Source of the DNA: a virus
Direction: 5' to 3' (one strand)
Virus record (IMG/VR): IMGVR_UViG_3300002144_000062
Location: 1-32,843 of that record
DNA length: 32,843 bases
Part shown: positions 1 through 32,843 of the stretch, one piece after another
How the letters are laid out: each line of letters opens with the position of its first letter
Numbering within the stretch: the first letter of the stretch is position 1
Notes under the pieces: generated by a model
The model's database searches: none
Told to the model about the DNA's origin: nothing
What the model saw: the letters and a program-made list of their open reading frames with translations, nothing else
Program-made: the position numbers and the translations under genes

Positions 1-3
1 ATT

Positions 4-237
4 TTGAATGAACATATCAAACGCCTAGCAACTATATGCTGGGAGAGACAACTAGACGGTAAGCTGCACTTTGACCATGAGAAGTTTGCTGAATTAATCG
101 TCAGTAAATGTGTTGAACTGATGGATGAAAACTACAGGGGTGATATGTACACAGGGGATGTGTATGACTCTGAGTATAACAACTGTATTAATGAACAGGT
201 TGAAACGTTACAAGATTATTTTGGAGTTAACAAATGA
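4..237 (+). CDS. Small early phage protein, possibly 5'-truncated
   Basis: I see a 77-residue acidic protein of unknown function (residues 1-77 if the TTG at base 4 is used). The frame is still open at the window edge, so the real start may lie upstream; no Shine-Dalgarno site can be judged. A mid segment reading FAELIVSKCVELMDE resembles the short helical segments of many small phage early proteins. Its stop overlaps the ATG of the next gene (ATGA), so the two are probably translated together as part of the + strand early operon. No membrane segment, signal peptide or cysteine cluster is visible. Function unknown; confidence concerns coding status. Confidence 0.7.
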   Translation: MNEHIKRLATICWERQLDGKLHFDHEKFAELIVSKCVELMDENYRGDMYTGDVYDSEYNNCINEQVETLQDYFGVNK

Positions 238-578
238 CAGATGAAACAATTAAGGGTGAAGGCTCTGTGTCACTGATACGTGAGAATGAGGACGGTAGTG
301 CAGACTATGAATTTAACTTCCCACCAGAGGCGCTGGCAGCATTGACAAGGCTAGGTATATTAACTGCTATACAGGCGGGAATTGCGGAAGCTGAGCACCT
401 AAATCCTGCTGAGAAGAAGCTGCCGACACGGTTTACAAAAGAGATTAAGAAGCTAGCTGAAGAGGCTGGGTTTGTCTTGTGGGATGATGAGCATTGGAAA
501 CCAAAAGGGGATGTAGTTGATTGGGCAATTAAGTATGACAAAGAGTTGGTTAAATTCTATCACTTGGCTAGGAGTTAA
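234..578 (+). CDS. Conserved-type phage hypothetical protein, two-part
   Basis: This 114-residue protein starts at an ATG overlapping the previous stop (ATGA). It appears to have two parts. Residues about 1-60 carry ENEDGSADYEFNFPPEAL followed by an alanine-rich helix, a layout I associate with small phage proteins of unknown role. Residues about 65-114 form a charged, tryptophan-containing tail (FVLWDDEHWKP). No catalytic motif or membrane segment is visible. It sits in an early operon of small genes upstream of the replication genes, so it may act early in host takeover, but this is only inferred from position. Confidence 0.75.
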   Translation: MTDETIKGEGSVSLIRENEDGSADYEFNFPPEALAALTRLGILTAIQAGIAEAEHLNPAEKKLPTRFTKEIKKLAEEAGFVLWDDEHWKPKGDVVDWAIKYDKELVKFYHLARS

Positions 579-581
579 TAA

Positions 582-767
582 ATGATTCAATACCCAGCAG
601 ACAGCAAACCACACATTCAATGGAATCACATTGATGGCCCGTTATTGTTCTGTCGCGATGGCACACTCCATTGGCTTACTATGACAGAACGGCTTTGGTT
701 GAGAATGGGATTTACCAACATCAACCAATTAGATGAAAAGTATTGTCACGAACAACAAAGAGGATAA
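582..767 (+). CDS. Small hypothetical phage protein
   Basis: This 61-residue protein begins three bases after the previous stop. It is rich in aromatic residues, with HWLTMTERLWLRMGFTNINQLDEKY in the second half (given here only as the stretch around residues 30-54). That pattern of W-L-T-x-x-E-R-L followed by a G-[FL]-T is, from memory, common in small phage proteins without assigned function. There is no membrane helix or metal site. It is followed after three bases by the next gene, consistent with one polycistronic transcript. Confidence 0.7.
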   Translation: MIQYPADSKPHIQWNHIDGPLLFCRDGTLHWLTMTERLWLRMGFTNINQLDEKYCHEQQRG

Positions 768-770
768 CAA

Positions 771-989
771 ATGACTAAAGACATTCATTTACGCATGGCT
801 GTAAAGTGCCAGCTATTAACCACGGGTAACAGAGGTGGTATTTATGCCGATGCTCTTGAAGCCTTTGCCAACCTTGCAGCAGCACATGAGCGTGAGGCGT
901 GTGCTGGACTGTGCGACAGGTTTGCCAATCGCATGATGAGCGCAGAGGAATGTGCCGCAGCCATCCGAGCAAGGAGAAGCAATGACTGA
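771..989 (+). CDS. Small early phage protein with AAAHEREAC motif
   Basis: This 72-residue protein starts at ATGACTAAAGA with the purine-rich AAGAGGATAACAA just upstream as ribosome binding site. Its C-terminal half has AAAHEREACAGLCDRFAN followed by an AAAIRAR segment. This helical motif recurs at the end of many short phage proteins of unknown function. The first residues (MTKDI) are the same as those at an internal ATG of the gene at 1379 (base 1448), part of a pattern of reused gene starts here. The stop lies inside the ATGACTGA start of the next gene. Confidence 0.75.
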   Translation: MTKDIHLRMAVKCQLLTTGNRGGIYADALEAFANLAAAHEREACAGLCDRFANRMMSAEECAAAIRARRSND

Positions 990-1386
990 TGAAGAACTTA
1001 AGCAAGCAATTGAGGAACTGAACGACACAAAGGCAGAGCAACGCATGACTGATGAAGAGTTTGCAGCATTAGCTGAGGTGTATGGCAAGAAGGAGACAGA
1101 GCAGGACATAGCCACCTTAGAAAAGAACATTGCTTTAATGCGGGATGAACGGGACATAGCCACCTTAGAAAAGAACATTGCTTTAATGCGGGAAGAAGAG
1201 TTGCGAGTGTGTGTCAAGGAGTTCTTTGAGAAGTATTTAAACCACGCAGAGGAGAGTGATAGTGGTAATATGTTTCACCCTATTACTGTTAGTTGCTGTA
1301 GGGTAATGATGATGAAACCACTTAGCAACTTACTACATAAGATGTGTAAGTTGTCAGGTGCTAAACCAAGGGAAAGTTATGACTGA
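982..1386 (+). CDS. Early coiled-coil protein with tandem 16-residue repeat
   Basis: I place the start at ATG 982 (134 residues) because AAGGAGAAGCA lies directly upstream; a second in-frame ATG at 1045 opens with the same ATGACTGATGAAGA string and could also be used. Residues about 42-73 consist of two almost identical copies of DIATLEKNIALMR[DE]E, encoded by a 48-bp tandem repeat. The heptad-like spacing of I, L and M suggests a coiled coil. The C-terminal part (residues about 75-134) holds a cysteine- and methionine-rich stretch with CVKEFFEKYL and SCCRVMMMKPL. Function unknown. The stop lies inside the start of the next gene. Confidence 0.75.
   Translation: MTDEELKQAIEELNDTKAEQRMTDEEFAALAEVYGKKETEQDIATLEKNIALMRDERDIATLEKNIALMREEELRVCVKEFFEKYLNHAEESDSGNMFHPITVSCCRVMMMKPLSNLLHKMCKLSGAKPRESYD
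1104..1199 (+). repeat. 48-bp tandem duplication (two copies)
   Basis: Bases 1104-1151 and 1152-1199 match at 45 of 48 positions, with the first 42 identical. The unit is a multiple of three, so it adds exactly 16 residues to the host gene without breaking the frame. Near identity suggests a recent duplication by slippage or unequal recombination. Confidence 0.95.
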
Positions 1387-1717
1387 TGAAGAGTTTAAAG
1401 CGTTAGTTGAGGTGTATGGTAAGAAGGACAACACTAAAGAAGAAAATATGACTAAAGATATAACAGAAACACTAGGCCAACGTGAGGGGCGCTATGGCGA
1501 GTATGTTAACGTGGCGGCAACAGCGCAACAGTTAAAAGAAACCTTGCGTAGTGGTGCTAGTTGGGGTATAATGGAACCTTACATGCAAGAGAGCTTGGAC
1601 TTAATAGCAAACAAGCTGGCACGTATTGTTAACGGCGACCCATTCTATGACGACAGCTGGCACGATGTAGGTGGTTATGCTAAACTAGTGGAGATTGAAT
1701 TAACGAAGGGAAAGTGA
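1379..1717 (+). CDS. DUF6378-like phage protein with extra N-terminal module
   Basis: From ATG 1379 (ribosome site AAGGGAAAG) the protein has 112 residues. Residues 1-17, MTDEEFKALVEVYGKK, nearly duplicate residues 22-38 of the upstream gene. From the internal ATG at 1448 (MTKDITETLGQREGRYG) the rest, with RYGEYVNVA, AQQLK and a tail holding DPFYDDSWHDVGGYAKL, matches from memory a phage domain of unknown function, DUF6378. The gene therefore looks like that domain with a copied leader fused in front; the true start may be either ATG. The stop overlaps the next ATG (TGATG). Confidence 0.75.
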   Translation: MTDEEFKALVEVYGKKDNTKEENMTKDITETLGQREGRYGEYVNVAATAQQLKETLRSGASWGIMEPYMQESLDLIANKLARIVNGDPFYDDSWHDVGGYAKLVEIELTKGK

Positions 1718-1923
1718 TGATAGAATATTATAAGACTGTAACCTTTACACATAACGGGTATAGAGAGATTGCTATTGTCAGAAAGACTGATAGCATCCTA
1801 AGCCACAGTAAGGTTAGTGTCTTTAAAAAGTTTGAAGATGGCTCTTTCTTGTCTGATAATAATACAATCTTCAAGCCAATTGAATTAATGAATGGAGATA
1901 AATGCCTACCTTGCGAAGGTTAA
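1717..1923 (+). CDS. Small hypothetical phage protein
   Basis: This 68-residue protein uses ATG 1717, which overlaps the preceding stop (TGATG) and follows GAAGGGAAAG. A GTG one codon earlier is possible but less likely. The sequence is a short beta-rich pattern (YYKTVTFTHNGYREIAIVRK) with a C-terminal CLPC, which could be a redox or weak metal site but is unsupported by other cysteines. Function unknown. Its 3' end overlaps a possible tiny gene at 1902. Confidence 0.6.
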   Translation: MIEYYKTVTFTHNGYREIAIVRKTDSILSHSKVSVFKKFEDGSFLSDNNTIFKPIELMNGDKCLPCEG

Positions 1924-2000
1924 CAAGGCTAAGTTGGGTAAGGTGGTTAGAGATAGTCACCTGCTTACATATTATTAGCAATACATGGAGACAGTGGTGA
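1902..2000 (+). CDS. Possible 32-residue Arg/Trp-rich peptide gene
   Basis: An ATG at 1902 has GGAG at a good distance upstream and opens a 32-codon frame (MPTLRRLTRLSWVRWL at its start) that fills the otherwise empty gap before the polymerase. Its TGA at 1998-2000 overlaps a GTG at 1997 that is itself a plausible polymerase start, giving the same stop/start coupling seen elsewhere in this genome. The composition (arginine, tryptophan, leucine) is unusual, and a chance frame cannot be excluded. Confidence 0.35.
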   Translation: MPTLRRLTRLSWVRWLEIVTCLHIISNTWRQW

Positions 2001-3706
2001 ATTTAGTCCTCGACATCGAGACAGATAGCAAGCACTCTAAGATTTGGATGTGCTATACACATAACAGCGAGACAGGTCAATACGTATGTCACACAGAACC
2101 AGCTACACTCATACCCTTAATAAACAAAGCCGACAGGCTGATAGGGCACAACTTGATAGGCTTCGATGCGCCAGTGCTCAACAAACTTTGGGGAACGAGG
2201 ATTGGCTTGAAGAAAGTGAGAGATACCTTGATAATGTCAAGGCTACTCAATCCCTCTATCGAAAACGGTCACAGTTTAGCAGCATGGGGCAAGAGGCTGG
2301 GGAATAACAAGGTTGAGTACACCCGTATATGGCACTGGATGAAGGGGGTGCAGTTTGATAAGAAGTCTATGGCTCCTTATGATGACCCGATTGATAACCT
2401 GAATAGGGTTTATTGTAAGCAGGACGTAACTGTGACAGTTGAGTTGTACAAGTATCTGGATGAGCAGTTAGAAGATTGGGGTGAGAGTGTGCAGCTTGAG
2501 CATGATGTTGCTGCTATCCTACACAAACAAGAAAGGCATGGGTTTAAATTCGATGAGACTAAAGGCAGGGTATTACTGGCGCAGCTTTCAAGTGAAGTTG
2601 CTGATATTGAAGGTGAATTGCAAGCTACGTTTCCACCAATTGTGGAGAAGAGGGTAAGCGAGAAGACAGGCAAAGCTTTAAAGGATAGAGTCACCCCATT
2701 TAATGCAGGGAGTAGACAGCAGATAGCTGAGAGGCTTGCTACTCTGGGTGTTAAGTTTACGCAGGAGACTGAGAAAGGCAGTACAATTATTAACGAGAAG
2801 GTGCTTGAGGGCATAGAGTTACCAGAGGCTAAACTAATTGCTAGGTATCTCATGTTACAGAAGCGCATCTCGCAGGTTAGTAGCTGGTTTGAGGCGGTTC
2901 AAGCGGATGGTAGGGTGCGAGGTAGGGTGATAACAAATGGTGCTGTTACAGGGCGAATGACGCATATGGCTCCCAACATGGCTCAAGTGCCCTCAAGCTC
3001 GTCTGAATACGGGTCTGAATGCAGGGAGTTGTGGACTGTAGATAAGGGTAAGAGGTTGGTTGGAACTGATGCCTCTGGACTTGAATTGAGAATGTTAGCG
3101 CACTATATGCAAGACGTACGCTACATCAAGACAGTTTGTGAGGGTAAACAGGAGGATGGTACAGATGTGCATACAATGAATATGAAGGCGGCGGGACTTA
3201 CAAGTCGTAACCAAGCCAAGACATTCATTTACGCATTCCTGTATGGGGCGGCTGCGGGTAAGATTGGGTCTATAATTGGTGGTTCTTCTACGGTGGGGCA
3301 CCATCTTATGACTCGCTTCTTGCGTAACACACCAGCGTTAGGGTTCTTGAAGGATGAGGTGGTCATACCAGCATCAAAGAAGGGTTGGCTAAGGGGTTTA
3401 GATGGTCGTCATATTATGGTACGGTCAGAACATGCTGCCTTAAATTCTTTGTTGCAGGGTGCGGGTGCAATTATTATGAAAAAAGCTTTGGTTATATTGC
3501 ACGAGAGATTAAAACGTGGTATAATACAAGCTCACTTCGTAGCTAATGTGCATGATGAGTGGCAGAAAGAAGTGGATGAAGAGGATGCAGAGCGTGTGGG
3601 TAAAATGGCAGTACAGGCAATTGAAGATGCAGGTAAGCACTTCAACCTGCGCTGTCCTTTAACAGGAGAATATAATGTAGGTTTTAACTGGAAGGATACA
3701 CATTGA
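1997..3706 (+). CDS. T7-like family A DNA polymerase with 3'-5' exonuclease
   Basis: This replicates phage DNA. The N-terminal proofreading domain shows exo I (LVLDIETD), exo II (GHNLIGFDAPVL) and exo III (YCKQDVTVTVEL). The polymerase domain shows motif A (GTDASGLELRMLAHYM), motif B (RNQAKTFIYAFLYGA) and motif C (VANVHDEWQ), all as in T7 gp5. It is about 569 residues, shorter than T7 gp5 (704). I prefer GTG 1997 because GGAG lies six bases upstream and the start overlaps the stop of a small frame; ATG 1985 (573 residues) lacks a visible ribosome site. The stop overlaps the TTG start of the next gene. A likely promoter lies inside the 3' end of the gene. Confidence 0.95.
   Translation: MNLVLDIETDSKHSKIWMCYTHNSETGQYVCHTEPATLIPLINKADRLIGHNLIGFDAPVLNKLWGTRIGLKKVRDTLIMSRLLNPSIENGHSLAAWGKRLGNNKVEYTRIWHWMKGVQFDKKSMAPYDDPIDNLNRVYCKQDVTVTVELYKYLDEQLEDWGESVQLEHDVAAILHKQERHGFKFDETKGRVLLAQLSSEVADIEGELQATFPPIVEKRVSEKTGKALKDRVTPFNAGSRQQIAERLATLGVKFTQETEKGSTIINEKVLEGIELPEAKLIARYLMLQKRISQVSSWFEAVQADGRVRGRVITNGAVTGRMTHMAPNMAQVPSSSSEYGSECRELWTVDKGKRLVGTDASGLELRMLAHYMQDVRYIKTVCEGKQEDGTDVHTMNMKAAGLTSRNQAKTFIYAFLYGAAAGKIGSIIGGSSTVGHHLMTRFLRNTPALGFLKDEVVIPASKKGWLRGLDGRHIMVRSEHAALNSLLQGAGAIIMKKALVILHERLKRGIIQAHFVANVHDEWQKEVDEEDAERVGKMAVQAIEDAGKHFNLRCPLTGEYNVGFNWKDTH
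3497..3525 (+). promoter_or_regulatory. Candidate extended -10 sigma-70 promoter inside polymerase gene
   Basis: TTGCAC (3497-3502), a 17-bp spacer ending GTGG, and a perfect TATAAT (3520-3525). The spacer and extended -10 resemble the three late promoters. It would serve the ssDNA-binding protein and the genes after it. The -35 matches consensus at only three positions, and the site lies within coding sequence. Confidence 0.45.
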
Positions 3707-3894
3707 CAGAAGACACAAACTTGGATACTGTATTGAAGGATGTTGACAACATGATCATCATTACAGAGAAGGAAGGCGTTGTTCGCCTAAGCTTTAACCA
3801 AGAGCTAGATGGGATGGAGGTGCTGGATATTCTGGCACTTGTAACATCAGAATTTTATAACATTGCCGATGAAGGCAACGTAACTAAACACTAA
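3703..3894 (+). CDS. Small acidic hypothetical protein, TTG start
   Basis: This 63-residue protein lies between the DNA polymerase and the ssDNA-binding protein. The only early start is TTG at 3703, which overlaps the polymerase stop (TTGA) and follows GGAAGGAT at a normal distance; the next ATG, at 3751, would remove a quarter of the protein. Sequence: an acidic first part (MTEDTNLDTVLKDVDN), then a beta-like stretch, then a helix. No known domain. Its position suggests a role linked to replication, but this is inference only. Confidence 0.65.
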   Translation: MTEDTNLDTVLKDVDNMIIITEKEGVVRLSFNQELDGMEVLDILALVTSEFYNIADEGNVTKH

Positions 3895-3903
3895 GGATTT
3901 ATT

Positions 3904-4305
3904 ATGACAGATGCAGTAAAAGTTAAAGCGGACATTATGTGGGCATACTTGGACAAAGTTAACGACATGAGTGGCAAGTTTCAAGTGGACTTGTGTAACC
4001 TCTCTGAGAAGGCAGCTGAGGCGTTGCAAGACCTAGGCTTAGAGGTTAAGTTTAAAGAGGGCAAGGGTAAGTACATTACCTGCAAGAGCACTCGTCCTAT
4101 TCACGCCTATGACGATGGCGGCTCACAGTTGGGTGGTCAAGTAGGTAACGGGTCGAAGGGTGTCGCACTTGTGGGTACATATGCTTGGGCGTATCAGAAG
4201 AAGAAGGGTACTTCACCAGCCCTCAAGCGGTTGGTCATTACAGATATGCTTGAGTATACAGGTGCACCAGTGGGTGATTTGGTATCTGAAGACGACCTGC
4301 TGTAA
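3904..4305 (+). CDS. Single-stranded DNA-binding protein (T7 gp2.5 / DUF2815 type)
   Basis: This 133-residue protein should coat single-stranded DNA during replication. It has the layout of the gp2.5-like/DUF2815 proteins: an OB-fold-sized body with VDLCNLSEKAAEALQDLG, then KGKYITCKSTRP, and a short acidic C-terminal tail (DLVSEDDLL). Such tails contact partner replication proteins in this family. It is placed between polymerase and 5' exonuclease, as in many T7-like phages. The TAA overlaps the ATG of the exonuclease (TAATG), so the two are coupled. Confidence 0.85.
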   Translation: MTDAVKVKADIMWAYLDKVNDMSGKFQVDLCNLSEKAAEALQDLGLEVKFKEGKGKYITCKSTRPIHAYDDGGSQLGGQVGNGSKGVALVGTYAWAYQKKKGTSPALKRLVITDMLEYTGAPVGDLVSEDDLL

Positions 4306-4988
4306 TGATAGCGCTGATCGATAGCGACATTCTTTGCTACCGAGTAGGCGCTGTTACTGAAGAAGAAAATGGGGACACGGCTATCGAGACGATGGCTGTG
4401 TACCTTGAAGATATGTTGATGTTTGATCTGTTAGACTGCGAGGAGCACGAGTTATTCCTCACTGGTAAACAGAACTTTCGATTTGATGTAGCAGTAACAG
4501 CCCCCTATAAGGGCAACAGGAAGGATAAAGCTAAACCTAAGCACCTCCCTCTCCTACGGGAATATTTACAGGTATCATGGGGAGCTAGTGTTAGTGATGG
4601 ACAGGAAGCGGATGACGACATCGCCATACGAGCAACAGAGTTGGCGGGTGAAGGACTCATCGTATCAATTGACAAAGACTTTATGCAGGTTCCGGGATGG
4701 CATTACAACTTTGTGAAGAAGGTAAAGAAGGAAGTAACACCAGAGGAAGGGGTGCGCTTCTTCTACAAGCAGATATTGATGGGAGATTCAGCGGACAACA
4801 TCAAGGGAATTCACCGTGTGGGCGAGGTAACTGCGACAAAGATGCTTGCCGATTTAACTACGGAGAAAGAGTTCTATGCGTGTTGCTTGGAGGCAATGGG
4901 CGCAGAACGTGTATTGGAAAACGGTAGGTTGTTATGGCTACGCCGATCAGCAAATCAAATGTGGGAGCCGCCTAATGAAGAAGAATGA
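4305..4988 (+). CDS. 5'-3' exonuclease (FEN/T7 gp6-like)
   Basis: This 227-residue nuclease probably removes RNA primers and degrades host DNA, like T7 gp6 or T5 D15. Metal-binding acidic residues are visible in order: D6 and D8 (LIDSDIL), QEADDDIAI around residue 100, and SIDKDFMQVPG around residue 120. YKGNRKDK matches the arch region. A helix-three-turn-helix DNA-binding segment follows (GDSADNIKGIHRVGEVTATK). The start overlaps the stop of the ssDNA-binding protein, and its own 3' end overlaps the next gene by 14 bases. Confidence 0.92.
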   Translation: MIALIDSDILCYRVGAVTEEENGDTAIETMAVYLEDMLMFDLLDCEEHELFLTGKQNFRFDVAVTAPYKGNRKDKAKPKHLPLLREYLQVSWGASVSDGQEADDDIAIRATELAGEGLIVSIDKDFMQVPGWHYNFVKKVKKEVTPEEGVRFFYKQILMGDSADNIKGIHRVGEVTATKMLADLTTEKEFYACCLEAMGAERVLENGRLLWLRRSANQMWEPPNEEE

Positions 4989-5232
4989 ATTTAAACTAGC
5001 AGGGATGACTTGGAAGATTGTTGATAATGAGATGCCTGATTTGGGGTGCTCTCTCCCTGATACTTGTACCATCCTTTTAAGCAATAAGCTGAAGGGGCAA
5101 GAGAGGGAGGTCACCTTGTTACATGAAGTTGTTCATGCTATCCTCTTTACAATGGGTGAACGTGAACATGATGAGCGATTCGTAGAAGGGTTTGCACAGT
5201 TGTTATACCAGTATGAGTCTCAGAGAGTATAA
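4975..5232 (+). CDS. Small zincin-like metallopeptidase
   Basis: The ATG at 4975 (GGGAG eight bases upstream) opens an 85-residue protein with a clear zincin motif, HEVVH at residues 50-54 in LLHEVVHAILF, and a downstream acidic helix (ERFVEGFAQLLYQY) that could give the third ligand. The domain is the size of a minimal ImmA/IrrE-type or similar phage zincin. Substrate unknown; family members can cleave repressors or act as stress proteins, but nothing here shows the target. It overlaps the exonuclease at its start and the HNH gene at its end. Confidence 0.8.
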   Translation: MKKNEFKLAGMTWKIVDNEMPDLGCSLPDTCTILLSNKLKGQEREVTLLHEVVHAILFTMGEREHDERFVEGFAQLLYQYESQRV

Positions 5233-5596
5233 CAATGGGGAGTGGACTGAAGCTAGGTTTCGAGCGTTTATAATCTCTGCCCTTCGTGCCTACATGAAGC
5301 GCTTCCCACCTAAGTGGAAGGCTTTAAAAGCAGCATCGATAGGCAGGGCTATTAACAGAAGGTCGGGACGATTGGCTGAGCATTACGAGTGTGCTGGTTG
5401 CAAGGATACCTTTGTTGCGAGGGATGTACAGGTAGATCATATTGAACCTGTTGTCTCTCCGCAAGATGGTTTTCAAGACTGGTGGACATATATGAATAGG
5501 CTCTACTGTGAAGCTGAGAACTTGCAGGTGTTGTGTAAACCATGCCACAAGGGTAAGACAGCAGAAGAGCGTAAAGAAAGGGTTAAGAACAAATGA
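5213..5596 (+). CDS. HNH endonuclease
   Basis: This 127-residue protein has a complete HNH fold signature: zinc cysteines C60 and C63 (YECAGCKD), the catalytic VDHIEP (H76), an asparagine in ENLQVLC, and C108/C111 with H112 (CKPCHKGKT). I chose ATG 5213, the first ATG in frame, which overlaps the zincin gene by 20 bases; the ribosome site is weak. It is embedded in the operon with an ATGA overlap to ThyX rather than standing alone as a homing gene. It could be a free-standing nuclease acting in DNA processing or host DNA breakdown. Confidence 0.88.
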   Translation: MSLREYNNGEWTEARFRAFIISALRAYMKRFPPKWKALKAASIGRAINRRSGRLAEHYECAGCKDTFVARDVQVDHIEPVVSPQDGFQDWWTYMNRLYCEAENLQVLCKPCHKGKTAEERKERVKNK

Positions 5597-6222
5597 ATGT
5601 GAAACTGGTGTGGGTTACCCCCGATGCAGAGGAAAAGGTAGCGTACATGGCTCGTGTGTCAAATCCGGGTAATCAGGATAACAAGGAGACAGCGCCTAAG
5701 CTGCTACGTTACCTGATGAAGAACAAGCATTGGAGTCCATTTGAGATGGTTAACATCTGTATGGAGATTGAATGCACACGAGACATTGGAAGGCAGATTC
5801 TACGACATAGGTCGTTCAGCTTTCAAGAGTTTAGTCAGAGGTATGCGGAGGCTTTAGACATGACCTCAAGCGAGGTTAGGTTACAAGATACAAAGAACCG
5901 ACAGAACTCCTTACCTACTGAAGATAGGGAGCTACAGCGGTGGTGGGATGAGATGCAACTTAGCCTCATAGCGCAAGCTAGAGGGGTCTACGGCGCTGCT
6001 CTGAACAACGGGATAGCCAAGGAGGTAGCTCGTAAGATTTTACCAGAGGGGCTGACAGGGAGTCGTATGTATATGAATGGGACGCTACGCAGTTGGATGC
6101 ATTATGTTGACATCCGGTGTGATGAAGCAACCCAGAAGGAACATAGAGACATTGCAGATAAATGCAAAGCAATTTTAACTACACACTTTCCTAGTCTATA
6201 TGGAGAAACAAATGGAAAATAA
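5593..6222 (+). CDS. thyX: Flavin-dependent thymidylate synthase ThyX
   Basis: ThyX makes dTMP from dUMP with methylene-tetrahydrofolate, FAD and NADPH. The protein is 209 residues, the usual size, and holds the exact ThyX signature RHRx7S (R71-H72-R73 to S81, within RHRSFSFQEFSQRY). The C-terminal RKILPEGLTGSRMYMNGTLR stretch fits the substrate-binding part (spanning residues about 146-165). It begins with an ATGA overlap to the HNH gene and its 3' end overlaps the next gene. With the ribonucleotide reductase nearby it would secure thymidine for phage DNA. Confidence 0.95.
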   Translation: MNVKLVWVTPDAEEKVAYMARVSNPGNQDNKETAPKLLRYLMKNKHWSPFEMVNICMEIECTRDIGRQILRHRSFSFQEFSQRYAEALDMTSSEVRLQDTKNRQNSLPTEDRELQRWWDEMQLSLIAQARGVYGAALNNGIAKEVARKILPEGLTGSRMYMNGTLRSWMHYVDIRCDEATQKEHRDIADKCKAILTTHFPSLYGETNGK

Positions 6223-6415
6223 ACAGTACTACCACTTTAAGAAAGAGCAGACAGAAGCTAACGTGTCGTCCAAGTCAGAGCATCTATACATATGTGAAGA
6301 AGATGCACAATGGGACGATGTTATGCGACAGTTTGCTGCCTTCCTAGACTCCTGTGGTTATATAGGTGTGTATGAAAGGGTTGATAACATGCTTGATAAT
6401 ATGCGGGAGGAATAA
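6212..6415 (+). CDS. Small hypothetical phage protein
   Basis: Two in-frame ATGs exist, at 6200 and 6212; I chose 6212 because GGAGA sits five bases upstream. The 67-residue acidic protein contains HLYICEEDAQWDDVMRQF and FLDSCGYIGVYERVD. Short phage proteins ending in a similar FLxxCG segment are common next to ThyX or phosphoesterase genes, but I know of no function. The stop overlaps the ATG of the metallophosphoesterase (TAATG). Confidence 0.7.
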   Translation: MENKQYYHFKKEQTEANVSSKSEHLYICEEDAQWDDVMRQFAAFLDSCGYIGVYERVDNMLDNMREE

Positions 6416-7185
6416 TGAAGATATTAGTAATCCCCGACTGTCAGGTTAAACCCGGCATACCGACTGAACACCTTGAGTGGGCAGGTAAAGCCATCTGTGA
6501 CTATCGCCCTGACGTTGTGGTTAACATAGGAGATTTCGCTGATATGCCATCCCTATCAACACACGACAAGGTGGGTAGTAAGTATTTTGAAGGTAAGCGT
6601 TACAAGGATGACATTGCGTATGCGAAGATTGGTATGGCGAAGTTGCTTAAACCTTTACGAGACCTTCAAGGAGTACAGAAGGAGACAAAGCATAAAGTAT
6701 ATAAACCGAGGATGATTCTAACAATGGGAAACCATGAGCATAGAATCAATAGGGCAGTTAACAATAATCCTATGTTAGAGGGAGTCATTTCGACTGCCGA
6801 CTTAGGTTATGACAAAGATTGGGAAGTACATGAATTTCTTAAACCTGTTTTTATCAATGGTGTTGGCTTCAACCACTACTGGCCTGTTGGTGTTATGGGG
6901 CGACCTGCCAGCACTGCTAGTGTTATCGTTAATAAGCTTCACATGTCTTGTATTGCAGGGCATCAACAAGGTAAGCAAGTTGCTTATGGCAAAAGGGCAG
7001 ACGGAACCGCCATCTGTGGTATAATAGCAGGTAGCTTCTATCTACATGATGAAGACTATATGGATCAGCTTTCTAACCGTCATTGGCGAGGGCTGGTAAT
7101 GTTAAACGAAGTGGAGGATGGTGCATTCGATGAGATGTTCTTGTCGATGAATTACTTGCAAAAGAAATATGCTAACCCTGCTTGA
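6415..7185 (+). CDS. Calcineurin-like metallophosphoesterase
   Basis: This 256-residue protein has the metal-binding motifs of the calcineurin-like superfamily: PDCQ at residues 7-10 (the family's DxH with Q in place of H), NIGDFAD around D40, GNHEHR at 105-110, and GHQQGKQ near residue 183 where the usual GHxH is changed. The altered first and last motifs are notable but recur in phage members as far as I recall. Substrate is unknown; nucleic acid or nucleotide phosphates are possible. The ATG overlaps the preceding stop (TAATG). Confidence 0.88.
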   Translation: MKILVIPDCQVKPGIPTEHLEWAGKAICDYRPDVVVNIGDFADMPSLSTHDKVGSKYFEGKRYKDDIAYAKIGMAKLLKPLRDLQGVQKETKHKVYKPRMILTMGNHEHRINRAVNNNPMLEGVISTADLGYDKDWEVHEFLKPVFINGVGFNHYWPVGVMGRPASTASVIVNKLHMSCIAGHQQGKQVAYGKRADGTAICGIIAGSFYLHDEDYMDQLSNRHWRGLVMLNEVEDGAFDEMFLSMNYLQKKYANPA

Positions 7186-7327
7186 TATTTGTGATAAACT
7201 AGAGCACCTTGACGAGGTAACAGTGTTGGAACTACTTGACATACGTAGTGCTGACATTGTTGCCAAGTTTATGGATGCCATTGAAGAACGTGCCGACTAC
7301 CTAGAGGAAATATTGGATGACAATTGA
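7169..7327 (+). CDS. Small acidic helical protein before ribonucleotide reductase
   Basis: A 52-residue frame fills the gap between the phosphoesterase and the reductase. It overlaps both neighbours (17 bases upstream, 11 downstream). The sequence (MLTLLDICDKLEHLDEVTVL, then LLDIRSADIVAKF, then an acidic end) is a regular leucine/aspartate-rich helix pattern of a type I recall in other phages upstream of replication genes, with no known function. Its size and overlaps fit the compact operon. No clear ribosome site was identified, so translation is probably coupled. Confidence 0.65.
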   Translation: MLTLLDICDKLEHLDEVTVLELLDIRSADIVAKFMDAIEERADYLEEILDDN

Positions 7328-9317
7328 GATGAACAACAAGGAAACAATGACAACAGATAACCTACCCAGCCTACGTGCTCAAGTGATTACTCGCCGCACT
7401 TATAACCGCCCCTTAGAAGAAGGAGGCTTTGAGAGTTGGGAACAGACAGTAGACCGTGTTATTGGTCATCAAGCGTGGCTATGGACTCGTGCAGCAGGAT
7501 TCACTGCAAGCGTACCCAAAGCAATCTCGTCTGAATTAGATGAACTACGCACCCTTATGATGGAACGTAAGGTGTTGACAAGCGGACGTACCTTGTGGCT
7601 AGGTGGCACTGAGGTGGCTAAGAAGCGTGAGGCAAGCCAGTTTAACTGTAGCTTCACAAACGTAGAGACAGTGATGGACTGCGTGGATACTCTTTGGTTA
7701 TTGCTGCAAGGCTGTGGTGTAGGCTTCCGACCCATTGTTGGTCAATTGACTGGATACCAGAAACCAATCCCTAAGCTAACTGTTAAGCGCAGTGAGCGTA
7801 CCGCCAAAGGAGGTGTGGCACATAACGAGGAGACATTTGATGCAGCAACCGGAGTGTGGACAATTAAAGTTGGAGACAGTGCAGAAGCATGGGCCAAAAG
7901 TATCGGTAAGTTGGTTGCCCATAAGTTTCCCGCCAGTGAACTTGTACTCGATTTCACAGAGATACGTCCCGCTGGTGACCGTCTCGCAGGATATGGCTGG
8001 ATAAGCTCAGGTGACGCTTCATTGTGTAAGGCATATACAGCTATCCATAAGTTGCTTAATCGTCGCTCAGGGTCTCTGTTGACCCGTATGAACATCCTAG
8101 ACTTGGTTAACTGGATGGGTACTGTATTGTCCTCACGCCGTAGTGCTGAGATTGCCTTGTTTACTTTCGGTGAGGATGAGTGGGAACAGTTTGCTGTTGC
8201 TAAGAAGGACTTCTGGATTGCCAACGAGCAACGTGCTCAGTCTAATAACTCCTTGGTGTTTAACACTAAGCCGTTGAAGTCAGAGCTTGAGAAGATATTT
8301 GGTTTGATGGTTGCCAGTGGAGGTTCAGAGCCGGGCTTTATCAATGGACAAGCGGCAACTAAACGTGCGCCGTGGTTCAAAGGTAGTAACCCTTGTGTAG
8401 AGATATTGTTGGGAAACAAGAGTTTCTGTAACTTAACTGAAGTGGATTTGAATAAGTTTCATGGGGATAGTGCTGGTCTACGCCGTGCAGTTGAAATTGC
8501 TGCTCGTGCTAACTACCGCCAGACTTGTGTTAACCTACGTGATGGTATCTTGCAAGAGGCGTGGCACATGAATAACGACTTCTTGCGTCTGTGTGGTGTA
8601 GGCTTAACTGGTATTGCTACTCGCCCTGACCTTCAAGCCTATGACTATGCAGAGCTACAGCGAACAGCGACTTCAGCAGCCTATGCGATGGCAGATGAAC
8701 TTGGTACACCTCGTCCTAAGAACATCACCACTGTTAAGCCAAGCGGTACGCTAAGTAAGATTATGGATACCACTGAGGGTGTGCACAAGCCTTTAGGTAA
8801 GTACATCATTAACAATGTGGTCTTCAGTAAGTTTGATTTAGTTGTTCCTAAACTGCGTGGCTCTGGCTACAAAGTCTTTGACCACCCGTTTGATAAGGAG
8901 AGTGTGTTAGTTGCGTTGCCAGTTAAGTGGGATACAGTTGAGTTTGATGTGCATAAAGGCATGGAGGTAAACCTTGAGAGTGCGTTTGACCAGCTAGAAC
9001 GATACAAGATGTTAATGACGAACTGGTGTCAACAGAATGTATCAGCAACGATTAGTTATGATGTAGATGAAGTGCCTGTAATTGTTGATTGGCTGTTGGA
9101 AAACTGGGATAACTATGTTGGTGTAAGTTTCTTATTCCGCAATGACCCAACAAAGACAGCTGCCGACTTAGGTTATCCGTACCTGCCGCAGGAGGTTGTA
9201 ACCAAAGAGGTGTTTGAGAAGTATGTAGCTAACATTGTTGACTTTGAGTTAGATGAGACAACTGTGTCAGATACGTTGGATGATGATTGTGCCACTGGCG
9301 CATGCCCAATTCGCTAA
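7317..9317 (+). CDS. Adenosylcobalamin-dependent ribonucleotide reductase (class II)
   Basis: This 666-residue enzyme reduces ribonucleotides to deoxyribonucleotides using vitamin B12 coenzyme. It matches the monomeric Lactobacillus leichmannii RTPR type. The active-site cysteines are in place: C111 (FNCSF), C360 with E362 (NPCVEI) and C371 (SFCNL); the spacing from C360 to C371 equals that in RTPR (C408 to C419). The C-terminal reductant pair is CATGACPIR. PSGT is present (KPSGTLSKIMD). ATG 7317 lies inside the previous gene after GAGGAAAT; ATG 7347 with AAGGAAACA is an alternative. It makes the phage dependent on B12 in its host, but independent of oxygen and of a small subunit. Confidence 0.95.
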   Translation: MTIEMNNKETMTTDNLPSLRAQVITRRTYNRPLEEGGFESWEQTVDRVIGHQAWLWTRAAGFTASVPKAISSELDELRTLMMERKVLTSGRTLWLGGTEVAKKREASQFNCSFTNVETVMDCVDTLWLLLQGCGVGFRPIVGQLTGYQKPIPKLTVKRSERTAKGGVAHNEETFDAATGVWTIKVGDSAEAWAKSIGKLVAHKFPASELVLDFTEIRPAGDRLAGYGWISSGDASLCKAYTAIHKLLNRRSGSLLTRMNILDLVNWMGTVLSSRRSAEIALFTFGEDEWEQFAVAKKDFWIANEQRAQSNNSLVFNTKPLKSELEKIFGLMVASGGSEPGFINGQAATKRAPWFKGSNPCVEILLGNKSFCNLTEVDLNKFHGDSAGLRRAVEIAARANYRQTCVNLRDGILQEAWHMNNDFLRLCGVGLTGIATRPDLQAYDYAELQRTATSAAYAMADELGTPRPKNITTVKPSGTLSKIMDTTEGVHKPLGKYIINNVVFSKFDLVVPKLRGSGYKVFDHPFDKESVLVALPVKWDTVEFDVHKGMEVNLESAFDQLERYKMLMTNWCQQNVSATISYDVDEVPVIVDWLLENWDNYVGVSFLFRNDPTKTAADLGYPYLPQEVVTKEVFEKYVANIVDFELDETTVSDTLDDDCATGACPIR

Positions 9318-9325
9318 GGAGAAAT

Positions 9326-10054
9326 ATGGTAACACGCAAGAAGGTAACAGACCCAGACACTAAACCGCAACATGGGTTAAAGATGCGTCTGGATGACATG
9401 ATGACTATCCAACCAAAGACTGAGAAACAGAAGGAGTTCTTTGATGCCTACCAGCAGGGTCACTACTTCTGTGCCTTGTCTGGGGTGGCTGGTACAGGTA
9501 AGACTTACATCGCCTTCTACAAGGCGCTTGAGGAGGTGATGGAGAAGTCTAACCCGTATACCAAGCTGGTTATTATCCGTAGTAGTGTGCAGAGTCGGGA
9601 GATGGGTCACTTACCCGGCGATGCGGAGGAGAAGATGAATCAGTTTACTGAGCCGTACAAGCAGATAGCTGCTGAGTTGTTTAAGCGTAAGGATGCTTGG
9701 GACAGGTTGGTTGAGCAAGGGTATGTGGAGTTCCTTTCTACCTCGTTCATTCGTGGTACAACGTTTAACAATGCTATTGTTATGTTGGATGAGAGTCAAA
9801 ACTGTACAATGCACGAGCTTGATACCATCATAACCCGTATAGGTCATTCGTCTAAATTCTTCTTGTGCGGCGACTATCGGCAGGTTGATCTGAAGAAGAG
9901 GGATGATAAGAGTGGGTTGCTTGAGTTCTTAACTATCCTACGAGCAATGAAGGAGTTTACGGAGATTGAGTTCTCAGTGGATGACATTGTACGTAGCAGT
10001 TTGGTTAAGAATTACATTATTGCTAGACTTAACCATGAGGATACTAAGGTATGA
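9326..10054 (+). CDS. phoH: PhoH-like P-loop ATPase
   Basis: I place the start at ATG 9326 after AAGGAGAA, giving 242 residues; upstream in-frame codons overlap the reductase. Walker A is GVAGTGKT (residues 53-60) and Walker B is AIVMLDESQN (150-159), the pair characteristic of PhoH-like proteins. Downstream CGDYRQVDL and the C-terminal VDDIVRSSLVKN fit the family. PhoH is common in aquatic phages; its job is unsettled (RNA or phosphate-linked roles are proposed). Its stop overlaps the next ATG (ATGA). Confidence 0.93.
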   Translation: MVTRKKVTDPDTKPQHGLKMRLDDMMTIQPKTEKQKEFFDAYQQGHYFCALSGVAGTGKTYIAFYKALEEVMEKSNPYTKLVIIRSSVQSREMGHLPGDAEEKMNQFTEPYKQIAAELFKRKDAWDRLVEQGYVEFLSTSFIRGTTFNNAIVMLDESQNCTMHELDTIITRIGHSSKFFLCGDYRQVDLKKRDDKSGLLEFLTILRAMKEFTEIEFSVDDIVRSSLVKNYIIARLNHEDTKV

Positions 10055-10248
10055 GCTTCCATTTAAACAGTCGGCTAGGCTTTGGGTTTGACATCGAGCA
10101 TAACGAAGATATATGCCATGTCGTAGGGGATGATGACGGGAGGTTTGTAGCTGCATTTATGGGGTTGATAATTAAAGTCCCATTCTTGTCCATCTACATT
10201 GGTGAGTTTGCGAAGTTAGACCCAGAAGTCTTGGAAATAGAAGACTAA
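10051..10248 (+). CDS. Small hypothetical protein, last gene of + strand arm
   Basis: This 65-residue protein begins with an ATGA overlap to PhoH and ends two bases before the terminator stem. It has an acidic middle (DIEHNEDICHVVGDDDG) and a hydrophobic stretch around residues 34-50 (FMGLIIKVPFLSIYIG), which is short for a membrane helix. No known family. It is the last gene of the early/replication operon. Confidence 0.7.
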   Translation: MSFHLNSRLGFGFDIEHNEDICHVVGDDDGRFVAAFMGLIIKVPFLSIYIGEFAKLDPEVLEIED

Positions 10249-10250
10249 AA

Positions 10251-10284
10251 AAAAGCCCCTAGGCATCACTGCTTAGGGGCTTTT
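10251..10284. terminator. Bidirectional intrinsic terminator between converging arms
   Basis: Bases 10251-10265 pair with 10270-10284 as a 15-bp stem (one G-T wobble) around a TCAC loop. The stem base is AAAA/TTTT, preceded by further A's from 10247, so a U-rich tract is produced in both directions. It lies exactly between the last + strand gene and the last - strand gene and would stop both. Confidence 0.95.
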
Positions 10285-10287
10285 CTG

Positions 10288-12387
10288 TTACTGGTTACCT
10301 ACTCTGTCAAAGAGCTTATCTTCTCTTATTGCTTCAGTTAACTCAGGGTACTTCTGACGCAATCTACCTAATGCTGCTCGTTTGATACGAGGCATGATAC
10401 GCTTCTCAATGGCATATTCAGCAGTCTTCTTGTTACCTATCTTCTCCAATGTAGGCAGCGCACCGCTTAACACTGGTGTTGCTAACTCATTGATAAGGCG
10501 CTTGTACTCGCTATACTGTTCAGCTGTTAACTCCTTACCACCGACCTTGCGTGATACTGAAGCAACTGAGAACCCTATATCGCTTAACCTCTTTTGGAAG
10601 TCTGTCTGCTCACGACTTACAGCAACACCTGATATAGCCTGTGAGAGGTTAGTCTCCAAAGCTTGTGGGACAGGGTTGTTAGGGTCTTCATTAACCAAAC
10701 CGTAGTTCTTAGGCAGCAGGTTACGAGCACCGGGGATACGTTGTTGCATCTTCTCGATGGTGCTAATAGCCTCACGCTCATTGGGGTCAAAGGTACGGGC
10801 TGCTGTGTTAGACAAAGCAGGTATGAAGCGCTTAGCGTAGTTGTCTAATAACCCTTCAGCCATTGTGGTATTGTTGGCAAATAGAGCACTAGTCAGGTCA
10901 GCAAAGCCCTGCATGAACGTCTTTTGAAGCATATTGGTTTTGACAGATGCCCAAGCCTTCTCTTGAATGTCTTCCCATTCTTTACCTGCTTGAACCTCCC
11001 CATCCATGATACGCTTCTGCTCAGAGAACAAGTCAGTCATCATACCAAGCACCGTTGCCAGTGGCTCAGAACGAGAGTAGTCAATCCATGTATCACCAAC
11101 CTTGATTGATGTGGCTGGCTTGCCTAATGACTTCCATGTGTTACGCTCAGCAGGGTCACTAGGCATAGAGCCTGTAATCAAGTCATTGTCAAACAACTGA
11201 TACACACCACCTGTGATAGCAAAGCCTACTAGCTGGCGAGGAATCATCTCCCTCATTGACATATTCTCATTGGCTGTAATGAAGTCTACTACCTCTGACC
11301 CGTCCGATGCCTCACGTACACGCTTGGTTGTCACTGTCTTTGTAGGACGCACAACGAAACCAACGCCGGGGATATAACCACTACTCTCCTTGAAGATGTT
11401 CCAAGGGGTACGCAGGAAAGGGATTGTCTGGGTTAAGAACACCTCAGCTGGGCCACGACCTTCGCCTTTAGCCTCAGAAATCTTCTTCAACATACCCGTC
11501 AGCTTAGCTTGGAATGTACCATCTGTGGCATAGTTACGAACATCATAGATGGCGGTGTCAAAGTCTGCACCAACCATCTGTTCAAACCTATCCATACTAC
11601 CGTACAAGTCTTCAGCCTTACCGTTGTTAAAGGTTTGCTCCTTATACTTCTTGTACAGGGTATCGTAAGAACCCAGCCCCTTCTCCTCATCCAACGATGC
11701 CTTCTTACTCAAGTAACCCATCATACGTTGTGAGCGTAAACGTGCCTTGAAGTACTCATCGATTGCGACAGTTAACTTAGTGGGGAGACGGACAATATCG
11801 CCTGTCTTACCACCAATAGCATTTGTCATATAATCGTAACTCTCACCCAAGGCTTTACGGGCAAGCTCTGGGTTAACATAACCATTGATGTCGGGGGCAG
11901 CACCTGCGTCTACAAGCCACTGGTTAAACTGCTTCTCTGACATACCCAAAGATGCAGGGGTTACCTTGAAGTCAACAGGCATACCAGTACCAAAGCCACG
12001 AGAGAAGAAGATCATGTCAGTCGTCCAGCCATCCATCAAGGCTGACACAGATGCTTTAGCTGCTCTACGCTCTCGTTGGGCTTGTATGGCTGTTTGACCC
12101 CTCTTAGGTATGTAGGCATCAATTAGATTCAAGAGAGGCTTCATAATCGTCTGTATGCCGCCACCGAGGGTGTTAACCACGGGAGTGCCTGTGCCTGACA
12201 ACATACCGTTGATTAGGTACTCGTTTATCTTCATACCTACGTTAGGTTTCTTACCCTCAAGCGCTTGCTCAACGAAAGACTCCATTATCTTGTCGGCCTT
12301 CTCAGGGTCAACGTTCTTATACTTCTCTCTCGCATCCAACATTTGATCGAGGTCAATTGCACATGCTTCACTCTCTAATTTAGCCAT
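10288..12387 (-). CDS. Large internal virion protein, C-terminal half of a polyvalent-type protein
   Basis: This 699-residue protein starts at ATG 12387, which overlaps the stop of the preceding gene (TAATG). Early on it has INEYLINGMLSGTGTPVVNT, and near the middle TIPFLRTPWNIFKESSGYIPG; both are segments I associate with the C-terminal part of long phage 'polyvalent' or ejected proteins. Its place at the end of the late operon fits a protein packaged inside the capsid and ejected with the DNA, like the T7 gp15/gp16 core. The split from the upstream gene looks secondary (see findings). Exact role is inferred. Confidence 0.8.
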   Translation of the reverse strand: MAKLESEACAIDLDQMLDAREKYKNVDPEKADKIMESFVEQALEGKKPNVGMKINEYLINGMLSGTGTPVVNTLGGGIQTIMKPLLNLIDAYIPKRGQTAIQAQRERRAAKASVSALMDGWTTDMIFFSRGFGTGMPVDFKVTPASLGMSEKQFNQWLVDAGAAPDINGYVNPELARKALGESYDYMTNAIGGKTGDIVRLPTKLTVAIDEYFKARLRSQRMMGYLSKKASLDEEKGLGSYDTLYKKYKEQTFNNGKAEDLYGSMDRFEQMVGADFDTAIYDVRNYATDGTFQAKLTGMLKKISEAKGEGRGPAEVFLTQTIPFLRTPWNIFKESSGYIPGVGFVVRPTKTVTTKRVREASDGSEVVDFITANENMSMREMIPRQLVGFAITGGVYQLFDNDLITGSMPSDPAERNTWKSLGKPATSIKVGDTWIDYSRSEPLATVLGMMTDLFSEQKRIMDGEVQAGKEWEDIQEKAWASVKTNMLQKTFMQGFADLTSALFANNTTMAEGLLDNYAKRFIPALSNTAARTFDPNEREAISTIEKMQQRIPGARNLLPKNYGLVNEDPNNPVPQALETNLSQAISGVAVSREQTDFQKRLSDIGFSVASVSRKVGGKELTAEQYSEYKRLINELATPVLSGALPTLEKIGNKKTAEYAIEKRIMPRIKRAALGRLRQKYPELTEAIREDKLFDRVGNQ

Positions 12388-14447
12388 TAGCAAGCCACTC
12401 CCGGAAATATGTTTTTAATAGGTTCACCCTTACGCGCCCTCTCAGATAACAATCTAAAGGCGTTAAGGGCACGACCAGCTTTACTGCCTTCATTCTTCTT
12501 GAACAGGGCAATGCCAGTGTAGTATAGTAAATCTTGAGCTAACTGAGCACCTTCACCTGATTCAAAAGAACCACCAGCTGCCCTATGAGCCACTGCTCTG
12601 TCCAACACCTGCTCTCGCGCTGCCATAGCTTGGTGGTAGAAGGGTGTAAAAGCCCCCACTTCTGACTCACTCATACCACGGGTAGCACGACTCTTAGCAA
12701 GCATCCACTCCACGATGTTGTTATTCTTCCTCAAGATTTCCTTCAGTCGCACTTGACCCTGACTAATATACTCAGCTAAGCCAAAGGGGTACTTAGCCTG
12801 AAGCCTTGCTCTCTCACTTGGGGGCATCATTCTCAACACCTCTTCTGGCTCAATCATTGATGCACGAGCAGCCAACTCAGTGGGGGACATCTTAGATAAC
12901 CCCGGAGCTAGGTCTGAACCGTAGATGCTTGAGGGCTTAGCGCGTGTAGCACCAGCCGCATCACCTTCACGAGGAGCACCAGTCTGTAACCCCTCCATAC
13001 TAGGCTGGTTAGTGGGACGGGGAGGTCTAGTCCATGCAGCCCTTGTCTCTGGGGTCATCTGCTGAACCCCTGTCCACTCTTGTTTGTCGAATACGGGGGC
13101 ACGGTCTGCTGAAGGTGGCTCTTGACGGCTCCAAAACTCAGGAGTCATCATCTGTTCACGTTCAGCCGCTTGACCCGCTTGAGTCTCAGCCTTTGTACGC
13201 TTACGGAAGGCAGGGATGTCAATACCGATACCAGCAGCCTCCATACGGCTCAAGAAGGTTTGGTTACTCATCATGTTTGCGCTAGTAGGGGCAAACTTAT
13301 CCTGAACAATCAACGAGCCATTTCGACCAACGATAATCTTAACACCAGCTTTCTCAAGCAGGGCTAAGTCCTTATCGTCCAAGCCATCCTTAACTGTCAC
13401 AGTTGGTTTAACAGGAGTGTTTATTTGCTTAGGTGCTGACGCTGCCTGTGTTAATGCCAACCCTTGAGTAGATGGCTCAGAGACTGAAATAGTCTTCTTA
13501 CCATTAACTGTCATGCTATTACCTGTGCCAAGCTTTCTTGTCAACTCTTGAGTAGTGGTATTAGCGATAGCTCTAATCTCATCCTCTGAACGACCAGTAG
13601 ATTTACTTAACCAAGCTAAATACGCCTCATGCCCTTTTGACTTCCTACCCACAGTAAACAAAGCTTTGTCTACATCGTTAGCAAAAGAAACGACATTGTT
13701 TAGAAATTTAGTAGGGGTAGTTAGTGTATTGGGGAGGTTAAAGTCAACTGTCGGGGTTTCTTCAGACATCGTTTCAAAGACCCCTGACTCCTTGTTAAAC
13801 ACAGCACTCTCAGGGATAGCAGGTTCTTCAGCCTTAGCTGCTACCTCATCAATAGCCTTAGCTGGGTCATCAGACTCCAGAATCTTAGCTGCATCTACCT
13901 CAGCCTCTGTTGCCTTACCTTCTACCTCAGCCTTTGGCGCTGCCTTACCGAATAACCTACCAACCAAGCCACCAAGAGCACCACCAAGGACAGCACCACC
14001 AGTTACATTCATGGCACGGCTGTCACCCATACCCTCATACACGGGGTCAACAAGGCCACCAAACGCGCCACCAGCAGAGCCACGAAGCGCACCTGTCAGT
14101 ACCCTACCACCAATGGCTAAAGGCTTCAGGATAGCCGCAGGGAGGGTCACAGGGTCAAGAGCAGAACCAATTAACAAACCAGACCATCCTGCTATAGGGT
14201 TAGTCTCTAGCCGCATCCGGCTCTCTTTCTCTGACTGTATGTCTGCCTCTTCGTCCGGCTGTAGAATACCTAACCCACGCAACGAGGATGTTAACCCCCG
14301 ACCAGCGTTAGAAGTAAAGGCATCAAATGAACTACCACTTTGCCCAGCCATGTATTGTAGTGTAAGCTCAGAGACACCTTCATAATTACCTGTGGCTAAT
14401 ATTTTTAAATCTTTCTCTGGAATCCGTGAGTAGTCTATTTCTGCCAT
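12387..14447 (-). CDS. Large internal virion protein, N-terminal half
   Basis: This 686-residue protein begins at ATG 14447. The first 170 residues include helical and glycine-rich hydrophobic stretches (LLIGSALDPVTLPAAI; GGAVLGGALGGLVGRLFG) that could insert in membranes during ejection. The middle (about 190-500) is a low-complexity, proline- and threonine-rich linker. The last 150 residues are helical and end in GRALNAFRLLSERARKGEP, a motif that in related long phage proteins runs directly into the sequence now at the start of the next gene. Role in DNA ejection is inferred from position and composition. Confidence 0.8.
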   Translation of the reverse strand: MAEIDYSRIPEKDLKILATGNYEGVSELTLQYMAGQSGSSFDAFTSNAGRGLTSSLRGLGILQPDEEADIQSEKESRMRLETNPIAGWSGLLIGSALDPVTLPAAILKPLAIGGRVLTGALRGSAGGAFGGLVDPVYEGMGDSRAMNVTGGAVLGGALGGLVGRLFGKAAPKAEVEGKATEAEVDAAKILESDDPAKAIDEVAAKAEEPAIPESAVFNKESGVFETMSEETPTVDFNLPNTLTTPTKFLNNVVSFANDVDKALFTVGRKSKGHEAYLAWLSKSTGRSEDEIRAIANTTTQELTRKLGTGNSMTVNGKKTISVSEPSTQGLALTQAASAPKQINTPVKPTVTVKDGLDDKDLALLEKAGVKIIVGRNGSLIVQDKFAPTSANMMSNQTFLSRMEAAGIGIDIPAFRKRTKAETQAGQAAEREQMMTPEFWSRQEPPSADRAPVFDKQEWTGVQQMTPETRAAWTRPPRPTNQPSMEGLQTGAPREGDAAGATRAKPSSIYGSDLAPGLSKMSPTELAARASMIEPEEVLRMMPPSERARLQAKYPFGLAEYISQGQVRLKEILRKNNNIVEWMLAKSRATRGMSESEVGAFTPFYHQAMAAREQVLDRAVAHRAAGGSFESGEGAQLAQDLLYYTGIALFKKNEGSKAGRALNAFRLLSERARKGEPIKNIFPGVAC

Positions 14448-14467
14448 ATTAACTTTCTTTGTATTAC

Positions 14468-15388
14468 TTACCTAAATTGAGTACGACGTGCCCCTGCTTT
14501 TGCCAAGATAGCATCAGTCTGTTCTTTAGTTAGATTCTTCTTGTATTTCCTAAAGGCATCTATAGCTTGCTGTCTAGTTAGGCCAGAAATAACAGCAGGT
14601 GTTAACTGAGACAAACTACCTATCTCTTTAGTTTCAGCTTCATATGCTGCATTAGCACGATCAGCTTGAGCTTGCTTCTCTAGAGCAGCCATGTCAATGT
14701 TGCTTGTGGAAGCATTAACAAAATCATTTACTGATTGCGGCGTAGCTGTGGCTGTAGGACTACCTTTACCCTTTTTTGCTGCCTCTAGTCTATCTAACTC
14801 AGCTTGAGCTTTTTCCTTCTCAGTCAACGGTTTATCACCCTCACCATCGGGAGGTGTAGTAGATGGTGCTGTAGCTTGCTCAAACTTCTTAGTCTCTGGG
14901 TTATACGTTTCAGTCCAGTAGAATTGCTTAGGTGTCATGCCGCCCATGCCATCAGGAACCATGCGGGTTTCTTTCATGTCTCGTGTTCTGTTATCACGCT
15001 TGAACTGAGCATCTTCCATCGTAAAGTCTTCAGCCTCAAGTCTACGTGCCTCAGCCATAGCTTGCATCGCTTGAGCACCCATACCCGGCTGTTGAGACAA
15101 AAGCTCAGCCATCCTACGCATACGCTGAGCTTGCGTCATGCTTGGGTCTGAAGAAGCTTGCATGGCTTGTTGCATTGCCATTGCCTCACGCTCACCGGGG
15201 GCTGCACCGCCTAACAAACCACCAAGAGCACCACCGATGTTTGCACCAGCGTTACCACCCATTGATACTACTTGCTGTAACAAACCTTGGCTACCCATTT
15301 GAGAAGGGGATACCCGTTGACTATTCATGTATTCGTTACGCATCTGTTGGGGGTTCTGCCCGAACATCCCTAATATTTCGCTTGCCAT
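14468..15388 (-). CDS. Gln/Met/Ala-rich internal virion protein
   Basis: This 306-residue protein starts at ATG 15388 after a strong AAGGAGACAAG. The first third is rich in Q, M and G with a glycine-rich hydrophobic stretch (GANIGGALGGLLGG), followed by amphipathic Q/M/A helices (MTQAQRMRRMAELLSQQPG), a DGMGGMTPKQFYWTE segment and a charged C-terminal half. It lies between other ejected-type proteins, which suggests an internal core or DNA ejection protein. No enzymatic motif is visible. Confidence 0.8.
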   Translation of the reverse strand: MASEILGMFGQNPQQMRNEYMNSQRVSPSQMGSQGLLQQVVSMGGNAGANIGGALGGLLGGAAPGEREAMAMQQAMQASSDPSMTQAQRMRRMAELLSQQPGMGAQAMQAMAEARRLEAEDFTMEDAQFKRDNRTRDMKETRMVPDGMGGMTPKQFYWTETYNPETKKFEQATAPSTTPPDGEGDKPLTEKEKAQAELDRLEAAKKGKGSPTATATPQSVNDFVNASTSNIDMAALEKQAQADRANAAYEAETKEIGSLSQLTPAVISGLTRQQAIDAFRKYKKNLTKEQTDAILAKAGARRTQFR

Positions 15389-15400
15389 CTTGTCTCCTTG

Positions 15401-16273
15401 TTACCAAAACATACCGTTTCCGATATTAGCTTGCATGTTAGCTTGGTTAGAATATTGATTCATCTGCCAAGGGCTTACCGAATTCGCATTGTTATTTGAA
15501 AACATACCTCCTACTGTATTACCAATATTCTGGTACATATTAGCCTTTGACAAACCACCAGCCAAGTTAGACTGAGCCGCCGCCATACCGCCCTCAAGTA
15601 ACGACCTACCTTGTGCAGCACCTGCCACAGCAGCCTTGTTACCAATGTCAGCACCGATGGTCAAGTTCTCCATACCCAACTTCTCAACACCCGCGCCCGT
15701 GTTAAACAAGCCAGTAGAACGAGCAATATCTTGGTCTAGTTGTTGACGGGCTATTTGGTCAGCGTTAGCAGCCATGCTTGCGTCCACCTGTCCACGAGCT
15801 AAGTCGCGCTGGTATTGTTCAGGATTAACATACCCTGTACCTGCTCCTGCGCCCATTGCTTCACCAGATAAACCTAAGCCAATACGACCACTACCTAGTT
15901 GTTGTTGACGTAGGGCAATGTCTTCTGCACCACGACCACCAGCTAATAGCCCTTGTTGTTGGTTATAGTAATCTTGTGCATTCTGTTGAGTATCTAGGTT
16001 AATACCACCCATGCCCTGCTGACTTAACCCATACAGCTGGTCACGATATGCTGCCAGTTGAGGGTCTAAGTCGTATGTAGCTGTGTTGTTTTCTGTGTCA
16101 AAAGCACTCTTACCAAAGCCACTTGTGATGGAGTATGGTCTAAACTTTGCTGCGTCTGCCGCTATTTCAGCAGCTTGTACTTGAGCGTCTGCTGCTCTAC
16201 CCGCTGCTTTACCAGCTTGTCTACCACCTAATAGCGAGGTTGCCCCCATGATTGCTGCTGCTTCCCATCCCAT
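15401..16273 (-). CDS. Ala/Gly/Gln-rich internal virion protein
   Basis: This 290-residue protein opens with MGWEAAAIMGATSLLGGRQAG, a small-residue hydrophobic start followed by alanine-rich helices, then GRIGLGLSGEAMGAGAG and QARDLARGQVDASMAAN-like helices. Such glycine/alanine-rich proteins with a hydrophobic N terminus are typical of ejected internal proteins of T7-like phages. ATG 16273 overlaps the stop of the preceding gene (TAATG). The C-terminal end is Asn/Met/Gln-rich. Precise position in the virion unknown. Confidence 0.8.
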   Translation of the reverse strand: MGWEAAAIMGATSLLGGRQAGKAAGRAADAQVQAAEIAADAAKFRPYSITSGFGKSAFDTENNTATYDLDPQLAAYRDQLYGLSQQGMGGINLDTQQNAQDYYNQQQGLLAGGRGAEDIALRQQQLGSGRIGLGLSGEAMGAGAGTGYVNPEQYQRDLARGQVDASMAANADQIARQQLDQDIARSTGLFNTGAGVEKLGMENLTIGADIGNKAAVAGAAQGRSLLEGGMAAAQSNLAGGLSKANMYQNIGNTVGGMFSNNNANSVSPWQMNQYSNQANMQANIGNGMFW

Positions 16274-16560
16274 TATGTACCCCTTATGTATAAATGACGC
16301 ATGATATTGTCTGAGCCTTTAATCGTGTTGTAAAAAGTAAACCCAACCATTCTAAGAAACTTTAAATGTTTCTTATCGCCTACATCATGTATGGCAAGAA
16401 TGGGTTTACGGTGTATTTCAAATAGTTTATCCAAGTCTGCCAAGAGAGCAGCTTTTACAGTTTTATTCCAATAATAACAATCGCAGTGTATGAATGAAAG
16501 ATCAGCAAAGTATTCCAAATAAACAATGTAGTTATCAGACTGAATAACTGGTGTCTTCAT
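16273..16560 (-). CDS. Small protein, possible GNAT-like / T7 gp13-type
   Basis: This 95-residue protein has an alternating beta/alpha pattern and ends with KHLKFLRMVGFTFYNTIKGS, which resembles the C-terminal strand-helix region of GNAT acetyltransferase-like proteins and of small internal proteins such as T7 gp13. It is shorter than a full GNAT domain, so catalytic ability is doubtful. It lies just before the internal virion genes in the reading direction, matching the place of gp13 in T7. Assignment is tentative. Confidence 0.6.
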   Translation of the reverse strand: MKTPVIQSDNYIVYLEYFADLSFIHCDCYYWNKTVKAALLADLDKLFEIHRKPILAIHDVGDKKHLKFLRMVGFTFYNTIKGSDNIMRHLYIRGT

Positions 16561-16563
16561 CTG

Positions 16564-16788
16564 TTACCGTTCCCACTTCTCAAGAGGGCAGCTATTTGTA
16601 ACAAACCTAACCTTAACCCAAATAGGACAGGCACATTCAGTACAAAGTGTTTTAGGAGCATCCTCTACAAGTTTACCCAATGCATCAACAAAGAAGTACA
16701 ATGGGTTCTCACTCATGTCTTGCTGTTTATCACAGTCGGTACAAACTGCTAGGCGCTCGTTAATAACTTCTTTATCAGGTATAATCAT
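16564..16788 (-). CDS. Small zinc-ribbon protein (DUF6171-like)
   Basis: This 74-residue protein has cysteines C16 and C19 (VCTDCDK), C49, C52 and C54 (CTECACP) and C67 (NSCPLEKW). The arrangement CxxC ... CxxCxC ... CPLxKW is typical of a small phage zinc-ribbon family (I recall DUF6171). It is linked by an ATGA overlap to the upstream tail fibre gene. The role is unknown; a small structural or regulatory zinc protein is possible. Confidence 0.7.
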   Translation of the reverse strand: MIIPDKEVINERLAVCTDCDKQQDMSENPLYFFVDALGKLVEDAPKTLCTECACPIWVKVRFVTNSCPLEKWER

Positions 16789-17483
16789 CGTAGTTCAACC
16801 CACCGAGAAAGGCCGTTGCCTGTGCATAGATATGTTGTGTTATTAGGCACAATAAAAGAGAAAGGAACTGTAGGATATTGAGCAACACCACAACAGTCTG
16901 GTGAGTTTGCTCTGGCAATTTCAAGACCACCCACATAAGCTATAGCCGCCCCTGCGCCTTGCCCTCTCATGGAGACCATAACTTGAATAGGCCGACCAGT
17001 TGAATTCGTGTATGTAGTACCTAATGATCGTGTAACAGCCTGCCATGTTTGACCTACACCAATGGGATCTGGAGTGGTTAAGGCTGCTGTGGTTGCCGAT
17101 GTTATCTGACCTTGCGTGTTAACAATAATAACAGGGACAGCCGAGGAAGAACCATAAGTACCTGCCGAAACACCAGTGTCAGCAAGTTTAGCAGAGGTCA
17201 CAGCGTCATCAGCAATGTCGGCTGTCTGTACTACGAATGCGCTGATAGCAGCAGTAACAAAAGCAGTAGTAGCCACTTGCGTTGTGTTAACTCCTGCGGT
17301 GGCTGTAGGGGCTGCTGGTGTGCCTGTAAATGTAGGAGAGCTACTGTTAGCCTTACTATTCACAGCAGTCTGAATTGAATCAAACTCATCATTAATCTCT
17401 GTACCCTTAACAATCTTGTTGGGGTCGCCTGAGAGTAGGGCATCTTTAGCTGCGAAGTCCGTAGCCTTTAAATAGTTAGCCAT
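16785..17483 (-). CDS. Tail fibre-like protein downstream of tail tubular B
   Basis: This 232-residue protein starts MANYLKATDFAAKDALLSGD, a start I recall from phage tail fibre or tail adaptor proteins, continues with KGTEINDEFDSIQTAV and a threonine/alanine-rich shaft (FTGTPAAPTATAGVNTTQ), and ends in a compact domain with paired cysteines (SPDCCGVAQYP). The shaft pattern is common in fibres. It follows tail tubular B with a TAATG overlap. The C-terminal part could bind host surface or attach to the tail. Confidence 0.8.
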   Translation of the reverse strand: MANYLKATDFAAKDALLSGDPNKIVKGTEINDEFDSIQTAVNSKANSSSPTFTGTPAAPTATAGVNTTQVATTAFVTAAISAFVVQTADIADDAVTSAKLADTGVSAGTYGSSSAVPVIIVNTQGQITSATTAALTTPDPIGVGQTWQAVTRSLGTTYTNSTGRPIQVMVSMRGQGAGAAIAYVGGLEIARANSPDCCGVAQYPTVPFSFIVPNNTTYLCTGNGLSRWVELR

Positions 17484-19045
17484 TAACCAATCCTTCCTGT
17501 TTTAACAAACATATCAATCTTTTGAACAGATAACTCACTGCCATTTACATCAGCCTCAAAGCCTATCTGAATTGTATTACCACTACCGCCTACACTAGCT
17601 TTAATATCATCAAGCACGATACCGACAGAAAACTCTGACACATTATACTCAGCTACACCATACTCAGATACATCGGCTACCTCAATTGTGTAAGGGTATG
17701 ACCGAGGAGCTTCCTTGTAGTTGAAGTTAGTCTTAATAACAAAGCTTTGGTTACTACCGCCAATGACCGTAGCACTTATCTGCTTTAATATCTTGGTGGT
17801 TGTCGGTGCGCCCATGTCAAGGTAGTGGGAGAAGTAACGAAGGCGGTATGAAGACCCATTGTCGTTATAACCAAAATACCTACCAATCCCATTAACCTTA
17901 CCAATCAACAACTCCCTGTCACGGCGGCGTAAGAAGGAGGTAGCTTGATAGTTATACCATTGAGTAATACGAGCAGAACCATCCTCAAGTGGTTGTCTCA
18001 TATCTAGACAGTAGACAGTTTCAGTGGAGGGGAATGAAAGAAGGTAGAAGGCGTTAATCTCTGAATAAATAGCCCGTACTTCTTTTAAACTACCTATGTT
18101 AATCCTCTCCTGCTGTAAGTCCTTTAACAAATCATCCCTTACATTCTTAGTAAGGTCACGCATTGGCAAAGACTTCTCTTGAATCAAGCGACCCAATGAA
18201 CGAACACCTGTATCGGATAAGAAGATTAAGTCACCACCTGTTGCTTGAACTGAGTCACGAGCCACACAACCTACACCAGCAATAACATCTGACAAAGAGA
18301 AGAGGTTTACTATGTCTTCAGCACCCTTGTAGATAATGATGTTACGCTCACAGAAGATGATCAGGAAGCCGTTGTGGGCTGCTAGAGCTATAATTGTATC
18401 TACGTTGTTAGGTAGTACAGAGGCTATGTTTAAAGTACCACTTGAGCCCCCATCAAATCTAGGGAAAGCACCAGCTATATCATCTGACCAATAGACAGTA
18501 GACCCGTCATGCACCCAGAAGCGACCGTAGGCGGCTATAACATCATTAGGGTAGCTTACCCCATAGTTAGGTGTATGAGCGCCGTGTGCGGTGTGTGTTG
18601 TCACTAAATCTGCAACAAGAGTACCTGACTCTGCTGTTACAAGCAAAGGAGCATGACCAGCTTGAACCAACATAGCGTGGTCGTTAAGAGAAGCCCCTGC
18701 CCAGTTGTTAGCTGTAATAGTATAGGCAGCAGGGGTTATATCTACCAAAGCCCCACCGCCATCACCATTCTTAAACAACTTGTTATTACCACCAGAGAGA
18801 GTAACAACAGTGTTGTCAGCGTTAACATGCTCTAACATGAAATCAATGGTTGCCCCTGCTAATACAGTAACACCACTAGCAGTACGCATCTGCCATCCCT
18901 TACGAGAGCCTAGGCGACCATACTTGTCAATAACCACATTGTCTGTAAGTGCTGCAAAGTTAGGTGACTGCGTAATACCACTCTCTTGGGTGTTTAAGCC
19001 ATAGAAGCCGGGAGATACTACTGAGAGTGCTTGTAGTTGTTTCAT
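17483..19045 (-). CDS. Tail tubular protein B-like (T7 gp12 type)
   Basis: This 520-residue protein begins with GFYGLNTQESGITQSPNFAA and GRLGSRKGWQMRT, which match the start of podovirus tail nozzle proteins that follow tail tubular A. Later beta-rich repeats and VYCLDMRQPLEDGSARITQW fit a propeller-like body. T7 gp12 is longer (about 794), so this is a shorter version. It starts with an ATGA overlap to the tail tubular A gene, the usual order. It should form the nozzle of the short tail. Confidence 0.88.
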   Translation of the reverse strand: MKQLQALSVVSPGFYGLNTQESGITQSPNFAALTDNVVIDKYGRLGSRKGWQMRTASGVTVLAGATIDFMLEHVNADNTVVTLSGGNNKLFKNGDGGGALVDITPAAYTITANNWAGASLNDHAMLVQAGHAPLLVTAESGTLVADLVTTHTAHGAHTPNYGVSYPNDVIAAYGRFWVHDGSTVYWSDDIAGAFPRFDGGSSGTLNIASVLPNNVDTIIALAAHNGFLIIFCERNIIIYKGAEDIVNLFSLSDVIAGVGCVARDSVQATGGDLIFLSDTGVRSLGRLIQEKSLPMRDLTKNVRDDLLKDLQQERINIGSLKEVRAIYSEINAFYLLSFPSTETVYCLDMRQPLEDGSARITQWYNYQATSFLRRRDRELLIGKVNGIGRYFGYNDNGSSYRLRYFSHYLDMGAPTTTKILKQISATVIGGSNQSFVIKTNFNYKEAPRSYPYTIEVADVSEYGVAEYNVSEFSVGIVLDDIKASVGGSGNTIQIGFEADVNGSELSVQKIDMFVKTGRIG

Positions 19046-19701
19046 ACGCTATACCAAATAGTATCCTCTGGGTGACGAGCCGCATCCATTGCAATCTCAT
19101 CTGCCAATGCCGACTGAGCAGCACCGTAGGCGTTTATACTTTGTTGTCCACCATCTTCACCACGCTCTTCAATTGCCATAGCCGTAGCAAATAACATAAT
19201 AGGGCGGTAGGGAACAACTATAGTGTCAGCATCCTCTGCTAACTCTACGTTACGTTGGGTTATGTTGAAGCGAAGGTCATAAACAGCATTGGGGATAGGG
19301 TAAATATCCACTTGAGTATCTCGGTCTACGCTAACCCCGTTAAAGTTGTAGAATGCTGGAATCCCCACTTGAGGGTCAGCCATCAAAAACTCTTTGTTAA
19401 ACCAGTAGCCTGTTTGATACTGCATCTCAATGTTGCTTGTGTCATTCCAGACATCTAACACCTTGAAGTTATTCTGAGTACCATTCAACTCATAGTTAAA
19501 TACGTTAGGTGTGGTTGTCAGTGTTAGCGTTGAACGTAAAGCACTCCAGTCCCAAGCTACCTCCACTTGACTCTTGGCCTCATTAATGAAGTCACCAATT
19601 AGACGAGCGTATTGATTAGAGTTACCAACACCTTGTACCGTTGATACTTCACTTTCACGTAAGCGCCGTAGCACCTTATTGACAAGTTCTAAATATGTCA
19701 T
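19042..19701 (-). CDS. Tail tubular protein A-like (T7 gp11 type)
   Basis: This 219-residue protein begins MTYLELVNKVLRRLRESEVS, the usual start of gatekeeper/adaptor proteins (T7 gp11) that connect portal and nozzle, and continues with DFINEAKSQVEVAWDWSALR. Length is close to gp11 (196). A strong sigma-70 promoter lies about 20 bases upstream, and AAAGGAAAAG precedes the ATG. It is the first gene of the third late transcription unit. Confidence 0.9.
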   Translation of the reverse strand: MTYLELVNKVLRRLRESEVSTVQGVGNSNQYARLIGDFINEAKSQVEVAWDWSALRSTLTLTTTPNVFNYELNGTQNNFKVLDVWNDTSNIEMQYQTGYWFNKEFLMADPQVGIPAFYNFNGVSVDRDTQVDIYPIPNAVYDLRFNITQRNVELAEDADTIVVPYRPIMLFATAMAIEERGEDGGQQSINAYGAAQSALADEIAMDAARHPEDTIWYSV

Positions 19702-19721
19702 TTATCTTTTCCTTTGTTGGT

Positions 19722-19750
19722 ATTGTACCACAGATTTCTCAATTTGTCAA
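19722..19750 (-). promoter_or_regulatory. Late sigma-70 promoter P3 (before tail tubular A)
   Basis: On the - strand: TTGACA (19750-19745), a 17-bp spacer ending CTGTGG, and TACAAT (19727-19722). The -35 is perfect and the -10 is one base off consensus, with an extended -10 TGG. The spacer resembles those of promoters P1 and P2. Transcription would start near 19,715, just before the tail tubular A gene. Confidence 0.9.
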
Positions 19751-19809
19751 GCTTTATTCTTCTTGTTATTCTTTGAACGCTCATTGCGCTCTGGTAGTTT
19801 TCTTTTCAT
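19747..19809 (-). CDS. Possible 20-residue basic micro-gene
   Basis: An ATG at 19809 overlaps the stop of the upstream gene (ATGA) and follows AAAGGTG at a normal distance. It opens a 20-codon frame, MKRKLPERNERSKNNKKNKA, with a strongly basic, asparagine-rich make-up. Its TGA lies inside the -35 box of promoter P3, so it ends the second late unit. The coupling and ribosome site favour translation, but such a short frame can arise by chance. No relative is known to me. Confidence 0.45.
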   Translation of the reverse strand: MKRKLPERNERSKNNKKNKA

Positions 19810-20249
19810 ATCGCACCTTTTGTTACAATTAACCAGATGAGGCCACCAATGACCACTACCCCAGTTAACACTGAGGCTACAACTAGAAACCCATTAATCC
19901 ACGACCAGATAAGTTCTTTACGTTTAAGCTTAGCCAACATAATTGCTCTGGCCTCTGCATCACGTCTACGTCTAGCTTCTGCTTGGAATTGCAACCAATC
20001 ATCCCATAAGCCGGGGCGACCCTGATAGATGAATAACTCTTGAATAGCCGCCTCATGTTGCTTAATCTGCTCAAGGGCAAAGAAAGCCTCAGAGTCTGAC
20101 CCTGATTGGTTAGCCTTCTTTGACAACTCCGACTTAGAGTCAAAGAATTTAAAGATGTGTGAACCCGCTGCCATTATGTCTCCACCGTTGGCAATGGTTT
20201 CTTTAATCACACCAAAGGCAGCATTGGCAATAGCAAGTTCAGCAAGCAT
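19806..20249 (-). CDS. C-terminally membrane-anchored phage protein
   Basis: This 147-residue protein has a soluble helical part (AFFALEQIKQHEAAIQELF, then GRPGLWDDWLQFQAEARRRR) and one strong transmembrane helix near the C terminus (residues about 117-141). AGGAAATAAG precedes ATG 20249. The GRPGLW[DE]D segment recurs, as I recall, in small proteins near the tail genes of T7-like phages. It may take part in lysis or ejection. The stop overlaps a possible 20-codon gene. Confidence 0.7.
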   Translation of the reverse strand: MLAELAIANAAFGVIKETIANGGDIMAAGSHIFKFFDSKSELSKKANQSGSDSEAFFALEQIKQHEAAIQELFIYQGRPGLWDDWLQFQAEARRRRDAEARAIMLAKLKRKELIWSWINGFLVVASVLTGVVVIGGLIWLIVTKGAI

Positions 20250-20250
20250 C

Positions 20251-20475
20251 TTATTTCCTATATTCTGAGATCATAAATGAGAAGGCAGTGACAACACCAG
20301 CAACCCACAGGATTGGTTTAGCCGCCTTAGCTAGCCAGTCTAATACAATGAATGCCCCTTGTGCCGCATGGAAGGCTGTAACAACATCTACCGTGTCTTG
20401 AGCAACCTTGTCCACCTTAGCCTCTACCGCTATGAGCCTGTCGTATATTTCATTATGTGAGACATCTGTTTTCAT
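20251..20475 (-). CDS. Small holin-like membrane protein
   Basis: This 74-residue protein has an N-terminal helix with heptad spacing ([21 protein letters not shown]), then an amphipathic segment and one membrane helix (residues about 49-69, [17 protein letters not shown]), ending in a short basic tail (EYRK). This layout resembles small phage holin-like or DUF proteins that lie after the tail fibre genes. A separate, better holin candidate is at 30566. ATG 20475 overlaps the stop of the 53-residue gene (ATGA). Confidence 0.65.
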
Positions 20476-20633
20476 ACATCAGCAGCCTCTGGGGTATTAC
20501 CCTCAGCAAGCCACTTCAGATACTCTTGGTAATCTGTGTTGGCGGGGTCGAATGGGATGAAGGCGTTGTCGGCGAGGCGTTTGATGCACTGGGCTTCTGC
20601 GCCTGTGAAATCGTTTGGAAGTTTTTGGTACAT
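20472..20633 (-). CDS. 53-residue fibre-associated small protein
   Basis: A 53-codon frame ([20 protein letters not shown] at its start) lies directly after the third fibre gene and before the holin-like gene, with an ATGA overlap to the latter. The second half, [20 protein letters not shown], and the end [12 protein letters not shown] follow a pattern I recall for very short phage proteins placed after tail fibres. It takes the place of the XkdW-like partner seen after the other two tip genes, so it may be a partner or chaperone of the third fibre (inference). Confidence 0.8.
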
Positions 20634-20635
20634 AA

Positions 20636-21691
20636 TTAAAGCTCCGCACTTAAAGTAAATGAAACGTTAGCAGTAGTATTTGCGTTTGTCCTAAGTGCGG
20701 CTCCAGTAAATTGAAGAGCCACTCCATTTCGATCTATTGAATAGGCGCTTGGTGCAGTGCTGTGATGGCCCTTCATACCTCCTGCACTTATAATGATTGA
20801 AGGAGTTGTCCGCATTTGATATGCCCACATAACACCACCACTATTTTCGCTTGTGTACGATGGGTCATAGCCAGAGGTAAAGAAATACTTGTAGTTTCCA
20901 ACAAAATACCGCTGACACAACGCCAACTCCTGCCCATACTGCCTACGCTCAAAAGGAGTCGCTACACTGCCTGCTTCGAGTTGGACTCCTGTCACTTGCC
21001 ATGTAGCGCCGTTGGTGGAGCCTAGTTGCGTTTGGCCTGTTGCACCGGTGGCGCTACCTGCAAACCAAGCACCCGCTGTCTGCTGTGTACCTGTAGTCGC
21101 AAACAAAGAAAAACGAACTTCAACGCCTCTCCCGTTTGTCGTCAACCAAGTTCCACTAGTATCGCCTTCAATAGTGACGGTTTTGTACTCCCAAGTGTTA
21201 GGAGCAGAAATTGTGTAGGTGTAGGGGTAAGTCCTCGACCCGCCATTATTGCGCAAAATGCCGCCGAATGTGCCGGTTAAAGAACTACGAACCCAAAAAG
21301 ACAGAGTAACTGTCTGGGCAGTTGCTGTACCCCATCCTAAATCTGCTATGTTGAACCCCTCAATATATTGAAGTGGCGAGAGGTTTCCAGTACCCGCTGT
21401 TTGCGCTGTTGTAACCGTAACCAACAATGAGTTGTTAAACCCTGCGGGTGCGGAAGAATCTTGCTGTGCAGAGAACGCACCGCTTGCTGTGTTTGTTACC
21501 GACCAACGGTCAACAGGAAATGCTCCAGAAGCAGTCACCGCCGCCCCAGCGTTCCTCTGGTCAATCCGCATGTCTGAATTTATCAGGCGGTTCCTGCCAG
21601 CCATGTTTGATTCGGTAGGTGTGTAGCTGTTTATGGTTGCTGTGTTGCCACCTGCTGCGTCTGTGATGGCATTGGTTGCTAAAGAACTCAT
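20636..21691 (-). CDS. Tail fibre / receptor-binding tip protein 3
   Basis: I place the start at ATG 21691, which overlaps the stop of the preceding gene (ATGA), giving 351 residues. Residues about 35-60 hold [18 protein letters not shown] and PVDRWS, a module common at the head-side of phage tip domains; a beta-sandwich, carbohydrate-binding-like body follows ([28 protein letters not shown]). [20 protein letters not shown] and LALCQRYF close the domain, a classic phage tail fibre end. It is likely to bind the host surface; the base composition here is richer in G+C than nearby genes, suggesting exchange. Confidence 0.85.
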
Positions 21692-21972
21692 GGCTTTGGA
21701 TACTCCTGTTTCACTGCGGCAATCGTTGCCTTCCAAGCATCAATGCCTTCGTGGTAGATGGTGTCTAGCTGGTCAGCCATTGATGGGTAGGCTTGGGCGC
21801 GTTGGCGCTGGTACTCGTTGTTGTCATACTCAGCTTGTAGGCGAGTAACTTCGGCTGTGATTTCAGCTTCTGTTGGTTGTGTTTGCTCTGTGTCTAGCCA
21901 CTCAATAACATCACCAGTCATTTTCCATTTGGCTTTGGGGCGTAAGGATTTAATTACGTCTGCTTTGTTCAT
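21688..21972 (-). CDS. XkdW-like small partner of tip protein 2
   Basis: This 94-residue protein shares a C-terminal pattern with the protein at 22535: YQR-x-x-A-Y-P then DQLD, then YPK at the end (AYPSMADQLDTIYHEGIDA here). This DQLD-type segment is, as I recall, found in XkdW-like proteins and many phage proteins that follow tail fibre genes, and may act as fibre assembly partners. The N-terminal half differs from its paralogue. It begins and ends with ATGA overlaps to the fibre genes on either side. Confidence 0.75.
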   Translation of the reverse strand: MNKADVIKSLRPKAKWKMTGDVIEWLDTEQTQPTEAEITAEVTRLQAEYDNNEYQRQRAQAYPSMADQLDTIYHEGIDAWKATIAAVKQEYPKP

Positions 21973-22538
21973 GCCGCAATCTCCATAAGAGTTATAGTAG
22001 AAGTGCCACTACTATCACGGTTAATTTGAATAGTACTACTTTGATATAGATTATTCCAATATACTGAGTAAGATAAAGCAGACGTTGTAACTGGAGCATC
22101 TAGCCTTATACAAGAAACGGTTGTACCCCTAGCGTTATCTACTGAAGCCCATCCCAAAGGGTACGCAAATGCTTGTATATTTACTCCGTTTCTTTGAAGT
22201 CTAAAAGTCCCATACGAGCCATCAGACTCAATAGTAACGCCATCAAGGCTAACCAATACAAGTACTTTTGAGCTTTCTGAGCTTGGCGTTATGCTAGCGG
22301 CTACCCCTGTTACTACACCACTTGCCCCACTGCTAAAACTTACCTGCGCGCTAGCAGAACCGTGAACAACTTGCAACACACTACCCGCTGGCATTGCACT
22401 AGATGGCACACCTGCGCTCGTCAACACCGTCCCAGCCTCATCAGGTAGCGTCAGCGTCCGGTCGGTATTTGTTGCGGGCGAGGCTAAGGTGAATACCCCA
22501 GTTCCTGTTGCCGCCCCTTGAATTGCAATATTGCTCAT
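21969..22538 (-). CDS. Receptor-tip / short fibre protein 2
   Basis: This 189-residue protein has a short N-terminal attachment part (TNTDRTLTLPDEAGTVLT), then AGVPSSAMPAGSVLQVVH, which is nearly the same as in the protein at 22804, then a beta-rich domain that differs, and ends STITLMEIAA, again like its neighbour. It therefore is a paralogue with a variable middle. It is joined by ATGA overlaps to the small partner genes on both sides. Role in host binding is inferred from this design. Confidence 0.8.
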   Translation of the reverse strand: MSNIAIQGAATGTGVFTLASPATNTDRTLTLPDEAGTVLTSAGVPSSAMPAGSVLQVVHGSASAQVSFSSGASGVVTGVAASITPSSESSKVLVLVSLDGVTIESDGSYGTFRLQRNGVNIQAFAYPLGWASVDNARGTTVSCIRLDAPVTTSALSYSVYWNNLYQSSTIQINRDSSGTSTITLMEIAA

Positions 22539-22807
22539 GCTTGTTCCTTTGGATACTTTGCCTTAACTGCTTGGACTTTAGCCAGCATTGCGGCGGCTTC
22601 ATCTCCACCTTTCCATAGAGCGTCTAGTTGGTCACCGATGGGTGGGTATTCGGACGCACGTTGGTACTTATATTGGTCAGGGTCAACCCAAGCGTTAACA
22701 GCGTCCATGTCAATAGTGACGTTGTTGCCTTGTGCGTCAAATGCACCAGCGGTGTCATTGATAATAACTACCTGCGGGTATAATTTATAAATTGCTTTAT
22801 GGTTCAT
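22535..22807 (-). CDS. XkdW-like small partner of tip protein 1
   Basis: This 90-residue protein has a variable N-terminal half and the C-terminal segment YQRASEYPPIGDQLDALWKG followed by KAKYPKEQA, matching the pattern of its paralogue at 21688 (YQR, YP, DQLD, YPK). It starts with an ATGA overlap to tip gene 1 and ends with an ATGA overlap to tip gene 2. The strict pairing with tip genes suggests an assembly partner; enzymatic motifs are absent. Confidence 0.75.
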   Translation of the reverse strand: MNHKAIYKLYPQVVIINDTAGAFDAQGNNVTIDMDAVNAWVDPDQYKYQRASEYPPIGDQLDALWKGGDEAAAMLAKVQAVKAKYPKEQA

Positions 22808-23394
22808 CCTGCAATCTCCATAAGGGTAATTGATGAAACTGTCCTAGAGGCAACGGAAGAGTCAGCATCGCCTTCAGATGAATTTATAGAAATTGGGTAT
22901 CCTGTGCTGTGACCCCTAACCCAAACAGCATAAGTTAAGGCAGACGTAGAAGCAGGTGAGTGTAAGTATTCAGCAACGGCGGGATAGATTTCATAAGAGG
23001 AGTAATGTGAACCTACATGAAACCATGCTTGGTCACGGCTACTAGCAGAGTCTCCGTAGATAGGGACAAAAGAATTATTACAAACCAGTCTTCCGTGAAG
23101 ACCCTCATTCCCACCCGACATACCTGCATGAACAACTACTCGTACTAAGATTTTATTGCTAGTACTTGATGGTGTAATAGTGGCAGCAATAGGAAGCGCC
23201 ACATAAGAACCTGTCGCAATACTTGTTCGTGCTGTGTAGTTAAACTGAACCACCTGCAACACACTACCCGCTGGCATCGCTGACGCTGGAACACCTGCCG
23301 TAGTCAACACCGTAGCACTATTAGCCGTTATATCATCGACTGACGTTAAATCCGGCGTTGTGATGCCAGTTGTGCCATTTAAAATAATACTCAT
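22804..23394 (-). CDS. Receptor-tip / short fibre protein 1
   Basis: This 196-residue protein starts MSIILNGTTGITTPDLTSV, a start I know from phage fibre proteins, then AGVPASAMPAGSVLQVVQ shared with tip protein 2, a beta-rich variable domain, and an end SSITLMEIAG almost identical to that of tip protein 2. It follows the alanine-rich fibre after nine bases. The shared ends and different middle suggest domain exchange. Likely host-recognition role. Confidence 0.8.
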   Translation of the reverse strand: MSIILNGTTGITTPDLTSVDDITANSATVLTTAGVPASAMPAGSVLQVVQFNYTARTSIATGSYVALPIAATITPSSTSNKILVRVVVHAGMSGGNEGLHGRLVCNNSFVPIYGDSASSRDQAWFHVGSHYSSYEIYPAVAEYLHSPASTSALTYAVWVRGHSTGYPISINSSEGDADSSVASRTVSSITLMEIAG

Positions 23395-23403
23395 ATCTAC
23401 CCC

Positions 23404-24417
23404 TTAAACGATAACCCAGCGACTACCGCTTGGAACTGTAACTGAAACACCACTAGCCACCGTAATTGGCCCAGCACTCATTGCGTTGTTGTTTGTGCCA
23501 ATAGTGTAATCTACACTGATAGTGTTAGCCATCTCATACAGCCCTTTGGTGGTGCTGTTGGCATCTGTGTCCAAAACTCCCCACGTAGCCGCAGAGCCAT
23601 CTGTAGTTAAATACTTACCAGAGTTACTTGTCTGGTCAGGTAAAGCATCTACAGCCGCCCAACTTGTTGCCGTACCGTTAGTGGTTAAAAACTCACCTGA
23701 GTGGCCTGTTTGATCTGGTGTGTAGGTGGCGGCTAGAGTGGCTGAGTCAGCCGCAGCGGTGGCGCTGTTTGCGCTATTAGTGGCACTTGTAGCGGCTGCT
23801 GTAGCGCTGTTGGCGCTATTCGTGGCCTGTGTGGTTGCAAGGGCAACCTGTGCTGCTCCATTGGTAGTTGCAAGGCTTGCTTGTGTAGTAGCTGTCGTAG
23901 CACTATCAGAAGCTGCTGTGGCGCTGTTGGCGGCATTGGTAGCCTGTGTAGTCGCCGTAGACGCACTAGAAGCAGCGTTAGAGGCGCTAGTAGAGGCTGC
24001 TGAGGCAGAGGTAGCCGCATTGGTTTCAGCAGCTTCTGCGGCTGTCTGAGCCGTCTGAGCATCGGTAGCACTTGAGGCTGCTGCTGTGGCGCTATTGGCA
24101 CTGTTAGTTTCACTTGTAGACGCGCTTGAGGCAGAAGCAGTTGCACTACTCGCTTGAGTCGAGGCGGTAGAAGCGCTTGAGGCGGCGGCAGTGGCACTGT
24201 TGGCACTGTTGGTAGCACTTGTAGCAGCGGCTGAGGCACTGGCAGTTGTTGTTGAAACATGACCAGAGGCAGTTGAGGCTGAGGCAGCAGCAGCAGTCGC
24301 ACTAACCCCTGCCGCATCAGCAGCATTTGTTGCACTAATCGTAAGGGCTGTTACAGCCGATATAGAAGCATCATTGGTAGCATCACCACTACCACCAGAG
24401 CCACGGTAAATAGCCAT
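23404..24417 (-). CDS. Alanine/serine-rich repetitive tail fibre
   Basis: I chose ATG 24417 because AAGGAGATTTT precedes it, giving 337 residues that begin MAIYRGSGGSGDATNDAS. Residues about 25-235 are repeats of the type SATNSANSATAAA, rich in A, S, T and N, as in lambda-type side-tail fibre shafts. Two tandem copies of a DQT...SG[EK][FY]LTT[ND]G...W unit follow, then a domain ending PSGSRWVIV. It is the first fibre gene after the capsid. The low-complexity DNA makes several long false frames. Confidence 0.88.
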   Translation of the reverse strand: MAIYRGSGGSGDATNDASISAVTALTISATNAADAAGVSATAAAASASTASGHVSTTTASASAAATSATNSANSATAAASSASTASTQASSATASASSASTSETNSANSATAAASSATDAQTAQTAAEAAETNAATSASAASTSASNAASSASTATTQATNAANSATAASDSATTATTQASLATTNGAAQVALATTQATNSANSATAAATSATNSANSATAAADSATLAATYTPDQTGHSGEFLTTNGTATSWAAVDALPDQTSNSGKYLTTDGSAATWGVLDTDANSTTKGLYEMANTISVDYTIGTNNNAMSAGPITVASGVSVTVPSGSRWVIV

Positions 24418-24471
24418 AAAATCTCCTTGTTCTTTGTTGAAAGACTCTGCAAGAAAGCCCTTTAACAAAGA

Positions 24472-24489
24472 AGGGTTCCTAAGAACCCT
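24472..24489 (-). terminator. Hairpin after capsid gene
   Basis: Bases 24472-24478 and 24483-24489 form a perfect 7-bp stem AGGGTTC/GAACCCT with a four-base loop, 14 bases after the capsid stop. On the - strand it is followed by TTCTTTGTT, a moderately U-rich tail. It could be a leaky terminator that lowers fibre expression relative to capsid. Confidence 0.65.
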
Positions 24490-24502
24490 CCCTCTAGCCT
24501 AA

Positions 24503-25420
24503 TTAGGCAATCAATGCGATAGAGACAGCAGCCTCATCACGCAACTCTTTCACGCCGTACAGCATGTCAGAGGTAAACAATGTACCCAAGTACTCTTGCT
24601 TGTACTGAGTTTGTGAGCGAACGCCCATCTGCTCAGCCAACACAAAGGCTTCCTTGTGGAACATCATACCGATACGGCTGGTAGTGGTAGTCGCAGTATC
24701 GCAGTTAGTGGTCACATAGACCTTAACGCCATATACGTTACCAATTTCACCGTTGCGGATAGTGTTACCACCACCAGCTTCACCAGTAAAAGCTTGCTCA
24801 GTGAAACGAGCCAAACCCATCATGGTGTTACGGGCTGAAGGTGGCAATACCAAGCAACGACCGTCCATAGGTACATCAGCATCGTCCAAAGTCTGGATGA
24901 TGCGACGAATACCTGCGTCAGTAATTGCATTACCTACGTTAGTGCCATCAACATAAGCCGTTGAGCCGTCACCAGCCAAAACAGCGCCGTTGTAAGCAGC
25001 AGTACCGTTACCACCAGCAGCGCCACGACCCAATTGGATCAAGTCAACGTCCACTTGCTTCGCCAAAGCGTAGCCAGCGTCACCAGTGTAAAACTTACGC
25101 AAAGAAGCCAAAGCTTGCGTCTCTGTGATGTCTTCGATCAAGCGGCTGTACTCATAGTGCTTGTTAACCAACACCTGAATCTCTGACTCAGTAGCTGCTT
25201 GCAATACCACTTGTGTAGATGCAGCCTTGAGAGCAGCAGCGCCACGAGTGGGTTTAGGGATGTGCAATGTGTCGCCCTTTTTGCCCTTGAAGGACATCTT
25301 GGAAACGAGGTTTGCCATTACGAGGTTCTGCTTGTAGGCTGCGATGATTTCGTCAGACCACAATTCAGGGATAAACGTTGCACCAGTTGTATTGGTGACG
25401 TGATTAGTGCCGAGTGCCAT
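24503..25420 (-). CDS. Major capsid protein (HK97-like)
   Basis: This 305-residue protein has the features of podovirus capsid proteins of the HK97 fold: an N-terminal FIPELWSDEIIAAYKQNLVM, KKGDTLHIPKP, a spine helix region, RCLVLPPSARNTMMGLARF and a C-terminal GVKELRDEAAVSIALIA. It sits directly after the scaffold gene and before a hairpin, the normal place. The ribosome site in front of ATG 25420 is weak, which is odd for the most abundant virion protein. Confidence 0.93.
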   Translation of the reverse strand: MALGTNHVTNTTGATFIPELWSDEIIAAYKQNLVMANLVSKMSFKGKKGDTLHIPKPTRGAAALKAASTQVVLQAATESEIQVLVNKHYEYSRLIEDITETQALASLRKFYTGDAGYALAKQVDVDLIQLGRGAAGGNGTAAYNGAVLAGDGSTAYVDGTNVGNAITDAGIRRIIQTLDDADVPMDGRCLVLPPSARNTMMGLARFTEQAFTGEAGGGNTIRNGEIGNVYGVKVYVTTNCDTATTTTSRIGMMFHKEAFVLAEQMGVRSQTQYKQEYLGTLFTSDMLYGVKELRDEAAVSIALIA

Positions 25421-25441
25421 ATAAATTAACTTTCAAAATGA

Positions 25442-26236
25442 TTATTTAACCCTGCCTTCAGCATAGGCTTGCATGATTTCGTCAGCAAGCTGTTGATAGC
25501 GGTCAGGGTTGGTACGCATGAGTTCGATGATGTCGGCTCTGCGATAGGTCTTCTTACTTGCTGTTTCGCCAGCGCCCTTGGATGAACCAGTGGATGCTGC
25601 CTTAATAGCTTGTTTGCGCTCAGCTTTCTCTACCTGCTTAGACTGCTGTACTACCTGTTTTCTTTCTTTCCAAGTAGTTAACAATTCAGTTGCTGCATCG
25701 TAATCAAAGCTTTTATCTGCGCGTGTGTATAGCTCTTGACGTACTTTACTCTTTCCAATCCATTCATTGAAATTAGCGTCTTGGACGATTTCATTAAGGT
25801 CAGGATGTTCAGATTTAAGTAGGGCTAACGCTTCTTGCCTCTTCAGGTTTGCCGAGAGTTCTTTTGCCTCGCGCATTTCTGGAGAGTTAGCTATAGCCTT
25901 CGCCATCGCTTTATCGGGGTCAGTAAAAAAGTCTACCTCTTCCTCGACTGGGGCTTGTTGTTTTTGTGAGACGGATTGGGTTTTAACAAAGTCATCAATA
26001 AGTCGTCGAAGCTCTCCAACTTCACTCCCTTGCTTGCCGATTGCGCGTTCGGCCTCTTGATGCATACGAACAATGTCTTTTACACTCTTGTTCCTATACT
26101 TCTCAGGAATGTCATCTTCAGTACTTTCCGGTTCAGGTTCCTCTTCAGGGGTGTCCTGCTCCTCTTCATCCTCGATAGATGAGTACTCTTCGTCGTCTTG
26201 TGGTTCTTCGTAACCTTCGTCTATAAATGTTGCCAT
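25442..26236 (-). CDS. Scaffolding protein
   Basis: I place the start at ATG 26236 (after GGAGAATTTG), giving 264 residues. The first 45 residues are extremely acidic, then come helical segments with VKDIVRMHQEAERAIGKQGS and long charged helices, and the end is basic and alanine-rich. This acidic-helical layout and the position just before the capsid gene identify a head assembly scaffold. An ATG eight codons earlier is possible but lacks the ribosome site. Confidence 0.88.
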   Translation of the reverse strand: MATFIDEGYEEPQDDEEYSSIEDEEEQDTPEEEPEPESTEDDIPEKYRNKSVKDIVRMHQEAERAIGKQGSEVGELRRLIDDFVKTQSVSQKQQAPVEEEVDFFTDPDKAMAKAIANSPEMREAKELSANLKRQEALALLKSEHPDLNEIVQDANFNEWIGKSKVRQELYTRADKSFDYDAATELLTTWKERKQVVQQSKQVEKAERKQAIKAASTGSSKGAGETASKKTYRRADIIELMRTNPDRYQQLADEIMQAYAEGRVK

Positions 26237-26287
26237 CAAATTCTCCGTGCTAATAAGCATTGTGGAATATAACTTATGTGCTTATGC

Positions 26288-26524
26288 TTATTCAGCGGCA
26301 CTCTTTCTTTCCTGCGCCATCTTCTCATTTCGCTTCCGTTCCCATTGCATTGCTGCTCCGGGAAAACTTCCAGTCACGCCCTCAAGTTTGACCATAGGTT
26401 TGCTAATGATGCGGATTGCAGGTTGACCACATACTTTACAATCGGTTGTTCGGCGTTCCGAGTCGATGTAAGCTTCTGATATGTGATCGTCTCCGCAGAT
26501 AAACTCATAAATACGTTTAGGCAT
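26288..26524 (-). CDS. FmdB-like small zinc-ribbon protein
   Basis: This 78-residue protein starts MPKRIYEFICGDDHISEAYI, with C10 and H14 followed by C29 and C32 (DCKVCGQ). This is the FmdB-type zinc ribbon commonly found next to phage head genes. The basic C-terminal helix (WERKRNEKMAQERK) may bind nucleic acid. The start overlaps the stop of the upstream gene by eight bases. It may act in regulation or head assembly. Confidence 0.75.
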   Translation of the reverse strand: MPKRIYEFICGDDHISEAYIDSERRTTDCKVCGQPAIRIISKPMVKLEGVTGSFPGAAMQWERKRNEKMAQERKSAAE

Positions 26525-26759
26525 TTACTTCCCTCTCAAAGTCCTCGTAGCTGTTTTTAATCGCTGACTCGTAAGAGAGAACTCGCTGTAACGCTTCTAT
26601 TTGTCCTCTGCGAAACCAGAATTGTTTCTCATCTGGGATGGTAGTAATATCCTGAAGTACATCCATATTGTCGGAAATGTCTTCTACATATTGTTTCCAG
26701 CCTTTTGAGGCAAACAAATCTAGTAATGTTTCGTAGTAATCTTGTAGTTCCTTGTCCAT
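26517..26759 (-). CDS. Small hypothetical protein, first gene of second late unit
   Basis: This 80-residue acidic, helical protein (MDKELQDYYETLLDLFASKG at its start) lies just downstream of promoter P2. It has aromatic residues and a WFRRGQIEALQRVL helix, a pattern I recall for small phage proteins between portal and scaffold genes. No known function. Its stop overlaps the ATG of the zinc-ribbon gene. Confidence 0.7.
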   Translation of the reverse strand: MDKELQDYYETLLDLFASKGWKQYVEDISDNMDVLQDITTIPDEKQFWFRRGQIEALQRVLSYESAIKNSYEDFEREVNA

Positions 26760-26794
26760 CTCTTTATCCTTTCATAATGTGGAGAGATGTTGCA

Positions 26795-26823
26795 ATTATA
26801 CCACACTTTTATAAATTTGTCAA
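26795..26823 (-). promoter_or_regulatory. Late sigma-70 promoter P2 (before capsid unit)
   Basis: On the - strand: perfect TTGACA (26823-26818), a 17-bp spacer ending AAAAGTGTGG, and perfect TATAAT (26800-26795) with an extended -10 TGG. It lies in the gap after the portal gene. It is a full match to the sigma-70 consensus and should be the strongest promoter, driving scaffold and capsid. Confidence 0.96.
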
Positions 26824-26880
26824 GTGTTTTCTTGTAAAGGTGGGGGTTTTCGACACACTACCCCCGGAGTGCTAACGGCC

Positions 26881-28863
26881 CTAGGGCTGTCTGTTATCTC
26901 TTGCGCCCACTTGCATTGCTGCAATGCGCTCATTACTCTTAATGTCGGCTTCCTTGAGCATTAGGTCAGCGATACGTGCTCGCTTCTCAAACTCAGCATC
27001 GTCAGCGTTACCAGCTTGGAGGTTGTTAGAGAGAGCCGCAGCCATCTTAGCCTTAACAACCTCTGGTTCAAGTTGCGCCTCGACAGCGTATTTCTGTGCT
27101 CTCGCTTGAGCCTCCATTGACTGAGCTTGAACCAATTCAAGTTGCGCTTGAGCCATTGCAAGTTGAAGCTGCTGTTGCTGTTGTGCCGCTTCTTGCGCTG
27201 CTGGGTCTGGTTTAGACACCTCAGCCATCTGAGCAATAATCTCTTCACGGTTTGACAGACCCATATTGTCAATAACAGCCGTAACCAACATTGGGTACAA
27301 CGGGCTATCTTGACCAAGGGTTTGTAACAACTGAACCAGCTGCGTTACCTCGTACTCACGAGCAATAACACCCAGAGAGCTGGAAGGTATAAACTTGTAA
27401 TCGCTAACAGGATAATTATCAGGGTCATACTGCATGTAACGCCAAGCTGTCTTCTCAATCATTGGGATTAGGAAGGACTCTTGGAAGTTAATCAGCGTAC
27501 GCTTGTGGCGTTTGATGATTGCACCCATCGACATGGACACAGCACCAGCGGCAGCATCACCATTGATAGTGCCGGGGATACCAGCTGCGTCAATAGCGCC
27601 TGTAGCCATCTGTACCATCTTCTGCAACTCACCCGCTTGAGCAAAGGTAACTTGATCTAGGTTACCAAACTTAAATGGTTGTAGAATTTCAGAGGGGTTG
27701 CCGTTAGTGAGGATAGTCTTGCCGGGACGAATCTCCAACTTAGCCCCACGAGGCATACGAGAAGCGTCCATAGCCATCATTGGGTGGACAGTGAGGGCTA
27801 GGGCATCAATACGAGCACGAAGCTCAGCATCAAGCGCCTTTTGGCTGTTGTAGCCCTTCTCACAGATACCACGACCCCAGAAACGAGAGGGGACTACATC
27901 CCAAGGGAACGCCACAACAGGACGATCTTGCATCATGTAGGGGTTCTCTTCAATCTTGAGTAGCTTGTCACCGTTGGCTATAACAATGATAACCTCAACG
28001 TAGCCTTTTTCCTCTTCTTCGTCTTCATCCTTCTCAGGCTTAACCGTCTTGGATAACTCTTCCTCATCTTCTTCCATAATGGCAGCAGTATAGAGGTGAC
28101 GGGGGATTAAGCCATAGTATTTGGTTAATCTGACTTTATCATCATCAAAAGAGGTGAGTTCTTTATCCGCTTCAATGTCTGAATCAGTATCGGCAGACTC
28201 AAGATCGACATCGCGATAAATACCATTTTGAATTCCAATCTCTACTTGGTGTTTAGGAACAAATTCGTCAATAGCTACACCTAAAGCCTCTTCAATAGAG
28301 GAGGCAACAGGGTCAATCAAAAAGTTTTGAGGTAAGATGGGACGCAGTTTAACTACAACCCGATCTTCAATGTTAACTCCAACCGCTTGCATCGCACCAT
28401 CCATAATAGGCTGGGTTGCAGGTTTCATTTCCTTGACTTCTTCAAGCACTAACTCCGCTACAGCAGTACCGTAGACAGCAGCATTCAAGATACACTCAGC
28501 TACAGCCTTGCGAGTCTTGGTAAAGTGGAAGTCTTCAGACAGTTGTTCACGCAAATAAGCAATGTCTTCTTTGCTTTGGTCTTTGCGGTCATCACGAATG
28601 TCAAACCACTTACCACGACCGAAGGTAGCTTCTTCCACCTCAGCGACAGATGACTCCACGGCTTGCTGTAGGGCTGGTGAGATGAGGCGTGAGCGCTCTG
28701 AATCACGAGTCTTGTCCTCTGCTGACCAAACACCACGCCACAGGCGGTAGTACTCATCAAACTTCTGCTCGTAGTTAGCACTGTAGTGGTCGCGCCATTG
28801 CTCCACTTTGTCCATAACCCAAGCTTCCACCTTTTGGTCGCCGTATTTCTTATCGTCATCCAT
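26881..28863 (-). CDS. Portal protein
   Basis: This 660-residue protein forms the portal through which DNA enters and leaves the head. It has VDKVEQWRDHYSANYEQKFD-like N-terminal helices, GRGKWFDIRDD, ECILNAAVYGTAVAEL, and VAFPWDVVPSRFWGRGICEKG, as in podovirus portals. The C-terminal part is a glutamine- and alanine-rich helical barrel (residues about 550-620). It lies right after the large terminase with overlapping start/stop (TAATATG). A GC-rich hairpin follows the stop. Confidence 0.92.
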   Translation of the reverse strand: MDDDKKYGDQKVEAWVMDKVEQWRDHYSANYEQKFDEYYRLWRGVWSAEDKTRDSERSRLISPALQQAVESSVAEVEEATFGRGKWFDIRDDRKDQSKEDIAYLREQLSEDFHFTKTRKAVAECILNAAVYGTAVAELVLEEVKEMKPATQPIMDGAMQAVGVNIEDRVVVKLRPILPQNFLIDPVASSIEEALGVAIDEFVPKHQVEIGIQNGIYRDVDLESADTDSDIEADKELTSFDDDKVRLTKYYGLIPRHLYTAAIMEEDEEELSKTVKPEKDEDEEEEKGYVEVIIVIANGDKLLKIEENPYMMQDRPVVAFPWDVVPSRFWGRGICEKGYNSQKALDAELRARIDALALTVHPMMAMDASRMPRGAKLEIRPGKTILTNGNPSEILQPFKFGNLDQVTFAQAGELQKMVQMATGAIDAAGIPGTINGDAAAGAVSMSMGAIIKRHKRTLINFQESFLIPMIEKTAWRYMQYDPDNYPVSDYKFIPSSSLGVIAREYEVTQLVQLLQTLGQDSPLYPMLVTAVIDNMGLSNREEIIAQMAEVSKPDPAAQEAAQQQQQLQLAMAQAQLELVQAQSMEAQARAQKYAVEAQLEPEVVKAKMAAALSNNLQAGNADDAEFEKRARIADLMLKEADIKSNERIAAMQVGARDNRQP

Positions 28864-28864
28864 A

Positions 28865-30118
28865 TTAATATCCTGAAATTGTGTCTAAGAACTCGTACTC
28901 TTCCTCTTCAAAGTCCAAAACATAAGCTACTTTTGCAAGTTGCTCAATATAGGACAATGCGTCAGGCAAGTCATCGTGTACTAATTTGTTTGGAAACTGA
29001 AACAGTTGGTCTAGGAACTCGTTATTCCATGCACCTTTGTTGAGGGTGATATAACCATTCTCAAAGCGCCCTTGCAGCGCCCACACGACACGATCAGTCT
29101 TTCTCTTGTTACCGTGTGTTAGCTCATCAACCCTAAAGAAGGTTTGTGTTCGCTTCATTATGTCAGTCATGTAGGGCATAACCGCCTGTTTAGCGATACC
29201 CTTCTCAATCCCGACAGCTACAGGCTCATACTTTTTAACAGCATCGAATATCTTCTTGGCTGTTTCTTTGACATCCCACCTGCCATATATAATCTCTGCT
29301 ACCCACCAACCCTTTTCGTTGGCTTTTACAATAGCCATAGCAGTAGAGTCAAGGCGAGTGTTTTTGACACCAATAGAACCTTCGGCTTCAAAGCCTGCCA
29401 AGTCAACTGCGATATAGAAGTCACCTTCTTTGGGTTCTTCTTCATCAAATTTTATCCACTCTTCTTTAAACAACTCACCACCAGCCGCTTCAAACGAAGC
29501 CAGAAACTCTTGGCGAAACGCAAAAGAAGACATACTTTTCTTTGCGGCCTCGATCTCCATTGGATCAAGTAAAGGATTATCGAAAGAAGTAAAATGAAAT
29601 GACTTAAACGTTTCATCCTCGCCTTTTAACCCGTATTGATATAAGTCATAGAAGTGGTTACGTCCCATCGGCGTACCAATGAACATTGCCTTACCCTTCA
29701 AGTCAGCCAGAGCAGGGCGTAGGATTTGCTCCCACACCGCTGGCTTCATATCTGCATACTCATCGAGCACTAGGAACTTGAGGGATACGCCTCGCATCGT
29801 CTCAGGGCGGTCAGCACCCTTTAGAGAGATGGTAGCCCCGTTGACAAGCTTAATCTGCAAGTTGTTAATGTGACTACCTGTGATAACAGGGTGACCTACC
29901 TCTAACAATGTTTGCCACATAATGTCACGAGCTTGCCCCTGTGTAGGAGCAACATAAAACACATGCCCTTTTTTACTTTGTAACGCTTCAACAATAAGAC
30001 GGTAAGCAGCCAAACGACTCTTACCTGTGCGACGACCTGCTGCCACTACATGGAAACGAGTCTCATCTGCCCACACTTTCTTTTGCCACGGGAGTAGGTT
30101 AATGTTTAAATCACTCAA
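28865..30118 (-). CDS. terL: Terminase large subunit, TTG start
   Basis: This 417-residue motor packages DNA. Walker A is GRRTGKS (residues 28-34), Walker B is LVLDEYADM (116-124), the coupling motif is FIGTPMGRN, and the nuclease acidic residues are in YIAVDLAGFE, VGIEKG and HDDLPDALSY. The only possible start is TTG 30118, since a TAA lies three codons upstream in frame and the next Met is too far. The start lies inside the end of the endolysin gene. Confidence 0.95.
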   Translation of the reverse strand: MSDLNINLLPWQKKVWADETRFHVVAAGRRTGKSRLAAYRLIVEALQSKKGHVFYVAPTQGQARDIMWQTLLEVGHPVITGSHINNLQIKLVNGATISLKGADRPETMRGVSLKFLVLDEYADMKPAVWEQILRPALADLKGKAMFIGTPMGRNHFYDLYQYGLKGEDETFKSFHFTSFDNPLLDPMEIEAAKKSMSSFAFRQEFLASFEAAGGELFKEEWIKFDEEEPKEGDFYIAVDLAGFEAEGSIGVKNTRLDSTAMAIVKANEKGWWVAEIIYGRWDVKETAKKIFDAVKKYEPVAVGIEKGIAKQAVMPYMTDIMKRTQTFFRVDELTHGNKRKTDRVVWALQGRFENGYITLNKGAWNNEFLDQLFQFPNKLVHDDLPDALSYIEQLAKVAYVLDFEEEEYEFLDTISGY

Positions 30119-30569
30119 TGCCTGTTAGGTAAACAGTTTTTTTACCTTCCTTGACAGCGCGTAGCACTTGGTTATGATTATTACCCTCTTCAAACGAACA
30201 GTGTACCCATCCGCTATTAGGCTCACCCTCAGTGTAAAATTCTAGTATGAGTTGTTTAAAAGTAAGGTTGTCTATAATCCACTTACCCAACTCTTTGTTA
30301 TCCATACCCTGCACTTCAAAGTCTGCCGCCAACCCTTTACAGTGGTCTGACGTTGTAGACCCACCGATTGCTCTGTTTAGTTCAGGTGCGCGGTAACCGC
30401 TAGTTATGGTGACAACCCCGTGAGAGTTACGCACCTTTTGTAACACCATGTTGCACAGGGTGGTTAGGTTGTTTAGCGCCTCGTCTGACGGTGTGTTGTC
30501 AATGCTTTTGCGAATTGCTGTTTCACTTTTAGTTAACTCAGAGAGGCTAAAATTTTTACTTAGATTCAT
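30111..30569 (-). CDS. Endolysin, M15-type peptidase
   Basis: This 152-residue enzyme should cleave peptide stem bonds in peptidoglycan. The M15A pattern is clear: SGYRAPELNRAIGGSTTSDH with H76 and D83 as zinc ligands, and H123 in GWVHCSF. There is no signal peptide, so release through the holin is expected. ATG 30569 overlaps the holin stop (ATGA). Its end overlaps the TerL start. Confidence 0.9.
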   Translation of the reverse strand: MNLSKNFSLSELTKSETAIRKSIDNTPSDEALNNLTTLCNMVLQKVRNSHGVVTITSGYRAPELNRAIGGSTTSDHCKGLAADFEVQGMDNKELGKWIIDNLTFKQLILEFYTEGEPNSGWVHCSFEEGNNHNQVLRAVKEGKKTVYLTGIE

Positions 30570-30955
30570 TTAAATTTCTTTTCCAATACTTTTTCTAACA
30601 GGCCACGCATACCATATATGACTACAACCATGCCTATGATGATATACTGATACCATTGCGGCATCTGAGCCATAACACCAAAACCAGCTAAGGCGTAGCT
30701 CTCAAAGCCGGGGATGAAAGCCATTATCATTGGGGCTAGAAAGACTGCAAGGATAACCTCATCTTTCCAGCTCTTTGACATATTCTCCATAGCTAGGCGG
30801 TCAAGGTCGTAGTTCTGATCTTGTGCGCTGGCTTGTCTATCTGCTTGAGCTTTGATGGTGGTAATCTCAGCATCTGTCTTTGCTTGTGCCACCTTCTGTT
30901 TGTTGTCTAGCCAGTTACCGCCTATCTGGACAAGCGTAGTTAAGAGTGGTATCAT
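30566..30955 (-). CDS. Holin (GTA/3TM superfamily-like)
   Basis: This 129-residue membrane protein has a charged, amphipathic N-terminal helix (about 1-60), then WKDEVILAVFLAPMIMAFIP and a second membrane helix (YQYIIIGMVVVIYGMRGL), ending in a basic tail. WKDE followed by a hydrophobic helix and P-x-W-Y is typical of the GTA_holin_3TM family. It is directly followed by the endolysin, so it probably makes the membrane pore for lysis. Confidence 0.82.
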   Translation of the reverse strand: MIPLLTTLVQIGGNWLDNKQKVAQAKTDAEITTIKAQADRQASAQDQNYDLDRLAMENMSKSWKDEVILAVFLAPMIMAFIPGFESYALAGFGVMAQMPQWYQYIIIGMVVVIYGMRGLLEKVLEKKFK

Positions 30956-31864
30956 TTAAAACCTCGTTCTTACAGGCATCCCTGAACCATCAAGTACAGG
31001 GTTTCCTTGACTATCGATAAGACCCCCTGTTGGAGGTGGGGGAGCTAACAACTCATTAGTAAACAAACTTGGCTCTACTTGCTGTAAGCCCGGAACTGGC
31101 GCATTACCATAAACTCGTTGTGTACCCGGATTAGGGCTACGCCTCTCATCTCTATATGCTGGCTTTGGTGGTTGTAAGCCGGGGAAGGGTGCGTTGTTTC
31201 TAGTACCTTCATTAACATCAAAGCTAGTGCCTTGATTAACATCAGCAGGTTGTAAGCCGGGGAACGGTGCAGCGGCTCTACGCTCTTCTACAGTATTGTA
31301 AACTGGCCCCTGTGGGCTTTGCTTTTTACCCTCTTGTCTTTTTACTGCGTCATTATATGACAACCCATTAATAGCTTGTCCTGCTATACCGTAATACTCT
31401 TTAGCTTTTGTACCGTTGGCATCTGTACCCTCAAGCCCTTTAGTTGCTAAACCCTTTGCTCCAATTAGATGGGCTGCAAGTGCGCTACCAGCAATTTCTT
31501 CAAGAGTACTAGAATCAGTAAGTACACCTCGTTGTGTTAAATCTTTTATAGAGTTATTAATGCGGCGTTCAAAAGCCACGTCTTGAATCTCTTTATTACC
31601 CTTGAAAGCTTGGACATTCTTCATGCCATCTTTACCAGTCCAATTAGCTGCATCTTTAAGGCCAGAGTTAGCTGATTTGTTTTCTGCCGTCAAACGAGCA
31701 AGCGTACCCTTTTTAATATAACCCAAATCCTCTAAGGCAGGTAACCCGAATTGGTAAGCACCCGTAAAGCCCCTTTTATTAACAACCCCATATCGACCGC
31801 TGGATTCACGTTGTTTAGCAGATTCACGTAACTGATTCATCTGCTCTCTGCTTAACTGTTGCAT
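30956..31864 (-). CDS. Lytic transglycosylase-like protein with proline-rich tail
   Basis: I place the start at ATG 31864, just after the TerS stop, giving 302 residues; the long upstream extension in frame overlaps TerS and is not supported. Residues 18-50 (QRESSGRYGVVNKRGFTGAY, then QFGLPALEDLGYI) resemble the SLT/lysozyme-like catalytic start, with E20 as candidate acid. The C-terminal half is a linker with three copies of [AN]AP[FV]PGLQ (residues 198, 224 and 254). It could be a virion-borne wall enzyme or a second lysin. Confidence 0.8.
   Translation of the reverse strand: MQQLSREQMNQLRESAKQRESSGRYGVVNKRGFTGAYQFGLPALEDLGYIKKGTLARLTAENKSANSGLKDAANWTGKDGMKNVQAFKGNKEIQDVAFERRINNSIKDLTQRGVLTDSSTLEEIAGSALAAHLIGAKGLATKGLEGTDANGTKAKEYYGIAGQAINGLSYNDAVKRQEGKKQSPQGPVYNTVEERRAAAPFPGLQPADVNQGTSFDVNEGTRNNAPFPGLQPPKPAYRDERRSPNPGTQRVYGNAPVPGLQQVEPSLFTNELLAPPPPTGGLIDSQGNPVLDGSGMPVRTRF
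31078..31272 (-). repeat. Three copies of an AP[FV]PGLQ-coding repeat
   Basis: The same GGTGCGT-like/CCCCGGCTTACAA segment occurs three times at intervals of 78 and 90 bases (residue spacings 26 and 30) in the gene at 30956-31864. The peptides are AAPFPGLQ, NAPFPGLQ and NAPVPGLQ. This is a short linear motif repeat in a disordered tail. Confidence 0.85.
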
Positions 31865-31865
31865 A

Positions 31866-32264
31866 TCATATATCCTCTGCGTCTGAAATATCGTCAATAA
31901 TAGTGGTTTCGCCACCAATGCCGTTGATGGTAATGTTAACAGAAGGACGAGTGTTGCCCATCTTATCTTTATCGAAGTAGGACATCGGAAGCATCCTATC
32001 AACCAATAGTTTCCACGCCGCTGCTTGGTTTTTATGTTCATCATCTAAGGCGGCATCCAAAATAGCATCTAACACCTTGCGGCTCTTAGGGCTGTTCATC
32101 AGCCTAGCCTTGAACTCCTCAATCGCGTTAGCATCCCCTTTAGGTCTTCCTACGGGCTGCTTACGGGCTTCAACTAGTGATGCCTTTGAGGGTCTTCCTC
32201 GCTTCTTTGTTTGAGGGGTTAAGCCCACTTGAGGGTTCACTTCGCTCTCTTGAGGGTTTTCCAT
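31866..32264 (-). CDS. terS: Terminase small subunit with AT-hook-like motifs
   Basis: This 132-residue protein is the first gene of the late arm. Two GRP motifs (KRGRPSK at 21-27 and VGRPKGD at 38-44) look like AT-hooks; a helical body (FKARLMNSPKSRKVLDAILD; AAWKLLVDRMLP) and an acidic tail follow. The position upstream of lysis genes and TerL and the DNA-binding motifs suggest the small terminase subunit. AAGGAACCAG precedes the ATG. Its first 80 bases belong to a dense array of CTTGAG motifs. The family call is moderate. Confidence 0.7.
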   Translation of the reverse strand: MENPQESEVNPQVGLTPQTKKRGRPSKASLVEARKQPVGRPKGDANAIEEFKARLMNSPKSRKVLDAILDAALDDEHKNQAAAWKLLVDRMLPMSYFDKDKMGNTRPSVNITINGIGGETTIIDDISDAEDI

Positions 32265-32286
32265 AACTGGTTCCTTACTATATAGA

Positions 32287-32335
32287 CCACTTGAGCTTCT
32301 TACCTATATAGGGCTATATAGTTAAGCTCAAGTGG
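32287..32335. repeat. 12-bp inverted repeat in the TerS leader
   Basis: CCACTTGAGCTT (32287-32298) and AAGCTCAAGTGG (32324-32335) are perfect inverted copies 25 bases apart. The space between holds two CTATATAG palindromes ten bases apart, and the flanks carry further CTATATA[GA] copies. In RNA it would make a stem in the 5' leader of TerS; in DNA it may be a pair of binding sites. Confidence 0.95.
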
Positions 32336-32413
32336 TTTATATAACTATATAAACTATGAACCTCAAGTGGACTAAGTTCAAACCCTCTTAACGTCATACC
32401 CTATATAGTACAC

Positions 32414-32442
32414 AGTATACCACACTTTTCTCTTTTTGTCAA
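32414..32442 (-). promoter_or_regulatory. Late sigma-70 promoter P1 (before TerS)
   Basis: On the - strand: perfect TTGACA (32442-32437), a 17-bp spacer ending AAAAGTGTGG, and TATACT (32419-32414), with an extended -10 TGG. A start near 32,407 would fall within the CTATATAG palindrome at 32401-32408. The TerS leader would be about 143 bases. Confidence 0.92.
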
Positions 32443-32691
32443 GTCTTTTCTTCACTATTTTAACATTTATTTTTAGACACGCTTGAGGGGCTTTATAGCT
32501 GATCTGTCGAAACCGCTTGAGGGTTATCTTGCTGTTCTGTCGCAACCGAAGCCCTTGACCTCGACAGACGACTCTTCCTTTTAATCTGTCCCTAGTTTAT
32601 TCTTTGTTTCTTGGTTATTCCCTTTAGAATCAGTTGCTTAGGTGTTATAGTCTATATAGTAGTAGTTCTCATTTAAAAGCTATATTACCCC

Positions 32692-32734
32692 TATTTTGTA
32701 TCTAGCTTTTCACATTAGCCTTATTTTGTATCTA
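32692..32734. repeat. Two 13-bp direct repeats, 30 bases apart
   Basis: TATTTTGTATCTA occurs exactly at 32692-32704 and 32722-32734. The 30-base period is close to three helical turns. They lie in the part of the control region that faces the right window edge. Confidence 0.9.
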
Positions 32735-32800
32735 CGTGGGTACGGTATACTTCCGTGCACTTAATACCCCTCCCCCGCCCATGGTTATTAGGGGCATTGG

Positions 32801-32829
32801 TTGCGTAGGCTTCGAAGGTGTGGTATAGG
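32801..32829 (+). promoter_or_regulatory. Candidate rightward promoter at window end
   Basis: TTGCGT (32801-32806), a 17-bp spacer ending GGTGTGG, and TATAGG (32824-32829). The ten bases GTGTGGTATA are shared with P1 and P2. The -35 is poor, but the shared extended -10 supports a promoter reading out of the window, probably towards early genes. Confidence 0.4.
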
Positions 32830-32843
32830 AGGGGCAAAGCAGC

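Follow-up and report, generated by a model that had tools for sequence, protein, structure and literature searches.

Upstream of the presumed small terminase gene (terS) of an uncultured podovirus, two short motifs, the palindrome CTATATAG and the hexamer CTTGAG, crowd around a strong promoter and run on into the coding sequence. What does this array do? An earlier note, made from the sequence alone, had proposed an operator cluster, a composite packaging recognition region, or both. The IMG/VR record that carries the array is identical with the stretch of DNA analysed here (the window, 32843 bases, classed as linear). Its late genes, which comprise phage structural and lysis genes, the large terminase, the portal, the major head protein and tail fibres, lie on the minus strand and run leftwards from terS, while the early genes, coding for a Pol I-type DNA polymerase, an exonuclease, a thymidylate synthase, a ribonucleotide reductase and PhoH, lie on the plus strand and run from the opposite end of the record. 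Relatives in which both ends are joined show that the region to the right of terS is the divergent early/late intergenic region. The nearest isolate match of the DNA polymerase is the enzyme of Pelagibacter phage HTVC104P (50% identity), and the head protein is about 35% identical to those of cyanophage podoviruses. The name terS rests on position, size and AT-hooks (Pfam AT_hook match, 4e-4), the product having no PHROG match. It has 274 relatives in the viral contigs collection and no match among 50,697 phage records, and no isolate is close. Our preferred reading, held with moderate confidence and built on sequence comparison, is that the array would be the control region of a late, terS-first operon in an uncultured podovirus lineage, combining a start-site operator with a structured leader.

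Table 1. Features of the terS upstream region (window coordinates).
Feature	Coordinates	Strand	Remark
terS-like gene, 132 aa, two AT-hook (GRP) motifs	31866..32264	-	late operon gene 1
CTTGAG sites D1 (32249) and D2 (32228), within terS start	32228..32254	+	
CTATATAG, 3' outer arm of hairpin 2	32278..32285		directly before Shine-Dalgarno AAGGA 32272-32276
Leader hairpin 2, ends just before Shine-Dalgarno	32279..32343	-	predicted; fold and compensatory changes
CTTGAG site C (transcript CTCAAG), hairpin 2 inner stem 3' arm	32290..32295	+	
CTATATAG, apical hairpin arm	32304..32311		motif count and fold
CTATATAG, apical hairpin arm	32314..32321		motif count and fold
CTTGAG site B, hairpin 2 inner stem 5' arm	32327..32332	-	count, fold and covariation
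Leader hairpin 1, from predicted transcript 5' end	32344..32409	-	predicted; CUAUAUAGGGUAUGAC pairs with GUUCAUAGUUUAUAUAG
CTTGAG site A, hairpin 1 upper arm	32362..32367	-	motif count and fold
CTATATAG (S1), 5' arm of hairpin 1	32401..32408	-	on predicted P1 start site
Late promoter P1, TTGACA-17-TATACT, TG before -10	32414..32442	-	kept in relatives
Two imperfect repeats with CTTGAGG (sites U2, U1) and TCTGTCG-AACC, upstream of P1	32473..32548	+	
Weak promoter-like TTTAGA-17-TATAGT, faces early genes, abuts S0	32623..32651	+	not established
CTATATAG (S0), upstream of P1	32652..32659		directly after weak promoter-like site facing early genes

As the earlier note had stated, CTATATAG occurs five times within 382 bases (32278-32659). 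These are its only copies in the record, compared to 0.55 expected for the whole window, and none of 100 shuffles reached five. The seven CTTGAG copies (Table 1; those upstream of P1 begin at 32482 and 32516) and the two TTTGAG copies (32185 and 32210) are present as well. The accompanying claim that such a number would not be expected by chance holds for the CTTGAG cluster, with 7 copies per 339 bases compared to 0.53 expected from the rest of the genome (Poisson P = 1.5e-6), but not for the word itself, which is common genome-wide (58 copies compared to 21.7 expected; 1.6 per kb outside the array). CTTGAG is thus ruled out as a rare word and is unusual only in its local density. No other part of the genome is as dense in either motif, the densest other 339-base stretch having four CTTGAG. 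The densest cluster outside the array has four CTTGAG in about 110 bases of a tail-fibre gene (24071-24181). We also recovered the inverted repeat with CTTGAG arms that encloses two palindromes (arms 32279-32298 and 32324-32343, 95% complementary), and the array does extend into terS. The two repeats upstream of P1 have 28-nt cores (32488-32515 and 32521-32548) spaced by 33, with their CTTGAG copies spaced by 34; the GCGACWGAACAGC part of these repeats is kept in relatives.

P1 is a near-consensus sigma-70 promoter (11 of 12 matches) with an extended -10, and a copy of CTATATAG does lie on its predicted start, 5 nt after the -10. A TTGACA-17-TATAMT promoter is kept in all lineages, and P1 with CTATATAG at +1 precedes terS in relatives with 40-100% TerS identity. 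In most lineages, down to about 40% TerS identity, the palindrome begins 3-7 nt after the -10; in the other lineages the promoter is kept and the start region differs (e.g. CACTAAAGAGA). Within the family, CTATATAG occupies fixed places before terS, at about -21, -47/-57, -145 and -340 to -395, the last of these (S0-type) being found in most members, and it is absent from the genes flanking the array in the window's family. Whole records of relatives contain 3-7 copies, mostly before terS. Another single copy is found among the early genes, 3-5 kb in, and coincides with the end of a small zinc-finger-like gene that precedes the helicase-primase gene; since this copy also encodes a conserved NYID peptide, it proves little alone. 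The conservation that the earlier note expected among relatives with the same gene order was found for CTATATAG but not for CTTGAG, which is conserved in a single clade. The weak promoter-like site that abuts S0 cannot be counted as established, because two such sites were found compared to 1.2 expected in shuffles.

The viral collection was scanned for a promoter followed by CTATATAG within 3-20 nt, and matching stretches were assigned to the superfamily if they shared at least two proteins with it. The scan returned 119 stretches, 80 of them readable, and 49 of these 80 belonged to the superfamily, compared to 10 of 80 in the same scan for a control palindrome of equal composition, GTATATAC. 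Matches at places other than terS precede recurring genes, namely the helicase-primase block, an 80-aa gene after the portal gene and a structural gene whose product is recognisable by the peptide MTYLQL. Most superfamily matches of GTATATAC fall on the latter two late promoters, as if the outer base of the palindrome had been exchanged there. An excess of short spacers (3-5 nt) was not used as evidence because the control also shows some, and superfamily membership was used instead. From these comparisons, we read CTATATAG as a regulon-like start-site element that would mark middle and late promoters of the superfamily. In L113, L126 and L153, a single start-site CTATATAG is followed by a leader of about 30 nt that leaves no room for hairpins, so that the palindrome must also work without them. 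Literature searches on CTATATAG and on AT-hook TerS proteins returned nothing relevant.

The terS leader, about 145 nt from the predicted +1 to the start codon, is predicted to fold into two tandem hairpins with a free energy of -53.1 kcal/mol, compared to a mean of -32.3 in 200 dinucleotide shuffles (z = -5.63; 0/200 as stable). The 5' end of the predicted transcript, whose start was placed from the position of the -10, is paired. Hairpin 2 consists of an outer UAUAUA stem, a 13-bp CTTGAG/CTCAAG stem and an apical CUAUAUAG-CC-CUAUAUAG hairpin; in a longer fold, site D2 can pair with site A. Four of the five CTATATAG and three of the seven CTTGAG copies are stem arms in the leader. The operator reading had thus overlooked that most motif copies are also arms of RNA hairpins that carry compensatory changes. 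Most of the family has the lower stem of hairpin 1, which shows a G-C to A-U exchange between the window (UAUGAC/GUUCAUA) and L012 (UAUAAC/GUUUAUA). In hairpin 2, the inner stem has been rewritten with compensatory changes as CTTGAG, CTAGAG or CTTATG, and 8 of its 13 pairs changed on both sides among seven distinct members. Covariation of this stem reached 0.418, compared to 0.194 ± 0.043 when shuffled and at most 0.107 in slid controls. The arms were anchored on the hexamer by hand, two misaligned members out of nine were left out and the seven used are related, so that the covariation, although strong, does not count as independent evidence. In L038 the stem reaches 22 bp and includes five G-U pairs, and over all leaders the ratio of G-U to A-C mismatches (34:17 compared to 609:455 in shuffles) leans weakly to RNA.

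Leader folds are comparably strong in L006, L007, L008, L038 and L254 (z from -5.5 to -8.4), followed by L029 (z = -4.0), and many other relatives have z values of -1 to -3. The leaders of L043 (0.6), L181 (0.0) and L261 (0.7) fold no better than shuffles, indicating that only some members of the family have a strongly structured leader. Rfam returned no covariance-model match above the gathering score for the leader. The leaders of L312, L314 and L315 contain 15 copies of CTTTAA/TTAAAG, the one in L312 being predicted to fold with extreme stability (-86.6 kcal/mol, z = -10.2). In a lineage that lacks CTATATAG (L069, L080, L083, L295 and their relatives), a terS leader hairpin with CGCAAGAGA/UCUCUUGCG arms occupies the same place as that of the window with another word.

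The leader does not explain the CTTGAG copies upstream of P1 and in the start of the coding sequence. The over-represented hexamer of the array is private to each lineage: CTTGAG around the window, CTAGAG in L030 and L038, CTTATG in L254, CTGATC/CAGATC in L029, CTTAAG in L061 and CTTTAA in L312. Before terS, L038, L220 and L029 each have their own word four to five times and lack the other three words, and L254 has CTTATG five times in its array. The changed copies include those upstream of P1, outside the leader. At the start of terS, the copy has changed to the lineage's own word in L038 but is still CTTGAG in L254. The small gene that precedes the helicase-primase gene has one or two further CTTGAG at its start in the CTTGAG clade, near CTATATAG. 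Because the private word changes together, also at sites outside the leader, this concerted change suggests a co-evolving DNA-binding factor with drifting specificity. In group G012 (L085 and L086), CTTGAG is absent from a 37.8-kb relative in which about 12 copies are expected from shorter words, as if it were avoided through restriction. The early region of L090 codes for a DNA methyltransferase (5545-6252; PHROG 757, E = 5e-70).

Pfam and PHROGs recognised no transcription regulator among about 20 early proteins, and a comparison of gene content between 23 genomes with and 12 without CTATATAG at P1 yielded no DNA-binding candidate. A host regulator was rejected, since a promoter followed by CTATATAG was matched at 103 scattered places in bacterial genomes, with Firmicutes and unrelated groups contributing many of them, and no host clade emerged. 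TerS is itself unlikely to read CTTGAG: L029 and L038 have different array words although 116 of 127 aligned positions (91%) are identical between their TerS proteins, and both AT-hooks are shared by lineages that have the motifs and lineages that lack them. These observations also leave the packaging half of the earlier proposal unsupported, and we regard a cosB/pac-like recognition region for TerS as very unlikely. Such a region would fit the location of the array directly upstream of and inside terS, reminiscent of the repeated sites just upstream of terS in lambda cosB and other terS-proximal packaging sites, as well as the two AT-hooks of TerS and the contig ends of relatives that cluster about 500-590 bp upstream of the gene. 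However, the sequence of the sites does not follow the DNA-binding part of TerS, the words changing while TerS hardly does, and CTATATAG also sits on promoters far from terS. An origin of replication, with the repeats acting as iterons for a phage or host initiator, is highly improbable. The region is AT-rich and intergenic with tandem repeats, and L043 has seven or eight intergenic DnaA-box-like TTATCCACA repeats at about -560 to -640 from terS, yet the array copies stand at set distances from the terS promoter and start codon and recur before other late genes.

The operator half of the proposal is supported in part, by the start-site conservation of CTATATAG, its presence at other promoters and the concerted change of the CTTGAG-type words. 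As in phage repressor operator arrays, including mycobacteriophage stoperators, several copies of a short palindrome lie over a promoter start, are conserved in relatives and recur at other promoters of the same phages, and some sites are lineage-specific; unlike in those arrays, no repressor gene is recognised among the early proteins checked, CTATATAG is confined to promoter regions and the copies form RNA stems. It is possible, though doubtful, that the array is purely a cluster of DNA operators on the late and the divergent early promoter, bound by two regulators of which one reads the fixed CTATATAG and the other the drifting CTTGAG word, with the hairpins as a by-product of inverted sites. 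This would account for the single CTATATAG on the start sites of other promoters without room for hairpins, for S0 outside the leader, for CTTGAG-type sites that change in concert on both sides of the promoter and for CTTGAG beside CTATATAG at the small gene before the helicase-primase gene in the same genomes. It does not account for inner-stem pairing that exceeds the words and is compensated pair by pair, up to 22 bp with G-U pairs, nor for a hairpin 1 that begins at the predicted +1, and the early proteins searched include nothing repressor-like. The two hairpins could instead load onto host RNA polymerase so that terminators are ignored along the late operon, with the start-site TATATA as a -10-like sigma pause, in the manner of HK022-type put RNAs, which antiterminate through the zinc-binding domain of the RNA polymerase beta-prime subunit; we consider this improbable. 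HK022 putL is about 70 nt long and has two stem-loops just after its promoter and a -10-like element (PMC9378689). The predicted leader fold likewise has a pair of stem-loops immediately after a phage sigma-70 promoter and a -10-like element close to the start, the operon is long and no phage RNA polymerase was seen among the proteins checked. In contrast to put RNA, it is about twice as long, follows a late rather than an early promoter and contains no recognisable put sequence, and single-site promoters have no hairpins. HK022 putL may be the nearest functional analogue of the leader, though we do not file the leader as put because length and sequence differ and Rfam gives no match.

Under the preferred reading of a start-site operator coupled to a structured leader, P1 would drive transcription toward terS, and the palindrome on its start would serve a phage or host factor as the operator through which this otherwise strong promoter is timed. 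Further promoters of the superfamily, both middle and late, would be timed by the same putative factor. Once folded, the leader may act on the nascent mRNA of the roughly 20-kb late operon, either by stabilising its 5' end or by helping transcription to stay processive. 5'-terminal stem-loops of the ompA type stabilise bacterial mRNA, and the predicted terS transcript similarly starts inside a stem and has its hairpins before the ribosome-binding site; it differs in having two long hairpins made of repeated words and a start-site palindrome common to other promoters. The CTTGAG word would double as a stem arm and as the binding site of a fast-evolving putative factor, since the sites outside the leader follow the word in its changes. 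The promoter, the start-site palindrome, the predicted hairpins, the compensatory changes and the concerted words of this scheme come from the sequence, and we infer the remainder.

What is new here is the two-hairpin leader together with the concerted, lineage-private change of its word. The combination of a fixed palindrome with a lineage-swapped word suggests a late-gene control device that has not been described. A bolder version seems unlikely: an undescribed class of late-operon leaders of uncultured podoviruses, in which a single, rapidly evolving phage factor would recognise the palindrome and the private-word hairpins as DNA and also as RNA stem, giving lineage-specific late-gene immunity or timing on the same promoter. 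The timing of late genes in lytic podoviruses without their own RNA polymerase is mostly obscure outside a few model phages, and here one promoter architecture can be traced across dozens of uncultured genomes with one element fixed and one swapped per lineage. Should a co-evolving factor lie behind the swapped word, these lineages would show a regulator changing its specificity while keeping its promoter. As P1 resembles an ordinary sigma-70 promoter, the structured leader is directly testable in a laboratory strain.

Among relatives, contig ends are clustered at 495-586 bp upstream of terS (11 of about 36). One and the same homologous base (GCTTCATTGCCCC) is the last of the window (right end, 32843), L018, L022 and L030, and the early-side contig L585 starts about 45 bp beyond it; this shared end may represent a genome terminus bearing a short terminal repeat, or else a break in the assembly. 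Two nearby blocks, at 32684-32734 and 32770-32785 of the window, are kept in all relatives. Between 32684 and 32785, the blocks comprise one to three copies of GATACAAAATA-RGG-TAAATT and a G-rich box, GGGCGGGGGAGGGG.
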